The notes below the pieces were generated by a model. It was not told where the DNA came from. It saw nothing but the letters and a program-made list of their open reading frames with translations, and made no database searches. Position numbers and translations under genes: made by a program. From Edaphocola flava (GTDB taxonomy: Bacteria; Bacteroidota; Bacteroidia; Chitinophagales; Chitinophagaceae): a stretch of DNA of 64,000 bases. This document shows, in pieces, positions 1-64,000 of the stretch. Where the stretch lies: positions 248,001-312,000 of the forward strand of contig NZ_SAIQ01000002.1 of assembly GCF_004118155.1 (NCBI RefSeq). The letters run 5' to 3'. Positions within the stretch are counted from its first letter, which is position 1, and every line of letters begins with the position of its first letter.

Positions 1-285
1 AAAATCGAAATAGGTAATACCCATCTGGTTTTGAAATACAACTCTTTTCCCTTCTTCCAGTTGCTTGATAAAAAGCAGCCCGCTCAGATGATAGCGCTTG
101 CCCAAAGGCGTCTTGCCATCTACTACACAGTTGTATAATACCTTATCGAATACTGGTTGGTATGATTTTGACTGGTCCGAAAACATATTTTGGACCACTT
201 CCGGAGCTTTTACAGCCTTCTGGTACTCTCTTACCCTGCAGGATGAAAGCAAGCAGAGCAGACTAACGTACAGAAAATAACGCAT
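1..285 (-). CDS. Putative lipoprotein, 3' part missing (runs off left edge)
   Basis: The reading frame opens with ATG at 285 and stays open to base 1 (95 codons seen). The N-terminus is MRYFLYVSLLCLLSSC: a short hydrophobic segment ending in a lipobox-like LSSC, so a lipid-anchored envelope protein is likely. I recognise no domain in the remainder. The start lies 23 bases inside the end of the LolA-like gene, so the two are probably translationally coupled and work together. A LolA-type carrier followed by a small lipoprotein occurs in aryl-polyene/flexirubin clusters, but nothing else of such a cluster is visible at this edge, so that reading is only a guess. Confidence 0.7.
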   Translation of the reverse strand, partial: MRYFLYVSLLCLLSSCRVREYQKAVKAPEVVQNMFSDQSKSYQPVFDKVLYNCVVDGKTPLGKRYHLSGLLFIKQLEEGKRVVFQNQMGITYFDF

Positions 286-895
286 CAGAAAGAGCTGTGT
301 TTAATTTCTTATTAGAAAAGACCATTTCGGTATAATCACCATTGTTTTCAGTCATCACAAGCTTACTTACATTATTGTCCGCTTTATTGATATAGACATC
401 AATTTGTTTAAACAGGCTTTTCATAGAAGCATTTACCGGACTCAATTTCAATAAATATTGAGAGGTAGAAGCTAATGCTTTTACCGAAAAATCCTTATTA
501 CTGAATACCGTCCCCCGCATACAATCCATCATAACCCGATTTACCGATTGCATGGTAAGGCTATTGCGCGTATTGATTTTAGATACCTTGCCATTCTCTT
601 TAACCGTAATCATTCCGCCACTCATCACCAGCAGGTACTGAAATGGTTGTGTATACTCAATGCGCACTTTATCCTGCTGTTTGAAATAGAATTTGCCTTT
701 GGAACTGACCTTGTCATTCAGCATTTTCATATTCTTGATCTGAGTAAAATCACTGCTGATGGTCTGTGTTTTGGCCGCATTACCTGCCAGTACCTGTTGC
801 ACACTGGCCGGATTGGCCACGGGGCTGAACTGTGCATGGCTGATATGTATACTCAAAACTGCTGCAAGCGTTAATAATACTTTGGAAATCTTCAT
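263..895 (-). CDS. lolA: LolA-like outer-membrane lipoprotein carrier protein
   Basis: 210 aa with a signal peptide (MKISKVLLTLAAVLSIHISHAQ, cleavage near residue 21). The rest follows the LolA fold: a Q-x-I-x-S-D-F-T-Q-x-K opening, the K-G-K-F-Y-F-K strand, and the V-R-I-E-Y-x-x-P-F-x-Y-L-L segment. LolA is a periplasmic chaperone that shuttles lipoproteins or other lipid-linked cargo to the outer membrane. A TATTTTTG -10-like element lies 20 bases upstream of the ATG. The next gene overlaps its end and encodes a lipoprotein. This may be the general LolA or a specialised paralogue serving a polyene or lipid cluster beyond the left edge; the window cannot decide. Confidence 0.85.
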   Translation of the reverse strand: MKISKVLLTLAAVLSIHISHAQFSPVANPASVQQVLAGNAAKTQTISSDFTQIKNMKMLNDKVSSKGKFYFKQQDKVRIEYTQPFQYLLVMSGGMITVKENGKVSKINTRNSLTMQSVNRVMMDCMRGTVFSNKDFSVKALASTSQYLLKLSPVNASMKSLFKQIDVYINKADNNVSKLVMTENNGDYTEMVFSNKKLNTALSDALFSVR

Positions 896-915
896 ATCTG
901 TGTATAAATGAATTG

Positions 916-923
916 CAAAAATA
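916..923 (-). promoter_or_regulatory. Bacteroidota -10-like element (TATTTTTG) for lolA
   Basis: Perfect TAnnTTTG match on the minus strand, ending 20 bases before the ATG at 895. No clear TTG partner is visible upstream. Confidence 0.5.
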
Positions 924-1075
924 AAGGAAATGATACAGGAATAGTTGTTAGATATTTAATAAACGTTCCATCGTATACTTTGATTGAATTGAAGGCACAT
1001 CGTTTAAGTGCTGGTTGAGGTATTGTGATATTAACATAATGATTATATTAACTTTTAGTTATTGAATTGTTATTA

Positions 1076-1083
1076 TAAATTTG
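1076..1083 (+). promoter_or_regulatory. Bacteroidota -10-like element (TAAATTTG)
   Basis: Perfect TAnnTTTG, 21 bases before the ATG at 1105. The upstream -33 region is weak (TTTTAG near 1053). Confidence 0.5.
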
Positions 1084-1104
1084 TTAGTACTAAAACGATG
1101 TGAT

Positions 1105-1311
1105 ATGGAAAGGTTTATAAAACTCAATCTCGAAAATGGAATGACATATGCTTTGAATATTCAGAATATAATGTCTTTCTGGTTGATCAATGCAAACCCG
1201 CTTGCGGCTATAAAAACATGCATCATAAACCACCTCGGAGACAGAATTCATGTACGGCAGACACCCGCAATGATTATGCTGATGCTGAACCATATGGCCA
1301 GCTTTGAATAA
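1105..1311 (+). CDS. Small hypothetical protein (68 aa)
   Basis: The start is ATG 1105, placed sensibly downstream of a TAnnTTTG element; an earlier TTG at 1081 would lie inside that element. The protein has no signal peptide and no long hydrophobic helix. Its pattern (K-x-N-L-E-N-G-x-x-Y-A-L-N-I-x-x-I at the N-terminus, R-I-H-V-R-x-T-P-A near the end) resembles tiny LytTR- or FlbD-like beta domains, but that is only a visual resemblance. It stands alone between the lolA promoter region and a glycosyltransferase. Function unknown. Confidence 0.6.
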   Translation: MERFIKLNLENGMTYALNIQNIMSFWLINANPLAAIKTCIINHLGDRIHVRQTPAMIMLMLNHMASFE

Positions 1312-1362
1312 AACTATGTTCTTTGAATGTATCTGAATAATGATTGAACGGTATAATACTAT

Positions 1363-1370
1363 TACCTTTG
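1363..1370 (+). promoter_or_regulatory. Promoter (TTG-N16-TACCTTTG)
   Basis: TACCTTTG at 1363-1370 with TTG at 1344-1346 (16-base spacer). It places the transcript start near 1377 and so rules out the in-frame TTG at 1344 as start codon. Confidence 0.6.
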
Positions 1371-1391
1371 CCCTTCAAAAAATATTCTTTT

Positions 1392-2327
1392 ATGAAGATC
1401 AGCGGATTCACAATAATTCGCAATGCAACAATATATGACTTTCCGATAATCGAGAGTCTCAGTTCGGTATTACCGCTTGTGGATGAGTTTATTGTTGTAA
1501 TGGGAGACAGTCAGGACAACACTGCAGACCTGGTAAAGTCAATCAATTCTCCCAAGCTAAAGATTATTAATACAGAATGGGATACAAAAACGTTTAATGC
1601 AGATGGAAATATCTATGCACAGCAAACGGATCTGGCATTAAAAGCCTGCAGCGGAGACTGGTGCATATATATACAGGCAGATGAAGTACTGCATGAAAAT
1701 GGCTATGAGGCAATCAGGAATGCCTGTGCGCAGTATCTGAATGATAGCAGGGTAGAGGGTTTTGTGTTTAAGTACGTTCATTTCTACGGTAACTATGACC
1801 ATTATATAGATGCGCTGCACTTTGCCTATCCGAAAGAAGTGCGGATTGTCCGCAATCTGCCGGAGATACATTCCTGGAAAGATGCACAGTCATTTCGTAG
1901 TATAACAGATTTTGACGGAATCAGTTACGGAAAGAAAGAAGGTACACGCAAACTTAATTGCTTACAGATTGATGCATATATGTATCATTATGGATGGAGC
2001 AGGGATCCCCGGAAAATAGGAAAGAAAATTGTAGAGCAGAAAACCATGCATGATGGAACAGTAGCCGAACATTTTAAAACGGAGCTATATGAGTATGGTA
2101 ACCTGAGTTACTTCCCCTTATTTAAAGGCCAGCATCCCAAATTGATGGAATCCCGCATCAAGAATATGGATTGGGGAGATATACTGCAGTATACCGGAGC
2201 CCCCACTTCAAATATGAGGAAGAAATTTAAACTGAAATACAGAATAATTAATTTCATAGAAAATAGCATTTTGGGAGGCAGAACCCTGGGAGGGTTTAAA
2301 AATTATAAATTAATCGGCAAAGCATAA
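1392..2327 (+). CDS. Glycosyltransferase, family 2-like
   Basis: 311 aa from ATG 1392 (chosen because the promoter element ends at 1370). The N-terminus shows the GT-A opening: F-T-I-I-R-N-A, a V-D-E-F-I-V-V-M-G-D-S-x-D-N-T segment, then D-W-C-I-Y-I-Q-A-D-E-V as the nucleotide-sugar and metal site near residues 90-100. No membrane helix is obvious, so it is probably a soluble or peripheral enzyme adding a sugar to a surface glycan. Substrate unknown. The gene stands alone: the preceding small gene has its own promoter and a terminator-like hairpin follows. Confidence 0.85.
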   Translation: MKISGFTIIRNATIYDFPIIESLSSVLPLVDEFIVVMGDSQDNTADLVKSINSPKLKIINTEWDTKTFNADGNIYAQQTDLALKACSGDWCIYIQADEVLHENGYEAIRNACAQYLNDSRVEGFVFKYVHFYGNYDHYIDALHFAYPKEVRIVRNLPEIHSWKDAQSFRSITDFDGISYGKKEGTRKLNCLQIDAYMYHYGWSRDPRKIGKKIVEQKTMHDGTVAEHFKTELYEYGNLSYFPLFKGQHPKLMESRIKNMDWGDILQYTGAPTSNMRKKFKLKYRIINFIENSILGGRTLGGFKNYKLIGKA

Positions 2328-2344
2328 GCTGTGAAAATAAACGT

Positions 2345-2371
2345 ACGAGGCACTCTAAATGAGTGCCTCGT
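2345..2371 (+). terminator. Hairpin downstream of the glycosyltransferase
   Basis: Perfect 11-bp stem ACGAGGCACTC/GAGTGCCTCGT with 5-base loop TAAAT, starting 17 bases after the stop codon. The following tract is GT-rich rather than a clean T run, so termination may be inefficient. The rest of 2372-2572 holds nothing recognisable. Confidence 0.6.
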
Positions 2372-2572
2372 GTAGTTGTGGGGTATTATCTTCATCTGCC
2401 ATCAGTAACTGTTTAAGTAAGCAGGGAATTTACATTGAGATTGTGTAGATGAAAACAGTAGGCTGTCTGGAAGGGGACAGCTTTCTTTATTACATTATTA
2501 TAGTTTGGAATGCATCGAAGCTTTACTTTGACGCTTTTGAAAAGAAGCCTTTTCAAAATTGATCTGAAAAAG

Positions 2573-2601
2573 AAAAGCCTTCCACTATGTGGAAGGCTTT
2601 T
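2573..2601 (-). terminator. Rho-independent terminator of tRNA-Arg
   Basis: 13-bp stem AAAAGCCTTCCAC/GTGGAAGGCTTTT with a 3-base loop, immediately downstream of the tRNA on the minus strand and followed there by a T-rich tract. Confidence 0.8.
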
Positions 2602-2603
2602 TG

Positions 2604-2677
<74 letters not shown>

Positions 2678-2759
2678 ATCCTGTACTAACAAACACTGTG
2701 TTAGTGACGGGTTGCAAAAATAAGGATTGTTTATGAAATAAACAAAATGAATTTCTAAA

Positions 2760-3857
2760 TTATTTAATGTCGAAATCGACTACTACACGCTCACTTCTCG
2801 GATGCGCCTGGCAGGTAAGGATAAAGTTGTTTGCAATTTCATCAGGCTCCAGACCATAATTCACTTCCATGTCTACCTCACCTTCTATCAGCTTCGCTTT
2901 ACAGGTACAGCACACACCACCTTTACAGGCATATGGCAAGTCCCCACCATGTTGTAACGCAGCATCCAGTATATTTTCACCACCATATGGCAGATCCATA
3001 TCAAATGCAGAACCATCGAGGCGTACCGTAACACGGCTCAGTTTGCTTCTGTCGATTTGTTGCTGCTTCGCTTCCCATTCTTTATTAACCGTTTTAGGCT
3101 GGTCAGGAGAAGAGAACAATTCAAAATAAACACTGTCTTCAGGCTTCTTCATCTCATTGAGGAAATAATCCTTCAGCGCAATGATCATTGGCTCCGGCCC
3201 ACAGATGAAAATATCATCAATCGTATTAAAGTTAATAAGCTTATTACTGAAAGATCTCACCTTCTCAACCGTAATCATACCGTTGAACATCTCAGCTTCC
3301 TGCAGTTCACGATCAAATACGTGGAACAGGCGCAGACGGTTCATGAAGCGGTTTTTCAGTGCTTCCAGCTCTTCTTTAAAAATAATGGAACTACGATTGT
3401 AGTTACCGAATATTAACGTGAAGGTACTTTCCGGCTCGTTATATAATACATCCTTCATGATACTCATGATAGGCGTAATACCACTACCCGCTGCAAAAGC
3501 AAGATAGTTTCTGTTTGTTTTATCAGAAGATTTTGGTGTGAATTTTCCAAGCGGCGGCATAGTCGCCAGTGTGTCTCCTACCTTAAGCACATTGTTAGCC
3601 CAGGAACTGAATTTCCCTTCCGGCACTACGCGCTTTACGGCTACACGCAGCTCGTTATCACATTTTCCGGAGCAGATAGAGTAAGAGCGTCTTACTTCCT
3701 GTCCGTCAATAATAGTCTTGAATGTCAGGTATTGGCCAGGCAGATAGTCAAATGCAGATTGTATAGATTCAGGAACTTCCAGTGCAATGGATACGCAATC
3801 CGGGGTTTCCTGGCGGATATCTTTTACGACTAAATCGTGGAATTGTAATGTAGACAT
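2760..3857 (-). CDS. PaaE-like ferredoxin/FAD-dependent NAD(P)H oxidoreductase
   Basis: 365 aa in three parts. An FAD-binding domain carries R-R-S-Y-S-I-C-S near residues 56-63. An NAD(P)-binding domain carries G-S-G-I-T-P-I-M-S near 123-131 and C-G-P-E-P-M later. A C-terminal plant-type [2Fe-2S] ferredoxin domain has ligands C311-x4-C316-x2-C319-x29-C349. This layout moves electrons from NAD(P)H through FAD to a 2Fe-2S centre and on to a partner oxygenase or desaturase. No phenylacetate genes lie nearby, so the paaE name is not justified; fatty-acid desaturase or general ferredoxin reductase roles are equally possible. A perfect TAAATTTG element (3865-3872) ends only 7 bases before the ATG, so the mRNA may be leaderless. 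Confidence 0.9.
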   Translation of the reverse strand: MSTLQFHDLVVKDIRQETPDCVSIALEVPESIQSAFDYLPGQYLTFKTIIDGQEVRRSYSICSGKCDNELRVAVKRVVPEGKFSSWANNVLKVGDTLATMPPLGKFTPKSSDKTNRNYLAFAAGSGITPIMSIMKDVLYNEPESTFTLIFGNYNRSSIIFKEELEALKNRFMNRLRLFHVFDRELQEAEMFNGMITVEKVRSFSNKLINFNTIDDIFICGPEPMIIALKDYFLNEMKKPEDSVYFELFSSPDQPKTVNKEWEAKQQQIDRSKLSRVTVRLDGSAFDMDLPYGGENILDAALQHGGDLPYACKGGVCCTCKAKLIEGEVDMEVNYGLEPDEIANNFILTCQAHPRSERVVVDFDIK

Positions 3858-3864
3858 AATGGCG

Positions 3865-3872
3865 CAAATTTA
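3865..3872 (-). promoter_or_regulatory. Bacteroidota -10-like element (TAAATTTG), possible leaderless start
   Basis: Perfect TAnnTTTG on the minus strand, only 7 bases from the start codon of the oxidoreductase. The remaining 3873-4060 is an AT-rich divergent intergenic region with no other clear signal. Confidence 0.5.
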
Positions 3873-4060
3873 AGCAAAAGCAACTGAATTTTACATATTT
3901 TTTACAGAGACAGGATTGGATAGATTTTACAGAACAAAGCAAGCATATTGCAGTTTACTTTGTCGGGAAAAAAATAGTTGCCTGATACACAATATAGATT
4001 TTTTTGCCCAGGAGCAGAATTGTCCGGAATAGTGATAAATTGCGACCAAGTAATCAAGAT

Positions 4061-5596
4061 ATGTTAGTAAAGCTATTTGGCAGCGCCGTCTATGGCGTAT
4101 CTGCAATGACCATAACTATAGAAGTCGACACTATTCCCGGCAGCGGGTATTTTATTGTCGGATTGCCGGACAATGCTGTAAAAGAAAGTGTAGATCGCAT
4201 CCTCTCTGCTTTTAAAAATAATGATTACAAAAGTCCACGTTATAAAATGGTCATCAATATGGCCCCGGCAGATATCAGAAAAGCCGGTTCTGCCTACGAT
4301 CTTCCGATTGCCATCGGCATGCTGGCCGCTACAGAGCAATTGACTTCCTCTTTGTTAGCTTCATATGTGATCATGGGAGAGTTACAGCTGGATGGTACAC
4401 TCCGACCGGTTAAAGGGACTTTGCCCATGGCAATACAGGCCCGGCAGGAAGGGTTTAAAGGAATGATCGTACCAGTACAGAATGCCCGTGAAGCAGCCAT
4501 GGTCAATAACCTGGAAGTGTATGGAGCAAGTACTTTAAAAGAAGTGATTGAGATCCTGGAGCAGCGTTCAACCTTAAAACCAACCGTGGTGGATACCCGA
4601 GCGGAATTTGCAAAGGCTCAGGAAGACTTTATCTATGATTTTAATGAAGTCAAAGGGCAGGAGAATATTAAAAGAGCAATGGAGATCGCCGCAGCCGGCG
4701 GACATAATGTAATCCTCATAGGTCCTCCCGGTGCGGGAAAGACTATGCTTGCCAGGAGGTTGCCCTCTATTTTGCCCCCAATCACTTTGCATGAAGCACT
4801 GGAGACAACCAAGATTCATTCCGTTGCTGGTAAATTACCCGAGCATGCCTCGCTTATAGCCCACAGGCCGTTCAGAAGTCCGCACCATACCATATCAGAT
4901 GCGGGCCTTATCGGGGGAGGAGGCAATCCGCAACCAGGTGAGATTTCGCTTGCACATAATGGCGTATTATTCCTGGACGAATTGCCGGAGTTCAAACGGT
5001 CAGTACTGGAAGTTATGCGGCAACCGATGGAGGAACGTAGGGTAACTATTGCCCGGGCAAAGGTAAGCATCGACTATCCGGCAAGCTTTATGCTGGTGGC
5101 CTCTATGAATCCCTGCCCCTGCGGGTATTATAACCATCCTGATAAAGAATGTACCTGTCCACCGCAAATGGTACAGAAATACCTGAATAAAATTTCCGGA
5201 CCATTACTGGATCGTATAGACCTGCATGTAGAGGTTACGCCGGTGCCTTACGAAGAACTATCTGCAGATCGTATGGCCGTATCCAGCGATACCATCCGGG
5301 AACGAGTGATTCGTGCCAGGGAGGTACAGACCGCGAGATTTGAAGGCACTGATGTGTATTGCAATGCGCAGATGAGCAATAAACAGTTGCAGGAATATTG
5401 TGTACTGGATATGGTTAGTGCCAATCTCCTGAAAGTGGCTATGAAAAAGTTAAGCCTTTCTGCAAGAGCCTACGATCGTATCCTGAAAGTAGCCCGTACC
5501 ATCGCCGATCTGGAAGGTACCCAGAACATAAAGGCCGAGCATATTGCAGAAGCCATACAGTTTCGAAGCCTGGACCGGGAACATTGGGCAGGATAA
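4061..5596 (+). CDS. yifB: YifB/ComM family Mg-chelatase-like AAA+ ATPase
   Basis: 511 aa from ATG 4061, matching the family's usual ~510 aa and its N-terminus (M-L-V-K-x-x-x-S-A-x-x-G); an in-frame TTG at 4004 would add 19 unusual residues. Layout: N-terminal ChlI-like/Lon-like domain, then the AAA+ core with Walker A G-P-P-G-A-G-K-T (221-228) and Walker B L-F-L-D-E-L-P-E-F (~302-310), then M-N-P-C-P-C-G-Y-Y (a cysteine-bearing family signature) and a C-terminal helical lid. ComM homologues act as helicases that widen strand exchange during natural transformation. The gene is single, flanked by its own terminator. Confidence 0.93.
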   Translation: MLVKLFGSAVYGVSAMTITIEVDTIPGSGYFIVGLPDNAVKESVDRILSAFKNNDYKSPRYKMVINMAPADIRKAGSAYDLPIAIGMLAATEQLTSSLLASYVIMGELQLDGTLRPVKGTLPMAIQARQEGFKGMIVPVQNAREAAMVNNLEVYGASTLKEVIEILEQRSTLKPTVVDTRAEFAKAQEDFIYDFNEVKGQENIKRAMEIAAAGGHNVILIGPPGAGKTMLARRLPSILPPITLHEALETTKIHSVAGKLPEHASLIAHRPFRSPHHTISDAGLIGGGGNPQPGEISLAHNGVLFLDELPEFKRSVLEVMRQPMEERRVTIARAKVSIDYPASFMLVASMNPCPCGYYNHPDKECTCPPQMVQKYLNKISGPLLDRIDLHVEVTPVPYEELSADRMAVSSDTIRERVIRAREVQTARFEGTDVYCNAQMSNKQLQEYCVLDMVSANLLKVAMKKLSLSARAYDRILKVARTIADLEGTQNIKAEHIAEAIQFRSLDREHWAG

Positions 5597-5630
5597 AAAA
5601 ATAGCCATTGGAACACCAATGGCTATTTTT
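5596..5630. terminator. Bidirectional terminator, yifB / His-Arg-rich protein
   Basis: 15-bp stem (AAAAATAGCCATTGG / CCAATGGCTATTTTT) with loop AACA, between two convergent genes, A-rich on the left and T-rich on the right so it can work both ways. Confidence 0.9.
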
Positions 5631-5667
5631 TATCTTCTGAATTCTAGTTTTATTGTTCAAATACCGA

Positions 5668-5964
5668 TTAACGGTAGTGGCCATAATATCTTGCACGTTG
5701 TGCTTCTCTTCTATGATGCATTGCGGCTCTTCTGTGTCTCTCAGCCATACGTCTGTGGTGTATAGCCGCTCTTCTCTGGTGTACCACGACAGGACGTGGA
5801 TGGTAGCCATGATGGATCACTACACGCGGTGGTGGTGGAGGAGGGGGTAATACACGATGGTGACGATGATGATGTCTGCCTCTGTATTGTGCATTGGCAT
5901 CAATTGTGCTTAAGCTGAAAATGATCGTTAATAGTGCGATTAATCCTAATACTTTGCCTTTCAT
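5668..5964 (-). CDS. Secreted His/Arg/Pro-rich small protein
   Basis: 98 aa. A clear signal peptide (MKGKVLGLIALLTIIFSLS...ANA, cleavage near residue 25) leads into a very low-complexity mature part: clustered histidines (RGRHHHRHHR), a run of seven prolines, then H-H-R-R-M-A-E-R-H-R-R type repeats ending in Y-Y-G-H-Y-R. The mature part is strongly basic and could bind metal ions, polyphosphate or nucleic acid, but no family is recognised. The divergent neighbour rmlC has its own promoter. Confidence 0.7.
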   Translation of the reverse strand: MKGKVLGLIALLTIIFSLSTIDANAQYRGRHHHRHHRVLPPPPPPPRVVIHHGYHPRPVVVHQRRAAIHHRRMAERHRRAAMHHRREAQRARYYGHYR

Positions 5965-6077
5965 AAAATTAAAGTTTAAAATAAGTTAGTAAGCTTTTTC
6001 TGGAATATAAGACCCGGTCTGTTTCTAAAGGTTTATTAGCAGAAGTGAAAAAAATCATAAAACCACTGAAATATACA

Positions 6078-6108
6078 TTGGCCGGGCCATGATAAATATT
6101 TATTTTTG
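6078..6108 (+). promoter_or_regulatory. Promoter of rmlC-coaD (TTG-N20-TATTTTTG)
   Basis: TTG at 6078-6080, 20-base spacer, perfect TATTTTTG at 6101-6108; start codon 21 bases further on. One of the best promoter matches in the window. Confidence 0.75.
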
Positions 6109-6128
6109 ACAACTCAAAAACAACCGGA

Positions 6129-6665
6129 ATGGAATTTACCCCATTATCATTGGCTGATGTACAGCTGATCACTTTACCCCGCTTTCTGGACAACCGGGGC
6201 AGTTTTGTCAAAACATTCCACAATGATTTATTTGAACAGAATGGCATTTCCTTTGAGCTGAAAGAGAGCTACTTCTCCTATTCAGAAAAAGATGTGATCA
6301 GGGGTATGCATTTCCAGCTGCCACCGCACCAGCATGCCAAAGTTGTTTTTTGTCCTAAAGGAGCCATACTGGATGTTATTGTTGACCTGCGTAAAGGTTC
6401 GGCAACATACGGCCAGTACGAAGCAAGAGTATTGTCCGAAGCCAATCACCAGGCTTTCTATATTCCGGAAGGCTTCGCACACGGATTTAAATCCCTGGAG
6501 CAGGATAGCATCACCTATTACCTGGTCTCCTCTGTATATCACCCTCAAAGCGATACCGGTATTCGGTTTGATACCTTAGGTATTGACTGGGACTGCACTC
6601 TTCCTATAGTATCAGAGCGTGACCGTTCTTTTGTTGCCTTTAATGAATTTGAAAGCCCATTCTAA
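6129..6665 (+). CDS. rmlC: dTDP-4-dehydrorhamnose 3,5-epimerase
   Basis: 178 aa, the usual RmlC length. Cupin motifs are visible: D-N-R-G-S-F-V-K-T-F near residue 21, V-I-R-G-M-H-F-Q near 57-64 (the His is the catalytic base), and Y-I-P-E-G-F-A-H-G-F near 117-126. It performs the third step of dTDP-L-rhamnose synthesis for surface polysaccharide. The other rml genes are not adjacent, so either they lie elsewhere or the enzyme belongs to a related dTDP-sugar pathway. It precedes coaD by 19 bases, probably one transcript, although the two functions are unrelated. Confidence 0.93.
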   Translation: MEFTPLSLADVQLITLPRFLDNRGSFVKTFHNDLFEQNGISFELKESYFSYSEKDVIRGMHFQLPPHQHAKVVFCPKGAILDVIVDLRKGSATYGQYEARVLSEANHQAFYIPEGFAHGFKSLEQDSITYYLVSSVYHPQSDTGIRFDTLGIDWDCTLPIVSERDRSFVAFNEFESPF

Positions 6666-6684
6666 ATAAATATAAAATAATATT

Positions 6685-7146
6685 ATGCGTATAGCCGTTT
6701 TTCCCGGTACATTTGATCCCATTACACTGGGCCATGTGGATGTAATCAAACGCTCCATCCCTTTATTTGATAAAATAGTAATCGGTATCGGGCTTAATTC
6801 TACCAAGCAACCCATGTTTTCTGTAGAGCAGCGTGTAAGCTGGATACAGGAGATTTTTAAAGATACCCCCAGTGTATCAGTAGCCCCGTATGAAGGTCTG
6901 ACCATTGATTTCTGCAAGCAGTTTGATGCTCAGTTTATCCTGAGAGGAATCCGCTATGTAAGCGATTTTGAGTATGAAAAGGGTATTGCAGATATGAACC
7001 GTATGCTGAGCAAAAATGTAGAAACCATATTCCTCACCAGCTCTCCAGAGTACTCTACCGTATCCTCTACGCTGGTGCGCGATGTGATCCGACACCACGG
7101 AGATGTATCGCAGTTTTTACCCCCTGAAGTGCGTTGGGACAAATAA
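6685..7146 (+). CDS. coaD: Phosphopantetheine adenylyltransferase
   Basis: 153 aa, typical CoaD length. The nucleotidyltransferase signature F-P-G-T-F-D-P-I-T-L-G-H lies at residues 5-16 (T/HxGH), followed by the conserved R-G-I-R-Y-V-S-D-F-E-Y-E and a C-terminal S-S-T-L-V-R. It catalyses the penultimate step of coenzyme A synthesis: ATP plus 4'-phosphopantetheine to dephospho-CoA. coaE, the next enzyme of the pathway, lies two genes downstream, with yajC between them behind its own promoter. Confidence 0.96.
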   Translation: MRIAVFPGTFDPITLGHVDVIKRSIPLFDKIVIGIGLNSTKQPMFSVEQRVSWIQEIFKDTPSVSVAPYEGLTIDFCKQFDAQFILRGIRYVSDFEYEKGIADMNRMLSKNVETIFLTSSPEYSTVSSTLVRDVIRHHGDVSQFLPPEVRWDK

Positions 7147-7177
7147 GAATTTAGCACTTTATTGATGTTATTTTAAT

Positions 7178-7185
7178 TACCTTTG
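7178..7185 (+). promoter_or_regulatory. Bacteroidota -10-like element (TACCTTTG) for yajC
   Basis: Perfect TAnnTTTG 27 bases before the ATG at 7213. It overlaps the alternative TTG start at 7183, which is therefore not used. Confidence 0.6.
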
Positions 7186-7212
7186 CACTTCGCAAAGAAA
7201 AAAATAAGTTTT

Positions 7213-7557
7213 ATGATAACAAACGTTTTGTTACAAGCACAACAACCGGGTGGCGCATTTATGCCGATTTTCATGATCGGTATGATTGTAGTGATGTACT
7301 TCTTCATGATCCGCCCTCAACAAAAGAAAGCCAAAGAGCAAAAATTATTTGCTGAAAAATTAGTGGCAGGTGAAAAAGTAGTAATGACTTCCGGTATTCA
7401 CGGTCGCATTGTCCGCACTAATGATGATGGTACTTTAACGATCGAAATCGACAGAAATACCAATATTACAGTAGAACGCCAGGCAGTATCAATGGAAATG
7501 ACCAATGCATACCTGAAGAAAACTGGTGCAGATACTACTGCTAAAGTTGTTTCTTAA
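7213..7557 (+). CDS. yajC: Preprotein translocase subunit YajC
   Basis: 114 aa from ATG 7213. One N-terminal membrane helix (F-M-P-I-F-M-I-G-M-I-V-V-M-Y-F-F-M-I) runs straight into the family hallmark R-P-Q-Q-K-K-A-K-E-Q, then a small cytoplasmic domain with V-V-M-T-S-G-I-H-G-R-I. YajC associates with the SecDF-YidC holo-translocon. It has its own promoter and a strong terminator 20 bases after the stop, so it is probably monocistronic. Confidence 0.95.
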   Translation: MITNVLLQAQQPGGAFMPIFMIGMIVVMYFFMIRPQQKKAKEQKLFAEKLVAGEKVVMTSGIHGRIVRTNDDGTLTIEIDRNTNITVERQAVSMEMTNAYLKKTGADTTAKVVS

Positions 7558-7577
7558 TTAATTCGAAAACAATTTCA

Positions 7578-7607
7578 GACGCCGGAATCCATAGGGATTC
7601 CGGCGTC
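7578..7607 (+). terminator. Terminator after yajC
   Basis: Perfect 13-bp GC-rich stem GACGCCGGAATCC/GGATTCCGGCGTC, loop ATAG, followed by TTTGTTT. Confidence 0.9.
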
Positions 7608-7638
7608 TTTGTTTGGCGGAAATAAGTAACTTTACCTT

Positions 7639-8226
7639 ATGCTTAAAATAGGAATAACCGGGGGCATCGGCTCCGGGAAAAGTATAGTGGCACGCATCTT
7701 TCAGACATTAGGTATACCTGTGCTGGATGCGGATGCTTTTGCAAAGCAACTTATGGCAGAGAATGATAAAGTACGACTGGACCTGATCGAAGCTTTCGGA
7801 GAAGAAGTCTTTGATGCTGGTCAGTTAAACCGGGCCTTTCTTTCCCAACTGGTATTTAATGATCCTGCGCACCTGAACCGGCTTAACGGTATCGTGCATC
7901 CAGCGGTTAAACAATTTGGAACTGCATGGATGGAGCAGCAACATGCCCCATATGTACTCAAAGAAGCTGCCCTGTTTTTTGAAAGTGGCAGCTATACAGA
8001 TATGGATTATATGATCGGAGTGTTCAGCCCCTTAGAGCAGCGTATAGAGCGGGCCATGAAGCGCGATGGAGCTACACGTGATGCCATACTGAAGCGTATC
8101 GACAAGCAGATGAATGAGGAAGAAAAAATGAGCCGCTGTGATTTTGTAATATACAATGACGGCAGTCATTCTTTAATCGAACAAGTCTTACATTTGCACC
8201 ATCAATTTTTAGAACAAACAAAATAA
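7639..8226 (+). CDS. coaE: Dephospho-CoA kinase
   Basis: 195 aa. Starts M-L-K-I-G-I-T-G-G-I-G-S-G-K-S, the P-loop of CoaE, followed by G-I-P-V-L-D-A-D-x-x-A-K (substrate-binding Asp) and the lid region with R-x-x-x-R-D-G-A-T-R-D. It phosphorylates the 3'-hydroxyl of dephospho-CoA, the last step of CoA synthesis. ribH follows after 12 bases, so the two are co-transcribed. Confidence 0.95.
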   Translation: MLKIGITGGIGSGKSIVARIFQTLGIPVLDADAFAKQLMAENDKVRLDLIEAFGEEVFDAGQLNRAFLSQLVFNDPAHLNRLNGIVHPAVKQFGTAWMEQQHAPYVLKEAALFFESGSYTDMDYMIGVFSPLEQRIERAMKRDGATRDAILKRIDKQMNEEEKMSRCDFVIYNDGSHSLIEQVLHLHHQFLEQTK

Positions 8227-8238
8227 GATATTATAGCT

Positions 8239-8742
8239 ATGGCTTTATCATCAGACAGCAATACACTGCTGGATCTATCCGAGATTATGCACCTGAGAAA
8301 CGGTAAGGTAGGTATCGTATATACCGAATGGAACGATGCAATCATTAATGAGCAGATTGCCGGGGCAAAGCGCATTGCCGAGCAGACGGGAAATACTATT
8401 TCTAACCTGGTGAAAGTGCCGGGCTGTTTCGAGATACCTTATGCCTGTAAAGCATTGTATGAGCAAACGATCAATGATGCTGACGGACCTAATGCGATTA
8501 TTGCATTCGGAGCGGTGATCCGCGGCGGTACGCCACATTTTGACTATGTGTGCAAAGCCGTAACAGAAGGTATTCTGCAGCTGAACCTTAGCCTGCCGAT
8601 CCCGGTTATTTTCGGTGTATTAACGCTGGATAATGATGCTCAGGCCTGGGAACGCTTAGGCGGAGTGCATGGTCATAAAGGTGAGGAAGCGATGATCGCG
8701 GCATTAAAAATGATTCACATGAAGAATGAGCTGGAGGACTGA
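8239..8742 (+). CDS. ribH: 6,7-dimethyl-8-ribityllumazine synthase
   Basis: 167 aa. Conserved features are V-P-G-C-F-E-I-P near residues 54-61, F-G-A-V-I-R-G-G-T-P-H-F-D-Y-V-C near 83-98 (with the catalytic His), and F-G-V-L-T-L-D-N-D-A-Q-A further on. It condenses the ribityl-pyrimidine and dihydroxybutanone phosphate in riboflavin synthesis. It is the second gene of a two-gene unit with coaE, ended by a terminator 20 bases downstream. Confidence 0.96.
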   Translation: MALSSDSNTLLDLSEIMHLRNGKVGIVYTEWNDAIINEQIAGAKRIAEQTGNTISNLVKVPGCFEIPYACKALYEQTINDADGPNAIIAFGAVIRGGTPHFDYVCKAVTEGILQLNLSLPIPVIFGVLTLDNDAQAWERLGGVHGHKGEEAMIAALKMIHMKNELED

Positions 8743-8761
8743 TCCAGCCTTAAATAGCATC

Positions 8762-8792
8762 AAAAAAGACCAGCAATTTGCTGGTCTTTTTT
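8762..8792 (+). terminator. Terminator after ribH
   Basis: 13-bp stem AAAAAAGACCAGC/GCTGGTCTTTTTT with loop AATTT and a T6 end. Confidence 0.92.
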
Positions 8793-8876
8793 GATGTGGT
8801 GATTTGTAAATTTTTTGTTAAGCAGGATTACCTTTTCTCGTTTTGGAGCATAAAAAGCATAACCAAGAAATCTGAT

Positions 8877-9746
8877 ATGAAAACGATTAAAGTACTGCTG
8901 GCCCTGACTATAGCCGGCTCCTGTCTTGCTTCCTGCCGACGTGCTCCTTCTATGGAAAACGAAACCGGAGCACAATCCGAAGTGGCGGCGAATGCTACTT
9001 CCGAACCTTCTGTGACATCAGACGGAATTAATAATGATGAGCGCAAAATGGCCAAAAAGGCCGATGTCCGTTCCCGCGTAAAAGATGTGCTGGCTGCTAC
9101 CACACAACTGGAGCGTGTGACCAAAGAAGTAGGGGGCATAGTGATGAACTCTAAACTGGAAAACAGGGAAGAGGGTACATACACGCAAGCCTTTACAAAC
9201 GACTCCCTGAAAGAAATACAGACTTACGTACCCACATCTACACTGACCCTGAAAGTACCTGTGCAATACCTGGACACCTTTATGAATGTGCTGGTTGCCC
9301 AGTCTGAGTTTATCAACAGCCGCAACCTTTCACTGGAAGACTTTACGTTGCAGTATGTCGGCAATAAATTAAAACAGGATGCTTCTAAAGCAAATAATCT
9401 CGCTCCTAAAAATGTCGATAATGTTGACTATATAGATGCAAAAACGGAACAGAATATAAACCGTAAACTGGAGAACCTCAGTATTAATGACCAGGTGCGC
9501 TATGCAACACTTACCGTTGACCTGTACCAGCCTAAAAAGGTAACAATAACCCTCATTCCGAATATTGATAATATGGTAAAACCACACTTCGGAGATCAGC
9601 TGAAGGGCGCAATGCAGAATGGCTGGTGGCTGATCAAACAGCTGCTGATTGGTATCGCTAACCTGTGGGTCTTTATACTGATCGGTGGAGTAGTATTAGT
9701 TGTTGTGAGAAAATACAGAACCGTAAAACCTGCTGTTAAATCTTAA
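8877..9746 (+). CDS. DUF4349 family lipoprotein with C-terminal membrane helix
   Basis: 289 aa from ATG 8877. The N-terminus M-K-T-I-K-V-L-L-A-L-T-I-A-G-S-C-L-A-S-C has a lipobox ending at Cys20. A DUF4349 domain follows, with coiled character around V-T-K-E-V-G-G-I-V and the T-L-T-L-K-V-P-V-Q-Y-L-D-T-F strand, then a C-terminal transmembrane helix (L-W-V-F-I-L-I-G-G-V-V-L-V-V-V) and a basic tail. Function is unknown; related proteins are envelope-anchored. A TACCTTTT element near 8829 with TTG at 8804 may be the promoter. Twelve bases separate it from the next lipoprotein gene. Confidence 0.85.
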   Translation: MKTIKVLLALTIAGSCLASCRRAPSMENETGAQSEVAANATSEPSVTSDGINNDERKMAKKADVRSRVKDVLAATTQLERVTKEVGGIVMNSKLENREEGTYTQAFTNDSLKEIQTYVPTSTLTLKVPVQYLDTFMNVLVAQSEFINSRNLSLEDFTLQYVGNKLKQDASKANNLAPKNVDNVDYIDAKTEQNINRKLENLSINDQVRYATLTVDLYQPKKVTITLIPNIDNMVKPHFGDQLKGAMQNGWWLIKQLLIGIANLWVFILIGGVVLVVVRKYRTVKPAVKS

Positions 9747-9758
9747 ATATATCTGATC

Positions 9759-10151
9759 ATGAAAAATATAATGAAATACCTGGCTATCGTTGCAGGATTG
9801 AATATTGTAGCTGCTTCCTGTGTATATGACCCGCCTAAAAGTAAAAATACCCTGTTGGGCGATTGGAAAGTAACTGACCTGAAAACTACAGACAGCAGTG
9901 CAGATATGGGTTTGCTGGTAATGGCCCTGGTAGGCGCTTTTCCGGATAGTATGCGCTTTGAACAGGATAGCCTTAAAATGATCCTGCACAGCAAAGACAG
10001 TATCACTACAGAGGCGATGAAATATACCCGTAAACAGGACTCTTTATGGATTTTTAATGCAGATGACAAGGCCGAGCCTGTAGTCATACAAAAGCGGGGA
10101 GATACCGTATTGCTCGCTGGGAATGGATATACCTATTACCTGGTACGTTAA
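9759..10151 (+). CDS. Small hypothetical lipoprotein (130 aa)
   Basis: Signal sequence ending A-A-S-C (Cys21), then G-D-W-K-V-T-D-L-K, a pattern seen in lipocalin-like Bacteroidota lipoproteins, and several short beta-type repeats (S-M-R-F-E-Q-D-S-L-K, D-S-L-W-I-F-N). An inner ATG at 9771 is also possible. It is co-transcribed with the DUF4349 gene (12-base gap) and followed by a strong terminator, so the pair probably acts together in the envelope. Function unknown. Confidence 0.75.
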   Translation: MKNIMKYLAIVAGLNIVAASCVYDPPKSKNTLLGDWKVTDLKTTDSSADMGLLVMALVGAFPDSMRFEQDSLKMILHSKDSITTEAMKYTRKQDSLWIFNADDKAEPVVIQKRGDTVLLAGNGYTYYLVR

Positions 10152-10153
10152 GC

Positions 10154-10184
10154 AAAAAAGGCTCGCAATCTGCGAGCCTTTTTT
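10154..10184. terminator. Bidirectional terminator between lipoprotein gene and icd
   Basis: 14-bp stem AAAAAAGGCTCGCA/TGCGAGCCTTTTTT with a 3-base loop, between convergent genes. Confidence 0.93.
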
Positions 10185-10204
10185 ATGATGAAAACCGGAT
10201 TGAA

Positions 10205-11434
10205 TTAAGCCAGTTTTGCTTTCAGGTTTTGATCCAGAGCATCCAGGAATTCTTCAGTGTACAGGTAGTGCTCACCGTGATTCACTTTGTTGCCATAGAT
10301 ACATACAGCCAGATCTTTAGTCATTTTGCCGCTTTCTACAGTTTCGATACAAACCGCTTCCAGTGCATGACAGAAGTTGATCAGCTCCTGGTTGTTATCC
10401 AGTTTACCTCTGAATTCCAGACCTCTGGTCCAAGCGAAGATAGATGCGATCGGGTTAGTAGACGTCGGGTTACCTTTCTGGTGCTCACGATAGTGACGTG
10501 TTACAGTACCGTGTGCCGCTTCAGCTTCCATGGTTTTTCCATCAGGAGTAACCAGTGTGGAAGTCATCAGACCCAGAGAACCGAAACCTTGAGCTACGGT
10601 ATCAGACTGAACGTCACCGTCGTAGTTTTTACAAGCCCAAACAAAGTTACCGTTCCATTTCAGTGCAGAAGCAACCATGTCATCGATCAGGCGATGCTCA
10701 TAAGTAATACCAGCAGCTTCAAACTGAGTTTTGAATTCATTTTGATAAATCTCTTCAAAGATATCTTTGAAACGACCATCATATTTTTTAAGGATTGTAT
10801 TTTTAGTAGACAGGTACAGAGGCCATTTTTTGCTTAATGCCTGGTTGAAGCAAGAACGGGCAAAACCCATGATACTTTCGTCAGTGTTGTACATAGTCAG
10901 TGCTACGCCATCACCTTTGAAATTGTATACTTCATATTCCTGAACAGTACCATCTTCACCTTCAAATTTAACTGTCAGTTTACCCTTACCTTTAGTTACG
11001 AAATCAGTAGCGCGGTACTGATCGCCGAATGCGTGACGACCGATACAGATCGGAGCAGTCCAGTTCGGAACCAGGCGCGGAACGTTTTCACAAACGATAG
11101 GCTCACGGAATACAGTACCATCAAGGATGTTACGGATCGTTCCGTTAGGAGACTTCCACATTTGCTTCAGGTTAAACTCCTGTACACGTTGTTCATCCGG
11201 AGTAATGGTAGCACATTTAATACCTACACCATATTCTTTAATTGCATTAGCCGCATCAACAGTTACCTGGTCATCGGTAGCATCACGATGCTCCATACCC
11301 AGGTCATAATATTTAATATCAACTTCCAGGTAAGGTAAAATCAGTTTATCCTTGATGAACTTCCAGATAATCCGGGTCATTTCATCACCGTCTAATTCCA
11401 CAACCGGGTTGGCTACTTTAATTTTTGAACTCAT
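10205..11434 (-). CDS. icd: NADP-dependent isocitrate dehydrogenase (eukaryote-like homodimer type)
   Basis: 409 aa, close in length to the eukaryote-like (IDH1-type) group rather than the ~416 aa E. coli type. Visible signatures: [12 protein letters not shown] at the N-terminus, [19 protein letters not shown] (isocitrate site), [14 protein letters not shown], and H-G-T-V-T-R-H-Y-R (NADP 2'-phosphate contact). Oxidative decarboxylation of isocitrate to 2-oxoglutarate in the TCA cycle, main NADPH source. A TATTTTCG sequence near 11474 (one mismatch to TAnnTTTG) may serve as promoter. Monocistronic. Confidence 0.96.
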
Positions 11435-11543
11435 TTGTTATTGATTTTATTATGTCGGTTTTAAAAAACTATTGGCGAAAATAGTAAAATCAATTGAAAG
11501 GTGTGCACCTTGCCCTATAAATGACCATATGTTCACATAAGTC

Positions 11544-12431
11544 TTATAAAAGATTATTTAGCGCAGCGGAAAGGCTGGGGTAGTTAAACCGGAATCCGGC
11601 ATGCTGCAACCGTGCCGAAATAACATTGCTACTGGCCAGCAAGAGTTCCGGCTCGGTGCCGATAATACGTGCACCGATATTTATGGCAAACCCGGGTGCT
11701 GGCAGGCCTACAGGCATATGTACCGCCTGGCGCATCGTTTTCATAAATACCCTGTTATTGACGGGCTCCGGAGCCGCAAAGTTGATAGGACCTTCAATAT
11801 CACCCTTATTCGCAAGAAAACGGATGATCTGGTAGTAGTCCTCAATATGAATCCAGCTCACCATCTGCCGGCCGCTCCCCTGGGTGCCACCCAGACCCAG
11901 TCTTGCCAGGGTACTTAAGGGCTTCAGCGGGCCACCACCTTTACCCATAACTACTGCCGTGCGCATCGCAATACGTTTGGTATGATACATTTCATGTGCA
12001 AATAAGGCCTGCTCCCACTGCTCACTGACCTCAGCCATAAAAGATGTGCCCGGTTCATAATCTGTTTCCGTCATCATCTTCTCTTCTGAATCCTTGTAAT
12101 AGGCTGCACCACTGGCATTGAACCAGAATTGAGGTGGTTGCTTACACTGGCGTACCAGCTCATTGAGCGTCGCCGTTGTGCGGGTACGACTTTCTAGAAT
12201 AGCCTTTTTGTTGGCTTCAGTATGCCTGCAGTTGACCGATTTTCCGGCAAGATTTATCAGCAGCCAGCTCTGCTCCAGCGCCTCCAGCAAAGCTTTATGG
12301 TCAGACCAGGCGGTATGCCCTTCCGAGGAGTTACGCGATATAATCAATACCTGGTGGCCTTCCGAGGTAAATTTCTTTTTGAGGTAGTGGCCTATAAATC
12401 CGGATCCGCCGGCCAGTATAACTTTTGCCAT
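11544..12431 (-). CDS. TIGR01777 family NAD(P)-dependent epimerase (YfcH-like)
   Basis: 295 aa. Rossmann opening A-G-G-S-G-F-I-G-H-Y-L at residues 7-17; W-S-D-H and L-I-N-L-A-G-K-S-V segments; R-T-A-V-V-M-G-K-G-G-G, then L-G-L-G-G-x-x-G-S-G-R-Q-M-V-S-W-I-H-I-E-D, the family's most recognisable block. Members are extended short-chain dehydrogenases of uncertain substrate, sometimes linked to cell division (SulA-like) by annotation only. It stands alone, separated by ~110 bases from icd. Confidence 0.88.
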   Translation of the reverse strand: MAKVILAGGSGFIGHYLKKKFTSEGHQVLIISRNSSEGHTAWSDHKALLEALEQSWLLINLAGKSVNCRHTEANKKAILESRTRTTATLNELVRQCKQPPQFWFNASGAAYYKDSEEKMMTETDYEPGTSFMAEVSEQWEQALFAHEMYHTKRIAMRTAVVMGKGGGPLKPLSTLARLGLGGTQGSGRQMVSWIHIEDYYQIIRFLANKGDIEGPINFAAPEPVNNRVFMKTMRQAVHMPVGLPAPGFAINIGARIIGTEPELLLASSNVISARLQHAGFRFNYPSLSAALNNLL

Positions 12432-12510
12432 AGTTTATGGGAGATTAGTCATGAAAAATAAAGTTATTCAATGATGTGGATACCCGCAACTATATTGTTT
12501 TTATATTAAC

Positions 12511-12518
12511 TATATTTG
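12511..12518 (+). promoter_or_regulatory. Bacteroidota -10-like element (TATATTTG)
   Basis: Perfect TAnnTTTG 32 bases before the peptidase ATG. The nearest TTG upstream (12495) leaves only a 13-base spacer, so the -33 element is unclear. Confidence 0.5.
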
Positions 12519-12550
12519 TTGGCTAAAATTGCAATTATTTAATTTTTATA

Positions 12551-13747
12551 ATGAAAAAAATCACATTAAGCATTGTAGCTATTGCTTGCATGATGCAAGC
12601 GGCACAGGCACAGGACAATCTGGTAAAAACAGCTAGCGGTACAAAGATCGACGCGAAAAAGAAAGCGTATAAATTTACAGATGTTATCAATCTGGATCGT
12701 ACTCCTGTAGAAAACCAGGGTAGTTCAGGTACTTGCTGGAGTTATTCCACAGGTTCTTTCCTGGAATCAGAAATGATCAAAGCAGGTCGCAAGCCGGTAC
12801 AATTGTCTAAAATCTTCCACGCCAGGAAACAATATGAAGATAAAGCGGAAACCTATGTACGCATGAGCGGTAACATCGGTTGGGGCGATGGTGGTGAAGC
12901 GCATGATGTGATACACCTGTATGGTAAATACGGTGCAATGCCTAAAGAGGCGTACTCTGGTTTACAGAACGGTGCTACCCGCAACAATTTCGGTGAAATG
13001 CAAGCGGTAATTGAGGGCATCCTGAAAGGTGTGGTAGCCAATAAAAACGGTACAATCTCTCCGGTTTGGAAAAACGTGGTAAACAGTGCCTTAGACGGTT
13101 ACCTGGGTGCAGTGCCACAAACATTCACTTACGAGGGCAAATCATATACTCCGAAAACCTTCGCAAACGAAGTAGTAGGACTGAACGCTAATGATTATAT
13201 CGAATTCATCTCTCAGACCAATACCCCGTACTGGGAAAAAGCAATGATGATGGTTCCGGATAACTGGTCTTTCCAGTGGATCAACAACATTCCTATGACA
13301 GACATGACTGCTGTGATCGATAACGCACTGAAAAGCGGTTATACGATTGCATGGGGTGCAGATGTATCTGAGCCTTACTTCAGCTGGCCTAATGGTGTAG
13401 CATTCGTTCCGGATAGCGCTCAGTTTATGGATGCTAAGCGTATGAAGAAAGAAGATAAAGAAGCTTTGTTCGCTACCGTGAAAAAAGAAATGAACATCAC
13501 TCCTGAACTGCGTCAGCAAGGGCTGGACAATCAGGCTACAACTGATGACCATGGTATGCACATCGTAGGTATGTCTAAAGACCAGAACGGTAAGGAGTAC
13601 TATATCGTGAAAAACTCATGGGGTGAGGATAACGATTATAAAGGATTCCTGCACGTATCCAAAGCATACGTACAGTATAAAACCACAAGCATCCTGCTGA
13701 ATAAAAAAGGTGTACCTGCATCAATTATGCAAAAAGTACAACCTTAA
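12551..13747 (+). CDS. Exported C1B-type (bleomycin hydrolase-like) cysteine peptidase
   Basis: 398 aa with a signal peptide (cleavage near Q-A-A-Q-A, residue 20), so periplasmic or secreted. Papain-fold catalytic residues are all present: oxyanion Gln56 and nucleophile Cys62 in Q-G-S-S-G-T-C-W, His337 in H-G-M-H-I-V-G, and Asn355 in K-N-S-W-G. Long inserts between Cys and His, and the N-terminal T-P-V-E-N-Q-G-S-S-G-T-C-W-S-Y-S-T context, match the C1B/PepC-BLH group of aminopeptidases. Bacteroidota carry several exported members used in peptide breakdown. Own promoter and terminator: monocistronic. Confidence 0.92.
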   Translation: MKKITLSIVAIACMMQAAQAQDNLVKTASGTKIDAKKKAYKFTDVINLDRTPVENQGSSGTCWSYSTGSFLESEMIKAGRKPVQLSKIFHARKQYEDKAETYVRMSGNIGWGDGGEAHDVIHLYGKYGAMPKEAYSGLQNGATRNNFGEMQAVIEGILKGVVANKNGTISPVWKNVVNSALDGYLGAVPQTFTYEGKSYTPKTFANEVVGLNANDYIEFISQTNTPYWEKAMMMVPDNWSFQWINNIPMTDMTAVIDNALKSGYTIAWGADVSEPYFSWPNGVAFVPDSAQFMDAKRMKKEDKEALFATVKKEMNITPELRQQGLDNQATTDDHGMHIVGMSKDQNGKEYYIVKNSWGEDNDYKGFLHVSKAYVQYKTTSILLNKKGVPASIMQKVQP

Positions 13748-13768
13748 TCAGGTTTTGATAAATTGCTT

Positions 13769-13799
13769 AAAGCGCGGGGTATATTCCCCGCGCTTTTTT
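13769..13799 (+). terminator. Terminator after the C1 peptidase
   Basis: 11-bp stem AAAGCGCGGGG/CCCCGCGCTTT, 6-base loop, T-rich end. Confidence 0.92.
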
Positions 13800-13814
13800 A
13801 TGCAGTATCTACCG

Positions 13815-13822
13815 TAAATTTG
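13815..13822 (+). promoter_or_regulatory. Promoter element (TAAATTTG) plus strong ribosome-binding site for nnr
   Basis: Perfect TAnnTTTG at 13815-13822, 19 bases before ATG 13842. Between them lies AAAAGGAGGGG (13828-13838), a strong Shine-Dalgarno sequence, which is uncommon in this window and fixes the start codon. Confidence 0.6.
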
Positions 13823-13841
13823 TAGTAAAAAGGAGGGGCAG

Positions 13842-15353
13842 ATGTTTATCTATACTGCAGCACAAATGAAGAGAGTAGATGAGCATACAGTACAGGTGCA
13901 GCAAATCAGTTCCTGGGAATTGATGGAACGGGCCGCACAGGCTGTAGTTAAAAAATTGCTGTTGCGCTTTTCTGAGGAGAAGCCCTTTGTACTCATCTGC
14001 GGCAAAGGCAATAACGGTGGAGATGGCCTGGCCATAGCCCGGATATTGTACAAAGCCCAACGTAAAGTATTGGTCTACCTGCTGGAAGACAACAAGTACT
14101 CCAAAGATAATTTTCATAACCAGAAGCTGCTCAGCGACCTGGCCATACCCATTCATTTCTTTCGCAAGCAGGATCGCTGGCGCATACCAGATGCTGCCAT
14201 CCTTATTGATTGTCTCTTTGGCTACGGCTTGCAGCATACACTGGATGCTGACTGGCAACCATTGATCGATATGATCAATACTGCAGCAACTGTAGTCTCT
14301 GTAGACCTGCCATCTGGCTTGTTGCCCGATGAGCATACGCCGGAGGCTGCCCCGGTCGTACATGCAGATTATACCTATACATTCCATGCACCTAAAATAG
14401 CATTACTGTTTCCCGAAAACCAGGAGCGGGTAGGTGCAATGAAAGTTGTCGATATACAACTTGCTGATGATGTAGTGAATCGCGAAGAATTACCGTACGA
14501 GTATATCAGTCCTGCTATGCTGCAACGACACTGGAAATCCAGGGAGCACTTCAGCCATAAAGGGACGTACGGGCATGTGCTGGTTGCGGGGGGAAGCTAC
14601 GGTAAAATAGGCTCCATTGTATTGAGCAGCAAAGCTGCGCTGCGTGCGGGTTGCGGACTGGTTACTGCCTATACACCGCAATGCGGTTATGCCATTTTGC
14701 AGACGGCCTTTCCTGAAGCTATGGTGCTTACCGATCCTGCGCTGGATTGCATTACCGATCTGCCCCGGGCCAAAAAGTATGCGGCCATTGCCATAGGTAT
14801 GGGCATAGGACAGGAGCATGAAACAGTAGCTGCACTGGCTAAATGGCTGCGAGATGAATATGCGGTAATGCCGCCACTGGTTATTGATGCCGATGGATTG
14901 AACATCCTCTCTATGCATCCGGAGCTACTTCGTTCTGTACCGGCTTACAGTATCCTTACCCCGCATCCCAAAGAGCTGGAGCGGCTGATCGGCAGCTGGG
15001 ACAATGACTTTGATAAATGGTATCGTACCCGGATGTTTGCCCAGCAATATAAACTGATCGTGATGATTAAGGGCGCACATACAGCAATTGTACTGCCTGA
15101 TGGCCGTACATACTTCAACAGTAGTGGCAATCCTGGTATGGCTACTGCTGGCAGCGGAGATGTGCTTTCAGGCATTATTGCTGGTTTACTGGCCCAGGAG
15201 TACAGCCCGGAAGTGGCTGCCATAATGGGCGTATGGGTACATGGACGTGCCGGAGACCTGGCTCGCCGCGATCTGGGTATGGAAAGCCTTATTGCCGGCG
15301 ATCTGATCGCTTATCTGCCCAAAGCCTTGATGGAGTTGCATCCCAAAGGATAG
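13842..15353 (+). CDS. nnr: Bifunctional NAD(P)HX epimerase / ADP-dependent dehydratase
   Basis: 503 aa fusion. The N-terminal YjeF_N epimerase domain (about 1-210) has C-G-K-G-N-N-G-G-D-G-L-A-I-A-R near residues 50-64 and V-D-L-P-S-G-L near 155. The C-terminal ribokinase-like NnrD domain (about 225-500) has H-K-G-T-Y-G-H-V-L-V-A-G-G-S, L-T-P-H-P-K-E-L-E-R-L, N-S-S-G-N-P-G-M-A-T-A-G-S-G-D-V-L-S-G (catalytic Asp). It repairs hydrated NADH and NADPH, a house-cleaning job. Start supported by a strong RBS. Monocistronic. Confidence 0.95.
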   Translation: MFIYTAAQMKRVDEHTVQVQQISSWELMERAAQAVVKKLLLRFSEEKPFVLICGKGNNGGDGLAIARILYKAQRKVLVYLLEDNKYSKDNFHNQKLLSDLAIPIHFFRKQDRWRIPDAAILIDCLFGYGLQHTLDADWQPLIDMINTAATVVSVDLPSGLLPDEHTPEAAPVVHADYTYTFHAPKIALLFPENQERVGAMKVVDIQLADDVVNREELPYEYISPAMLQRHWKSREHFSHKGTYGHVLVAGGSYGKIGSIVLSSKAALRAGCGLVTAYTPQCGYAILQTAFPEAMVLTDPALDCITDLPRAKKYAAIAIGMGIGQEHETVAALAKWLRDEYAVMPPLVIDADGLNILSMHPELLRSVPAYSILTPHPKELERLIGSWDNDFDKWYRTRMFAQQYKLIVMIKGAHTAIVLPDGRTYFNSSGNPGMATAGSGDVLSGIIAGLLAQEYSPEVAAIMGVWVHGRAGDLARRDLGMESLIAGDLIAYLPKALMELHPKG

Positions 15354-15364
15354 CTCATTGTTAG

Positions 15365-15412
15365 TATACACATAAAAAGCGCGCAGTATAACTGCGCGCT
15401 TTTATGTGTATA
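15365..15412. terminator. Bidirectional terminator between nnr and trxA
   Basis: Core stem GCGCGCAGT/ACTGCGCGC with loop ATA, flanked by A/T runs and a further 9 complementary bases (TATACACAT/ATGTGTATA); one bulged A. Convergent genes on both sides. Confidence 0.93.
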
Positions 15413-15421
15413 AAATTAAGA

Positions 15422-15721
15422 TCAGGCATTCGCTTGCAACAAGCGCACCAGTTCTGCTTTTGGAGCAGTGCCGCTATGTCTCCATACAGACTGGCCGTTT
15501 TTGAAGATCATAAATGTAGGTACGCTACTGATCTGGTATTCCTGCGCAATCTGCGGAAATTTGTCCACGTCAATCTTAACCACACGTGCCCCTTCACCAA
15601 CCGCATCTTTTACCTGCTCCAGTACCGGAGCCATAGCCTGGCAAGGCCCGCACCAGGTAGCGAAAAAGTCGATCAGTACCGGCTTATTATCATTAATCAA
15701 TTCTTGAAATTTATCCAGCAT
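15422..15721 (-). CDS. trxA: Thioredoxin
   Basis: 99 aa, single thioredoxin fold with F-F-A-T-W-C-G-P-C-Q-A-M-A-P (active-site C-G-P-C near 25-28), V-D-V-D-K-F-P near 52-58 and cis-Pro in V-P-T-F-M-I-F. No signal peptide, so cytoplasmic. It is the last gene of a four-gene operon with an MBL-rhodanese protein and a TPMT-like methyltransferase, which suggests it reduces persulfide or disulfide products of that pathway rather than being the only general thioredoxin. Start overlaps the preceding gene by 11 bases. Confidence 0.93.
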   Translation of the reverse strand: MLDKFQELINDNKPVLIDFFATWCGPCQAMAPVLEQVKDAVGEGARVVKIDVDKFPQIAQEYQISSVPTFMIFKNGQSVWRHSGTAPKAELVRLLQANA

Positions 15722-15920
15722 AATTATCTTTTTTAGTAGTTTGAACAGAACATTGGTTTCCTGCGCATCCCAGTCTGAATACGGCCATAGCTACGAAATA
15801 CAGTCCGATACCCATTAACAACCATTGCTGATCCAGCGCGGATTGTATTGCAGCCCAGGCGCCAATAACAAAGTACAGTATCCTTCTCAGGGTCCAGCCG
15901 AAAAGCAATGGTTTATTCAT
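15711..15920 (-). CDS. Small membrane protein, YgaP transmembrane-domain-like (DUF2892-like)
   Basis: 69 aa from ATG 15920, which overlaps the methyltransferase end by 8 bases. Two hydrophobic helices (R-I-L-Y-F-V-I-G-A-W-A-A-I and W-L-L-M-G-I-G-L-Y-F-V-A-M-A-V-F) are followed by a cysteine pair in L-G-C-A-G-N-Q-C. The size, helix hairpin and end motif recall the membrane part of the rhodanese YgaP, and the genomic partner is indeed a rhodanese-containing gene. Probable role: membrane component of sulfide or persulfide handling; inferred from context only. Confidence 0.7.
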   Translation of the reverse strand: MNKPLLFGWTLRRILYFVIGAWAAIQSALDQQWLLMGIGLYFVAMAVFRLGCAGNQCSVQTTKKDNYAG

Positions 15921-16521
15921 GTGTTTTCTTTTGCAGGTTGATGAATAATTCAGTGCCCGCTCTCGGAGGAATGCTGTTGGTGCAGCGCTCCATCGTATGT
16001 ACCATGTAATATGGTGCAAATAATGCGTCGTACTCCGGTTTAAACCCACCGAAAGGAGGGCCTTGCTTCTCGAACTCCGTATCAAAAAGTAGTCCGATGA
16101 TCCTTCCTCCAGGTGCAAGCAGGGAATATGTTTTGGTAACATAGTCAGGACGTAATTCAGGATTCAGCGCACAGAAAAAAGTCTGTTCGATGATCAGATC
16201 AAACTGCCCATTCAGCGTGAAAAAATCCTGATGCAGGATATTAATCCTTGGCTCATTGCTGTAACGGGAGCGTAACTGCTCCACTGCATGAGGGGCAATG
16301 TCGATCAGGGTAATATTGCTAAAACCCATATCCAGTAAAGCTTTTGCTTCATAGGCATTGCCACAGCCCGGGATCAGTATCGCAGCATCCTTGTCAGGAT
16401 ATTGTTGCATATACTCCACAATAGCAGGCGATGCATATCCTATATCCCATCCAGATGTACCTTGCTCCCATCGGTTATTCCAATAGTTTGCATCCAGTTG
16501 TTTGTTTTGATCCAGTTCCAT
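15913..16521 (-). CDS. TPMT-family SAM-dependent methyltransferase
   Basis: 202 aa. Thiopurine-methyltransferase-like features: N-Y-W-N-N-R-W-E-x-G-x-x-G-W-D-I-G near the N-terminus and the SAM motif I-L-I-P-G-C-G-N-A-Y-E-A near residues 48-59, followed by E-Q-T-F-F-C-A-L. Relatives methylate thiols, tellurite/selenite or sulfide-type nucleophiles. Sitting 2 bases after an MBL-rhodanese gene and before a thioredoxin, a role in methylating a low-molecular-weight thiol or H2S is plausible but inferred. Confidence 0.88.
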   Translation of the reverse strand: MELDQNKQLDANYWNNRWEQGTSGWDIGYASPAIVEYMQQYPDKDAAILIPGCGNAYEAKALLDMGFSNITLIDIAPHAVEQLRSRYSNEPRINILHQDFFTLNGQFDLIIEQTFFCALNPELRPDYVTKTYSLLAPGGRIIGLLFDTEFEKQGPPFGGFKPEYDALFAPYYMVHTMERCTNSIPPRAGTELFINLQKKTHE

Positions 16522-16523
16522 AA

Positions 16524-17933
16524 TTATTTCAGCACTTTAGTCTGGCAAACAAAATCCGTTTTAGGTACTTCTGTTTTTGCAATAGCATTGTATCCTCCAT
16601 CAACTTCACTGAAGTTACGGTAACCGCGGGCCTGTAAAATGCTGGCCGCGATCATGCTGCGGTAACCACCGGCGCAGTGTACAAAGAAGTGCTCCTCAGG
16701 GTTTATATCCTTGATCCATTCATTGATCAGCGCCAGCGGACGATGATATGCACCATCCACATGCTCAGCAGCGTATTCGCCATCCTTGCGTACATCAATG
16801 ATAGTTGATTGTTCATTTATACGTGCTGCAAAATCAGCGGCAGTAATACGATCTACAGTATCCGTTTCTTTACCTTCCTTTTTCCATGCTTCAAATCCGC
16901 CATCCAGGTAGCCGATCACATTGTCAAACCCTACCCGGCTCAGGCGGGTAATCGCTTCTTCAATAGTATCGTCTTCTACCACCAGCAATAAAGGTTGTTT
17001 TACATCCACGATCATCGCACCAACCCATGGCGCGAAATCGCCTTTCAGGCCTATATTGATTGAGTTCGGGATAAAGCCCTGGCTGAATGCACCGCTGTTG
17101 CGGGTATCCAGTATCAGTGCGCCCGTTTCTTCTGCTGCACTTTCAAAAGCATTAGGAGAGAGTGCAGTTTTACCTTTCGCCATAACGGCATCAAAGCTTT
17201 CATAACCCAGTTTGTTCATCGCCACATTCATGCCGAAATATCCGGGAGGAGCAGACAGACCTTCTGTTACTGCTTGTATAAAGCTCGCTTTATCGGGTTG
17301 ATTCAGCGCATAGTTCGTTCTTTTCTGGTTGCCCAAGGTATCTACCGTTTCTTTCTGCATGTTTTTGCCACAGGCAGAGCCAGCACCATGTGCGGGGTAT
17401 ACCGTAACATCATCTGCTAAAGGCATAATCTTTTGTGTAAGGCTATCATAGAGCATTCCGGCCAGGTCTTCCTGTGTCATGCTGGCTGCTTTCTGTGCCA
17501 GATCCGGACGGCCTACATCGCCTAAAAACAGCGTATCTCCGCTGAAAATCGCCACATCCTTACCGCTCTCGTCTTTTAAGAGGTAGGTTGTACTCTCCAT
17601 GGTATGACCAGGAGTATGTAATGCTGTAATCGTTACTTTGCCGATATTAAATACCTGCCCGTCAGTTGCTACAGTAGAATCAAAAGCCGGCTGTGCTGTA
17701 GGTCCGTACACGATAGGAGCTCCCGTAGCCTTACTCAGGTCTAGGTGACCCGAAACGAAGTCGGCATGAAAGTGTGTTTCAAAAATATATTTTAAGGCTA
17801 CACCGTCTTTCGTCAGGCGGTCTGTATAAGGTTTGATCTCTCTCAGCGGGTCGATGATTGCGGCCTCACCTTCAGAAACAATATAATATGCTCCCTGAGC
17901 CAGGCAGCCGGTATAAATCTGTTCTATTTTCAT
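16524..17933 (-). CDS. MBL-fold hydrolase fused to two rhodanese domains (persulfide dioxygenase/sulfurtransferase-like)
   Basis: 469 aa. The N-terminal metallo-beta-lactamase fold has T-H-F-H-A-D-F (H54, H56, D58), T-P-G-H-T-M-E and F-S-G-D-T-L-F-L-G-D-V-G-R-P-D-L, the arrangement of ETHE1/Blh-type proteins. Two rhodanese domains follow. The first (about 265-365) lacks the catalytic Cys: the usual position reads L-L-L-V-V-E-D-D. The second (about 370-465) has an active loop H-C-A-G-G-Y-R-S with Cys420. Likely oxidises or transfers persulfide sulfur. First gene of the operon; a palindrome overlaps its promoter. Confidence 0.92.
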   Translation of the reverse strand: MKIEQIYTGCLAQGAYYIVSEGEAAIIDPLREIKPYTDRLTKDGVALKYIFETHFHADFVSGHLDLSKATGAPIVYGPTAQPAFDSTVATDGQVFNIGKVTITALHTPGHTMESTTYLLKDESGKDVAIFSGDTLFLGDVGRPDLAQKAASMTQEDLAGMLYDSLTQKIMPLADDVTVYPAHGAGSACGKNMQKETVDTLGNQKRTNYALNQPDKASFIQAVTEGLSAPPGYFGMNVAMNKLGYESFDAVMAKGKTALSPNAFESAAEETGALILDTRNSGAFSQGFIPNSINIGLKGDFAPWVGAMIVDVKQPLLLVVEDDTIEEAITRLSRVGFDNVIGYLDGGFEAWKKEGKETDTVDRITAADFAARINEQSTIIDVRKDGEYAAEHVDGAYHRPLALINEWIKDINPEEHFFVHCAGGYRSMIAASILQARGYRNFSEVDGGYNAIAKTEVPKTDFVCQTKVLK

Positions 17934-17958
17934 TGCTTGTAATTTTTATATTATTGGA

Positions 17959-17978
17959 CAAATGTATAACCCTTATAC
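17959..17978 (-). promoter_or_regulatory. Promoter element with overlapping palindromic operator for the MBL-rhodanese operon
   Basis: On the minus strand a perfect TACATTTG (17966-17959) lies 25 bases before the ATG. Immediately upstream and sharing its first bases is the perfect palindrome GTATAA-CCC-TTATAC (17964-17978, plus-strand reading). A second, wider inverted pair GACAAATGT (17957-17965) / ACATTTGTC (17992-18000) encloses it. The placement suits a repressor site. The rest of 18001-18125 is AT-rich without other signals. Confidence 0.6.
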
Positions 17979-18125
17979 AAGATAAAAGGTAACATTTGTC
18001 ACATTTCACTGTTGAGGTATTCATTTTCAATAAACAAATTTCGTGATTTGTACCGGAAAACGAAAGTGTAGCGTGGTATTTTAACTTTTTTGCCCTGCTA
18101 TAGGCATATAAGGATTATAAATAGA

Positions 18126-18149
18126 AAGCGCTGCACAATGGCAGCGCTT
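18126..18149 (-). terminator. Terminator after the DUF3109 gene
   Basis: 9-bp stem AAGCGCTGC/GCAGCGCTT with a 6-base loop, directly after the stop codon on the minus strand and followed by a T-rich stretch. Confidence 0.85.
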
Positions 18150-18152
18150 GTA

Positions 18153-18746
18153 TTAAGCTTGTGGATTATTTTTATTGTTATAGTATTCCTCTGCTGTGTA
18201 TTCCAGGTCTTCATAGAATTCCTCACCGTATTTCCGAATCAGGGGCTCTTTCAGAAATTTATATACAGGTACTTTTAATGATTCGCCCAAAGTACAGGCC
18301 GGACTGCATAATGAGGGTTGCGGCTCGTAATTGAGCGCATGGAAATTTTCGTTTTCCACTACACGGATTGGAAACAGGTGACAGCTGATAGGCTTTTTAT
18401 AATCGGTTTTTCCGTCATAATAGGCTTGTTCTATAGCGCATTTCACCATGCCATTCTGGTCATAATAACCGTATACGCAGATGCCGCCATTAATGGTAGG
18501 GGTAACGATATCAAACTCGTCATCGAAAGTATAAGCACCATCTTCCTCGATCAACTCAATGGCTTCCGGAGTCAGATAGGGTTTCAGAATAGGGTAGAGG
18601 TCTTCGATAAGGTTCGCCTCATCGCGGGTAATCGGGGCCCCGGCATCACCTTCTACACAACAGCCACCTTTACATTTGTTCAGGTCGCAGACAAATTTTT
18701 TGTCGAAAATGTCATCACTGATCAGGATGTCTTCTATAGATACCAA
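18153..18746 (-). CDS. DUF3109 cysteine-cluster protein
   Basis: 197 aa. N-terminus V-S-I-E-D-x-L-I-S-D-D-x-F-D-K-K-F-V-C-D-L-x-x-C-K-G-G-C-C-V-E-G-D-x-G-A-P matches the family. Further cysteines lie at I-S-C-H-L-F-P and S-L-C-S-P-A-C, consistent with a zinc- or Fe-S-binding YkgJ/DUF3109 fold of unknown function. The start is a TTG (18746): no ATG fits, and two tandem TAnnTTTG elements sit just upstream. Single gene ending in a terminator, divergent from lepA. Confidence 0.88.
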   Translation of the reverse strand: MVSIEDILISDDIFDKKFVCDLNKCKGGCCVEGDAGAPITRDEANLIEDLYPILKPYLTPEAIELIEEDGAYTFDDEFDIVTPTINGGICVYGYYDQNGMVKCAIEQAYYDGKTDYKKPISCHLFPIRVVENENFHALNYEPQPSLCSPACTLGESLKVPVYKFLKEPLIRKYGEEFYEDLEYTAEEYYNNKNNPQA

Positions 18747-18748
18747 AG

Positions 18749-18773
18749 CAAAAATAATTAGATGACAAAGATA
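18749..18773 (-). promoter_or_regulatory. Tandem -10-like elements for the DUF3109 gene
   Basis: Minus-strand TATCTTTG (18773-18766) and TATTTTTG (18756-18749). The distal one leaves a leader of roughly 13 bases before the TTG start; the proximal one is too close for anything but a leaderless mRNA. Confidence 0.5.
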
Positions 18774-18801
18774 TGACTATTTTCGGAATGGAATATGTCT
18801 G

Positions 18802-18832
18802 CGATGTTGCGCGGCCGCAGGCCGCGCAACAT
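18802..18832. repeat. Perfect 14-bp GC-rich inverted repeat in a divergent promoter region
   Basis: GATGTTGCGCGGCC - GCA - GGCCGCGCAACATC. It lies between two divergent genes, upstream of the likely lepA promoter element (TAATTTCG near 18859), so it is not a 3' terminator of any gene here. Confidence 0.8.
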
Positions 18833-18882
18833 CTTTTCGCTGTTATTAATATTAATCGTAATTTCGCAGACAGTTTATATAT

Positions 18883-20679
18883 ATGAAGAATATTCGCAAT
18901 TTCTGTATTATTGCCCACATCGACCATGGTAAAAGTACCCTTGCCGATCGTTTGTTGGAACATACCAAGACCATTACCGAGCGCCAGATGCAAAATCAGG
19001 TGCTGGATGATATGGATCTGGAACGTGAGAAAGGAATCACTATTAAAAGTAAAGCCATCCAGGCTTCTTATACCAGAGGAAACGAAACGTATACTTTAAA
19101 CCTGATCGATACTCCCGGCCACGTAGACTTCTCTTATGAGGTATCCCGTGCATTAGCAGCCTGTGAAGGTGCGCTGCTGCTGGTCGATGCATCTCAGGGT
19201 ATTCAGGCACAAACCATTTCAAACTTATACTTAGCCATCGAAAATGACCTGGAGATCATCCCGGTGATCAATAAGATCGATATGGACGGTGCTATGATAC
19301 CGGAAGTTACCGATCAGATTGTAGACCTGATTGGTTGTAAGCCGGAAGATATTATCCTGGCCAGCGGTAAGAGCGGTATTGGTATTGAAGAGATCCTGAG
19401 TGCAATCGTAGACCGCATTCCTGCTCCTGAAGGGGATCCTGAAGCTCCGCTTCAGGCATTGATCTTTGACTCTGTATTCAACTCTTTCCGTGGTATTATC
19501 GTTTATTACCGTGTACTGAACGGTTCTATCAAGAAAGGAGAGAAGGTACGCTTCCTGAACACCGGTAAGGACTATGATGCCGACGAAGTCGGTACACTGG
19601 GGCTGGGCCTGCTGCCTAAACCAGAGGTGCTGACCGGCGATGTAGGTTATATCATTACCGGTATTAAAAATGCCCGCGAAGTAAAAGTAGGTGATACGAT
19701 TACTTCAGTTGCTAATCCGAGCAAGGAATCTATCAATGGTTTTGAGGATGTAAAACCAATGGTATTTGCCGGTATTTTCCCGGTGAACACTGATGAGTTT
19801 GAAGAGCTGCGCGACTGTATGGAAAAATTACAGTTGAACGATGCTTCTCTGACCTTCGAGCCGGAAACATCACAGGCACTGGGCTTTGGTTTCCGATGCG
19901 GATTCCTGGGTATGCTGCACATGGAGATCATCCAGGAGCGCCTGGAACGTGAGTTCAACCAAACGGTAATTACTACCGTTCCGAACGTAAGTTTCCATGC
20001 TTATACTACCCGTGAACCGGAAAAAAGAATTATTGTAAATAACCCTACAGAGATGCCAGACCCTAGTCGTCTGCATCGCGTAGAGGAGCCGTTTATCCGT
20101 GCACAGATCATTTCCCTGCCGGAGTATATCGGTAATATTATGACCCTTTGCCTGGGCAAGCGTGGTATCCTGGTTAACCAGAATTACCTGACGCCTACCC
20201 GTGTAGAGTTGATCTTTGATATGCCACTGGCCGAGATCGTATTTGACTTCTATGATAAATTGAAATCAAATACACGTGGTTATGCATCATTTGACTATCA
20301 GCCATTGGATTACCGTGAGAGCGATATCGCGAAAATGGATATCCTGTTGAATGGGGAGAAAGTCGATGCACTGAGTGCCCTGATTCACCGCAGCCGTGCG
20401 CATGATTTCGGTAGAAAGTTGTGTTCTAAACTGAAGGAATTACTGACCAGACACCAGTTTATGATCGCCATTCAGGCAGCCATTGGTGCGAAGATTGTGG
20501 CACGTGAGACCATCAGTGCAATGCGTAAGGATGTAACTGCCAAGTGTTATGGTGGTGACATCTCCCGTAAGCGTAAACTGCTGGAAAAACAGAAAGAAGG
20601 TAAGAAACGTATGCGTCAGATCGGTAACGTAGAGGTACCACAGGAAGCATTCCTGGCAGTATTGAAACTGGACGATTAA
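18883..20679 (+). CDS. lepA: Elongation factor 4 (back-translocating GTPase LepA)
   Basis: 598 aa, the normal LepA length. G1 A-H-I-D-H-G-K-S-T at residues 11-19, G3 [11 protein letters not shown] near 75-85, G4 N-K-I-D near 129-132. Domain II follows, then the unique LepA C-terminal domain ([29 protein letters not shown] split over two blocks). Ribosome-associated translation factor. Monocistronic with a long terminator. Confidence 0.97.
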
Positions 20680-20690
20680 GTTATGTTTTA

Positions 20691-20741
20691 ACGATAAAAA
20701 GAATGGCCGGCTGTTTTACAGCCGGCTATTCTTTTTATCGT
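20691..20741. terminator. Bidirectional terminator between lepA and the ABC ATPase gene
   Basis: 24-bp stem with a single G-T, from ACGATAAAAAGAATGGCC... to its complement ending ...CTTTTTATCGT, loop TTT (20715-20717). Convergent genes. Confidence 0.94.
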
Positions 20742-20754
20742 AATGTTTTCTTTT

Positions 20755-21375
20755 TTATTTAAATGCCTGAATGTCTAAAGTAGATATGGCACCAGTGTAT
20801 TCGCGTTCATCATTGGAAGCGATGATCACCAGGCGGTTACCTGCCAGCTCCTGTAACCATTGCTGATAAAGGTTTACCCCTTTCTGGTCTAGGTTACTAC
20901 AGGGCTCATCCAGTAAGAGGATAGGGGTATCGGAAAAGAAAGCCTGGGCCAGTTTTACCCTTTGCTTCATTCCTGAAGAGAATTCATTAATAAACTGTGT
21001 AGCGGCACGTTGCAGTTCCATCGCTTCAATAATACGGGTAACAGTCCAGCCGGGAAGCAGTTTTTTAAACTGAAAATGGAAATCGAGAAATTCTTTTAAG
21101 GTCATTTCTTCCACCACTTCCATTGCCGGGGCGCAGTAACTTACATATTTGAAGATTTGCTCAGGATCAACAGTCTTACCGTTTATTTCATAAGTAACCA
21201 GTCCTTTACTGATGCTTTGCATCCCTGCGATCATACGGAGCAGGGTAGACTTTCCCGATCCGTTTGCACCCAGTATTGCATATTGATTTGGGCCTTCGTA
21301 GACGTTATGTACATCTCTGAAGACCCAATGATTAATGTATCTTTTGCTGATATGATGCAGCTCAATCTTCATCAT
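20755..21375 (-). CDS. ABC transporter ATP-binding protein
   Basis: 206 aa, a single nucleotide-binding domain: Walker A G-A-N-G-S-G-K-S-T near 35-43, signature F-S-S-G-M-K-Q-R near 130-137, Walker B I-L-L-L-D-E-P near 150-156. No membrane subunit adjoins it. Start overlaps the lpxA end by 14 bases, so it belongs to the lipid A operon; whether it moves lipid, works with an unlinked permease, or is just co-expressed cannot be told. An ATG at 21372 is an equal start choice. Confidence 0.9.
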   Translation of the reverse strand: MMKIELHHISKRYINHWVFRDVHNVYEGPNQYAILGANGSGKSTLLRMIAGMQSISKGLVTYEINGKTVDPEQIFKYVSYCAPAMEVVEEMTLKEFLDFHFQFKKLLPGWTVTRIIEAMELQRAATQFINEFSSGMKQRVKLAQAFFSDTPILLLDEPCSNLDQKGVNLYQQWLQELAGNRLVIIASNDEREYTGAISTLDIQAFK

Positions 21376-22162
21376 GAACTTTACTGGTGGTCAGTCCTTT
21401 CATGATGCCGTGCTTGGACTCCCGAATGAAGTTAACAATCATTTCGCGATCTTCAGAGAAGGGAACTTCTGCTTCAATAATACTGATTGCTTTTGCCGTA
21501 TTATAGCCTTTTACATACAGGATACGATAGATATCCATGATATGGTTGATCTGCTCCGGGCTGAAGCCTTTACGGCGCAGTCCGACTGCATTGACACCAA
21601 CGTAAGATAATGGTTCACGTGCTGCTTTTACATATGGTGGCACATCTTTACGAACCAGGGAACCTCCTGTAACGAAACTGTGCGCTCCGATATTGACAAA
21701 CTGCTGTACGGCAACCAATCCCGCCAGTACAACATTATTGCCGACAGTGATGTGTCCTGCAAGGGTTGTGCTGTTGGAGAAGATACAGTTATCGCCGATC
21801 TCACAGTCATGCGCAATGTGGCAGTAGGCCATGATCAGGCAGTTGTTTCCGATCTTGGTATGCATTTTATCTGTGGTCCCTTTATTGATGGTTACACATT
21901 CACGGATGGTAGTACGGTCACCGATAATCGTAAGGGTATCCTCACCATTATATTTCAGATCCTGTGGTATAGCAGAGATTACTGCACCAGGAAAAATACG
22001 GCAGTTCTTACCTATTCTGGCACCTTCCATAATCGTTACATTAGAGGCGATCCAGGTTCCGTCTCCGATCTCAACATTTTTGTGGATGGTCGAGAAGGGA
22101 TCAATTCTTACATCTTTTCCGATTTTGGCTTCCGGATGAACGTATGTTAAAGGATGTATCAT
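21362..22162 (-). CDS. lpxA: Acyl-ACP--UDP-N-acetylglucosamine O-acyltransferase
   Basis: 266 aa, left-handed beta-helix with hexapeptide repeats (e.g. I-G-K-D-V-R-I, I-G-D-G-T-W-I, I-G-K-N-C-R-I) through residue ~190, catalytic His in H-I-A-H-D-C-E-I-G near 124-132, and the helical C-terminal domain (F-S-x-E-Q-I-N-x-I). First step of lipid A synthesis at the inner membrane face. Operon order lpxD - lpxC/fabZ - lpxA is conserved in Bacteroidota. Confidence 0.96.
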   Translation of the reverse strand: MIHPLTYVHPEAKIGKDVRIDPFSTIHKNVEIGDGTWIASNVTIMEGARIGKNCRIFPGAVISAIPQDLKYNGEDTLTIIGDRTTIRECVTINKGTTDKMHTKIGNNCLIMAYCHIAHDCEIGDNCIFSNSTTLAGHITVGNNVVLAGLVAVQQFVNIGAHSFVTGGSLVRKDVPPYVKAAREPLSYVGVNAVGLRRKGFSPEQINHIMDIYRILYVKGYNTAKAISIIEAEVPFSEDREMIVNFIRESKHGIMKGLTTSKVHDED

Positions 22163-22176
22163 TTATACTGTGTAAA

Positions 22177-23586
22177 TTATCTTTTTGAACTTGGAGTCAC
22201 CTGGGCCATCAGTTCGGCCTCTGCAACCACTTTATTACCTACATAGGCTGTTGCGCGCATTTCGCATAATCCGCGTCTGATCGGGGCCATCAGCTCCATT
22301 TTCAGCAGCAGGGTGTCGCCCGGCAATACTTTCTGTTTGAACCTTACTTTGTCGATCTTTAAAAAATAAGTATCGTATCCGCCCTCAACCTCCGGCATAT
22401 TGCTTAATGCCAGCAGGCCGCCGCATTGGGCCAGTGCTTCCAGCATCAGCACGCCCGGCATAACCGGGTTACCCGGGAAGTGTCCCTGGAAGAATGGCTC
22501 GTTCATCGTTACATTCTTTACGCCGATCACATAGTTGTCAGACAGCTCTATGATTTTATCGACCAGCAGGAACGGGTAACGGTGCGGTAATATTTTTTCG
22601 ATATGGTTGATATCAAAAACAGGAGGCTTGGAAGGGTCGTATTGAGGCGCTTCCAGGGCCGCTTTGTTTTTCTTGATATATTCTTTGATCACTTTGGCAA
22701 AGGCTACATTGCCGGCATGTCCCGGACGGTTTGCAATAACATGTGCATTGATATGGTATCCGCTCAGGGCCAGGTCTCCCACGATGTCCAGCAGTTTGTG
22801 ACGCGCCGGTTCGTTAGGGAAGTGCAGGTCCAGATTGTTCAGGATTCCTTCTTGTTTGGCCTCGATATTATCTTTATTAAATGCTTTTTTCAATTTGGCC
22901 AGTGTCTCTTCAGAGATGGGCTTGTCTACTACAACGATTGCGTTGTTCAGATCACCACCCTTGATCAGGTTATTGTCCAGCAGGTATTCCAGTTCGTGCA
23001 GAAAGCTGAATGTGCGGCAGGCAGAAATTTCAGTCTTGAAATCTTCCATCTGCTGCAGGGAAATGTGTTGCGTACCCAGTACTTGTGAATTGAAGTCGAT
23101 CATTGCGGTAATTTTATATTTATCCGCAGGGATGGCGATCATATCCACATTTTTAACCGGGTCGTAATAATGCAGGTTTTCCGGTAAGGTATATACCGTC
23201 TTTTTGGCATCCTGCTGTTCGATACCGATTTGCTCGATCAGTTCAATAAACAATTTGGCACTGCCGTCCATAATAGGCACTTCAGGGCCATCGATTTCTA
23301 TCAGCACATTATCTACACCCAATCCTACAAAAGCAGAAAGCAGGTGCTCAATGGTACTTACTTTAGCTTCTTTGTTTTCAATGGTGGTACCGCGGGAGGT
23401 ATCAGTAACAAAGTCTACATCAGCTTTTACGACCGGTTGTCCTTCCAGGTCTACGCGCTTAAAACGGTATCCGAAATTTGGGTCAGCAGGATGTAAGGTA
23501 ATGGTAGTGTTTTTACCGGTGTGCAATCCGATGCCGGAGAGACTGCCCGTTCCTTTAAGTGTGTGTTGATAAAATTCCTGAGTCAT
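22177..23586 (-). CDS. lpxC/fabZ: Bifunctional LpxC deacetylase / FabZ 3-hydroxyacyl-ACP dehydratase
   Basis: 469 aa fusion typical of Bacteroidota. The N-terminal LpxC (about 1-300) has [17 protein letters not shown] near 77-86 (zinc His), and [13 protein letters not shown] with the later H-V-I-A-N-R-P-G-H zinc and catalytic residues. The C-terminal FabZ (about 315-465) has [12 protein letters not shown] and [13 protein letters not shown] (catalytic His and Glu-containing helix). It joins the committed lipid A step to fatty-acid elongation, balancing the two. 14 bases before lpxA. Confidence 0.97.
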
Positions 23587-23648
23587 TTATAAAATTTTTG
23601 AATGCTGTTTGCAGCATTCATCATGCCTGAAAAAATCTAACGGCAAAC

Positions 23649-24698
23649 TTAATCATTTTTTTGTTCCAAGGCCTGAATTTTCGCCTCTAAACTTTTAATA
23701 CGGTCCAGCATATCGGGCAGATTACGGAAGACAATCTGGCTTTTCATTTCGCTTTTGTAATCAAATGCGGGAGAACCACTGATCGCGATATCTTCTTTGC
23801 TGATCGATTTGGACACACCACTCTGGGCATTTATTTTTGTTCCGTTAGCCAGTTGGATATGACCCACCAGGCCAGCCTGCCCGCCGATCAGGCAGCGGTC
23901 GCCAACTTTTGTACTGCCGGAAATGCCGGCCTGTGCAGCAATAACGGTGCTGCTGCCGATCTCTACATTATGTGCGATCTGTAACAGGTTGTCCAGTTTG
24001 GCTCCTTTGCGGATCAGGGTCGAGCCCATCGTAGCACGGTCGATACAGGTATTGGCTCCGATCTCGACATCATCTTCGATCACCACATTCCCGATCTGGG
24101 GTATTTTGTCATAACTGCCGTCGGCTTTTGGTGCAAATCCGAATCCGTCGGCACCGATAACGGTACCGCTATGGATGATCACACGTTCGCCCACCCGGCA
24201 ATCTTTGTATATTGTTACTGAAGGATATAAAATTGTATTGTCTGCAATATGCACATTACTTCCTACAAAACAGTTTGGATAGATCTGTACATTCTTTCCG
24301 ATTACAGCGTTTTCAGAAATGTACGCGAAGGCACCGATATAAGCGGTCTCATCAACTGTAGCATTTTCTGCCACAAAAGATTGAGCTTCCCGGCCTTGCT
24401 TGCGTTGCCCTTTGGTGATCTCATCATATAGCTGCAGTAATTGTGCAAATGCCGCATAGGCATTGGGTACGCGGATCAGGGTCGCCGTTACCGGAGCGGT
24501 AAGGGTGTAATCACTATTGATTACCACCACAGCTGCCGCTGTTTCATAAAGGTATTGTTCGTACTTAGGGTTGGCAATGAAGCAAAGTGATTGTGGTCCC
24601 GCTTCTTCGATTTTGGAAAAGGTACTCACAATGGCTTCAGGGTTACCTTCAACGGTACCCTGCAGGAGTTGTGCGACTTGTGATGCCGTAAATTGCAT
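23649..24698 (-). CDS. lpxD: UDP-3-O-(3-hydroxyacyl)glucosamine N-acyltransferase
   Basis: 349 aa. An N-terminal uridine-binding domain (S-L-C-F-I-A-N-P-K-Y) is followed by long hexapeptide repeats, the catalytic N-L-L-Q-I-A-H-N-V-E-I-G block near 240 and a C-terminal coiled helix (L-D-R-I-K-S-L-E-A-K-I-Q-A-L-E). Third enzyme of lipid A synthesis. 62 bases upstream of lpxC/fabZ; same operon. Confidence 0.96.
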   Translation of the reverse strand: MQFTASQVAQLLQGTVEGNPEAIVSTFSKIEEAGPQSLCFIANPKYEQYLYETAAAVVVINSDYTLTAPVTATLIRVPNAYAAFAQLLQLYDEITKGQRKQGREAQSFVAENATVDETAYIGAFAYISENAVIGKNVQIYPNCFVGSNVHIADNTILYPSVTIYKDCRVGERVIIHSGTVIGADGFGFAPKADGSYDKIPQIGNVVIEDDVEIGANTCIDRATMGSTLIRKGAKLDNLLQIAHNVEIGSSTVIAAQAGISGSTKVGDRCLIGGQAGLVGHIQLANGTKINAQSGVSKSISKEDIAISGSPAFDYKSEMKSQIVFRNLPDMLDRIKSLEAKIQALEQKND

Positions 24699-24721
24699 AT
24701 AAGTGTATTACGTTGTTTATT

Positions 24722-25948
24722 CTAACGAACCGATTTCAGTTCTGGTATATAGCAAATAAAATGTTTTTTGGTTTCTCCGGATACGGTATTGCCTATCAGA
24801 CTGTTATTAACAGCAGAAATATCTATTGTTTCGCCATTCTTCAGCATGATATTGATGTTGTCATCATTGATTTTATATGTGCTGTTAGTGGTCGTGCCAT
24901 GAAACAGATAATATGGCATAGTCTCTTCCGTAATCAATCCATGGCGCAATCCCTTTTCCTTCAGTTCTTCATAAGACGTCAAATCGCTGTCATTACTTAG
25001 TTTAACTTTATACAATGCTCTTGAGGTCAGCATGGTACATAATCTGGAGAGGATAGGGTCGCTGTGGTTCATCCATTCTTTAATGCTGCAAACGACATCT
25101 GCATCATCGATGGCACAGAATTTCTGCAGAATGTCCAGGTCGTTGACAAAGTCCTCTGCTTTAATCTGCTCATATAAAAAGAAAGAGAAGCTGGGTGTGG
25201 CAAAAAGTTGCACACCTTGTTCTGCCAGTTCTTTGGCCCTTTTCAATATATTTACGATCAGGCGTTCTGCGCCCAGTACGGTTTTATGCAGGTATACCTG
25301 CCAGTACATGAGCCTGCGGGCTATGATAAATTTCTCAACAGAGTATATCCCTTTTTCTTCTACCGCCAGGTTACCGTTTTGTACCGTGATCATTTGTAAG
25401 ATACGGTCATAGCCTATAGTACCTTCTGCCACACCGGAAAAGAAACTGTCCCGGTTCAGGTAATCCATACGGTCCATATCCAGCTGACTGCTCACCAGTT
25501 GATGCAGGAATGGTTTGTCATATGAGTTATTGAAGATCTGTATTGCGATATCGAGGTTGCCGCGGAATAAATCATTGAGCTGATGCATAATTTGCAGCGA
25601 TAAGGTCTCATGCGATACAGGAAGCAGGTTGTGCTCCAGGGCATGAGAGAACGGTCCGTGGCCAACATCATGCAGCAGGATGGCAAGTTTTGCGCCTGTT
25701 TCTTCTTCGGGGCTGATGCTTACTCCTTTTCGTTTCAGTTCGTGCAGTGCAATACCCATCAGGTGGGTAGCGCCAAGTGAGTGCAGGAAGCGGGAATGTA
25801 CTGCACCGGGATAAACCAGTTGTGCCATACCCATTTGCTTAATGCGCCTTAAGCGCTGGAACCAGGGGTGTTCTATTACCTGCATCAGTTCCCGCTCCGA
25901 AAAGCGAATGAATCCGTAAACCGGATCGTTTATGATTTTGCCGTACAA
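24722..25948 (-). CDS. HD-domain phosphohydrolase (dNTPase-like)
   Basis: 408 aa. N-terminus K-I-I-N-D-P-V-Y-G-F-I, then R-L-R-R-I-K-Q-M-G-M-A, H-S-R-F-L-H-S-L-G and the HD motif L-L-H-D-V-G-H-G-P-F-S-H near 90-101. The family resembles SamHD1/dGTPase and is regularly found in front of lpxD in Bacteroidota, although a functional link to lipid A is unproved. The start is TTG 25948: it gives the family N-terminus, and a TAGCTTTG element lies 20 bases upstream of it; no ATG is suitable. First gene of the operon. Confidence 0.9.
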   Translation of the reverse strand: MYGKIINDPVYGFIRFSERELMQVIEHPWFQRLRRIKQMGMAQLVYPGAVHSRFLHSLGATHLMGIALHELKRKGVSISPEEETGAKLAILLHDVGHGPFSHALEHNLLPVSHETLSLQIMHQLNDLFRGNLDIAIQIFNNSYDKPFLHQLVSSQLDMDRMDYLNRDSFFSGVAEGTIGYDRILQMITVQNGNLAVEEKGIYSVEKFIIARRLMYWQVYLHKTVLGAERLIVNILKRAKELAEQGVQLFATPSFSFFLYEQIKAEDFVNDLDILQKFCAIDDADVVCSIKEWMNHSDPILSRLCTMLTSRALYKVKLSNDSDLTSYEELKEKGLRHGLITEETMPYYLFHGTTTNSTYKINDDNINIMLKNGETIDISAVNNSLIGNTVSGETKKHFICYIPELKSVR

Positions 25949-25968
25949 GGGATCGTATAATTTGGGTG

Positions 25969-25976
25969 CAAAGCTA
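25969..25976 (-). promoter_or_regulatory. Promoter element (TAGCTTTG) of the lipid A operon
   Basis: Perfect TAnnTTTG on the minus strand, 20 bases before the TTG start of the HD protein. -33 region weak. Confidence 0.5.
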
Positions 25977-26059
25977 CATAATAAAACAGTTTTAATGTAT
26001 GAGTAGCCTGTTAATTTGATCCTTTTGTCGGGAAAAATACATTCCTTTCCGGAAAGCCC

Positions 26060-26067
26060 TATTTTTG
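26060..26067 (+). promoter_or_regulatory. Bacteroidota -10-like element (TATTTTTG)
   Basis: Perfect TAnnTTTG, 21 bases before ATG 26089. It overlaps the upstream TTG (26065), which is therefore not the start. Confidence 0.5.
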
Positions 26068-26088
26068 CAGCCTAATATTGATGATAAT

Positions 26089-26349
26089 ATGTTTCTGATC
26101 CTTATTTTTCCTGTATTTGGTGCTTTGCTGGGTTGGCTGGCCCACAAACTATATATCAATATGCTACGTAGTCATGTGCAGAAGAAGTACAAAGATATTC
26201 CGGTAGCGGAATGGGATCGTTATGTAGCTCCGGTAGCCGGAACGCTGCTGGAGAAACTACCTTTCCTGGGCACAATCCTGGGTTTTGCACTCGGTCTGTT
26301 CTTTATCGTTGCCATTTTCCTGTACAATTATATCTTTCTGTCATCCTGA
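26089..26349 (+). CDS. Small two-helix membrane protein (86 aa)
   Basis: Starts M-F-L-I-L-I-F-P-V-F-G-A-L-L-G-W-L-A-H-K-L, a hydrophobic helix, with a second helix at L-G-T-I-L-G-F-A-L-G-L-F-F-I-V-A-I-F near the end; in between a basic loop (V-Q-K-K-Y-K-D-I). The opening recalls the N-terminus of DUF445 proteins (G-A-x-x-G-W-x-x-N-K), but the protein is far shorter, so this may be a mini-version or just a resemblance. Repeat element copy A begins 18 bases after its stop codon. Confidence 0.65.
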   Translation: MFLILIFPVFGALLGWLAHKLYINMLRSHVQKKYKDIPVAEWDRYVAPVAGTLLEKLPFLGTILGFALGLFFIVAIFLYNYIFLSS

Positions 26350-26367
26350 TAGTCCGTATATAAAACT

Positions 26368-26851
26368 ATCTTACTATCCGCATGTAGGCAACTATTTGAT
26401 TCATCCTTTTGTCCGGCAACAAAAGGACCAAAAGTGCCTTTGTTTTCATCAAGGCGATTGCAAAGCACCGCCATTTTTGTACCATTGCGTGCATTGATCG
26501 TCTGAGCTTAACGTGTGATGCGTTCGGTGCTCAACGATCGCAGCTCCACTCCAAAATGGCTATCGCTGTGATGAAAACAATAAGCGATCCGTACCGTACA
26601 GATCGCTCCAAATGGCCTTATAAATCCGGCGTTCATAAAATCATTGGCTCGGTCGATAGAGTTGCAAACCACTGTCTGAGCGCAGCGAGTCTGCGTTTGC
26701 GACCGACCGACACATTGATTTTTAGCCAGGGATTTATATAGCCTTGATTTTTTGGCGGTACCTTTTGCATCAAGGCAAAAGGTAGCAAAAGATATATAGG
26801 ATACTTAAATCATAATACTAAACTTTGTTTCCTTTAAGCGGATACTCAGTT
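26368..26851 (+). mobile_element. MITE-like structured repeat element, copy A (484 bp)
   Basis: Matches 55211-55686 over nearly the whole length, about nine bases in ten by eye. Imperfect terminal inverted repeats share TATCCGC (26375-26381) / GCGGATA (26838-26844). Internal pairings include TCCTTTTGT/ACAAAAGGA (26404-26412/26419-26427), TTGTTTTCATC/GATGAAAACAA (26440-26450/26570-26580), TATAAATCC/GGATTTATA (26619-26627/26730-26738) and TACCTTTTGC/GCAAAAGGTA (26759-26768/26775-26784). Short frames in it are not conserved as proteins. Flanking 8-mers TAAAACTA (26361) and TGATACTA (26851) agree at 6 of 8, a possible decayed target duplication. It lies between a stop codon and a terminator. Confidence 0.8.
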
Positions 26852-26857
26852 GATACT

Positions 26858-26897
26858 AACTAAAAAGCCGGAGGCCCATGCCTCCGGCTTTTTAGTT
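26858..26897. terminator. Bidirectional terminator after batC
   Basis: 18-bp stem AACTAAAAAGCCGGAGGC/GCCTCCGGCTTTTTAGTT, loop CCAT. Its right arm contains the batC stop codon. It may also have served the small membrane protein gene before element A was inserted. Confidence 0.92.
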
Positions 26898-27672
26898 ACC
26901 AGTCTTTATCCAGTTTTACAGGAGCCACACCCTGTTTATTTTTATTGGATTGTAATTTCTTCTCATTTTGCTGCAGGGCATTCAGAATAGCATCGGCCTG
27001 CTTTTGCTCCATAGGTCCCTTATCCTGTCCTCCCTGGGTTTGCTGTTCATCTTTATCTTTCTTGTCCGGGTTTTGTTGATTGGGCTTGTCTTTGTCCTGT
27101 CCATCCTTATCCTCTTTGTCTTTTTGAGGTTCTTTTTTATCCTGTTTATCCTTCTTGTCTTCCTTGTCTTTGTCCTTATCCTTATCCTTGTCTTTATTCT
27201 TATCCTTGTTTTTGTCCTTGTCCTGTTCGTCTTTCTGCATCATTTTCTGAGCATAGGCCAGATTGTAGCGGGTGTCAGCATCAGCAGGATTCTTGCGCAA
27301 GGCCGATTTGTAGGCCTCTACAGCTTCTTTCCATTTTTCTTCTTTACAATAGGTATTGCCGATGTTATGGAGTGCTTTGGCCTGCAACATTTTGTCGTTG
27401 GTACGGGCCATCATTTGCTGATAGCTGTTGCGGGCAGCCTCATATTTCTTTTGCTGCATGAGGGTATTGCCATAGTTATAATATCCTATGGGATTATTAC
27501 TGTTGACCACCAACGCTTTCTGAAATGCGTTTTCAGCGGTAGCAAACTCATTATGCTCATACAGGATATTGCCCATCCGTATAAGAGCATTGTTATTATA
27601 GTGCTTCACTTCCTGCGCATATACAGCATGGAAAGAGCAGAGGATCATAAATATAAATACCAGACGCTTCAT
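26896..27672 (-). CDS. batC: BatC-like TPR protein with Lys/Asp-rich linker
   Basis: 258 aa with a signal peptide (cleavage near A-V-Y-A-Q). Residues ~25-145 form TPR repeats (N-P-I-G-Y-Y-N-Y-G-N-T-L, A-K-A-L-H-N-I-G-N-T-Y, A-D-T-R-Y-N-L-A-Y-A). Then comes a ~75-residue stretch almost wholly of K, D, E, Q and N with K-D repeats, and a helical tail. Bat proteins of Bacteroidota are cell-envelope proteins linked to aerotolerance and stress, possibly forming a complex with MoxR and VWA partners. It follows batB with a 2-base gap. The K/D tract is low-complexity and probably length-variable. Confidence 0.88.
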   Translation of the reverse strand: MKRLVFIFMILCSFHAVYAQEVKHYNNNALIRMGNILYEHNEFATAENAFQKALVVNSNNPIGYYNYGNTLMQQKKYEAARNSYQQMMARTNDKMLQAKALHNIGNTYCKEEKWKEAVEAYKSALRKNPADADTRYNLAYAQKMMQKDEQDKDKNKDKNKDKDKDKDKDKEDKKDKQDKKEPQKDKEDKDGQDKDKPNQQNPDKKDKDEQQTQGGQDKGPMEQKQADAILNALQQNEKKLQSNKNKQGVAPVKLDKDW

Positions 27673-27674
27673 AA

Positions 27675-28709
27675 CTAGGCTTCTTTCAATGTATCTGTAG
27701 TAATCTTTTGGGTTTTAACCGATTTTCCGGCGGCAGGTATTAAGCCATCTACCAGCAGCAGCACAACTGTTATCAGCAGGAAATACTGAAAATAGCTTTT
27801 GTATTGGGCAAAAATAACCATGTCGGATTGTTTTGCCTCCATTTTGCTGATGGCTTCAAGCAGCGCATCGGCCTCACGGTTATTATTGTTCAGCAGCCGG
27901 TAAGTACCTTTTCCGGCTGAGGCTATGCTTTTCAGTTCCGTTTCATTCAGTTTGGAGATCACCTCATTTCCCTGCTGATCTATTTTATTGCGACCTGTTT
28001 CCGGATCAAAGATGGGGGCCCCTGCAACAGAGCCGATACCAATGGTATGGATAATAATTCCTCTTTTAACGGCCTCTTTAGCCATTTCTGCCGCTTTCTC
28101 ATCATGGTCTTCACCGTCTGATAGCAGTACGACCACTTTGGCACGGTTATTATCCTGGCTCAGGGCCTGGTCAGCCATTTCAATAGCATCTCCCAGCACT
28201 GTTCCCTGTGTAGGCACAACATCCGGACCGGCAGTACTCAGCATCATTTTAGTATTGTTATAATCTACAGTGAGCGGCGATTGGAGGTAAGCCCTTCCTG
28301 CAAACAGAATGAGGCCGGTACGGTCACCGTTCATTTTATCAATCATGGTCTGGATCAACAGCTTGGCGCGGGACAGCCTGTCCGGGCTAATGTCCTTTGC
28401 CAGCATACTTTTGCTGACATCCAGTGCAAACATAACGTCTACACCTTTCCTGCTGATGCGTTCGGTATCCCTACCCATCTGCAGATTGGCCAGTCCGATG
28501 ATGCTGCATGACAGAGCCGCCGCAACCAGGACCAGTTTGGTCGTGCCGCGACCGGCTACCTTACCCTTTATAAGGCCGGGAACCAACCTGGGGTTACCTA
28601 TATACTGTATACGCTGTTTGCGCCAGCGGAGAAACCGCAGGTACAGGAATATGATGACCGGGATAAGCAGTAATAACCAGAGAAATGTGCCGTGCTGGAA
28701 TGTGAACAT
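27675..28709 (-). CDS. batB: BatB-like von Willebrand A domain membrane protein
   Basis: 344 aa: N-terminal membrane helix (F-L-W-L-L-L-L-I-P-V-I-I-F-L-Y), second helix near 60-75, periplasm- or cytosol-facing VWA domain with the MIDAS motif D-V-S-K-S-M near 95 and the later T and D ligands (S-D-G-E-D-H), and a C-terminal helix (Y-F-L-L-I-T-V-V-L-L-L-V-D-G). Forms a pair with batC. The usual upstream partners (MoxR, DUF58, batA) are not in front of it: the next gene is divergent gcvT. Confidence 0.9.
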   Translation of the reverse strand: MFTFQHGTFLWLLLLIPVIIFLYLRFLRWRKQRIQYIGNPRLVPGLIKGKVAGRGTTKLVLVAAALSCSIIGLANLQMGRDTERISRKGVDVMFALDVSKSMLAKDISPDRLSRAKLLIQTMIDKMNGDRTGLILFAGRAYLQSPLTVDYNNTKMMLSTAGPDVVPTQGTVLGDAIEMADQALSQDNNRAKVVVLLSDGEDHDEKAAEMAKEAVKRGIIIHTIGIGSVAGAPIFDPETGRNKIDQQGNEVISKLNETELKSIASAGKGTYRLLNNNNREADALLEAISKMEAKQSDMVIFAQYKSYFQYFLLITVVLLLVDGLIPAAGKSVKTQKITTDTLKEA

Positions 28710-28737
28710 AATAATACTCGAGCCGAATTATGGATAG

Positions 28738-28745
28738 CAAATATA
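28738..28745 (-). promoter_or_regulatory. Promoter element (TATATTTG) for batB-batC
   Basis: Perfect TAnnTTTG on the minus strand, 28 bases from the ATG. An inverted pair TTCATTC-GTAT-GAATGAA (28750-28767) lies just upstream and could bind a regulator. Confidence 0.5.
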
Positions 28746-28868
28746 ATATTTCATTCGTATGAATGAATTTAATCGGTTTTTCAGTCTGGTAAATTTAACA
28801 AAAACCAGTCTGGATATGCAATTCAATTAAAGCTTCAATATGAATAAGGAAGGTAAACCCGAAAATAT

Positions 28869-28876
28869 TATCTTTG
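28869..28876 (+). promoter_or_regulatory. Promoter element (TATCTTTG) for gcvT
   Basis: Perfect TAnnTTTG 34 bases before the gcvT ATG. Confidence 0.5.
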
Positions 28877-28910
28877 TCGCATTAAAATTTCTATAAAAAA
28901 TCAATATAAA

Positions 28911-29999
28911 ATGAAAAACACCCCTTTTACGGCTAAACATATAGCCCTTGGTGCGAAGATGGCAGAATTTGCCGGCTACAACATGCCGATCTCTTATTCC
29001 AGTATCAATGATGAACATGCTACCGTGCGCAATGTGGCAGGTGTATTTGATGTAAGCCACATGGGGGAATTTATCATCAGTGGTCCTAACGCCCTGGATC
29101 TGATCCAGCGTATTACTACTAATGATGCTGCAAAGCTGACCGAAGGTAAGGCACAATACTCTTGTTTCCCGAACGAACAAGGTGGTATTATTGATGACCT
29201 GATCGTGTATTGCTTCGTGCCTAATGAAAAATACATGCTGGTGGTAAATGCATCCAACATTGAAAAAGACTGGAATTGGGTGGTGAAAAATAATACCAAT
29301 AATGCAACCATCGAAAATATTTCTGAGAAAACCGCTTTATTAGCCATTCAGGGACCAAAAGCTACTGAACTGATGCAGTCTCTGACTGATGTTGAGCTGG
29401 CTAACCTGAAATATTACACTTTTGCTGTTGGTACATTTGCCGGCGTTGAAAATGTAATCATCAGTGCAACAGGATATACCGGATCTGGCGGGGTAGAAAT
29501 CTACTTTGAAGATAAAGGTGATGATGCTGCTAAAATCTGGGATGCTATTATGGAAACCGGCGCTCCTAAAGGATTGAAGCCAATCGGACTGGGAGCACGT
29601 GATACCCTGCGCCTGGAAAAAGGATTCTGTCTGTACGGTAATGATATCGACGATACTACTTCTCCTATTGAAGCAGGTCTGGGCTGGATCACCAAATTCA
29701 CTAAAGATTTTACCGCTAAAGATATCATTGCGGGCGTAAAAGAAGCTGGTGCCAAAAGAAAGCTGGTAGGCTTGGAAATGGTAGATAAAGGTATTCCACG
29801 TCACGGATACGATATTAAAGATGCTGCTGGTAATGTGATCGGCGTAGTCACTTCTGGTACACAAGGCCCATCTTTGGGTAAGGCTATCGGTATTGCTTAT
29901 GTAGCAAAAGAAAATGCTGCAGAAGGTACTGAGGTTTTTGTTGCGGTAAGAGATAAAGCGCTAAAAGCTACAGTGGTAAAAATGCCCTTTTTAAACTAG
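28911..29999 (+). CDS. gcvT: Glycine cleavage system T protein (aminomethyltransferase)
   Basis: 362 aa, normal GcvT length. N-terminal M-P-I-S-Y block, V-F-D-V-S-H-M-G-E near residues 44-52, [26 protein letters not shown] near 189-199, and [20 protein letters not shown] (folate and catalytic Asp region). Transfers the methylene group from H-protein-bound intermediate to tetrahydrofolate. The other gcv genes are not adjacent, which is usual in this phylum. No clear terminator follows. Confidence 0.96.
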
Positions 30000-30099
30000 T
30001 ATAAAACACCCATTTTGTAATTTAATTTCGACAAATGCGTGAAATGTAATTTTTATATTATACCTTTATCATTATTAACCTCTATTAAATAGTACAAAA

Positions 30100-30306
30100 G
30101 TGGACAATCAAAAATTCCAAGGAACAATTAAGTTCTTTAACTCAGAAAAAGGCTTCGGTTTTATTAAAGCTAACAACGGTGGCGAAGATATCTTCGTTCA
30201 CGTTAGTGGATTAATTGACGAAGTTAAAGAAAACGACAGCGTTGAATACGAAATGCAACAAGGTCGTAAGGGTATGAATGCAATCAATGTAACATTAGTT
30301 CGTTAA
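30100..30306 (+). CDS. Cold-shock domain protein
   Basis: 68 aa. Both RNA-binding motifs present: K-G-F-G-F-I (RNP1) and D-I-F-V-H-V-S (RNP2). The start is GTG 30100 (D-N-Q-K-F-Q-G-T-I-K-F-F-N-S-E-K follows). TACCTTTA at 30061-30068 is a near-match promoter element, giving a leader of about 25 bases, much shorter than the cold-regulated E. coli cspA leader. Acts as an RNA chaperone. Followed by a strong terminator. Confidence 0.95.
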   Translation: MDNQKFQGTIKFFNSEKGFGFIKANNGGEDIFVHVSGLIDEVKENDSVEYEMQQGRKGMNAINVTLVR

Positions 30307-30325
30307 TTATATTATTACCAGTACC

Positions 30326-30355
30326 AAGCCGGAAGTGTTAACTTCCGGCTTTTTT
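30326..30355 (+). terminator. Terminator after the cold-shock gene
   Basis: 11-bp stem AAGCCGGAAGT/ACTTCCGGCTT, loop GTTA, T6 tail. Confidence 0.93.
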
Positions 30356-30417
30356 ATTTCATATAGCGCTTTGTCTCCACGTGAATAACTAATCGGAAGG
30401 GAAAAAAAGTGAATAAT

Positions 30418-30425
30418 TATCTTTG
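30418..30425 (+). promoter_or_regulatory. -10-like element (TATCTTTG) for pcm, possible leaderless start
   Basis: Perfect TAnnTTTG whose final G is only 7 bases before ATG 30433. It also lies inside the alternative upstream start (GTG 30409), which argues against that one. Confidence 0.5.
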
Positions 30426-30432
30426 CAGGGAT

Positions 30433-31092
30433 ATGCACCATTTACCGACAGAAGACACATATTTACACAAAGGACTACGTAAGAAACTAGTAGAAGAACT
30501 GCGCAATCTCGGCATTACAGACGAGGGTGTGCTGAGTGCAATTAATACAGTGCCCCGCCATTTTTTTCTGGATTCTGCACTGGAGCGTTATGCTTATGAA
30601 AACAGGGCTTTCCCTATAGCGGCTGGACAGACCATTTCTCATCCGTTTACGGTGGCATTACAGACCCAGGTACTGGATATAAAGCCATTTGAAAAAGTAC
30701 TGGAAGTAGGCACCGGCAGCGGTTATCAGGCGGCCGTACTGGCTATGCTTAAAGCAAAAGTATTCTCTATAGAGCGGCAACAGGAGCTGTTTAAGCAAAT
30801 GAACCGTTTTGACTACATCAAAAATCTCACCAATATTAAACGCTTCTACGGAGATGGATTTGAAGGGCTTCCTTCTTATGCCCCCTTCGATAAAGTGATT
30901 GTCACTGCGGCAGCGCCTTATGTTCCTGAAAAGCTGATACAGCAATTAAAAGTAGGGGGTATTATGGTTATACCTGTCGGTGATGAAGAGCAGCACATGA
31001 AGCGTATTGTCAAAACCGATACGGGCTATACCGAAGAAGTGATCGGGAAAGCTTATTTTGTGCCCATGCTTTCTGGTAAACAAAAGCATTAG
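30433..31092 (+). CDS. pcm: Protein-L-isoaspartate O-methyltransferase
   Basis: 219 aa. Conserved V-P-R-H-x-F, A-G-Q-T-I-S-H-P (substrate loop) near residue 62-69, SAM motif I V-L-E-V-G-T-G-S-G-Y-Q-A-A near 88-100, and V-T-A-A-A-P-x-V-P. Methylates isoaspartyl residues to start repair of aged proteins. The membrane glycosyltransferase follows after only 6 bases, so they share a transcript though the functions differ. Confidence 0.95.
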   Translation: MHHLPTEDTYLHKGLRKKLVEELRNLGITDEGVLSAINTVPRHFFLDSALERYAYENRAFPIAAGQTISHPFTVALQTQVLDIKPFEKVLEVGTGSGYQAAVLAMLKAKVFSIERQQELFKQMNRFDYIKNLTNIKRFYGDGFEGLPSYAPFDKVIVTAAAPYVPEKLIQQLKVGGIMVIPVGDEEQHMKRIVKTDTGYTEEVIGKAYFVPMLSGKQKH

Positions 31093-31098
31093 ATTTTC

Positions 31099-32217
31099 AT
31101 GAAACACCCTATAAGAACAATTATTATTGTTGCACTCCTGGTTAAATGTTTGTACCTCATTATGGGCGCTATTTTCAGTCCGGAAGGTATACACAACTGG
31201 AATGACCTTATTGCTGTTTTTAATCGCAATGATGCCGGCTGGTATGAAAATATTGCTACAAACGGATTTCCGCGTATACATCATATAGACGAGCTGGGCA
31301 AGCGATTACCGGATGGCAGCCTGATACAAAGTAGCTGGGCCTTTTTTCCGGCATATCCTATGCTCAACCGGTCCCTGATGCACTTGTTCGGCTGGTCCTT
31401 TAATGGTGCAGCATTCTTGACATCTTTGGTGCTTTCTTTAGTGCATTTCGCTTTGTTTTACTCTTTTGCCAAACATTTTCTTAAGGATGGAAATATGGCA
31501 TTAAAGGCAACGATATTGTATATCGTTTTTCCTTTCCATTACCATTTTTCCATGTATTATACAGAATCACTATTCCTTTCTGCTTTGCTTATGGCCTTTA
31601 TAGGCATACAGCAGCAGCGATTATGGTGGTCGGCAACAGCATTGATTGTACTGGTATTGACCAGGCCTAACGGGCTTATATGTCTGCTGCCCGTATGGTT
31701 GTATCAGTTGGAACAAAAAGGCGTGGCACTACGTCCGGCCAATTTTAAAGCGATGCTGAAAAATAGCTTGTTCCTTGTTCCGGCGGTGATGGTATTTGCT
31801 GCTTACCTGGTTTATCAATATGAAATGACGGGCTATTTCAATGCTTATAGTATTGCACAAAAAGGGTGGAATAAGTTTCTTACGTTCCCATTGCTGGCCT
31901 TATTCCGCGGAGGGGCCATTGAGCTTCAGTTCAACAGTGTATATGTTATTCTGGTGCTCCTGTTTGCTATTTACAGCATACGCAAATTGCCACTGAGCCT
32001 TAATGTATTTATCTGGATCAACCTGATGATGCCTTTGTGTGCAGGCAGTACAACCTCTATGAGCCGTTATATTGCTGCTCTATTCCCATTATTTTTGGTT
32101 GGGTGCATGCTGTTCTTACCCAGGATGAAGAAGACCTATATCTTGTCCTGTAGTTTATTGCTACTACAGCTGGCAGTTTTTTATTTCTGGCTGGAATGGC
32201 ATCCTTTAAGTTATTAA
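31099..32217 (+). CDS. PIG-V-like integral membrane mannosyltransferase
   Basis: 372 aa, about nine hydrophobic segments. GT-C features: D-A-G-W-Y-E-N-I-A-x-x-G-F near residue 46-58, S-S-W-A-F-F-P-A-Y-P-M-L near 76-87, the Y-Y-T-E-S-L-F near 155-161, R-P-N-G and S-M-S-R-Y-I-A-A-L-F-P-L-F near the end. This set matches PIG-V/GPI mannosyltransferase 2-related bacterial proteins, which transfer mannose from a polyprenyl-phosphate donor on the outer face of the membrane. Acceptor unknown. Convergent with scoA across a 60-bp palindrome. Confidence 0.88.
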   Translation: MKHPIRTIIIVALLVKCLYLIMGAIFSPEGIHNWNDLIAVFNRNDAGWYENIATNGFPRIHHIDELGKRLPDGSLIQSSWAFFPAYPMLNRSLMHLFGWSFNGAAFLTSLVLSLVHFALFYSFAKHFLKDGNMALKATILYIVFPFHYHFSMYYTESLFLSALLMAFIGIQQQRLWWSATALIVLVLTRPNGLICLLPVWLYQLEQKGVALRPANFKAMLKNSLFLVPAVMVFAAYLVYQYEMTGYFNAYSIAQKGWNKFLTFPLLALFRGGAIELQFNSVYVILVLLFAIYSIRKLPLSLNVFIWINLMMPLCAGSTTSMSRYIAALFPLFLVGCMLFLPRMKKTYILSCSLLLLQLAVFYFWLEWHPLSY

Positions 32218-32229
32218 ATACTACTATGT

Positions 32230-32289
32230 ATACACTATAAAAAAAGCGTGCTGCAATCATGATTGCAGCACGCTTTTTTTATAGTGTAT
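32230..32289. terminator. 60-bp perfect palindrome, bidirectional terminator
   Basis: Every base pairs from ATACACTATAAAAAAAGCGT at the left edge to its complement at the right, centre at 32259/32260. A7 and T7 runs flank the GC-rich core, so it can stop both the PIG-V-like gene and scoA. Confidence 0.95.
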
Positions 32290-32297
32290 TGTTTGTA

Positions 32298-32996
32298 TTA
32301 CTGAGATACCGTTCTTTGCTCAATACGTTTTTCGTAATCAGTACCCTGGAAAATGCGGTGTACATAAATACCCGGTACGTGAATCGCATTTGGATCCAGC
32401 TCGCCGAGCGGCACCAGCTCTTCTACTTCAACAATCGTAATCTTACCGGCTTTAGCCATTACTTCATTGAAGTTACGGGCAGTCTTGTTAAAAATAATAT
32501 TACCTGCGCTGTCACCTTTCCATGCTTTTACGATAGAAAAATCTGCTTCAAAAGCCATCTCCATCAGGTAGTCTTTACCATTGAAGTTGCGCACCTCTTT
32601 ACCCTCAGCCACTTCAGTACCTACACCTGCAGGAGTAAAGATAGCCGGCATACCATATGCAGCAGCCAGGCAACGGGTCGCTAACGTTCCCTGTGGAATC
32701 AGCTCTACTTCCAGTTCTCCGCTCAGTAATTGGCGCTCAAATTCAGCATTTTCGCCTACATAGCTAGACACCATTTTCTTTACCTGTTTGGTTTTTAGCA
32801 TCAGTCCGATACCGAAATCATCCACACCGGCATTGTTGGAAATGCAGGTCAGGTCCTTTGTGCCTTGTTTTACCAGAGCATTGATACAATTCTCCGGAAT
32901 ACCGCATAATCCGAATCCGCCCAGCATAATCACTGCGCCATCCTGGATGTCTTTTATTGCCTCTTCGGCATTTTGTACAACTTTATTAAAGCCCAT
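32298..32996 (-). CDS. scoA: 3-oxoacid CoA-transferase subunit A
   Basis: 232 aa, typical alpha-subunit length. Motif [11 protein letters not shown] near residues 26-36, S-N-N-A-G, and the A-G-V-G-T loop of the family. With subunit B it moves CoA from succinyl-CoA to acetoacetate. The catalytic glutamate is in subunit B, and no scoB gene is adjacent on either side: a terminator lies downstream. The beta subunit must be elsewhere in the genome. TATTTTTG promoter element 19 bases upstream. Confidence 0.93.
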
Positions 32997-33015
32997 TGTT
33001 CAAGTTTGAAGTGCT

Positions 33016-33023
33016 CAAAAATA
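33016..33023 (-). promoter_or_regulatory. Promoter element (TATTTTTG) for scoA
   Basis: Perfect TAnnTTTG on the minus strand; scoA ATG follows 19 bases later. It separates scoA from the DUF4258 gene upstream. Confidence 0.5.
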
Positions 33024-33052
33024 ATGTTTATTTCTGTTCCTGTAAAATTAAA

Positions 33053-33466
33053 TTAGCTGCATGCACAGTCATGCTCTTCGCTCAGGTCAATGCAGGTAAT
33101 TACCTTTACAGACTGATCGCAGATACCGAATACAATGCGGAGGTCCTGGCCTTCTGCAACGCGATCTTCGATGGCGTACGTAGGGCAGGGTTTATCATTA
33201 AGATCCGATTTCTGATAATTAATATGTCCCTCTCTCAATACCTCTCTTACCTCTGCCTCACTGATGCCACGACAATCCATACGGCAACGTGCATGTTTGG
33301 TATATTGCAGCGGTGCATCGGGCGCAATTACAGTCTGGCCACTCTGTGCCGGTGTTGGTGCGGGTTGCTCTTGTTTTGTCGTTTTGCGGGTGATCAGTAT
33401 AAATACAATCGCAAATACAATAACCAGGAGTACCGAAACCATTTTTTTCGATCTTTTATTTTGCAT
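33053..33466 (-). CDS. DUF4258 domain protein with N-terminal membrane anchor
   Basis: 137 aa. A membrane helix (V-S-V-L-L-V-I-V-F-A-I-V-F-I-L-I) is followed by a Pro/Thr/Gln-rich linker and the DUF4258 core: Y-T-K-H-A-R-C-R-M-D-C-R-G-I-S, V-R-E-V-L-R-E-G, and L-R-I-V-F-G-I-C near the end. DUF4258 is a RelE/barstar-like small fold found in Bacteroidota and some toxin-like proteins; here the extra cysteines (six or so) and the anchor suggest an envelope protein. 12 bases after the DUF4359-like gene, same transcript. Confidence 0.8.
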   Translation of the reverse strand: MQNKRSKKMVSVLLVIVFAIVFILITRKTTKQEQPAPTPAQSGQTVIAPDAPLQYTKHARCRMDCRGISEAEVREVLREGHINYQKSDLNDKPCPTYAIEDRVAEGQDLRIVFGICDQSVKVITCIDLSEEHDCACS

Positions 33467-33478
33467 ATCAGGAGCAGC

Positions 33479-33859
33479 TTATTTAAGGTATTGTTGAATG
33501 TTGTCTTTAATCGTTGTTTTCAGCTGTGGGGCAATAAATACTTTGCCGAACAGGCCAATGCCTACACGATGGTCTTCAGCACCGAGTTTCAGCCGGGTAA
33601 GTGAGTAGACTACATAATCTTCCCGGGTCACCGATTGGTTTACCAGCGGGCTGATCATCATGTCCAGCATATCCTCGTTCAGTTCCTTCAGCATTGGCGG
33701 AAGACTACCTGCTTCTGTAAGCCTTACTTTCTCTTCAGAAAGGGCTTCTGTTATGGCTTTAGCCACGGCTTTCTCATGCTTGTCCTGACCAGGATTGGTC
33801 AGCCACATGGTGAAACCGGTAAGGATAAAGATGATTAAAAAAGCAAACCACTTTTTCAT
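33479..33859 (-). CDS. DUF4359-like membrane-anchored protein
   Basis: 126 aa from ATG 33859. One N-terminal helix (W-F-A-F-L-I-I-F-I-L-T-G-F-T-M-W-L) then T-N-P, a helical middle and D-Y-V-V-Y-S-L-T-R-L...V-G-I-G-L-F-G-K-V-F near the end. The T-N-P after the helix, the Y-x-x-x-S and the G-I-G-L-F-G-K block fit DUF4359, a family of unknown function; assignment is by eye. First gene of a pair with the DUF4258 protein. Confidence 0.65.
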   Translation of the reverse strand: MKKWFAFLIIFILTGFTMWLTNPGQDKHEKAVAKAITEALSEEKVRLTEAGSLPPMLKELNEDMLDMMISPLVNQSVTREDYVVYSLTRLKLGAEDHRVGIGLFGKVFIAPQLKTTIKDNIQQYLK

Positions 33860-33877
33860 GATTAAAAACTTGAGGCA

Positions 33878-33885
33878 CAAAAATA
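33878..33885 (-). promoter_or_regulatory. Promoter element (TATTTTTG) for the DUF4359/DUF4258 pair
   Basis: Perfect TAnnTTTG on the minus strand, 18 bases before the ATG at 33859. Confidence 0.5.
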
Positions 33886-33915
33886 CGGTTTATTACATAG
33901 GGATGAAACTGAATA

Positions 33916-33945
33916 TTGGTTAACATTGAATATTGATTAAATTTG
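33916..33945 (+). promoter_or_regulatory. Promoter (TTG-N19-TAAATTTG)
   Basis: TTG at 33916-33918, 19-base spacer, perfect TAAATTTG at 33938-33945; ATG 25 bases further on. Strong match. Confidence 0.7.
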
Positions 33946-33970
33946 TATTTGATAACTGGCTGGTAATAAT

Positions 33971-35095
33971 ATGACTGAGAATAGTAATGTGTGTTTTGTT
34001 GTGGGTTTTAAGAGCTGTGTGTACACCCTTTTTTTTCTATTGTCGCCATGCTTTCTTTGGGCACAGGCAGAAGCTTTAAAGCAGGAAGCCGAGGCACCTG
34101 AACAATGGTATCAGCCCAATGTTGATACGGCAATGATCAATTTATATGATCGTACTTTCGGGTTGACGCTTTTTCTGCAGCAGAAAAATATCCGGCAGAA
34201 TTATAAATCATTGTCCGGTAAACCACATTTATCCTATGAGCCTAACCGCGGTACAGACCTGGGATTGGGCTTTATATATCGCTACCTCGCGCTGAGTGCC
34301 ACTTACGGTGTCATCGGAAATGTACCTAAAGATGCCATCAAGACGAAAAACTTCGATCTCCAGTCTCAGCTCCTGTTCAGAAGAGCAGTCTCCTTTCTGT
34401 ATGCACAATACTATAAAGGGTTTTTCACCGATCAGCAACCAATAGCGGCGCCTGCCGGAGTATATGCGCGTCCGGATATGAGCCATATTTTCCTGGGCAC
34501 CTCAACTTATTATGGTTTTAAGAAAGACTTTGCCTTTAACGGGAATATCTCGCCGGTACAATGGCAGCGCCAGTCCGGAGGTACACCATTTGTCAGCCTG
34601 GATGCTTATTTCGCTTTAAGCCGGGGAGATAGTGCGATGATACCAAAAGCTGTTGCAGCAGATTATTATAATGCCGGAATGCAGCACCAGCGCACCTGGA
34701 GCGTGGGTATTGGTGCCGGTTATGCGCATACTTTTGTGCTCGGGAAACACTTCTTCCTGACCGGTATTGCCGGGGTTAAAGTGCCGGTCAATTTTAGCCG
34801 GCAAACGTATGAGGATGGAAGTGTGCAGCAGGAGCGGAGCTCCAGTCTTACTTATGCACTTTGGGGCAGGGCAGGATACAATGCTGAGCGATGGAATATT
34901 GCACTGACGGCTACAAACAACCGGAATCCGCTGGGCGGAGATTTTTTTGCACCGGCATTTGCGGCGAATGTCGGATATTTGCGGCTGGGATATACTCAGC
35001 GGTTTACCATCGGTAAGAAGACCCGAAAGAAACTAAAACCTGTGGACAATCTGCTGGATATCCCGTATAAATTACTGGAACAAATTATACCTTAA
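33971..35095 (+). CDS. DUF4421 family outer-membrane-type protein
   Basis: 374 aa with a signal peptide (cleavage near L-W-A-Q-A, residue 33). The mature part alternates hydrophobic and polar residues with many aromatic strand ends (L-G-L-G-F-I-Y-R-Y-L-A-L-S-A-T-Y-G, V-G-I-G-A-G-Y-A-H-T-F-V), as in outer-membrane beta-barrels, and matches the DUF4421 pattern. Function unknown. Its stop codon abuts the rnhB start with no gap. Confidence 0.82.
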   Translation: MTENSNVCFVVGFKSCVYTLFFLLSPCFLWAQAEALKQEAEAPEQWYQPNVDTAMINLYDRTFGLTLFLQQKNIRQNYKSLSGKPHLSYEPNRGTDLGLGFIYRYLALSATYGVIGNVPKDAIKTKNFDLQSQLLFRRAVSFLYAQYYKGFFTDQQPIAAPAGVYARPDMSHIFLGTSTYYGFKKDFAFNGNISPVQWQRQSGGTPFVSLDAYFALSRGDSAMIPKAVAADYYNAGMQHQRTWSVGIGAGYAHTFVLGKHFFLTGIAGVKVPVNFSRQTYEDGSVQQERSSSLTYALWGRAGYNAERWNIALTATNNRNPLGGDFFAPAFAANVGYLRLGYTQRFTIGKKTRKKLKPVDNLLDIPYKLLEQIIP

Positions 35096-35698
35096 GTGTT
35101 AGCCTCATTCTATACAACAGACCTGATCGAAGCCGGATGCGATGAAGCCGGCAGAGGGTGTATTGCCGGTCCGGTTGTGGCAGCGGCCGTTATCCTTCCA
35201 AAAGATTTTGAGCACCCTCTGCTGAATGACAGCAAGCAGCTCACCGAGAGGGATCGCTTTACACTAAAACCGATCATAGAAGCAGCCGCACTGGCTTATG
35301 CCGTAACGTTTATCGATAATCATGAGATCGATCAGATCAATATTCTTAAAGCCTCTTTTAAAGCCATGCACGGAAGTGTGGACAAGCTTGCTATGCGGCC
35401 GGAACTTTTACTGATCGATGGCAACCGCTTCCCGGCTTACGTAGGCATACCACATGTCTGTATCGTAAAGGGAGATGGCAAGTATGCCAGCATTGCAGCA
35501 GCCAGTATACTGGCTAAAACATACCGCGATGAATATATGGATCAGTTATCTGATCAGCACCCGGAGTATGACTGGAAAACCAATAAAGGGTATCCTACAC
35601 CGTCACATAAACGGGTAACCATTAAGATGGGGTTTACCCCGTATCATAGAATAACCTTCAAATTGAATCCTCCAAAAGAAAAAAGCACTTCCGTATAA
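35096..35698 (+). CDS. rnhB: Ribonuclease HII
   Basis: 200 aa. The N-terminal G-C-D-E-A-G-R-G-C-I-A-G-P (D-E-A-G-R-G motif) supplies the first two acidic residues; L-L-I-D-G-N and the later S-I-A-A-A-S-I-L-A-K-T complete the family pattern. Removes ribonucleotides and RNA primers from DNA. The start is GTG 35096, directly after the previous TAA; TTG 35099 is possible. Translationally coupled to the DUF4421 gene. Confidence 0.95.
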   Translation: MLASFYTTDLIEAGCDEAGRGCIAGPVVAAAVILPKDFEHPLLNDSKQLTERDRFTLKPIIEAAALAYAVTFIDNHEIDQINILKASFKAMHGSVDKLAMRPELLLIDGNRFPAYVGIPHVCIVKGDGKYASIAAASILAKTYRDEYMDQLSDQHPEYDWKTNKGYPTPSHKRVTIKMGFTPYHRITFKLNPPKEKSTSV

Positions 35699-35711
35699 GA
35701 AGTGCTTTTTT
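35679..35711 (+). terminator. Terminator overlapping the 3' end of rnhB
   Basis: 12-bp stem AAAAAAGCACTT/AAGTGCTTTTTT; the rnhB stop codon lies inside the 9-base loop. Confidence 0.9.
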
Positions 35712-35728
35712 TTGTAAAACTATTTTCT

Positions 35729-36421
35729 TTAAATGAATTCGGCCAGTGCCTTATATAAGTCCTGTATTCCTTCACTGGCGGGCTTTTCGATAGCCTGCAC
35801 ATAAGGAGAGAATTTCATAGCGGGCAACTTTTTATCCAGTACAAATATCGGTTTGCCGTAAGGAACCAGATCTACCAGTCCGGCTGCAGGATATACCAGT
35901 AATGAAGTGCCGATTACGACAAATATATCTGCCTGCTGAACGATGGGCATGACCTCATATATTTTAGGAACGGCCTCTCCGAACCATACAATATGTGGCC
36001 TGAGCTGATGTCCGTCTGGAGCCAGATCTCCCAGCTGAATTTCGGTGCGGATATCATAAATAGTATCCTCATCGCCCACACTGCGCATTTTAAAGATCTC
36101 CCCGTGCAGGTGATGCACATTGGTAGAACCGGCGCGTTCATGCAGATCATCAATATTCTGTGTAATGATCGTTACCTCAAAATCCTTTTCCAGTGCGGCC
36201 AGTCCTATATGTCCTGCATTGGGTTGCGCCGCTGCACAGGCCTTCCTGCGAAAATTATAGAAGTTAAGGACCAGTTGCGGATCCCGGGCAAAAGCTTCGG
36301 GAGTGGCTACATCCTCAACCCGGTGATCTTCCCAGAGGCCGTCACCATCGCGGAAGGTCTTAAGACCGCTTTCTGCGCTGATACCGGCTCCTGAGAGGAT
36401 TACTAGTTTTGGTTTATTCAT
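35729..36421 (-). CDS. cobB: Sirtuin (NAD-dependent deacylase), zinc-ribbon-less class
   Basis: 230 aa from ATG 36421 (an ATG at 36436 would overlap the pump gene). NAD site S-G-A-G-I-S-A-E-S-G near residues 10-19, T-Q-N-I-D-D-L-H, and catalytic H-L-H-G-E. Y-N-F-R matches the Y-x-x-R pair of SIRT5/CobB-type desuccinylases. The four zinc cysteines of most sirtuins are absent: the region after H-L-H-G-E has none. It is the last gene behind the RND pump (4-base gap), so it is co-expressed with efflux. Removes acyl groups from lysines using NAD. Confidence 0.9.
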   Translation of the reverse strand: MNKPKLVILSGAGISAESGLKTFRDGDGLWEDHRVEDVATPEAFARDPQLVLNFYNFRRKACAAAQPNAGHIGLAALEKDFEVTIITQNIDDLHERAGSTNVHHLHGEIFKMRSVGDEDTIYDIRTEIQLGDLAPDGHQLRPHIVWFGEAVPKIYEVMPIVQQADIFVVIGTSLLVYPAAGLVDLVPYGKPIFVLDKKLPAMKFSPYVQAIEKPASEGIQDLYKALAEFI

Positions 36422-36425
36422 TTGA

Positions 36426-39400
36426 TTAGTGTGCATTTTTAATATCCATCTGGCGTTGCAGTACTTTCTTCACCAGTTTCTTTCTTCTGCGTCCACCAAC
36501 ACGGGTCATCAGTTTATCGATTACATAGTATACACAAGGTACCACGATCAGGGTCAGCAGCAGGGAGCTGGTCAGACCACCGATAATTACCCATGCCATA
36601 CCATTCTTCACTTCGGCACCACTACCACTCGCCAGGGCGATAGGTAACATACCGGTGATCATCGCGATGGTTGTCATCATGATCGGACGGAAACGTTCTT
36701 TACCCGCATCGACCAGGGCTTCTACAAGACCGGCACCTTCAGCCTTACGCTGATTGGTAAAGTCGACCAGGAGGATACCATTCTTGGCCACAAGCCCCAT
36801 CAGCATGATAAGACCGATCATCGCAAAGATCGTCATCTCATTCATTGTCAATGCCAGTGCCAGGAAGGCTCCGATCATCGCCAGCGGAAGGGCAAATAAT
36901 ACTACGAACGGATAGATCGCATTTTCATATAAGGCCACCATGATCAGGTATACCAGCAGGATACCGATACCCAGCGCTGCTAATAAGCTGGTGAAGGAAT
37001 CGGCCTGGTTGGCCAGGTTACCGATATACTCCCATGATACGCCGTCGCTGAATTTAAGTTTCTCAAATTTCTTGCTCAGTTCTTGTCCTACAGTACCTAC
37101 AGAACGACCGTTTACCGCTGCATTGATGGTGATAGAAGACAAACGGTTACTACGTTGTAATACCGATTCTCCCATTACTTCATTGATCGATGCAAACTGG
37201 TCCAGGGTGAATGATAATCCCTGCGCATTAACGAAGCTCAGTTTACGTACATTGTCGATATTGTTACGGTCCGATGCATCGTTCTGCACCATGATGTCAT
37301 ACTCATTACCGGCATAGGTAAATTTCGCATTATCATTACCACGGAAGGCATTGGAAACGGCACTGGCTACTTCACTAGGATTAATGCCATAGATCGCCAT
37401 TTTCTGTCTGTCCAGGCTGATCTCGATCTGGGGTTTCGGATTCTTGGTACTGAACTCTACATATTTGGTACCCGGCGTTTCTTCGATGAGTTTCTTCATC
37501 TCCAGTGCCGTTTTCTGTACTGTTGCACGATTAGGCCCTTTAACCAGTACCTGCACATCACTCTGTGCCGCATTACCCATGATATCCACCTCACTCACCG
37601 TTACTTTCGCGCCAGGAATAGTGCTTATGGTATCGAACATTTTCTTGGCAAATTCGCTGGTAGAGATCGTACGCTTTTTCTTGTCGATCAGTTTTACGTT
37701 GATCTCAGAAAGGTTACTGTTACTGGATGTAGCCATACCATTGCTGGAATAACCCACATTACTGAACAGGTCAATTACTTCCGGCTGGCTCAGCAGTATT
37801 TTTTCAGCCTGCTGTGTGCTCATGCTTGTCTGGTACAGAGAGGCCTGCGGCTCCAGTTCCAGCTTGATCACCATTTCCCCTTTATCACCCTTACTGATGA
37901 ATGATGCACCGATAAATCCGGCACCCATCAGGGAGAATGCACCTACCAGCAGCAGGATAGTGAAGATAAATACATAGCGTTTCTTTTTCAGACACCATTG
38001 CAGGAAATCGGTATATGCATCACGGATTTTCGTGATCTGGTTTTCAAACCAGATGTTGAATTTACCCCATGCAGTACGTTTGTCCAGGTGCACGATTTTC
38101 GCAAAACGGGAAGCCAGTAATGGTGTTAAGGTGAAACATACCATCAGACTCATCAGGGTAGAACATACAACCACCAATGCGAATTCACGCAGGATGTTAC
38201 CGATCATACCGGAGGTCAGCGCCATAGGTAAGAACACCACGACATCCACCAGGGTAATGGCCATCGCAGTAAAGCCGATCTCGGAACGACCGTCGATTGT
38301 AGCCTGACGCTTGTTTTTACCCATTTCCATATGGCGCATGATGTTCTCCAGGATTACGATAGAGTCATCCACAAGGATACCTACTACCAGGGAGAGGGCC
38401 ATCAGCGTCATCAGGTTCAGTGACATACCGAATACATACATAAAGATGAATGTAGGGATCATAGAAGCCGGAAGGGCAATGAGTACGAACAGGGAGCTAC
38501 GGATACTGTGTAAGAACAGCAGCATTACTACAGATACGATGATAATCGCCAGTACCAGGTCAAACATTACGGCATTGGCAGATTCCAATGTGTATGTACT
38601 CTGGTCAGATGAAATGTTGAATTTTAATTTATTGGCAGAATATGTTTTTTCCAGTTCTGCAATTTTAACCCGTATCAGTTTACTTACCTCTACCGCATTG
38701 GCATCGGTTTGTTTCATTACCTGGATACCAATAGAAGGTATACCATTGATGCGGTTGATCGCAGTTGCATCCTGCTGACCATCCATAACATCGGCAACAT
38801 CTTTCAGGCGCACATCACCACCGTCTGGGCTGCGCAGGATCACCATGTTTTTCAGCTGCTCAATATCATTAAATTTCGCATCAAATTTGATAGAGAACTG
38901 GTTGCTGTTGGTTTCTACCTTACCGGCAGGTGTAGACAGGGAAGCCAGGTTTACAATCTGAGCCAGCTGTGCAATGGTCATGTTATAAGCATTCAGCTTA
39001 TCTACATTCGCATTAATGTTGATCTGACGCTCGTTACCACCCACCAGGTTGATCTGACCCACACCAGGAATATTACCTAACTGTGGTTTGATCTGCTGGT
39101 CTACGATATCGTACAGGGTACGGTCATCAGTATTGGCCGATACACCCATACGGATTACCGGTACGTCATCAGAGGAGAATTTGTTTACAATAGAGCGATC
39201 CACATTATCCGGCAGGGTAGCTGCAATCTGGTCTACTTTTCTCTGGGCATCATTCTGTGCTTTGTTTACATCAGCATCAGCATTCAGCTCAATAGTGATC
39301 AGAGAAGCACCTTCCTGGCTGGATGAGCTGATACGCTTGATTCCTTCCAGAGAGGATACCGCATCCTCCAGGTGTTTGGTTACCGAAGTTTCGATCTCGT

Positions 39401-39572
39401 CTGCAGATGCACCGCGGTAAGTAGTCACGATGGATACTACGTTTGCGTCAAACTTAGGAAGCAGGTTGTAATTAAGACTTTTATATGATATGGCTCCAAA
39501 TAAGACCAGCACCACGAACACCACGGTGATCAGCAAGGGCCGGTTAATGGAGAGTTCCGTTAATTTTTTCAT
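36426..39572 (-). CDS. RND efflux pump, inner-membrane permease (AcrB/HAE1 family)
   Basis: 1048 aa, full-length. N-terminal cytoplasmic end and TM1 (P-L-L-I-T-V-V-F-V-V-L-V-L-F-G), porter domain with R-K-V-D-Q-I and similar repeats, TM4 with the proton-relay pair in V-V-G-I-L-V-D-D-S-I-V-I-L-E-N, and the second half repeating the layout, ending in M-A-W-V-I-I-G-G-L-T-S-S. Drug/proton antiport through a trimer coupled to the adaptor and TolC-type channel encoded next to it. Controlled by the MarR gene at the head of the operon. Confidence 0.96.
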   Translation of the reverse strand: MKKLTELSINRPLLITVVFVVLVLFGAISYKSLNYNLLPKFDANVVSIVTTYRGASADEIETSVTKHLEDAVSSLEGIKRISSSSQEGASLITIELNADADVNKAQNDAQRKVDQIAATLPDNVDRSIVNKFSSDDVPVIRMGVSANTDDRTLYDIVDQQIKPQLGNIPGVGQINLVGGNERQININANVDKLNAYNMTIAQLAQIVNLASLSTPAGKVETNSNQFSIKFDAKFNDIEQLKNMVILRSPDGGDVRLKDVADVMDGQQDATAINRINGIPSIGIQVMKQTDANAVEVSKLIRVKIAELEKTYSANKLKFNISSDQSTYTLESANAVMFDLVLAIIIVSVVMLLFLHSIRSSLFVLIALPASMIPTFIFMYVFGMSLNLMTLMALSLVVGILVDDSIVILENIMRHMEMGKNKRQATIDGRSEIGFTAMAITLVDVVVFLPMALTSGMIGNILREFALVVVCSTLMSLMVCFTLTPLLASRFAKIVHLDKRTAWGKFNIWFENQITKIRDAYTDFLQWCLKKKRYVFIFTILLLVGAFSLMGAGFIGASFISKGDKGEMVIKLELEPQASLYQTSMSTQQAEKILLSQPEVIDLFSNVGYSSNGMATSSNSNLSEINVKLIDKKKRTISTSEFAKKMFDTISTIPGAKVTVSEVDIMGNAAQSDVQVLVKGPNRATVQKTALEMKKLIEETPGTKYVEFSTKNPKPQIEISLDRQKMAIYGINPSEVASAVSNAFRGNDNAKFTYAGNEYDIMVQNDASDRNNIDNVRKLSFVNAQGLSFTLDQFASINEVMGESVLQRSNRLSSITINAAVNGRSVGTVGQELSKKFEKLKFSDGVSWEYIGNLANQADSFTSLLAALGIGILLVYLIMVALYENAIYPFVVLFALPLAMIGAFLALALTMNEMTIFAMIGLIMLMGLVAKNGILLVDFTNQRKAEGAGLVEALVDAGKERFRPIMMTTIAMITGMLPIALASGSGAEVKNGMAWVIIGGLTSSLLLTLIVVPCVYYVIDKLMTRVGGRRRKKLVKKVLQRQMDIKNAH

Positions 39573-39638
39573 TGACTATTTTTTATACACTGTTTATAAT
39601 AGGTTAGCCTCTTGAGCGCGATGCGCTCCCTTCTGTGT

Positions 39639-40700
39639 CTATTTTACGGCTTTTACCAATGAACCGTTCTTGATATTGATCTGTCCGCTTACGATTACCT
39701 GTGCACCCTCTTCCAGTCCGCTCATCACCTCAACCTGGTTACCGATCTCTCTTCCGATTAATACATCTTTCAGTACCGCTTTGTTATTTTCAATTACGTA
39801 TACTTTAGGTGTTTTCAGACCCTGAGTCAGTGCTGTTCTCGGGATCAGCATCATATAACCACTGCCTTTCTTGTTGAAGTTTACGCTTACAGTAGTTCCG
39901 GATTTTAAAGGATAGCTGCGGTTGTTTTGCAACAGGATCTCAACAGGGTAGTTATGCGTAGCATCGCCCTGGTTGCTGATGAAGGTAATGGTACCGCTGA
40001 AGGTCTGGCCACTGTATATATCCGTAGTGATGGTTACTTTATCACCGATTTTCAAACCATAAGCATCATTTTCGCTCACCATTACATTTACTTTCAGCTG
40101 AGAGATGTCAACGATATGGCCTAATGGAGTACCCGGACTTACATATTCACCTGGTTCTTTCAGTTTGCTTACTACTTGTCCGCTGATTGGTGCTTTGATA
40201 GAATTGTCCGCAATCTGCTTGTTCAGTAATTCGATCTGAGTAGTTGCATTATCTCTTTGGTATTTAGCATCCTGGTAGTTTACTTCAGTAGCCGCTTCGC
40301 CTTCCAGCAGGTTTTTGTAGCGGGTAAAGTCTTTGTCTGCTTTAGCTTTGGTCAGTTCAGCCTGTCTCAGGTTGATCGTTTGCTGACGGCTGTCTACCTG
40401 TGCAACAGTACCACCCTGGCTTACATAGCTACCCAGGTTGAAGTTTACAGAAACCAGTTTACCGCCAGATACCGCCATGATGTCCGCTTCGCGGTTAGGG
40501 ATCAGGTTACCAGTTTTGGTCAGTGCATCAGTTACCATTTCTTTTGCTACAGTGGCTACTGTAACCGGAATAGCTACTTCAGATTTTACCTCAGGCTTAT
40601 TCTTGTCGTCTATTTTCTTTTTATTCGAAGAAAGTTTCCAGCCGATCGCAACAGCTACTACGATCAGGATGAGTACAGGAAGGATGATTCTCTTATTCAT
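39639..40700 (-). CDS. RND efflux periplasmic adaptor (HlyD/MFP family)
   Basis: 353 aa. Single N-terminal membrane helix (I-I-L-P-V-L-I-L-I-V-V-A-V-A-I-G-W), lipoyl halves around G-S-Y-V-S-Q-G-G-T-V-A-Q-V-D and I-K-A-P-I-S-G-Q-V-V, a coiled hairpin between them (R-Q-A-E-L-T-K-A-K-A-D-K) and a beta-barrel. Bridges pump and outer-membrane channel. A small inverted repeat GAGCGC-GAT-GCGCTC (39614-39628) sits in the gap before the pump gene and may tune expression. Confidence 0.95.
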   Translation of the reverse strand: MNKRIILPVLILIVVAVAIGWKLSSNKKKIDDKNKPEVKSEVAIPVTVATVAKEMVTDALTKTGNLIPNREADIMAVSGGKLVSVNFNLGSYVSQGGTVAQVDSRQQTINLRQAELTKAKADKDFTRYKNLLEGEAATEVNYQDAKYQRDNATTQIELLNKQIADNSIKAPISGQVVSKLKEPGEYVSPGTPLGHIVDISQLKVNVMVSENDAYGLKIGDKVTITTDIYSGQTFSGTITFISNQGDATHNYPVEILLQNNRSYPLKSGTTVSVNFNKKGSGYMMLIPRTALTQGLKTPKVYVIENNKAVLKDVLIGREIGNQVEVMSGLEEGAQVIVSGQINIKNGSLVKAVK

Positions 40701-40739
40701 AACTAAATGATGATTTGTTTTGTTTGTTTTAAGTATTGA

Positions 40740-42086
40740 TTATAGTTGCTCAAAATATTCGTCTAAGGTTCCGTTCGCCTTCTTCAGTTCTATCTCGGCC
40801 AGGTAAAAATCCAGCAGCGACTGTATATAGTTGTTCTGTGCCTGCTGGTAAGAGTTTTCCGCATTCAGCAGATCGGTCAGTGTAGCGATACCTTCTTTAT
40901 GTTGGGTCGAAACATTGGCATATACTTCGTTAGCCAGGTCCATATTAGCCTTATTGGTAGCGATGGTGCTTTGTGCACGGTTATAAGCCAGACCTGCATT
41001 CTGGTACGTTAGCGTTTGTTGCTCTTCGCTCAGTTTCAGGTTTTCTTCTGCATTTTTGTAGTCGATATCCGCCATTTTGTATTGGGCATCTCTTCTGAAA
41101 CCGGTAAACAGGCTCCAGTTGAATTTCAACCCTACCACAGCAAAGTCATATAATGAACTGTATGCAGCACCAACGTTGTTGCCGAATCCGTTAGCCCCGT
41201 AGCGTGCATAAAAAGCAAGGGTAGGGTAGCGGCCATCGCGGATATTTTTACGGTTGATGTCCAGCAGGCTCAGTTGCGTCTGATTCAGCCGGTAATCAAT
41301 CGTTTTCTTGTAATCAAATCCAGGAGCGCCACCGGCCAGTACGGTTTTCGGATTCAGCCATTTGGCCGTATCGCTCAGCAGCAGTTCTTCTGTCATTGCC
41401 TTACCCAGGTGAAACTTCAGCGTGTTCAGTGCCAGTTCATAAGAGTTGCGGGTTACAGAGATCTGTGATTCCGTATTGTTCAGGTTTACCTGTACCTGTT
41501 TTACATCAATCTTTTTTGATACCCCTTCCTTCGCTCTTAATTGTGCGATCGCCAGGGTTTTCTCCATGCGTTCTTTATTATCCTCCAGCAGATCCAGTTG
41601 CTTTTGGGTAATGATGATTTTATAATATGCAGTAGCAATATTATAGATCACGCCCTGGCGGTTCAGCTCTTCGTTCAGCGCAGCCATTGCAATATTGGGC
41701 TTACGTGCTTTCAGACCGGTAATCGCAGCCTGGTTGAAGATCGGTTGGTCCAGCTGTACACTATGAGTAGAGTTGTACTGGGTACCGAAGCTTACCTTCT
41801 GGGCCGGAGTACCCGGGCCAAATGTTCCGGCAGGAATAACAGTTACCGGAAGTTTCAGGTTATCGTCCAGTCCCGCATTAACATTTACCTGTGGCAGGTA
41901 AGTAGAGAGTGCTTCTCTGGCCTTTTGTTCTGCCTGCAGGCGGTTATTATTATAGATCGTAATGCTGCGGTTATGTTTCAGTCCGTATGCAATGCTCTCT
42001 TTCAGTGTAAAGGATTCTTGCGCATATGCGCCGGCTCCGGAGGCAAGTGTAGCTGCCAGGAGTAAGGTTTTGAAAGTTAGCTTCAT
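40740..42086 (-). CDS. TolC family outer-membrane efflux channel
   Basis: 448 aa from ATG 42086, with a signal peptide (cleavage near A-G-A-Y-A-Q). Two OEP repeats of long helices: S-F-T-L-K-E-S-I-A-Y-G-L-K-H-N-R-S and V-Q-V-N-L-N-N-T-E-S in the first half, Q-Q-T-L-T-Y-Q-N-A-G-L-A-Y-N-R-A-Q and L-T-D-L-L-N-A-E-N-S-Y-Q-Q-A-Q in the second. Forms the exit duct for the RND pump. Second gene of the operon, 14 bases after marR. Confidence 0.94.
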   Translation of the reverse strand: MKLTFKTLLLAATLASGAGAYAQESFTLKESIAYGLKHNRSITIYNNNRLQAEQKAREALSTYLPQVNVNAGLDDNLKLPVTVIPAGTFGPGTPAQKVSFGTQYNSTHSVQLDQPIFNQAAITGLKARKPNIAMAALNEELNRQGVIYNIATAYYKIIITQKQLDLLEDNKERMEKTLAIAQLRAKEGVSKKIDVKQVQVNLNNTESQISVTRNSYELALNTLKFHLGKAMTEELLLSDTAKWLNPKTVLAGGAPGFDYKKTIDYRLNQTQLSLLDINRKNIRDGRYPTLAFYARYGANGFGNNVGAAYSSLYDFAVVGLKFNWSLFTGFRRDAQYKMADIDYKNAEENLKLSEEQQTLTYQNAGLAYNRAQSTIATNKANMDLANEVYANVSTQHKEGIATLTDLLNAENSYQQAQNNYIQSLLDFYLAEIELKKANGTLDEYFEQL

Positions 42087-42100
42087 CTTATTGGGTATAA

Positions 42101-42604
42101 TTATGAATGTTTGATAGGTTGACAATGATGATCGTACTGTAAATCGGGTAGGCCGGCAATCATATTATCGGCCAGGGTTTTGAGGGAGCTTGTCAGCTGG
42201 TCCAGATCTGTAGTCGCTATTTCACGCAGCGTATGATCTACTTTATTGATCACTTCATTGATCAGGTGTACCGCATGTTCTCCTTCTTTGGTAAGGCTTA
42301 CCTGGTTGGCACGCTTATCTACAGGATTGGGTTTGATGGTTACCAGGCCGTTTTTTTCCAGGTTACTGATGGTCCTCTTTACAGAAGCCTTATCTCTGCA
42401 CAGGGTATTGGCTACCTCTTGCTGAGAAAGATTCTCATGAAGATAGATCGCCATAAATACCGGCAACTGATCTACCTGGATGGGTATCTGGGACTCGGAA
42501 ATAAACTTGCTGGTCATCCTGTGAGAGGCTACCAATATTTTCCTGAGCTGCCCGAAGAACGAGTTCTCGAGGCCTTCCAGGAAATTTTTCTTAATACTAT
42601 TCAC
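42101..42604 (-). CDS. MarR family transcriptional regulator of the efflux operon
   Basis: 167 aa from GTG 42604, chosen because the operon's promoter element ends at 42622; an in-frame TTG at 42652 would lie upstream of the transcript start. Winged-helix core: L-S-Q-Q-E-V-A-N-T-L-C-R-D-K-A-S-V-K-R-T-I-S-N-L-E-K-N-G-L-V (recognition helix) then P-N-P-V-D-K-R-A-N-Q-V-S-L-T-K-E-G (wing, with the D-K-R of MarR proteins). Likely represses its own operon through the palindrome covering the promoter, released by a small ligand. Confidence 0.92.
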   Translation of the reverse strand: MNSIKKNFLEGLENSFFGQLRKILVASHRMTSKFISESQIPIQVDQLPVFMAIYLHENLSQQEVANTLCRDKASVKRTISNLEKNGLVTIKPNPVDKRANQVSLTKEGEHAVHLINEVINKVDHTLREIATTDLDQLTSSLKTLADNMIAGLPDLQYDHHCQPIKHS

Positions 42605-42621
42605 GCTTGCAAAAATTTTCG

Positions 42622-42656
42622 CAAAGGTAAATTTGGTTGATATGTCAACCAAATTT
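42622..42656 (-). promoter_or_regulatory. Efflux operon promoter covered by a MarR-type palindromic operator
   Basis: Minus-strand TACCTTTG (42629-42622) with TTG at 42648-42646 (16-base spacer). A palindrome with perfect 12-base arms AAATTTGGTTGA-N4-TCAACCAAATTT (42629-42656) spans the whole spacer and -33 element. Start codon GTG lies 17 bases downstream of the element. A bound dimer would block polymerase. Confidence 0.85.
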
Positions 42657-42767
42657 ATTTTATCCCTGAATAGGAAATGTTTTGTGTAAGGAATTGATTT
42701 TCAATGTAAAATTGAACATTCGACACTTTTTGAGTAAGTGTTTATAACAAAATATTATGATTTTGCC

Positions 42768-43421
42768 TTAAGGACGGACCAAAAGCTTTTCACATACCAC
42801 TTTGCTGAATGTCTCCGGTGCATTACTGCCCACGGTCAGCTGCATACTGCCATCATAAGGTTCTATATGGTGCACGGTAATGAAATCGCCAAGTTTGATC
42901 TGCTTCGTATTCAGAAATTTAAGAAAATCGTCAGAAGAATGGGTTACAGCGCTTAATACTACCTTATCGCCTTCCTTGCACTCGCTCAGGTTTACATAAG
43001 ACAGCCACTCGATCTCCCCGCTTTTATTAGGTATGGGAGAACCGTGCGGGTCCGCTTTCGGAAAGCCGAGCATAGCGTCCATCCGGTCAAAAAAAAGTGG
43101 TGCGTGCAGGTGTTCAATCTGTTCTGCTATTTCGTGTACCTCTTCCCACCCGAAGCCCATTTTATCAACCAGGAACATTTCCGTAAGGCGATGCTTGCGT
43201 ATGATTAACGCAGCCTGTTTTTTCCCTTCTTTGGTCAGTTTTATGGGTTTGTAACTTTCGTATTCTACCAGTTTTTTCTCAAACAGCTTTTTCATCATAC
43301 TGTTTACCGTGGGCATTTTAATATTCAGGTGCTTACTCAGGTCATTGACATTAACAGCACCCGATTCTCCGGCAATCAGGTATAAAGCTTTGAGATAATT
43401 TTCTTCGGCTAAAGAATACAT
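42768..43421 (-). CDS. DtxR/MntR family metal-dependent transcriptional regulator
   Basis: 217 aa. The N-terminal winged helix reads E-E-N-Y-L-K-A-L-Y-L, V-N-V-N-D-L-S-K-H-L-N-I-K-M-P-T-V-N-S-M-M-K-K-L (with the P-T-V-N-S recognition helix). The metal-binding dimer domain has E-x-x-H-x-x-A-E-x-I-E-H-L (about 95-107). A C-terminal FeoA/SH3-like domain follows (residues ~150-217). Senses Mn2+ or Fe2+ and represses transporter genes, none of which are adjacent. A TATCTTTG element ends 4 bases before the ATG: likely a leaderless mRNA. Confidence 0.92.
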   Translation of the reverse strand: MYSLAEENYLKALYLIAGESGAVNVNDLSKHLNIKMPTVNSMMKKLFEKKLVEYESYKPIKLTKEGKKQAALIIRKHRLTEMFLVDKMGFGWEEVHEIAEQIEHLHAPLFFDRMDAMLGFPKADPHGSPIPNKSGEIEWLSYVNLSECKEGDKVVLSAVTHSSDDFLKFLNTKQIKLGDFITVHHIEPYDGSMQLTVGSNAPETFSKVVCEKLLVRP

Positions 43422-43425
43422 GGCA

Positions 43426-43433
43426 CAAAGATA
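43426..43433 (-). promoter_or_regulatory. -10-like element (TATCTTTG) for the DtxR gene
   Basis: Perfect TAnnTTTG on the minus strand; just 4 bases separate it from the ATG at 43421, implying a leaderless transcript if used. Confidence 0.5.
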
Positions 43434-43507
43434 TAGATAATGGTACTAATTGTCACACAGTTGTGCAGCTTTTCGGTAAATAGCCCGGTTAATGCGGCCA
43501 GATCAAT

Positions 43508-43530
43508 TATATTTGTGTATGCAATACGCA
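43508..43530 (+). promoter_or_regulatory. nrtR promoter element with NrtR-type operator 1
   Basis: TATATTTG at 43508-43515, followed at once by TGTGTA-TGCAA-TACGCA (43514-43530), the same arrangement as in front of the PRPP-synthetase-like gene. Suggests autoregulation. Confidence 0.75.
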
Positions 43531-43542
43531 TAAGTCTTGTAT

Positions 43543-44229
43543 ATGAAACAAAATATTAAAGTAGCCGTAGATGCCATCGTGTTTGGATACAGCAACAACC
43601 AGCTTATGGTATTGCTGATCCGGCGCAAGTATGGCGAGCAGAAAGGGCAATGGGCACTGCCCGGTGGCTTTGTTAAAGACGATGAGGGGCTGGATACAGC
43701 CGTGGTGCGCGAGTTGCAGGAAGAGGCAGGTATATCGGTCAGCTTCCTGGAGCAGTTATATACCTTTGGTGACCAGGTAGACCGTGATCCCCGTTTCCGG
43801 GTCATCTCTGTTGCTTATTTTGCCCTGGTCAACCCTTCCAGGCTGGTGCTGAAAGCGGATACTGATGCCGATGATGCACAATGGTTTCCGGTACAGGAAT
43901 TGCCTGTACTGGCATTTGATCATGCAGACATCATCCGCATGGCAGTGGCCCGACTGCAGTCTAAATTAAAATACCAGCCCATAGGCTTTGACCTGCTGCC
44001 GGAACAATTCTTATTTTCTGATCTGGAACAATTGTATGCAACCATACTGAATCAGGACATAGACCGGCGCAACTTTCGTAAAAAAATACTGAGCCTGGGT
44101 GTAGTTGAGGAAACGACGCAGAAGGTACAGCAGCAAAGCGGCCGTCCGGCCATGCTTTTTCGCTTCAATAAACGTAAATACCAGAAGCTTCAGAAAGAAG
44201 GAATCTCCTTTGAAATTAAATTTGCGTAA
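43543..44229 (+). CDS. nrtR: NrtR-type Nudix-related transcriptional regulator
   Basis: 228 aa from ATG 43543. An N-terminal Nudix domain with a fully intact Nudix box (G42-x5-E-x7-R-E-L-Q-E-E-A-G-I64) is followed by a C-terminal winged helix (about 145-228, including R-R-N-F-R-K-K-I-L and G-R-P-A-M-L-F-R-F-N). NrtR proteins repress NAD-synthesis genes and let go on binding ADP-ribose-type metabolites. Location directly before an NAD-salvage operon fits exactly. The intact box means hydrolytic activity on ADP-ribose is possible, unlike regulators with a decayed box. Some Bacteroidota paralogues control sugar genes instead, but the context argues against that here. Confidence 0.92.
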   Translation: MKQNIKVAVDAIVFGYSNNQLMVLLIRRKYGEQKGQWALPGGFVKDDEGLDTAVVRELQEEAGISVSFLEQLYTFGDQVDRDPRFRVISVAYFALVNPSRLVLKADTDADDAQWFPVQELPVLAFDHADIIRMAVARLQSKLKYQPIGFDLLPEQFLFSDLEQLYATILNQDIDRRNFRKKILSLGVVEETTQKVQQQSGRPAMLFRFNKRKYQKLQKEGISFEIKFA

Positions 44230-44239
44230 AAATTACGCT
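44223..44239 (+). promoter_or_regulatory. NrtR-type operator 2, at the nrtR stop codon
   Basis: TGCGTA-AAAAT-TACGCT, containing perfect inner arms GCGTAA/TTACGC. It overlaps the end of nrtR and the -33 side of the next promoter, 54 bases from operator 3 centre to centre. Confidence 0.8.
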
Positions 44240-44245
44240 AAATAA

Positions 44246-44293
44246 TTTGGCAGTTCACTAAAAAGGTTTTTATATTTGTGTAGAAATTACGCA
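44246..44293 (+). promoter_or_regulatory. NAD-salvage operon promoter with NrtR-type operator 3
   Basis: TTTG at 44246-44249, 21-base spacer, TATATTTG at 44271-44278, then TGTGTA-GAAAT-TACGCA (44277-44293) across the expected transcript start. ATG 44299 follows. Confidence 0.85.
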
Positions 44294-44298
44294 AACTA

Positions 44299-45141
44299 AT
44301 GCATATGATACTTAATCTCGATAGTACATTCAGACCGGTAGCAGGACCGGAAATAGCAGCAGAGCGCAAAATATTCTCCGGCGGAGAGCCACATATCAGG
44401 ATTATTACTGAAGTGCCCGCCGGTACTGCCGTAACGATCACACACCGGCTCAACTCTTTCGAAGCACTGGGCATGCTCTGCCTGGCTGTAGATGCCTTAC
44501 AACGTATGGATGTGGTGATCAGCAAACTGATTATCCCTTACTTTCCTGCGGCCCGCCAGGACAGGGTTATGGTTCCGGGAGAGTCACTGTCGGTAAAGGT
44601 GTACGCCGATATCATTAACCGTATGTGTATACAGAAAGTAGTAGTCTTCGACCCGCATTCTGAAGTGACACCTGCTCTGCTGGACAGGGTGGTAGCCGTA
44701 CCCAATCATGCTTTCGTAGCCAAGGTACTGGAACACATCACTGCACCGGTGCAGCTGGTAGCCCCTGATGGTGGTGCACTGAAAAAGATCTATAAACTCT
44801 CTGAATACCTTGGTGGCATTAATGTAGTAGAGTGCAGCAAGCGGAGAGATGTGAAAACGGGTAAGCTGAGTGGCTTTGAAGTGTTCGCAGAAGAGGATCT
44901 GAAGGGTAAAGACTTCCTGGTGGTAGATGATATCTGCGATGGTGGCGGCACCTTTCTGGGACTGGCGCAGCAACTGCGCAAGCATCAAGTAGGTCGTCTG
45001 TTCCTGGCGGTATCTCATGGCATTTTCAGTCATGGGGTGGAGGAACTGGCACAGTATTATGAAAAGATCTTTACGACCGACTCCTTCCGGGACATTAGCC
45101 ATGAAAAAGTAGTGCAGATTGCCTTAAAAGATATTTTATGA
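44299..45141 (+). CDS. Divergent ribose-phosphate pyrophosphokinase-like protein (NAMPT-associated clade)
   Basis: 280 aa, shorter than the ~315 aa housekeeping Prs. Family motifs remain but are altered: P-Y-F-P-A-A-R-Q-D-R (80-89), D-P-H-S-E (118-122, where housekeeping enzymes have D-L-H-A/S-x-Q), V-A-P-D-G-G-A (154-160), K-R-R-D, and the PRPP loop D-D-I-C-D-G-G-G-T (210-218). Such short forms sit beside nicotinamide phosphoribosyltransferase genes in phages and bacteria. It should supply the pyrophosphorylated sugar for NAMPT, either PRPP or, as in the phage NARP1 pathway, ADP-ribose pyrophosphate; sequence reading cannot separate these. ATG 44305 is an alternative start. Its end overlaps the next start (ATGA). 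Confidence 0.88.
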   Translation: MHMILNLDSTFRPVAGPEIAAERKIFSGGEPHIRIITEVPAGTAVTITHRLNSFEALGMLCLAVDALQRMDVVISKLIIPYFPAARQDRVMVPGESLSVKVYADIINRMCIQKVVVFDPHSEVTPALLDRVVAVPNHAFVAKVLEHITAPVQLVAPDGGALKKIYKLSEYLGGINVVECSKRRDVKTGKLSGFEVFAEEDLKGKDFLVVDDICDGGGTFLGLAQQLRKHQVGRLFLAVSHGIFSHGVEELAQYYEKIFTTDSFRDISHEKVVQIALKDIL

Positions 45142-45887
45142 GCAGAACATTAGTCATCGGTGATATACATGGAGGGCTCAGGGGCCTGGAGCAGGTTATG
45201 GATAGGGCAGCGGTAACAACCAGCGATACACTTATCTTCCTGGGCGATTATGTAGATGGCTGGAGCGAATCGGCACAGGTCATCCGCTTCCTGATGGCGG
45301 CTGGCAAACTGCAGCATTGCATCTTTATCAAAGGCAACCATGATGTAAAATGTGAACAATGGCTGCGTGGCGAGGTGGATATGAGCATATGGGCCAAGAA
45401 CGGCGGACTATCTACCATAAAGAGTTATGAGCAGGTGAGTGATGCAGAAAAGCGGGAGCACCTGGAGTTCTTTGAACGGATGAAGCCCTATTATATAGAT
45501 CAGGATAATCGCCTGTTTGTCCATGCCGGATTCACGGCCCAGTATGGTGTAGACCATGAGGCACATCAGTCTGCTTTTAATACCGATCGTACGCTGTGGG
45601 AGATGGTTGTGGTTATGGACCGCAGGGTAGAGCAGCACTCCGCCTTATATCCTAAGCGGCTGAAGCTGTACCACGAAATATATATCGGCCATACCCCTAC
45701 ACTGAACTATGGCCAGCGTGTACCTATGCAAGCGATCAATGTATGGAATGTCGATACCGGATCTGCATTTGACGGCAGCCTGAGCCTGATAGATGCCGAT
45801 ACCAAAGACTTCTGGCAGAGCGATCCTTTGCCCCAATTATACCCCGATGAGCGGGGCCGTAATGCCAAACCTTTTAACGAACAATAA
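45138..45887 (+). CDS. PPP-family metallophosphoesterase in the NAD-salvage operon
   Basis: 249 aa. Complete Ser/Thr phosphatase-like metal motif set: G-D-I-H-G (8-12), G-D-Y-V-D (36-40), G-N-H-D (66-69), H-A-G (129-131), G-H-T-P (184-187). Overlaps the PRPP-synthetase-like gene by 4 bases and precedes the NAMPT gene by 25, so it belongs to the same pathway. Likely acts on a nucleotide, dinucleotide or sugar-phosphate product rather than on proteins, but the substrate is unknown. Confidence 0.88.
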   Translation: MSRTLVIGDIHGGLRGLEQVMDRAAVTTSDTLIFLGDYVDGWSESAQVIRFLMAAGKLQHCIFIKGNHDVKCEQWLRGEVDMSIWAKNGGLSTIKSYEQVSDAEKREHLEFFERMKPYYIDQDNRLFVHAGFTAQYGVDHEAHQSAFNTDRTLWEMVVVMDRRVEQHSALYPKRLKLYHEIYIGHTPTLNYGQRVPMQAINVWNVDTGSAFDGSLSLIDADTKDFWQSDPLPQLYPDERGRNAKPFNEQ

Positions 45888-45912
45888 TTCTTCAAGCATA
45901 AAATTATTCTAT

Positions 45913-47385
45913 ATGAATCCTTTACTGATGACAGATGGGTATAAGGTGGATCACCGCAGACAATATCCTGAAGGTACTACGCTGGTATATTCTAACTGGA
46001 CACCCCGCAAAAGCCGTATCGAAGGGGTAGAAGAGGTGATCTTCTTCGGGCTGCAGTATTTTATCAAGAAGTATATACTTGAAGATTTTGAAAGAGATTT
46101 CTTTAGTCAGCCAAAAGATAAAGTGGTGGCACAGTACAGCCGCAGGATCAATAATTATCTCGGCCCCAACAGTGTAGGTACCGAGCATATAGCCGCACTG
46201 CATGATCTGGGTTATATACCTATGGTCATCAAAGCACTGCCAGAAGGTGCTGCGGTGCCAATCCGGGTACCGATGTTTACCATGTACAACACACTGCCTG
46301 AGTTTTTCTGGCTCACCAATTACTTTGAGACATTAGTCTCCTCAGTAGTCTGGATGCCCTGTACCTCGGCTACTATAGCCCGCGCCTACCGCCGCATCCT
46401 GGATCGCTATGCCGCAGAGACCTCTGTAGCACCCGGTTTTGTGGACTGGCAGGGACATGACTTCTCTATGCGGGGTATGGCGGGCATAGAAGCAGCAGTA
46501 CTTTCCGGCAGTGGACACCTGCTCAGCTTTTCCGGTACCGATACCATACCGGCTATAGACTTTCTGGAGCAGTATTATGGTGCCAATTCAGATCAGGAAC
46601 TGATCGGGGGCTCTGTAGCGGCTACAGAACACTCTGTAATGTGTATGGGTACAACAGAGGGAGAGCTGCATACATTTAAGCGACTCATTACGGAAATATA
46701 CCCTTCCGGCATCGTATCTATCGTGTCCGATACCTGGGACCTGTGGAAAGTATTGCTGGACTATCTGCCACAATTAAAACAGGTAATCCTGGACCGCGAA
46801 GGCAAGGTCGTGATTCGTCCCGATAGCGGAGATCCGGTCGATATTCTCTGCGGTAAGGCCGATGCTACTGAAGTTCATGTACGCAAAGGGGTGATAGAGC
46901 TGCTTTGGGACACCTTTGGCGGTGTGGTGAATGAGAAAGGATATAAAGAACTGGTGCCGCAGATAGGGGCCATATATGGCGATAGCATTACCCTGGAACG
47001 TGCGGTACAGATCTGTGAGCGGCTGAAGGCCAAGGGCTTTGCCTCTACCAATGTGGTATTAGGTATAGGCTCCTTTACCTACCAGTATAATACCCGCGAT
47101 ACCTTTGGCTTTGCGATGAAAGCTACCTATGGTGAAGTAAATGGTGAGGGCCGGGCTATATACAAAGATCCGGTTACGGATGATGGTACCAAAAAATCGG
47201 CCAAAGGCCTGATGAAGATTGTACGTACAGATGGCCGATACCAGTTGCAGGACGAAGTCAGCTGGGCAGAAGAAAAGACCGGCGAACTGAAAGAAGTATT
47301 TCGTGATGGTAAGCTGCTGATCGATGATACTTTAAGTGCTATAAGAGCCAGAGTGCGGGCTGCAGAGCAGGTATTGCAGGATTAA
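45913..47385 (+). CDS. nadV: Nicotinamide phosphoribosyltransferase (NAMPT/NadV)
   Basis: 490 aa from ATG 45913, nearly the length of human NAMPT. Start M-N-P-L-L-M-T-D-G-Y-K-V-D-H matches the family. Active-site residues are present: D210 in F-S-G-T-D-T, H240 in A-A-T-E-H-S (the phosphorylated His) and R302 in V-I-R-P-D-S-G-D-P. Converts nicotinamide and PRPP to nicotinamide mononucleotide, the key salvage step that bypasses de novo synthesis. In NARP1 phage systems a homologue (Namat) uses ADP-ribose pyrophosphate instead. Under predicted NrtR control. A terminator nested in inverted REP sequences follows. Confidence 0.94.
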   Translation: MNPLLMTDGYKVDHRRQYPEGTTLVYSNWTPRKSRIEGVEEVIFFGLQYFIKKYILEDFERDFFSQPKDKVVAQYSRRINNYLGPNSVGTEHIAALHDLGYIPMVIKALPEGAAVPIRVPMFTMYNTLPEFFWLTNYFETLVSSVVWMPCTSATIARAYRRILDRYAAETSVAPGFVDWQGHDFSMRGMAGIEAAVLSGSGHLLSFSGTDTIPAIDFLEQYYGANSDQELIGGSVAATEHSVMCMGTTEGELHTFKRLITEIYPSGIVSIVSDTWDLWKVLLDYLPQLKQVILDREGKVVIRPDSGDPVDILCGKADATEVHVRKGVIELLWDTFGGVVNEKGYKELVPQIGAIYGDSITLERAVQICERLKAKGFASTNVVLGIGSFTYQYNTRDTFGFAMKATYGEVNGEGRAIYKDPVTDDGTKKSAKGLMKIVRTDGRYQLQDEVSWAEEKTGELKEVFRDGKLLIDDTLSAIRARVRAAEQVLQD

Positions 47386-47400
47386 TTAGTGTATTGTGGA

Positions 47401-47419
47401 CACACGCGGGGCGCGTGCG
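47401..47419 (+). repeat. REP-like sequence R1
   Basis: CACACGCGGGGCGCGTGCG. Identical to R3 beyond the RAYT gene and inverted with respect to R2 (one-base indel). Lies just downstream of nadV. Confidence 0.75.
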
Positions 47420-47442
47420 TCATCAAAAGTATAATAAAAATG

Positions 47443-47489
47443 AATTGCCTGTTCTTAGTGTTCCTCGGGAGCACTAAGAACAGGCAATT
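47443..47489. terminator. 18-bp hairpin between nadV and the RAYT gene
   Basis: Stem AATTGCCTGTTCTTAGTG/CACTAAGAACAGGCAATT, 11-base loop, T-rich end on the plus side and A-rich run on the left; convergent genes. Enclosed by REP copies R1 and R2. Confidence 0.88.
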
Positions 47490-47501
47490 TTGTCCCGCTA
47501 G

Positions 47502-47521
47502 CGCACGCGCCCTCGCGTGTG
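47502..47521 (-). repeat. REP-like sequence R2 (inverted)
   Basis: Minus-strand reading CACACGCGAGGGCGCGTGCG, one base longer than R1/R3. Directly next to the 3' end of the RAYT gene. Confidence 0.75.
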
Positions 47522-47525
47522 CCTG

Positions 47526-48068
47526 TTATATCCCCATCAACTTTACAAATCCTTTACCGCCACAATAATCGATAGCGCTGCTATACTTCCAGTGATGTGC
47601 TTCTGTTACATGACCTGCTGCAACAGGATTCTGATGCAGGTAATGCATCTTTTGTTCAAAAACAGCTGCACTAAATAACTCGACTGGCTTATTATGGTGT
47701 TGCCATAACATCCGATTGCTAACATTGCTTGTATTGGCAGCAGCATGCTTCATCATCCATAAGAGCCATTCTCTGCGGCTTTCACCCGGATGCTCAATAA
47801 TGGTCTGTTGTAGTGATTTTGATGTGTAGGATTTAAAACGACCAAGTAACTGATCTGGTTGGCCGTTTTGGTCCCGGAAGATAAGGTGTATATGACTGGG
47901 CATAATACACCAGCCGAAAATCTCCATACCTTTCGATGTGTAAAAATTAAGATTGTTGACAATACATTGGTTATAATCTTCTCTTGTAAACAGATCGATC
48001 CAGTAAACGATCGCAAAACTGACGAAGTACATGCCATCGCCATTATGAAACTTATACTTTCGGCTCAT
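47526..48068 (-). CDS. REP-associated tyrosine transposase (RAYT, Y1 family)
   Basis: 180 aa from ATG 48068 (M-S-R-K-Y-K-F-H-N-G-D-G, the usual RAYT opening; 16 more residues are open upstream). The HUH pair is in M-P-S-H-I-H-L-I-F and the catalytic Tyr is likely in F-K-S-Y-T-S-K. W-L-L-W-M-M-K-H-A-A and Y-L-H-Q-N-P-V-A-A-G-H-V are further Y1/RAYT hallmarks. These domesticated single-strand nucleases process REP hairpins. Inverted REP-like copies flank the gene on both sides. The frame is intact. Confidence 0.93.
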   Translation of the reverse strand: MSRKYKFHNGDGMYFVSFAIVYWIDLFTREDYNQCIVNNLNFYTSKGMEIFGWCIMPSHIHLIFRDQNGQPDQLLGRFKSYTSKSLQQTIIEHPGESRREWLLWMMKHAAANTSNVSNRMLWQHHNKPVELFSAAVFEQKMHYLHQNPVAAGHVTEAHHWKYSSAIDYCGGKGFVKLMGI

Positions 48069-48145
48069 AGATATTGGTTTAGAGTCTAAAAATAACATAT
48101 TGCAATTGTTGGCCATGTACCGGATTAGTTAATGAATATTAAAGA

Positions 48146-48164
48146 CACACGCGGGGCGCGTGCG
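48146..48164 (+). repeat. REP-like sequence R3
   Basis: CACACGCGGGGCGCGTGCG, identical to R1, upstream of the RAYT gene; followed by GCCAGCA as at the other repeat edges. Confidence 0.75.
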
Positions 48165-48173
48165 CCAGCAAAG

Positions 48174-48417
48174 GATTTCTCGGCTCCGCTACGCTCCACT
48201 CGGAAGGACGGGAACACCCACTCAATTCATTTAAGGCACCAGCCAGGGTTTTGGCCACCACTCGTCATATCGACCGAAGCGTTAGCGTAGTGGAGATATC
48301 TCCTGATCGATTGAAGAATAGAGGAGATTTCTCGGCTCCGCTGCGCTGTGCTCGAAAAGACGGGAACACTCAATTTATTGAAGGCACGCGCCGGGATCGC
48401 GCGCCAGCCAGGGTTTT
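48174..48417. repeat. Duplicated intergenic repeat module in the RAYT island
   Basis: Module 1 (48174-48252) and module 2 (48326-48417) both begin GATTTCTCGGCTCCGCT, contain GACGGGAACAC and a TCAATT...AAGGCA stretch, and end CAGCCAGGGTTTT. Module 2 carries a degenerate REP core (GCACGCGCC...GCGCGCCAGCC). Between them lies a different segment (48253-48325) with ATCGACCGAAGCG...GTAGTGGAGATATCTCC. No coding potential that I trust. The whole 48069-48535 stretch is non-coding apart from the promoter at 48521. Confidence 0.8.
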
Positions 48418-48520
48418 ACCTTTCTACATAATTTAATGCCAATGTTTTGCGTTAGTGCAATGAAACAGCAGGAGCAGTATATGCTTTGTATTACTGCTAC
48501 CGTATGTATCATTTATTTTA

Positions 48521-48528
48521 TACTTTTG
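48521..48528 (+). promoter_or_regulatory. -10-like element (TACTTTTG), possible leaderless start
   Basis: Perfect TAnnTTTG with 7 bases to the ATG at 48536 (16 to the alternative ATG at 48545). Confidence 0.5.
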
Positions 48529-48535
48529 CGCACAA

Positions 48536-49486
48536 ATGAATACTATGCCCCCACGTCTGGCCATTGTAATACCTTGTTATAACGAAGAGGAAGTACTGCC
48601 CGAAACCTCGAAGAGGCTTAAGGTTTTACTGGATGATTATATAGGCAAACAATTGATTGCTGTAAACAGTTATGTACTGTTTACAGACGATGGCAGTAAA
48701 GACCGTACCTGGGAGCAGATTGCCCGCCTGTACTCTTCACATCAGTACTTTAAGGGATTGAAATTGTCCCGCAATTTTGGCCATCAGAATGCTTTGCTGG
48801 CGGGGTTGTTTCATGCCGATGATGCTGATATTATTATCTCTATCGACGCTGATCTGCAGGACGATCTTAATGCCATGGAGGAGATGATACAGGCTTATCT
48901 TAAGGGCTATGATGTGGTATATGGGGTACGCGATGACCGCAGTACCGATACCCGTTTTAAACGCAATACTGCCCTGGCTTTTTATAAATTATTATCGGTG
49001 ATGGGGGTAGAGTCTGTGTATAACCATGCCGACTACCGCCTGCTGAGCCGCCGGGCTATGGATGCTTTCAAGTCTTTTGAAGAAGCAAACCTGTACCTGA
49101 GGGGTATGGTACCCATGATTGGTTTCCGCCAGACCAGTGTGTACTATAAGCGTGGTGAACGATTTGCCGGAGAGAGCAAGTATAACCTGCGTAAGATGCT
49201 GTCTTTTGCCTGGAATGGTATATCCAGCCTGAGCATAAAGCCGCTGCGCTTTGTAACCTTCTGTGGCTTTATCATTTTTGCCATTACGATCTTATTGAGT
49301 ATCTACGCACTGGTGGCCTATATGACGCACCATACCGCTACTGGCTGGGCATCTACCGTAATACCGATGTATTTCCTTGGTGGTATACAGTTACTGTGTA
49401 TAGGGCTGATAGGTGAGTATGTAGCCAAAATGTATAAAGAGGTGAAACACCGCCCGCGCTTCATTATAGAAGAGCATTTACAATAA
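48536..49486 (+). CDS. Membrane-bound family 2 glycosyltransferase (polyprenyl-phosphate sugar synthase, GtrB/ArnC type)
   Basis: 316 aa. GT-A core: I-V-I-P-C-Y-N-E-E-E near residue 10, V-L-F-T-D-D-G-S-K-D, L-S-R-N-F-G-H-Q-N-A-L and I-S-I-D-A-D-L-Q-D-D near 100. Two C-terminal membrane helices (F-C-G-F-I-I-F-A-I-T-I-L-L-S-I-Y-A-L-V and P-M-Y-F-L-G-G-I-Q-L-L-C-I-G-L-I-G-E-Y) end in K-M-Y-K-E-V-K-x-R-P. Probably makes undecaprenyl-phosphate-linked glucose or a similar donor for surface glycan decoration. The start could also be ATG 48545. Its last 9 bases overlap convergent folK. Confidence 0.92.
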   Translation: MNTMPPRLAIVIPCYNEEEVLPETSKRLKVLLDDYIGKQLIAVNSYVLFTDDGSKDRTWEQIARLYSSHQYFKGLKLSRNFGHQNALLAGLFHADDADIIISIDADLQDDLNAMEEMIQAYLKGYDVVYGVRDDRSTDTRFKRNTALAFYKLLSVMGVESVYNHADYRLLSRRAMDAFKSFEEANLYLRGMVPMIGFRQTSVYYKRGERFAGESKYNLRKMLSFAWNGISSLSIKPLRFVTFCGFIIFAITILLSIYALVAYMTHHTATGWASTVIPMYFLGGIQLLCIGLIGEYVAKMYKEVKHRPRFIIEEHLQ

Positions 49487-49987
49487 ACTATCTTCCGTAT
49501 CTTCTGATATATAGACCTGTACAGATAAGTCATCTGTACAGGTTTTTAGTAATTCCGATACGCTGAGGCCGGATACCGGATGCACATAATCAGCTGCAAT
49601 ATCGGCCAGCGGCTGCAGTACAAAGCGGCGCAGTTGCATCCACGGGTGCGGTATCTGCAGATCCGGTGTATGGATCACTTCGCGGTTGAAGAAAATAATA
49701 TCGATATCGATTTTGCGGCTGCCCCATTGTATACTGCGGGTGCGGCCCAGCAAATGCTCGATCTCCAGCACATGCGTCAGTAATGTTGCAGCATCGAACT
49801 CCGTCTCCAGCTGTATCGCCTGGTTCAGGTGCGGAGGCAGGTCTTCCTTGCCCCAGGAGGCGGTTTCGTATAGCGGAGACAGGTTTATGATATGCCCCAC
49901 CGTACGGCGCAGCATTTGTACGCATTGGTACAATGTAGCCTCACGGTTGCCCTCATTGCCTCCGATCAGCAGGTAAGCAGTATTCAT
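49478..49987 (-). CDS. folK: 2-amino-4-hydroxy-6-hydroxymethyldihydropteridine pyrophosphokinase
   Basis: 169 aa. N-terminal L-L-I-G-G-N-E-G-N-R, S-P-L-Y-E-T-A-S-W-G, and the signature W-G-S-R-K-I-D-I-D-I-I-F-F near residues 87-99, with I-P-H-P-W-M-Q-L-R-R-F-V-L-Q-P-L after it. Makes the pyrophosphorylated pterin for folate synthesis; FolP, the next enzyme, is at 60.2 kb. Preceded by lipB with an 8-base gap (lipB is upstream), so the two form one unit. Confidence 0.95.
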   Translation of the reverse strand: MNTAYLLIGGNEGNREATLYQCVQMLRRTVGHIINLSPLYETASWGKEDLPPHLNQAIQLETEFDAATLLTHVLEIEHLLGRTRSIQWGSRKIDIDIIFFNREVIHTPDLQIPHPWMQLRRFVLQPLADIAADYVHPVSGLSVSELLKTCTDDLSVQVYISEDTEDSLL

Positions 49988-49995
49988 CTGGTATA

Positions 49996-50709
49996 TTAGT
50001 TCTGGTTTTGCAGTTGCGCGCCGAAAATGTCTTCAAAATGCTTCAGGAAGGTCTGTTTAACAGCCGCCTCATCTACAGGTCCGTTCAGCTCTTTCTGCAT
50101 ACTGGTTACGCCTTTGTCGGTAATGCCGCAAGGCACGATGAAGTTAAAGAAGTTAAGATCGGTATTCATATTGAGCGCCAGTCCGTGAATAGTGATCCAG
50201 CGGCTGCAACGCACGCCCATAGCACATATTTTACGGGCTTTTGCCGGATTGTCTGCATCAATCCATACGCCGGTAGCCCCTTCCAGTCTTGCGCCGGTAA
50301 TGCCGTATTCGGCAATGGTACGGATCACGACTTCTTCCAGGGAGCGCATATACCAGCCCAGATCGGTTTTGAAGGCTTCCAGATCCAGTACAGGGTAGGC
50401 CACCATCTGGCCGGGACCATGATAGGTAATATCGCCGCCACGATTGGTTTTATAGAAGGTTACTCCCAGCGATTGCATATGCTGGTTGTTGATGAGCAGG
50501 TTTTCCACTGCGCCGCTTTTGCCCAATGTATACACATGCGGGTGCTCGCAGATAAAAAGGTGTTGCCCGATCTCCTTGCCCTGGGCCAGTTCCGGGGCAG
50601 AAACGCGCTCTGCTTTAATGTCCAGTCCCTGCTTCATGATCCGCTCCTGCATATCCCAGGCATCGCCATATTCTATATTGCCTAAATCCTTAAATTGTAC
50701 GGAGACCAT
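49996..50709 (-). CDS. lipB: Octanoyltransferase (lipoate biosynthesis)
   Basis: 237 aa. Signature G-G-D-I-T-Y-H-G-P-G-Q near 97-107, the catalytic Lys region K-I-C-A-M-G-V and nucleophile Cys in F-N-F-I-V-P-C-G-I. Transfers octanoyl from ACP to lipoyl domains of dehydrogenases and the glycine cleavage H protein. ATG 50709 gives a slightly long N-terminus compared with E. coli LipB. First gene of a pair with folK. Confidence 0.95.
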   Translation of the reverse strand: MVSVQFKDLGNIEYGDAWDMQERIMKQGLDIKAERVSAPELAQGKEIGQHLFICEHPHVYTLGKSGAVENLLINNQHMQSLGVTFYKTNRGGDITYHGPGQMVAYPVLDLEAFKTDLGWYMRSLEEVVIRTIAEYGITGARLEGATGVWIDADNPAKARKICAMGVRCSRWITIHGLALNMNTDLNFFNFIVPCGITDKGVTSMQKELNGPVDEAAVKQTFLKHFEDIFGAQLQNQN

Positions 50710-50760
50710 AACCTTTGTATATTTTAGTTTGCAAAATTCGGTAATTATTATGTAAAAAAT

Positions 50761-50788
50761 AAGCGGGCAATATTGAAATTGCCCGCTT
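50761..50788 (-). terminator. Terminator after the EGF-like lipoprotein gene
   Basis: 11-bp stem AAGCGGGCAAT/ATTGCCCGCTT with a 6-base loop; on the minus strand followed by a T-rich run. Confidence 0.9.
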
Positions 50789-50810
50789 AGGTATAAAAAA
50801 GATTGATATT

Positions 50811-51341
50811 TTAGGGTGCTGTAGCTGTATCTTTCACACCGGTAAACTTACAGTGCTGTCTTTCGCCGGAAGCCAGTGTCAGAGATTCCAGGTATACATA
50901 GATCAGGTTACCATCGATCTGGATGGTTGGGTGAATGCTTACCACACCGTTATTAAAGGTATTGAAAGTAGTATTAGGATTATCGGCAATGCCTTCAAAA
51001 CCAGCAATGGAAGTATTACCTGCATACATCACCAGGCTGATCTTGTTCGGATCCTGTACCAGTTTAATCTCTACGCTGTCGGCAGTAATAGGGAATACGA
51101 CGTTGTCGTGTGTACAACGGGTTGTACCTCTGTACTTACCTACAAAGCGGCTTGCAGTCTTAATCTCACACTCTGCACCTTCATATCCTGTAGGGCATTG
51201 ACACAGACCATCTGAACAGCTGCCACCGTTCTGACACAGCAGTGTAGTACATGGGTCCTGCTCGCAAGAGCTGCTTAATACCATACCACCGATTGCAAAG
51301 AAACCAAAGCCGGCTAATAATATAGATTTAATTCTTTTCAT
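50811..51341 (-). CDS. Lipoprotein with an EGF-like domain
   Basis: 176 aa from ATG 51341. Lipobox ends in L-S-S-S-C (Cys26 or so); an EGF-like module follows directly: C-x4-C-x-N-G-G-x-C-x5-C-x-C-P-x-G-Y-x-G-x-x-C, six cysteines. The remaining ~110 residues look like an all-beta domain (V-E-I-K-L-V-Q-D-P, L-V-M-Y-A-G-N-T) of the kind seen in Bacteroidota surface lipoproteins. Likely exposed on the outer membrane; binding partner unknown. Monocistronic. Confidence 0.85.
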   Translation of the reverse strand: MKRIKSILLAGFGFFAIGGMVLSSSCEQDPCTTLLCQNGGSCSDGLCQCPTGYEGAECEIKTASRFVGKYRGTTRCTHDNVVFPITADSVEIKLVQDPNKISLVMYAGNTSIAGFEGIADNPNTTFNTFNNGVVSIHPTIQIDGNLIYVYLESLTLASGERQHCKFTGVKDTATAP

Positions 51342-51424
51342 GTTTTTGGATTTGATCATACCACATCGATCCCGCCACGGGGATCAAAAGCTAAAGTTAA
51401 AATAATTTTTATAAAATCCTCTAC

Positions 51425-52291
51425 TTAGCCCAGGAAATATTTTAACAGGTGGCATTGCTCTTTGGTCTGCAATTTGCAGATTGCTTTATCCTTAATCTGT
51501 CTTACACGCTCTCTGGTCAGTCCGAAATGTGCGCCGATATCTTCCAGTGACACTGCATGGTCATACCCGATACCGAAATACATTTTTACAACAGTACGTT
51601 GCTTGTCTGACAATACATTTAAAGTACGGTCAATCTCTGTTTTTAGCGATTGTTTGTTCGTGATCTCGTTATCTACAGATGAGGCATTTTCATTGGCCAG
51701 CACATCCAGCAGGCTACCATCTTCTGTGTCGGAGAACGGAGCATCTACGCTGACGTGGCGGGTAGATACACCTATTGTACTTTCCACCTCTTCGATGTCG
51801 ATCTCCAGTAATGTGGCGATCTCATCTGCAGATGGTTCTCTTTCATATTCCTGCTCCAGTGCAGTATATGCTTTACCTATTTTATTGGTCAGTCCTACTT
51901 TGTTCAGCGGCAGGCGTACGATACGGCTTTGTTCTGCCAGCGATTGCAGGATAGACTGGCGAATCCACCATACTGCATAGGAGATAAATTTAAAGCCTTT
52001 AGTTTCATCAAAGCGTTGCGCGGCTTTAATGAGGCCAAGGTTACCTTCATTGATCAGGTCGCTTAAAGAAAGGCCCTGGTTCTGGTACTGTTTTGCAACA
52101 GAAACCACAAATCTTAAATTGGCTTTGGTAAGGCGTTCCAGCGCTTTCTGGTCGCCCTGCTTTATCCTGATAGCCAACAGCACTTCCTCCTCAGGAGTAA
52201 TGAGCTGTACCTTTCCGATTTCCTGCAGATATTTTTCCAGGGATTGACTCTCCCTGTTCGTAATCGATTTGGTGATTTTAAGCTGGCGCAT
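51425..52291 (-). CDS. rpoD: Primary RNA polymerase sigma factor (RpoD/SigA type)
   Basis: 288 aa from ATG 52291 ([15 protein letters not shown]), with ATG 52297 as alternative. No region 1.1, as is normal for the phylum. Region 2 has [11 protein letters not shown] and the -10-reading helix [10 protein letters not shown]; region 4.2 has [19 protein letters not shown]. After that, where Bacteroidota relatives usually have a basic R/S-rich tail, this protein reads [16 protein letters not shown]. This sigma reads the TTG/TAnnTTTG promoters seen throughout the window. Confidence 0.93.
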
Positions 52292-52530
52292 TGACATAAT
52301 TGTGTATATTTTTATCTTATAACAGAACTGTTTTAAGGGTGATTTAAAGGATTTTTAACATATTACGATACCAAATTTAACGATTAGTTAATGTAATTCC
52401 AAAAAAAATATATAACAGTGCAAAAAAATGTTAGAGAAGTTCCAAAAATTAAAAAAATAAATGAAAGACTTGTTTATGTCGTTTTTTTTATTCTTATTGC
52501 AGAAACATTTTTCGCGTTTAATTTTTTTGT

Positions 52531-52911
52531 ATGAGTAAAAAAAATCAATATACTATAGAGATACCAATACGTTGCAGTCCTAGTATTTTATATGAATTTT
52601 TGTCAACTCCAGCGGGTCTCCAGGAGTGGTTTGCAGATGAGGTGAATCAACGTGATCAATCTTTTTTCTTTAGCTGGAAGGGTGTAGAAGACGAAGCGGA
52701 GTTACTTGAAATGGCTGAGAACGAATTTGTACGTTTTCGCTGGGACTATTATGATGATGATGAATATTTTGAATTCCGTATTACCCAAAGCGATGTAACC
52801 AATGAAACGATTTTGCAGGTAACTGACTTTGCGGATAAGACTGATATCAAAGATCAGCAACAGTTATGGAATCGCCAGGTTAATGATCTGAAGCACCGTA
52901 TCGGAAGTTAA
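52531..52911 (+). CDS. START-like/AHSA1-like domain protein
   Basis: 126 aa, a single small beta-grasp-around-helix fold: E-I-P-I-R-C-S-P-S-I-L-Y-E-F-L-S-T-P-A-G-L-Q-E-W-F-A-D near the N-terminus and an acidic middle (Y-Y-D-D-D-E-Y-F-E-F-R-I). Bacteroidota carry a conserved family of such stand-alone START-like proteins of unknown ligand. The start is ATG 52531; the upstream 230 bases (52298-52530) are very AT-rich with no other feature. Confidence 0.85.
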   Translation: MSKKNQYTIEIPIRCSPSILYEFLSTPAGLQEWFADEVNQRDQSFFFSWKGVEDEAELLEMAENEFVRFRWDYYDDDEYFEFRITQSDVTNETILQVTDFADKTDIKDQQQLWNRQVNDLKHRIGS

Positions 52912-52944
52912 GATATACCGATCATAATATTAATATCGCATTAC

Positions 52945-52987
52945 AGGCCGTTATACAGGGGTAGCCCTTGTACGACGGCCTTTCTTT
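52945..52987 (+). terminator. Terminator after the START-like gene
   Basis: Outer stem AGGCCGT/ACGGCCT with an inner imperfect arm (TACAGGG...CCCTTGTA), then TTCTTT. Confidence 0.7.
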
Positions 52988-53035
52988 ATAACGTTTACCC
53001 GTATTATTGGATTTCATCGCTAAGGGTAAGCATAG

Positions 53036-53043
53036 TATATTTG
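53036..53043 (+). promoter_or_regulatory. Promoter element (TATATTTG) for lptF/G-PAP2
   Basis: Perfect TAnnTTTG 27 bases before the permease ATG. TTG at 53007 leaves a rather long 26-base spacer. Confidence 0.5.
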
Positions 53044-53070
53044 CACATCTATTCTGACAGATAATAATTT

Positions 53071-54540
53071 ATGAACCTGGGGATCAAAAAACTGGATAAA
53101 CTCATTCTGAAAAGCTTTATGGGGCCATATGTGGTCACTTTTTTCATTGTGTTGTTTGTATTCCTGATGCAGTTTTTCTGGCTGTACATGGATGATCTTA
53201 TCGGCAAAGGCCTGTCCTTACAGCTGATCCTGGAGCTCATGATCTACATGTCTGCCACACTGGTGCCTATGGCCATGCCACTGGGTATCCTGCTAGCTTC
53301 TATCATGACATTCGGTGCCCTCGGTGAAAATTATGAGCTGGTAGCGATTAAGTCTTCCGGTATTTCCCTGTTCCGTTTTCTGCGACCGCTTACTTTATTT
53401 ATTATAGGTGTGGTTATAGGTATGTTTCTATTCAGTAACTACATCATCCCTAAAGCTAACCTTAAGGCCTATTCCCTGTTGTATGATATGCGCAACAAAA
53501 AGCCTACCATGAGTATTAAGCCAGGGGTATTTAACCGCGGGCTGGGCAATTTTGTGATCCGTATAGGCAGTAAAAGCGAAGATGGAAGTACGATATCAGA
53601 TGTGCTGATCTATGATCACAGCAAGGGGGGGGGTAATAATAATGTGGTTGCTGCAGAGAAAGGTAAAATGTACCTGAGCAATGATAAGCGCTTCCTGGTA
53701 TTTGAACTGAACAATGGCTGGCGTTATGAATTTAAAAAGGACAGCGAAGGGCAGTATGAACAGCAGCGAATGTTCTTCAAAAAATGGAATAAAGTAATAG
53801 ATGTATCCAGCTTCGGCTTCTCGCGTACCCGCGAAGACCTGTTTAAAAGCAGTGAAGAAATGCAGGATATTGCCATGCTGAACAAGAGTGTGGACAGTAC
53901 ATATAAACTGATAGGGAAGGACCTCCGTGAACTAAAGAAAAGCACGGGCTATTATATAAGTCTGTACAAGAAAGACGGCGACCTGAAAGACCTGGATGCT
54001 AAAATAAATGCGGCCATGAAGACCGACAAGCCTGTGTACAGCAAAGATCTCATCAGCCTGTTTGACCGGGAGCAGCGCAATGACATTTCCGGCAAGGTGG
54101 TCAATAATGCGCAGAGCATACAGCGCTACCTGTCTATCAATGCAACTAATAACGAAATCAACTATACCAAACTGAACCAGTATAATATGCAATGGCATAA
54201 AAAGTTTACTTATGCTTTTGCCTGCCTGGTACTGTTCCTGATCGGTGCGCCTATGGGCGCTATTATCCGTAAAGGAGGCCTTGGATTACCGATGGTTATA
54301 TCTATCCTGTTTTTCGTAGTATACTTTATCCTGTCCTCTACAGGAGAGAAACTGGCGAAGCAGGGTAAAATGCCTGCCCTGGAAGGCATGTGGCTGGCTA
54401 CGGTCTGCCTGATGCCTATTGCGATCATTATCCTGGTACAGGCGCGTAATGACTCACCTGTATTTAAGAAAGAAGCGTACATCAACCTTTGGCGCAAAAT
54501 CAAAGGTATATTTGTTAAGGAACAAGCACAGCTTAAATAA
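53071..54540 (+). CDS. LptF/LptG family LPS export permease (YjgP/YjgQ)
   Basis: 489 aa: three N-terminal membrane helices (F-F-I-V-L-F-V-F-L-M-Q-F-F-W-L, L-V-P-M-A-M-P-L-G-I-L-L-A-S-I, F-I-I-G-V-V-I-G-M-F-L), a long periplasmic beta-jellyroll part with coiled stretches, and three C-terminal helices (A-F-A-C-L-V-L-F-L-I-G-A-P-M-G-A-I-I-R-K-G-G). Part of the ABC machine that pulls LPS from the inner membrane to the transport bridge. The reading frame contains a run of nine Gs (53625-53633). PAP2 gene follows with no gap. Confidence 0.93.
   Translation: MNLGIKKLDKLILKSFMGPYVVTFFIVLFVFLMQFFWLYMDDLIGKGLSLQLILELMIYMSATLVPMAMPLGILLASIMTFGALGENYELVAIKSSGISLFRFLRPLTLFIIGVVIGMFLFSNYIIPKANLKAYSLLYDMRNKKPTMSIKPGVFNRGLGNFVIRIGSKSEDGSTISDVLIYDHSKGGGNNNVVAAEKGKMYLSNDKRFLVFELNNGWRYEFKKDSEGQYEQQRMFFKKWNKVIDVSSFGFSRTREDLFKSSEEMQDIAMLNKSVDSTYKLIGKDLRELKKSTGYYISLYKKDGDLKDLDAKINAAMKTDKPVYSKDLISLFDREQRNDISGKVVNNAQSIQRYLSINATNNEINYTKLNQYNMQWHKKFTYAFACLVLFLIGAPMGAIIRKGGLGLPMVISILFFVVYFILSSTGEKLAKQGKMPALEGMWLATVCLMPIAIIILVQARNDSPVFKKEAYINLWRKIKGIFVKEQAQLK
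53625..53633 (+). repeat. G9 homopolymer inside the LptF/G gene
   Basis: Nine consecutive G bases encoding part of K-G-G-G-N-N-N. Long G tracts are prone to strand slippage; with nine the frame is open. Confidence 0.9.
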
Positions 54541-55206
54541 ATGTTCGACTTACTTCCGGTAGCCCCCGACAGCGCATTTGCCTGCAGTAAAAAGGGAGTG
54601 TATACCTTCATTCTTTGCTTTCTGACCTGGGTCGTGCTGGGTGGTATACTATTGCTGACATACGGCAATCTTCCCCTGTTTAAATGGGTGCATACGCATC
54701 ATGTTCACCTTGGCGATATTTTCTTTAGATGCTATACCGCCATTGGTACCGCAGTGGTGATCATACCGGTATTACTTGCTTTATTCTGGTACCGTTACCG
54801 TAATCGTTATTTTCTCTTGCTGGTGATTAGCACACAGATCGGCTCTTTGCTGATCAACCAGGCTATGAAATTTGCATTTGCACATGCACGTCCGGTTGCC
54901 TTGTATGGAGACGAGCCCTGGTTTCATTATATCAGCGGAGAGGTATTGCATCGGGCGCATTCCTTTCCTTCGGGCCATACGGCAGGTGCTTTTGCCTTTG
55001 CTTTTCTGTTATCCTTACTGTCCCGCAGTCAGTCAGTATTAAAGGCCATTTTGCTATGTGTAGCAGCATTGTTGGTGGCTTATTCCCGTATGTACCTGGG
55101 CCAGCATTTCTTTACCGATATCTACATTGGCAGTATAGAAGGAGTGGTGGTGTGCAGCGCTGTGTTGCTTGCCTTTTACAAGGCAGGGTATTGTCGCTTT
55201 ATATAA
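54541..55206 (+). CDS. PAP2-type membrane phosphatase
   Basis: 221 aa, six hydrophobic helices. All three phosphatase motifs: K-F-A-F-A-H-A-R-P near residues 103-111, H-S-F-P-S-G-H-T-A-G near 140-149, S-R-M-Y-L-G-Q-H-F-F-T-D near 181-192. Start ATG directly follows the permease stop. Its position behind an LPS exporter favours a lipid A or undecaprenyl-pyrophosphate phosphatase, though phosphatidic acid is possible. The stop codon (55204-55206) lies inside the direct repeat bordering repeat element B. Confidence 0.9.
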   Translation: MFDLLPVAPDSAFACSKKGVYTFILCFLTWVVLGGILLLTYGNLPLFKWVHTHHVHLGDIFFRCYTAIGTAVVIIPVLLALFWYRYRNRYFLLLVISTQIGSLLINQAMKFAFAHARPVALYGDEPWFHYISGEVLHRAHSFPSGHTAGAFAFAFLLSLLSRSQSVLKAILLCVAALLVAYSRMYLGQHFFTDIYIGSIEGVVVCSAVLLAFYKAGYCRFI

Positions 55207-55211
55207 TTGTA
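55204..55211 (+). repeat. Left 8-bp direct repeat (target-site duplication candidate)
   Basis: TAATTGTA, identical to 55686-55693 on the far side of element B. Includes the PAP2 stop codon. Confidence 0.75.
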
Positions 55212-55686
55212 ACTGACTATCCGCATTTAGGTAACTATTTTACTCGTCCTTTTGTCCGGCAACAAAAGGACCAAAAATGCCTTTGTTTTCATCAAGGCGA
55301 TTGCGGAGCACCGCCATTTTGTACCGTTGCGTGCATTGATCGTTTGAGCTTAACGTGTGATCCGTTCACTGCTCAACGATCGCAGCTCCACTCCAAAATG
55401 GCTATCGCTGTGATGAAAACAATAAGCGATCCGTACTGTACAGATTGCTCGAAAGGCCTTATAAATCCGGCGTTCATAAAATCATTGGCTCGGTCGATAA
55501 AGTTGCAAACCACTGTCTGAACGAAGTGAGTCTGGTTTGCGACCGGCCGACACATTGATTTTTAGCCAGGGATTTATACAGCCTTGATTTTTTGGCGCTA
55601 CCTTTTGCATCAAGGCAAAAGTTAGCCATAGAAATTAACGCGAGGAAAAAGGCAAATCTTTGTTTCCTGTAAGCGGATAATCAGTT
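55211..55686 (+). mobile_element. MITE-like structured repeat element, copy B (476 bp)
   Basis: Same element as copy A in the same orientation. Terminal inverted repeats of 21 bp pair at 17 positions: AACTGACTATCCGC... at 55211-55231 against the complement of ...GCGGATAATCAGTT at 55666-55686. It is bordered by identical 8-mers TAATTGTA. Removing the element and one 8-mer rejoins the PAP2 stop codon to the palindromic terminator now at 55694. It shares the internal stems of copy A with several differences. No transposase is encoded; the short open frames are not conserved as protein. Confidence 0.87.
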
Positions 55687-55693
55687 AATTGTA
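55686..55693 (+). repeat. Right 8-bp direct repeat (target-site duplication candidate)
   Basis: TAATTGTA, matching 55204-55211. Abuts the terminator palindrome. Confidence 0.75.
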
Positions 55694-55750
55694 TTTTTCT
55701 ATAAAAGAATGGCGCGCCGGTAACCGGCGCGCCATTCTTTTATAGAAAAA
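55694..55750. terminator. 57-base palindromic bidirectional terminator
   Basis: 28-bp perfect arms from TTTTTCTATAAAAGAATGGC to the complement, centred on a single A (55722). Serves the M28-PDZ gene and, originally, probably the PAP2 gene now cut off from it by element B. Confidence 0.94.
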
Positions 55751-55756
55751 TGTTCT

Positions 55757-57595
55757 TTAGAAATCAACATTGATCATGGCCGTCTGGCCGTCTGATTTTT
55801 TTACTTTGAAATAGGTTCTTTCCCCGGATTTGAATTTCTGTATGGTTATAAGATAGCTTTTGGCATTAAATACCGGGATGCTACCGATCTGTAATACTAC
55901 ATCACCCTCTTTAAAGCCCAGTTCAGACCCCTTGCCCGGAGTGTCTATACTGTATATATAAGCACCTCCTTCACGGGCATCCAGTTCGTTAATGCCCAGT
56001 CCCAGTACATCCTTTACAATAGACTTGGCACCTCTGTAATTAGGATCCGTAATAGGCGCATTGTTTTTCGGACCGGAAGGCCTCTTTACAGGTTTCTTAG
56101 CACTGGCAACAGGCTGGGTGGTGGTAGCGGTAGCCGGTTTCTGTACCGGACGCACCGGAGCTTTGGTTGCAGGCTCGGAGGCCACAACGGCTTTCTCAAC
56201 AGACAGGTCCTTGTCGGTTACCGCAATTGTCTGACTGCTGTAGGAAGGTACTCCTGTTTTATTTACAGAGCCTATAACGCTCATGATATAACGGGTTACC
56301 GTTGCCATACCGGCAAAATTGATGCTGCTAACCTTGTCGGTCTCTGCAATAAACTGCTGGTTGTAACCGGTAGAGAATGATAAGGTGGGGATCTGCTCTT
56401 CTATGAATTTGGTATAAGATGCCGTATGCGGGTACTCTTCGCCTACTTTTGGATTGTACTCTGCAGAAACTCCTTTAATGGCCGGGGCAAAGGTTGCAGC
56501 AGTTCCTGCTCCGTTGATATAAATCTCGCTTCTTTCATTCAGCTTACCTACAGCGGTAATGTCGATGGCATAAGCAATCTTTGATTTAATGTTGGGAATA
56601 TTAAGGAACGATTGCGCGCCCAAGGTGCCCATCTGACTGCCGGAGAAGGCCACAAATGCATAATTGTATTGCTTGTACTCCGGAGCTTTCAGCAAACTGG
56701 CCAGCTGCAGTAAGGTAGCTACACCACTGGCATTGTCATTGGCACCATTCAGTACCTCGCCTTTGTTACCGGCATATAACTGGTCATAATCGGCCATGAT
56801 CACAATAGTGCTGGCTGCATTATTATTGATGGTGCCGGCTATATTATAGCCTTCTTTAAAGTCATTTCTGAATTTCGGGCTGCTGAATACTGGTGTGAAG
56901 TAGTCTACACCTTTAAAATAATCATTGTAAGCGGTCTTGGATATGATCCATACCGGAATCTTGATCTCCCGGTTGATGGGCAGATTGCAATAGGTCTTTA
57001 TTGTCTTCAGGTCGATGCCGTTGTTGGAATCGTCATAAAGGTATAATGCAGTAGCACCGCGATCCTGTGCATTCAGGATCTTTTTGATGAGCGGTTGTAT
57101 GCTTTTTTCATTAAACTCATGATTACCCGGCAGATCGAACAAGGGGGTCAGCCAGGCAGTATAATTGGCAATAGTGCCCGGGATAATATAGGAATTGTTA
57201 TCTTCATTGGCACAGAAAGGAAGTGGTAACACATCTGTATTGATCACTACATTCTTATTATTGACCAGGAAACGGGACTCAACTGTCGCACTGCGGCCAG
57301 TCACATATTTGAATACTGATTTATAACCGATCGTACCATAGCGGGTCAGGCCGATCTCGCTCATGCGCTTTTCGATATGTGCTGTCACGTTATTGTACCC
57401 GGCCGTGCCTATAAGTCTGCCGGTATATTTATCCTGAGATAGTTCTGCAACATCATTGCGCAATGCCTGTATGAGGGGCTCATTGTTCGGAGCTGCGCTT
57501 TTATTGGTACTAAGTATATTTTTGAGCAACTGACCATGGCTTGTGGGGCTTACCGCTAAGAGCATGGCAGCAGTGATCAACTTTTTATATTGCAT
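55757..57595 (-). CDS. M28-like peptidase fold with PDZ domain, catalytically degenerate
   Basis: 612 aa with a signal peptide. Residues ~250-430 align with M28 zinc aminopeptidases, but most ligands are replaced: A-D-Y-D-Q (269 is Asp where M28 has His), D287 kept in G-A-N-D-N-A-S-G, S-G-S-Q-M-G (320-321, where the catalytic Glu-Glu should be), D345 kept, and S-Y-T at 393-395 for the last His. A Pro/Thr/Lys-rich linker (about 455-515) leads to a C-terminal PDZ domain (about 525-612). Probably a periplasmic binding or scaffold protein rather than an active peptidase. Confidence 0.88.
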   Translation of the reverse strand: MQYKKLITAAMLLAVSPTSHGQLLKNILSTNKSAAPNNEPLIQALRNDVAELSQDKYTGRLIGTAGYNNVTAHIEKRMSEIGLTRYGTIGYKSVFKYVTGRSATVESRFLVNNKNVVINTDVLPLPFCANEDNNSYIIPGTIANYTAWLTPLFDLPGNHEFNEKSIQPLIKKILNAQDRGATALYLYDDSNNGIDLKTIKTYCNLPINREIKIPVWIISKTAYNDYFKGVDYFTPVFSSPKFRNDFKEGYNIAGTINNNAASTIVIMADYDQLYAGNKGEVLNGANDNASGVATLLQLASLLKAPEYKQYNYAFVAFSGSQMGTLGAQSFLNIPNIKSKIAYAIDITAVGKLNERSEIYINGAGTAATFAPAIKGVSAEYNPKVGEEYPHTASYTKFIEEQIPTLSFSTGYNQQFIAETDKVSSINFAGMATVTRYIMSVIGSVNKTGVPSYSSQTIAVTDKDLSVEKAVVASEPATKAPVRPVQKPATATTTQPVASAKKPVKRPSGPKNNAPITDPNYRGAKSIVKDVLGLGINELDAREGGAYIYSIDTPGKGSELGFKEGDVVLQIGSIPVFNAKSYLITIQKFKSGERTYFKVKKSDGQTAMINVDF

Positions 57596-57663
57596 TAATA
57601 TTTATTTTATAAGGAGTTACAAATCTACTGGAAGACATAGGTTTTGCAAAAATTATAACGTTA

Positions 57664-57697
57664 AAAAAAACGCTGTTGTTGTAGGACAGCAGCGTTT
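57664..57697. terminator. Terminator after plsY
   Basis: Stem AAAACGCTGTTG/CAGCAGCGTTTT (one wobble) with A and T runs at the edges; lies between the plsY stop and the M28 gene promoter region. Confidence 0.8.
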
Positions 57698-57709
57698 TTA
57701 TAATTTCTT

Positions 57710-58354
57710 TTATTTTTCCCGGTTTCTCCTCTTCTTTAGCTTGACCTTCACTTTACTCTCATTACCGGTGAGTAATCGTTGTATATTTTTATGGTGTGTC
57801 AGCACTACCAGCAGGGCAGTGGCTACAGCGAACAGCATATAAGATGGTTCCTGACCTTTGAAGATAAATAATAATAAAAGGGGGAAGGCTACGCTGGCTG
57901 TAATAGAGCTTAAAGACACATATTTGGTCAGGATAAGCATGATTATGAATACAATAACCAGACAAACCGCTACAATCCATTGTATACCCAGGATCATACC
58001 AAACAGGGTGGCAATACCTTTACCGCCTTTAAAGCCCGCAAACAGGGGGAATACGTGGCCTATAACTGCCAGGAGGCCTAAGGCTACCTGCAGATTTGTA
58101 AATGCATTACTCATATCGTTATGAGAGTACATGGAAAGATAAGCCAGCTTTACAGCCACAAATCCTTTCAGCATGTCTACCAGCATTACTGCAATACCGG
58201 CGTTTTTACCTAATACCCTAAAGGTATTGGTTGCACCTGCATTACCACTGCCGTGTTCTCTGATATCGATTCCAAAAAACTTTTGACTTACCCAAACTGC
58301 AGTAGGTATAGAACCTAACATATACGCCAAAGCCAATAAAAAAACTATATTCAT
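57710..58354 (-). CDS. plsY: Glycerol-3-phosphate acyltransferase PlsY
   Basis: 214 aa, five hydrophobic helices. Motifs: G-S-I-P-T-A near residue 13-18, G-S-G-N-A-G-A-T-N near 37-45, and F-K-G-G-K-G-I-A-T near 109-117. Uses acyl-phosphate to acylate glycerol-3-phosphate, first step of phospholipid synthesis. The C-terminus is long and basic (K-V-K-L-K-K-R-R-N-R). Single gene. Confidence 0.95.
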   Translation of the reverse strand: MNIVFLLALAYMLGSIPTAVWVSQKFFGIDIREHGSGNAGATNTFRVLGKNAGIAVMLVDMLKGFVAVKLAYLSMYSHNDMSNAFTNLQVALGLLAVIGHVFPLFAGFKGGKGIATLFGMILGIQWIVAVCLVIVFIIMLILTKYVSLSSITASVAFPLLLLFIFKGQEPSYMLFAVATALLVVLTHHKNIQRLLTGNESKVKVKLKKRRNREK

Positions 58355-58417
58355 GTTTGTTTTTTCTGAAAAATAGCCTCAAAGATAGTAATATTTTTGA
58401 GAGCACATAATAATTTG

Positions 58418-59467
58418 TTAACTTAATGTTGTCGTATCGGCGTTAATTTTATCAAAAGTTTTGAGCCCTTTTATAAAATATTGTGCTACAATACTGTGGG
58501 GATGGATACCGGTTGTATTTCGGTTTTTTATCAATTGTTGTGCGGCTTTCCGCTTTTTGAACCACTTACCGAAGCTGCCGTAAAAATGAAAATGTGCCTT
58601 GGCTACAGCCCAGATATTTTTAACATCTCCTTTTAATAAAAATGGCAGACAGGCGACTCCATCCAGCACCAGGCGGAGCGGAATGAGCCAGAAGAGGCGG
58701 GAAGCCTTTTCGTTTTTCAGAAGTAAGACAAGGTTGTTGCGGAAATTGTAATAGGTTTTCTGCGGGCTGCCATAAGAGATAATGCTGCCTCCTACATGGA
58801 ATACAGTTGAACCGCCGATGGCACCGATGCGGTAACCGGCATTTTTCAGCCTCCAGCAGAGGTCAATCTCTTCCATATGGGCATATAGATCTGCATCCAG
58901 GCCGCCTACTTCATGGTATTTCTGTGCATTGACCATCAGGCAACCGCCACTGGCCCAGAATACTTCTATGTCATTGTCATACTGATGGTGATCCTGCTCC
59001 AAAGTGCTGAAAATACGTCCGCGACAGAACATATAACCCCATTTATCCATGAAGCCACCGGCTGCACCGGCGTATTCAAAATAGGGACGATCTTTCCAGA
59101 AGCGGATTTTCGGCTGGCAGGCAGCCAGAGAAGGGTATTGCTGCATGGCCTGCAACAATGGGGGGAACCAGTTGTCTGTAACTTCAAAGTCAGAGCTGAG
59201 CAGGACATAATATTCGGCCTGAATTTGCTTCAGGGCCTGGGCATATCCCCATGCAAAGCCATGATTCTCTGTTAAACAAATCAGCTTCACCGAAGGAAAT
59301 TCGTGCTGAATAAATTCAGACGTATTGTCCGGTGAAGCATGATCTACAACTATGACATCATAACCTGATGCCGACTGTTCAATAATTTTAGGTAAAAACA
59401 GTTTGTGCCACGCTATACTATTGTAGCTAAGAATGACTACTGCAGTGCTGGATTCACAAACGATCAC
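58418..59467 (-). CDS. Family 2 glycosyltransferase (rhamnosyltransferase-like)
   Basis: 349 aa. V-V-I-L-S-Y-N-S near residue 10-17, V-V-D-H-A-S-P-D-N-T near 40, Y-V-L-L-S-S-D-F-E near 90, then W-A-S-G-G-C-L-M-V near 170 and E-E-I-D-L-C-W-R near 200, the WbbL/rhamnosyl group pattern. The basic C-terminal third contains an amphipathic/hydrophobic segment for membrane attachment. Start is GTG 59467. It closely follows the small membrane protein gene (8 bases), likely co-transcribed. Confidence 0.9.
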   Translation of the reverse strand: MIVCESSTAVVILSYNSIAWHKLFLPKIIEQSASGYDVIVVDHASPDNTSEFIQHEFPSVKLICLTENHGFAWGYAQALKQIQAEYYVLLSSDFEVTDNWFPPLLQAMQQYPSLAACQPKIRFWKDRPYFEYAGAAGGFMDKWGYMFCRGRIFSTLEQDHHQYDNDIEVFWASGGCLMVNAQKYHEVGGLDADLYAHMEEIDLCWRLKNAGYRIGAIGGSTVFHVGGSIISYGSPQKTYYNFRNNLVLLLKNEKASRLFWLIPLRLVLDGVACLPFLLKGDVKNIWAVAKAHFHFYGSFGKWFKKRKAAQQLIKNRNTTGIHPHSIVAQYFIKGLKTFDKINADTTTLS

Positions 59468-59475
59468 AATGGGTC

Positions 59476-59700
59476 TTATTTATACTTAGGCTCGTATAAA
59501 GAACTTTCGTTAACAGGAACGTTGTCTTTCTGATTTACAAATTTATGCTTGTACAGGTTGTAACAACCTGACCATGCGAAAATGAAAAACCCAAGAAAGC
59601 CTAATACGAAGAAGAATCTGGACGTGTTTGGCTTATCTAATTGAATATCCAAATCGTTATCTAAAAGCTCTTCTTTATTTGTGTTATGGTTCTGATCCAT
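59476..59700 (-). CDS. Small single-helix membrane protein (74 aa)
   Basis: An acidic/Asn-rich N-terminus (about 28 residues) is followed by one membrane helix (F-F-F-V-L-G-F-L-G-F-F-I-F-A-W-S-G) and a Lys-rich tail ending Y-E-P-K-Y-K. No family recognised. Upstream of the glycosyltransferase and probably on the same mRNA, so a role as an accessory or assembly factor for surface glycan is possible but unproved. Confidence 0.7.
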   Translation of the reverse strand: MDQNHNTNKEELLDNDLDIQLDKPNTSRFFFVLGFLGFFIFAWSGCYNLYKHKFVNQKDNVPVNESSLYEPKYK

Positions 59701-59779
59701 TATGTTATAAATTTCTAAATAATTCCACGCAAAATTAATAGAAATAGATTCAATCTACAACTGTTTTGTAAAATAATTT

Positions 59780-60142
59780 TTACAGAGTATCTGCAAAGGC
59801 TCTCAGGGCAGTGATAGCACCGCTTTTGTCATTTGCTTTTGCTTTTTGTACTACTGTATTATACTTGTTTATACGGCTTTGCATTTTCGCCTCTACTGTA
59901 GCGTTTGGCCCCTGACTCAGCTCGCTTTTTGCTGCCGCAATTGCGGTACGCATCTGGCTTTGCAATGTTTTTAAAGCAGCATCACTGTTTGCGCCGTTTG
60001 CCTGCTCGTAAGCAGTGATATTAGCAGTGAATGAAGATTTACTCACAGTAGCTGTTGCAGCAGTATTATTTTGTTGTGCTATGCTTTGTGTATAACCGCC
60101 CAGGGTCAGTGACAAGGCGATAAGAGCAATTCTGATATTCAT
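59780..60142 (-). CDS. Small exported Ala-rich helical protein (120 aa)
   Basis: Signal peptide with cleavage near S-I-A-Q. The mature part is almost all helix: A-Y-E-Q-A-N-G-A-N-S-D-A-A-L-K, then K-M-Q-S-R-I-N-K-Y-N and A-I-T-A-L-R-A-F-A-D-T-L. No cysteines, no recognised domain. Periplasmic, function unknown. Flanked by AT-rich gaps on both sides. Confidence 0.7.
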   Translation of the reverse strand: MNIRIALIALSLTLGGYTQSIAQQNNTAATATVSKSSFTANITAYEQANGANSDAALKTLQSQMRTAIAAAKSELSQGPNATVEAKMQSRINKYNTVVQKAKANDKSGAITALRAFADTL

Positions 60143-60201
60143 GATTATTAGTTTTTAAGTTCTCAAATATAAAATTAATTTATAAAAAATGTATCGTTTA
60201 T

Positions 60202-61035
60202 TTAATATTGCTGTAAATGATGGTATAATTTAACGACTTCTGCCGCTTCCCGTACATCATGCACCCGCAAAATATCCGCACCATTCGACAATCCCCAGGC
60301 ATGTAAAACACTTGTTCCATTCAGCGCATGTTCTGTATCTGTATCCAGCGCTCTGTATATCATCGACTTTCTCGAAACACCCATAAGCACCGGTTTGTTC
60401 AGTATACGGAATGCTTCCATATGCTTCAGCAGGGTATAATTGTGTTTCATAGTCTTGCCAAAACCGAATCCCACATCAAGCACAATGTCTTTAACACCAT
60501 ATTGCTCCAGGGTAGTGATACGCTCTGTAAAGAAATCCATAACAGCAGTCAGTACATTATCATATTCCGGATGCTGTTGCATATTACTGGGCGTGCCCTG
60601 GATATGTGTCAATATATAAGACACCTTCAAATCCCCAATGGTTTGAAACATAGCTTCATCCATAGTACCACCACTGATATCGTTTACGATAGCAGCACCC
60701 TTCGCCACCGCCTCACGGGCTACCGTAGCACGATACGTATCGACCGACAAAACAGCTTCTGGGAACGCCTTATATATGGCTTCTATAACCGGGACCACAC
60801 GATCCAGTTCTTCCTGTTCACTCACCGGATCTGCCTTTGGACGCGTACTTACCCCGCCTATATCCAGGATGGAGGCTCCTGCCTGTAGCATAGCCGCAGC
60901 CTGATCCAGCAATCCACCGACAGAATTGTTTTTTCCTTTGGTGAAAAAAGAGTCCGGTGTCGCATTCAGGATGCCCATAACGAGCGGCTGATCCAGTGTA
61001 AGCAAGCGGCCACCACAGTTTAATGTATGTACCAT
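60202..61035 (-). CDS. folP: Dihydropteroate synthase
   Basis: 277 aa. TIM-barrel DHPS with L-V-M-G-I-L-N-A-T-P-D-S-F near 19-31 (pterin/pyrophosphate site), G-A-S-I-L-D-I-G-G-V-S-T-R-P near 53-66, V-N-D-I-S-G-G near 117-123 and D-V-G-F-G-F-G-K-T near 187-195. Joins pterin pyrophosphate to p-aminobenzoate; target of sulfonamides. Together with folK at 49.5 kb it covers two consecutive folate steps. Confidence 0.96.
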   Translation of the reverse strand: MVHTLNCGGRLLTLDQPLVMGILNATPDSFFTKGKNNSVGGLLDQAAAMLQAGASILDIGGVSTRPKADPVSEQEELDRVVPVIEAIYKAFPEAVLSVDTYRATVAREAVAKGAAIVNDISGGTMDEAMFQTIGDLKVSYILTHIQGTPSNMQQHPEYDNVLTAVMDFFTERITTLEQYGVKDIVLDVGFGFGKTMKHNYTLLKHMEAFRILNKPVLMGVSRKSMIYRALDTDTEHALNGTSVLHAWGLSNGADILRVHDVREAAEVVKLYHHLQQY

Positions 61036-61139
61036 GCTGCAAATGTAGGATTTAGGCCGATAGGCCGTAGGAGAAAATATTTAGTATAAGTTGTTTTTGT
61101 AAACAAATATCGTGTAGGAGGCTTAGGGATTTGTACTGA

Positions 61140-61496
61140 TTATGTACTTTGCCCGAAAGTCAGGAGATTATTGTCCGGGTCGAGCAATGAAAATTCTTTT
61201 TGTCCCCAGGGTTTTGTCTGTAAGGGACCATTAGGGTGAATGGCTACTTCATGGTCCAGCAAGGACTGATACAAACCCTCTATATCATTTGTGCGGATAT
61301 ATACCTGTCCGTAGTTTTCTGTAGGGTCCAGTGCTGCGAATTCAAAAAAATGGAGTTCAATGTTGTCCTTTTCTATCATTAAATAACCCTCATAGTCTGC
61401 AGCACCACAATCCCGGAAGCCCAGTTTATTGATATAATAGTCTATGGTTACGGCCTTATCACGCATCGGCAGTTTGGGGTGAATGGTGGTGAGCAT
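61140..61496 (-). CDS. VOC superfamily protein (glyoxalase/bleomycin-resistance-like)
   Basis: 118 aa from ATG 61496. Two half-barrel repeats: P-K-L-P-M-R-D-K-A-V-T-I-D-Y-Y-x-N-K-L-G-F near the start, I-E-L-H-F-F-E-F centre, V-Y-I-R-T-N-D-I and L-L-D-P-D-N-N-L-L-T-F at the end. The last block matches bleomycin-resistance-protein-like members that bind rather than metabolise. The N-terminal His is not at the usual catalytic metal position, so a binding role seems likelier than glyoxalase activity. Confidence 0.85.
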   Translation of the reverse strand: MLTTIHPKLPMRDKAVTIDYYINKLGFRDCGAADYEGYLMIEKDNIELHFFEFAALDPTENYGQVYIRTNDIEGLYQSLLDHEVAIHPNGPLQTKPWGQKEFSLLDPDNNLLTFGQST

Positions 61497-61661
61497 AGGT
61501 TGGGGTTTTAAACACAATTTATAGAAATTGTACAAATCATCAAAGAGGACATTAGGATCTGATCCGGAAATGGGTGCTTAACCCGATTTTTTTAACAGGG
61601 CATTAAACCTATTCCTTGTTTTGGCATCTATGCACTATAATCCCTTTAAACCCTGAATTTT

Positions 61662-62141
61662 ATGAATAAGCATTTTATCAGAACCCTTGCCTTGCTACTG
61701 GTAGTAGCAGGCATCATCACCGGTCTAAGCTCTTGTACCAAGTATACTTTTATGAGCTATGACAAGAAAATAATGGGTCAATGGACCTTTGAGAAGGTGA
61801 CACACAAAAGCGGCTTCCTGCAACAATCGGTAAACATTACCCGTAATTATGAGGGTTGGACGTATGATTTCAAAAGGGATTATACCATTTCGGCCATAAA
61901 CAGCAATACCGGTGAGCGACTGACAGGCTACTGGAGAATAGATGAGTATACAGATTATTACTATGACGAAGATGGCGTAACCAGTACCAGTACAAATTAC
62001 GTATTGCGGTTTAACCTGGATGATGGAAGACTGAATACCAATTATGTATGGAATATCGGTAGTATTACCTCTAACTATCTGAGAGCAAGCGAATATGTTG
62101 GCAATGAACGGTGGAATTATAAAATGGCAAGAGTACAGTAA
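61662..62141 (+). CDS. Hypothetical lipoprotein, lipocalin-like (159 aa)
   Basis: Lipobox G-L-S-S-C (Cys25). Then I-M-G-Q-W-T-F-E-K-V, the W typical of lipocalin-like Bacteroidota lipoproteins, followed by D-F-K-R-D-Y-T-I-S-A-I-N and G-Y-W-R-I-D-E-Y beta strands, and an aromatic tail (W-N-Y-K-M-A-R-V-Q). Similar in general plan to the 9.8 kb lipoprotein but with no clear pairwise similarity. Function unknown. Confidence 0.75.
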   Translation: MNKHFIRTLALLLVVAGIITGLSSCTKYTFMSYDKKIMGQWTFEKVTHKSGFLQQSVNITRNYEGWTYDFKRDYTISAINSNTGERLTGYWRIDEYTDYYYDEDGVTSTSTNYVLRFNLDDGRLNTNYVWNIGSITSNYLRASEYVGNERWNYKMARVQ

Positions 62142-62186
62142 GGTTGTAGCAATACAACCTTTTTTAATGCCCGCATCCCTGGAAGA

Positions 62187-63578
62187 TTAGTCGGTAATAT
62201 GCGTATGAATGCTGTATTCGGGGAGCACATCGGCCAGATATTGTTTAAAGAGGTCATGATCAAATCCGGGATGCACGGTGATACTTGCATGGATATGACT
62301 TCTCAGCACCGCATCTTTCTGAATGAATACATGCACTGTTTGGACAGCGCTGAATTTCCTGATCTGCTGTGCAATCATTTCCGGGTATACATTTAATCCG
62401 CCAATAACCTGCATCTGATCTTTCCGGCCTTTATAAAGCCAATAGCCCGCCTCATCAACCGAAATAATATCTCCTGTGCCTATAAATTCCCTTCCTGCTT
62501 CTCCGGCAGACCAGGTGCATTTTACCCATAATTCTTTGCCCTCCTGTTCCGGACAGTGGACAAATGTGTACCGGAGACCTTTTATAGGTTTACCCAGTGT
62601 ACCGGGATTGTGCCGGAGCATTTCTGTTGTGGCAATAGCGCAGATACCAGTCTGGGAGGTGCCGTACAGGTTGTAAAGTTGTACATCTGTATCGTATAGG
62701 ATTTGTTTGGCCCAGGTACATTCCAGCTGATCTCCACCCGAAATAATGGCTTGTGTACCCTGTAGCAATTGTTCTTTATGCCGGTATAATGCCGGAATCA
62801 TAGAGGGCACGACAATCCAGCAGTCAATAGACTCCCGTTCCGATGCGTCATACAGTTGACCAGAACCATAAGCCGGATGGCAATAAATACGTTTTTCTAA
62901 GAAAATAGATAATAATACCGCGGCCAGACCATAACCATGTGAGAAAGGAACAGCGATATAGGTGCTGCGGTACTGCTGCAATTGCAGTTGTGTATATATA
63001 TCACGAAACGGGCGATAATAACGCCATGCCCTTGTTGCTCTTGTATAAGGGCGGGGAAGACCCTGAGAACCGCTGCTCAGCACGGTCAGGTGACTCGTTT
63101 GCCCTGCTGCAGCATATCGTGGAGTTGTGGCAGGTATATTGTTTATGACTTCGGCCAGGTCAATTGCCCTGACAGGAAGGGAAGAGGTGTAGGTTCCTGT
63201 CAGCAATACAGCATCATATGCTTGTCCGGCAAGCCGGTCTTTAAGTGTCGTTTCGGTTAGCGCTGCACCCGCAAGTACAATGTCGCAGCCCAGGGCGGAC
63301 AGCGCGAAGAGCATTGTCAGAAAAGGAATACCGTTAGGGCAGGCAAGGAGTACTCTTTGCCTGCCCTTAATATGATATTGATGATATAGTATATGTGCTG
63401 TTTGTAAGGCTTGTGTATACAGTGCCGGGTAGCTGATTTTTTGCTCACCATCATCAATAAAAGCATCTTCAGCACTGCTGTGTCGTACACTGTCGAGCAG
63501 GCTGATGAGGTTGTGCCCGTGCCTGGATACAGAACGGAGCAGGGTATATGCTTTTTTGATTTTCTGGTGCAGCTGCAT
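62187..63578 (-). CDS. AMP-dependent ligase (ANL superfamily) without the C-terminal catalytic lysine
   Basis: 463 aa. Adenylation core motifs: L-S-S-G-S-Q-G-L-P-R-P near 167-177 (A3; the usual T/S-G-x-x-K-G-x-x loop is altered), Y-N-L-Y-G-T-S-Q-T-G near 300 (A5), T-G-D (A7), Y-K-G-R-K-D-Q-M-Q-V-I-G-G-L-N-V-Y-P near 390 (A8). The protein stops soon after L-P-E-Y-S-I-H-T-H-I, before the A10 lysine that most members need for adenylation. It may therefore do only the second half-reaction or be a truncated enzyme. The SDR gene directly upstream (2-base gap) is on the same operon. Confidence 0.82.
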   Translation of the reverse strand: MQLHQKIKKAYTLLRSVSRHGHNLISLLDSVRHSSAEDAFIDDGEQKISYPALYTQALQTAHILYHQYHIKGRQRVLLACPNGIPFLTMLFALSALGCDIVLAGAALTETTLKDRLAGQAYDAVLLTGTYTSSLPVRAIDLAEVINNIPATTPRYAAAGQTSHLTVLSSGSQGLPRPYTRATRAWRYYRPFRDIYTQLQLQQYRSTYIAVPFSHGYGLAAVLLSIFLEKRIYCHPAYGSGQLYDASERESIDCWIVVPSMIPALYRHKEQLLQGTQAIISGGDQLECTWAKQILYDTDVQLYNLYGTSQTGICAIATTEMLRHNPGTLGKPIKGLRYTFVHCPEQEGKELWVKCTWSAGEAGREFIGTGDIISVDEAGYWLYKGRKDQMQVIGGLNVYPEMIAQQIRKFSAVQTVHVFIQKDAVLRSHIHASITVHPGFDHDLFKQYLADVLPEYSIHTHITD

Positions 63579-63580
63579 AT

Positions 63581-64000
63581 TTATCCCTTCGAGGATACCT
63601 TGACATAGCTATACTTATTCCAAAGGCGTTTTCCAAAAAAGCTGGCCGCTTGCGGCGCTACGCCCCACCACGGTTTTTGTGCGGGCTTGTTGCGGTATAT
63701 AAGCCTGCATATACGGATAGCAGCCTGATCGGCTTCCATGGCCAGTGCATTAGCATACTTTGGATTCGGAGCGATCATCCTGGTTTTAACCAGCGGGTAA
63801 TAAATGCTTTTAGCCGTAATGCCCATATGCTTCCATTCTGCCCAGTTACCCCTGAACCAGTTGTCAAAAGCTGTTTTAGATGCCTGGTAGGCACACCACA
63901 TCGGTGCCGGTAGCAATAAAACAATCATGGAGGATACATTGATCACCGTTCCCTTGCTTTTGGCCAGCAGGGGGGTGAGGGCAAGGATCATCCTGGCCGG
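63581..64000 (-). CDS. Short-chain dehydrogenase/reductase, C-terminal part (cut at right edge)
   Basis: The frame runs from base 64000 to a stop at 63581, so the N-terminal NAD(P) motif is outside the window. Visible: V-I-N-V-S-S-M near the edge, then Y-Q-A-S-K with the catalytic Y-x3-K, and a C-terminal basic stretch (K-P-A-Q-K-P-W-W-G-V-A-P). Hydrophobic ends suggest possible membrane contact. Operon partner of the AMP ligase; together they recall acyl-activation/reduction pairs in lipid or polyene clusters, but no further member is visible. Confidence 0.85.
   Translation of the reverse strand, partial: PARMILALTPLLAKSKGTVINVSSMIVLLLPAPMWCAYQASKTAFDNWFRGNWAEWKHMGITAKSIYYPLVKTRMIAPNPKYANALAMEADQAAIRICRLIYRNKPAQKPWWGVAPQAASFFGKRLWNKYSYVKVSSKG

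Follow-up and report, generated by a model that had tools for sequence, protein, structure and literature searches.

Siguier 2009 is reportedly the founding paper of the IS1595 family. REP/BIME repeats are short palindromes, and they carry neither TIRs nor target duplications, as is also the case for the palindromic elements of the IS200/IS605 type. IS1595 elements, on the other hand, usually have 8-bp flanking duplications, and a zinc finger is present in all IS1595 groups except IS1016, according to the description in PMC8101967. A MITE related to ISHwa6, a member of the IS1595 family, is listed for Haloquadratum walsbyi with a length of 165 bp, 7 copies, an IR of 25 and a DR of 8 (PMC3852290). 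Transcripts of QMITE2 of Coxiella, and of other MITEs, are predicted to fold (PMC10969869), and within the Bacteroidota a minisatellite-containing MITE is likewise described from Porphyromonas gingivalis (PMC4596501).

The window analyzed here, a stretch of 64,000 nucleotides from the genome of Edaphocola flava, a member of the Chitinophagaceae, contains two copies of a non-coding element that resembles these systems. With the ISHwa6-related MITE it shares TIRs of about 25 bp, an 8-bp duplication, the multi-copy state and the assignment to IS1595, and it differs from the archaeal element as described (165 bp) in being 474 bp long, in having at least 40 copies, in belonging to the Bacteroidota and in its folded, conserved interior (PMC3852290). 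It is also similar to QMITE2 concerning TIRs (23-29 bp in QMITE2), duplications (7-9 bp) and a strong predicted fold, but, unlike QMITE2 as described there, it has a covarying core that recurs across the phylum (PMC10969869). The preliminary description of this DNA knew of no named family with such a structure; the ends together with the 8-bp duplication narrow this down to the IS1595 transposase family. No description of MITE or module appears among the literature matches listed, and four papers containing one module-like string seem unrelated, judging by their titles. Of the features of IS1595-family MITEs, the element shows the 8-bp duplication, TIRs in common with elements that encode an IS1595 transposase, a partner protein (that of G125) with the DDE_Tnp_IS1595 domain and the IS1595 zinc ribbon, and the multi-copy state with no transposase gene. 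The MITE is thus IS1595-type and of a known kind, and the new part is the covarying interior module, which has no Rfam match.

The features of the window are collected in the table below. Copies A and B have the same orientation, a start-to-start distance of 28,840-28,843 bp and 89-94% identity by segment, which agrees with the two copies about 29 kb apart of the preliminary description. The pairing of 17 out of 21 bases that it gave for the TIRs of copy B is reproduced when the ends are read from one base further out, and its further observations hold as well: identical 8-mers border copy B, the TAA stop of the PAP2 gene provides the first three bases of the left 8-mer, the palindrome abuts the right one, and copy A is flanked by a decayed direct repeat (TAAAACTA / TGATACTA, 6 of 8 matching). 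Open frames overlapping copy B, judged by their length, reach at most 154 aa. The whole element folds at z -9.2 and the window module at z -4.8. Another direct repeat (family D5), with two 54-nt copies that are 81% alike and 152 bp apart, lies at window positions 48174-48379.

Table. Position of the MITE copies and their neighbouring features in the window.
Feature	Position	Strand	Remark
MITE copy A, 482 bp	26369..26850	.	orientation as copy B
Conserved structured module in copy A	26614..26788	-	130.2 bits, model R1
PAP2-superfamily gene upstream of copy B	54541..55206	+	Pfam 2.6e-20
Left 8-bp target duplication of copy B	55204..55211	.	TAATTGTA
MITE copy B, 474 bp	55212..55685	.	non-coding
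Left terminal inverted repeat of copy B	55212..55239	+	ACTGACTATCCGCATTTAGGTAAC...
Subterminal hairpin near copy B left end	55242..55278	+	weak module-model match, 17.2 bits, E 0.026
Conserved structured module in copy B (P1, possible loop pseudoknot, P2, P3)	55455..55628	-	128.9 bits, model R1; one of the 24 sequences used to build R1
Right terminal inverted repeat of copy B	55658..55685	-	ACTGATTATCCGCTTACAGGAAACAAAG, read inwards
Right 8-bp target duplication of copy B	55686..55693	.	TAATTGTA
Long palindrome of terminator type, directly right of the right duplication	55694..55750	.	

The Edaphocola flava genome (3.54 Mb, 15 contigs, rated 100% complete) was searched with the element, a check proposed in the preliminary description, and yields at least 43 matches, at least 40 of them over 270 bp or more; since 40 of the 105 first-look candidates were scored, this count may be a lower bound. 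The end motif ACTGANTATCCGC, allowing up to one mismatch, occurs 50+43 times, compared with 1+2 times for the reversed-pattern control. Shorter derivatives with MITE ends (101-128 bp) are also present, and a 101-bp one is flanked by the perfect duplication TAATACAA.

Duplications were counted for 28 copies in which both ends were recognised by script (up to 4 mismatches out of 13 per end), leaving out copies with truncated or altered ends; two copies with doubtful ends (L074, L079) were kept in this count and dropped from the position and hairpin counts below. The flanking 8-mers are identical in 11 of the 28 copies and match in at least 7 of 8 bases in 16, well above the maxima of 4 and 6, respectively, reached in 10,000 re-pairings of left and right flanks. 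Per position, flank identity (taken from 23 copies in which neither end has more than 2 mismatches) has a mean of 0.83 inside the 8 bases, compared with about 0.3 in the six positions to each side of them. The duplicated target is 90% A+T, with a pattern of about TWAWWTWA. A perfect duplication is absent in 17 of the 28 copies, as expected for old insertions, with which these imperfect duplications fit without proving age.

Empty sites were searched in a congener and sister species (G125) by joining the flanks with one 8-mer, for ten copies picked non-randomly for their good duplications. A match spanning the junction, and hence an empty site, was found for 8 of these 10 selected copies, and the other two (L002 and L027) are filled in both species. 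At base level, four of the eight junctions are gapless (L003, L005, L018 and L023) and the other four show small indels, several of them in L025; for L008 and L025 the junction match is split in two, with some extra G125 bases beyond the junction. Copy B of the window is itself present at the orthologous place of G125 (93% identity over 2,060 bp). As G125 is filled there, it is the shorter spacing in a further genome (G031) that points to an empty site for the window copy: the flanking genes match at G031:C1:480434-480728 and 479442-480299, and the about 134 bp between them are too short for the element, so this site is probably empty.

Two transposons with matching TIRs were found outside the own genome. 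The first, at G125:C3:246386-261063, is 14,678 bp long (14.7 kb), has perfect 28-bp TIRs (ACTGAGTCTCCGCTTTTAGGAAACAAAG) and an 8-bp duplication, TAATTGAT, on either side; its TIR is identical to the right end of the window MITE in 24 of 28 bases, and it has inserted into another MITE copy, right at that copy's end. A 319-aa protein is encoded beside the right end of the transposon, with the DDE_Tnp_IS1595 domain (PF12762, 1.6e-22), a zinc ribbon (PF12760, 6.8e-7) and an NCBIfam call as IS1595 family transposase (187 bits vs a cut-off of 75). The cargo (L139, L145) includes a response regulator, an aspartyl-protease-like protein, a TIR-domain protein matching the candidate defence family PADLOC PDC-S66 (6.4e-104) and a large protein with a weak match to the sorting tail Por_Secre_tail (25.5 bits, cut-off 27). 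MTnSag1 and tISCpe8, mobilizable transposons of the IS1595 family, resemble this element in combining an IS1595 DDE transposase with TIRs (25 bp in both) and a duplication around extra genes, whereas, relative to their description, the G125 element has TIRs of 28 bp and a cargo with the PDC-S66-matching TIR-domain protein (PMC5704250). The second transposon, from another genus (G099:C7:86305-90340), is an IS1595-type element of about 4 kb with TIRs of the MITE-left type, its two ends being identical to the left end of the MITE in 20 and 19 of 24 bases; TAATGCTT is duplicated on either side, and its transposase gene lies in two pieces, 50% and 49% identical to the G125 transposase. Neither of the two partner transposons contains the module.

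In the own genome there are four IS1595 transposases, distant from the G125 partner (22-29% identical). For three of them no matching TIR was found within 8.5-9 kb, allowing up to 2 mismatches, and the fourth is encoded by a 4.2-kb element that has different ends (GGCA...) and lies inside a MITE copy. An isolated left end of the large transposon is found at C1:962272, with no convincing right end within 18 kb beyond it, and neither a partner transposase of the G125 type nor an intact matching transposon was found in this genome. Transposons with matching TIRs and a transposase gene, for which the preliminary description proposed to search, were thus found in two other genomes, but no intact one was found in the own genome. 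In our judgement a same-genome partner is not required for an IS1595-family MITE, as the partner can be lost. Two candidates were discarded: a TIR pair at C10:5853-6709, considered as an 857-bp autonomous element, spans ordinary reading frames and was taken as chance, and the 4.2-kb element, considered as the MITE partner, is a nested insertion, since reading by eye gives it GGCA-type ends and an 8-bp duplication, CTATTTAT, of its own. This IS1595-type transposon (L110:686-5393, corresponding to G000:C9:10186-14892) has the ends GGCAYTAATATAC... and encodes a 363-aa transposase.

The position of the insertions was analyzed for 25 copies whose flanks were long enough. Once the empty site is reconstructed, 24 of them fall between frames of at least 100 aa, the sole exception being L028, which has a doubtful right end. 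In 21 copies one or both of the neighbouring frames end towards the element. In 7 copies the 8-mer and the stop codon of an adjacent frame (at least 100 aa) overlap, and in 4 of these the stop codon constitutes the outer three bases of the 8-mer; the stop position is hence no peculiarity of copy B. Terminator-like hairpins, taken as stems of 8 bp or longer that contain 5 or more G-C pairs and lie no further than 50 bp from the duplication, are found near 14 of 26 copies vs 11.9% of 1,500 AT-rich non-coding control positions sampled within the window, with a nominal p of 2.6e-7 that is approximate because the control positions overlap.

Concerning the interior, which the preliminary description, right in its MITE reading, had missed as a widely distributed conserved structured module, the MITE contains one copy of a module of about 170-240 nt with covarying stems and a possible pseudoknot. 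The hairpin P1 has the loop CTTGAT and is followed by an A-rich linker and by ATCAAG, complementary to the loop. The stem P2 is closed by GGCU/GGCC and has arms that are variable yet complementary; beyond it come a conserved inner loop, GCTAAAAAT / ATTTTCTTAACGC, and a variable P3 arm. Covariation was evaluated on 24 sequences from 22 genomes. Paired cells amount to 95.3% vs 82.8% in shuffles, a percentage that is biased upwards because the sequences were picked by motif and their own alignment also served to draw the structure. Both sides change at twenty pairs vs 10.5 in shuffles, and the covariation score is 0.358 vs 0.117 for shuffles (none out of 500 as high) and 0.07-0.09 for versions with slid partners. 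In the pseudoknot four of the five counted pairs are invariant, and the varying one keeps pairing (CTTGAA/TTCAAG and CTTGAC/GTCAAG); as one pair in five varies, the pairing of loop and downstream segment is suggested rather than proved. A U-G pair in the closing stem is conserved in 16 of the 24 sequences. G-U cells number 24 vs 11 A-C cells, and 8 vs 11 without this one position, an excess that disappears with a single pair, so that the counts favour neither RNA nor DNA. Like the structured RNA families of Rfam 15, the module has covarying stems; no Rfam family matched the window at gathering scores, and none matched the module in five loci (E up to 1), the weak hits falling outside it.

The distribution of the module is much broader than that of the MITE. 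In a family-wide DNA search, long matches to the element are restricted to the genus, and the short core is present in 41 of 195 genomes, the genus included. Within the family, the covariance model R1 detects the module in 50 of 117 genomes, representing 47 of 100 genera; at the level of the phylum it does so in 79 of 296 genomes. Searching the core motif as an exact pattern gave, among the matches listed, Edaphocola, Taibaiella, Bacteroides luti, Parabacteroides, Dysgonomonas, Prevotella, Cytophaga, Elizabethkingia and others; the same exact pattern had 0 matches in viral_contigs. Repeats that bear the module in G096, G026 and G082/G159 have other terminal sequences, as read by eye in part of the copies: 13 of 20 copies of G096 and 4 of 13 of G026 were aligned via an orientation tag, and one of eight G030 copies and nine of the twelve G082 copies were displayed. 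Seven further module copies of the own genome have no MITE end (up to 2 mismatches) within about 500 bp; two of them (L275 and L276) also match a stretch of the other half of the MITE, and may be decayed MITEs.

Taken together, the element is very probably a MITE mobilised in trans by an IS1595-family transposase, with a conserved folded module as its interior. For the first part, which upholds the main proposal of the preliminary description, the computation directly gives many copies with their TIRs, 8-bp duplications, empty sites in the sister species and two IS1595-type transposons with matching TIRs and a transposase. An IS1595-family DDE transposase would bind the imperfect TIRs of about 28 bp (ACTGAnTATCCGC...) and insert the element, moved in trans as a non-autonomous transposon, into an AT-rich 8-bp target, which becomes duplicated; the insertions found are almost always intergenic, mostly next to a gene end and often next to hairpins resembling intrinsic terminators. 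Judging from the similarity of the ends, it is the G125-type subgroup of transposases that would have moved the MITE, or would still move it. One could instead think of a resident IS1595 transposase of another subgroup that accepts these TIRs, as four of the IS1595 type are present in the own genome and an element of this type, bordered by an 8-bp duplication of its own, lies within a MITE; yet the search around these four gave no case of a transposase enclosed by its own ACTGAnTATCCGC-type ends, and both elements with matching ends carry the G125-type subgroup, which makes this origin unlikely. Far less probable still is a REP/BIME-like intergenic structural repeat, amplified by recombination and flanked by 8-mers that agree by chance in AT-rich DNA: although the high copy number, the intergenic position (24 of 25) and the strong secondary structure (z -9.2) would suit it, re-pairing gives at most 4 perfect duplications vs the 11 observed, and the element-free junctions with one 8-mer in G125 are a strong counter-argument. 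Duplications and base-level empty sites likewise separate the element from both REP/BIME and IS200/IS605-type elements. The preference for the gap between a gene end and its terminator, also proposed earlier, holds as a pattern in the hairpin and gene-end counts, but targeting is not separable from selection. We consider the chances even that adjacency to terminators results from selection, insertions elsewhere in small intergenic regions having been lost since they broke promoters. A gene ending towards the element in 21 of 25 copies is what avoidance of promoter regions would produce, and the hairpin control matches AT content and non-coding position, not promoter distance; the overlap with stop codons (7 of 25) would fit a site preference, but an AT-rich target as well. 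With copies residing preferentially next to terminators, effects on transcript ends can be tested. An orphan intergenic repeat is also linked to a transposase family that has a name, and the empty sites and candidate autonomous partners open trans-mobilisation to direct testing.

As for the second part of this reading, the interior of the IS1595-type MITE is a conserved folded module spread far wider than the MITE, and is no deleted remnant of the two transposons, which raises the question of why repeats with unrelated ends retain one folded core. The most economical view is that of a selfish or tolerated element enclosed by different ends in each lineage, and as a working guess we take the module to be a structured element of RNA or DNA, selfish or tolerated by its host, and carried along by any ends that happen to enclose it. 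More broadly, and tentatively, the core of the MITE could represent an undescribed, phylum-wide family of structured nucleic acids, a molecular passenger enclosed by unrelated ends (IS1595-type in Edaphocola and at least three others by eye), high-copy in many Bacteroidota and possibly a functional RNA at gene ends. A role of the module as a functional RNA is possible and can be tested; in its fuller form, as a functional unit and putative transcribed structured RNA with a cellular or selfish role and MITEs as its vehicles, we hold this to be somewhat doubtful. In its favour are the covariation and the uniform architecture of the 24 sequences (22 genomes), the conserved U-G pair, the occurrence in 79 of 296 phylum genomes, and the presence inside repeats with other ends as well as in own-genome copies without recognisable MITE ends. 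On the opposite side, G-U cells apart from the U-G pair do not outnumber A-C cells, the motif-based choice of sequences and the self-derived structure inflate the paired percentage, four of the five counted pseudoknot pairs never vary, and both partner transposons lack the module.

The contexts of the module are diverse. In the own genome, several of the copies without recognisable MITE ends (L274, L276-L280) share another, longer repeat, extending to about GAAAGTTTCGTACC. An arrangement as integron-like cassette arrays, considered because of the clustering of modules in some genomes, was dismissed on informal grounds, G481 showing tandem copies between ordinary genes and the Bacteroides luti loci an alternating orientation. 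As to a tie of the module to one protein family, among 120 module loci the largest group of similar neighbours, a small XRE-type regulator, accounts for 8 loci in five or six genomes; as its distance varies between about 0.4 and 2.6 kb, this stands as an observation. At L084, L086, L087, L308, L330 and L332 the module lies about 0.4-2.6 kb upstream of the conserved XRE-type regulator gene, on the same strand. On the Bacteroides luti contig NZ_FQTV01000003 (L300, L314, L334 and L336) neighbouring modules are about 0.4-4 kb apart and always alternate in orientation, and two modules of these loci begin 3 nt past a stop codon, on the strand of the gene. In G593 and G481 (L405, L407, L408 and L409), two to five modules of equal orientation follow one another at distances of about 290-490 bp; they lie between ordinary genes, in L409 carB- and trxB-like ones by eye.
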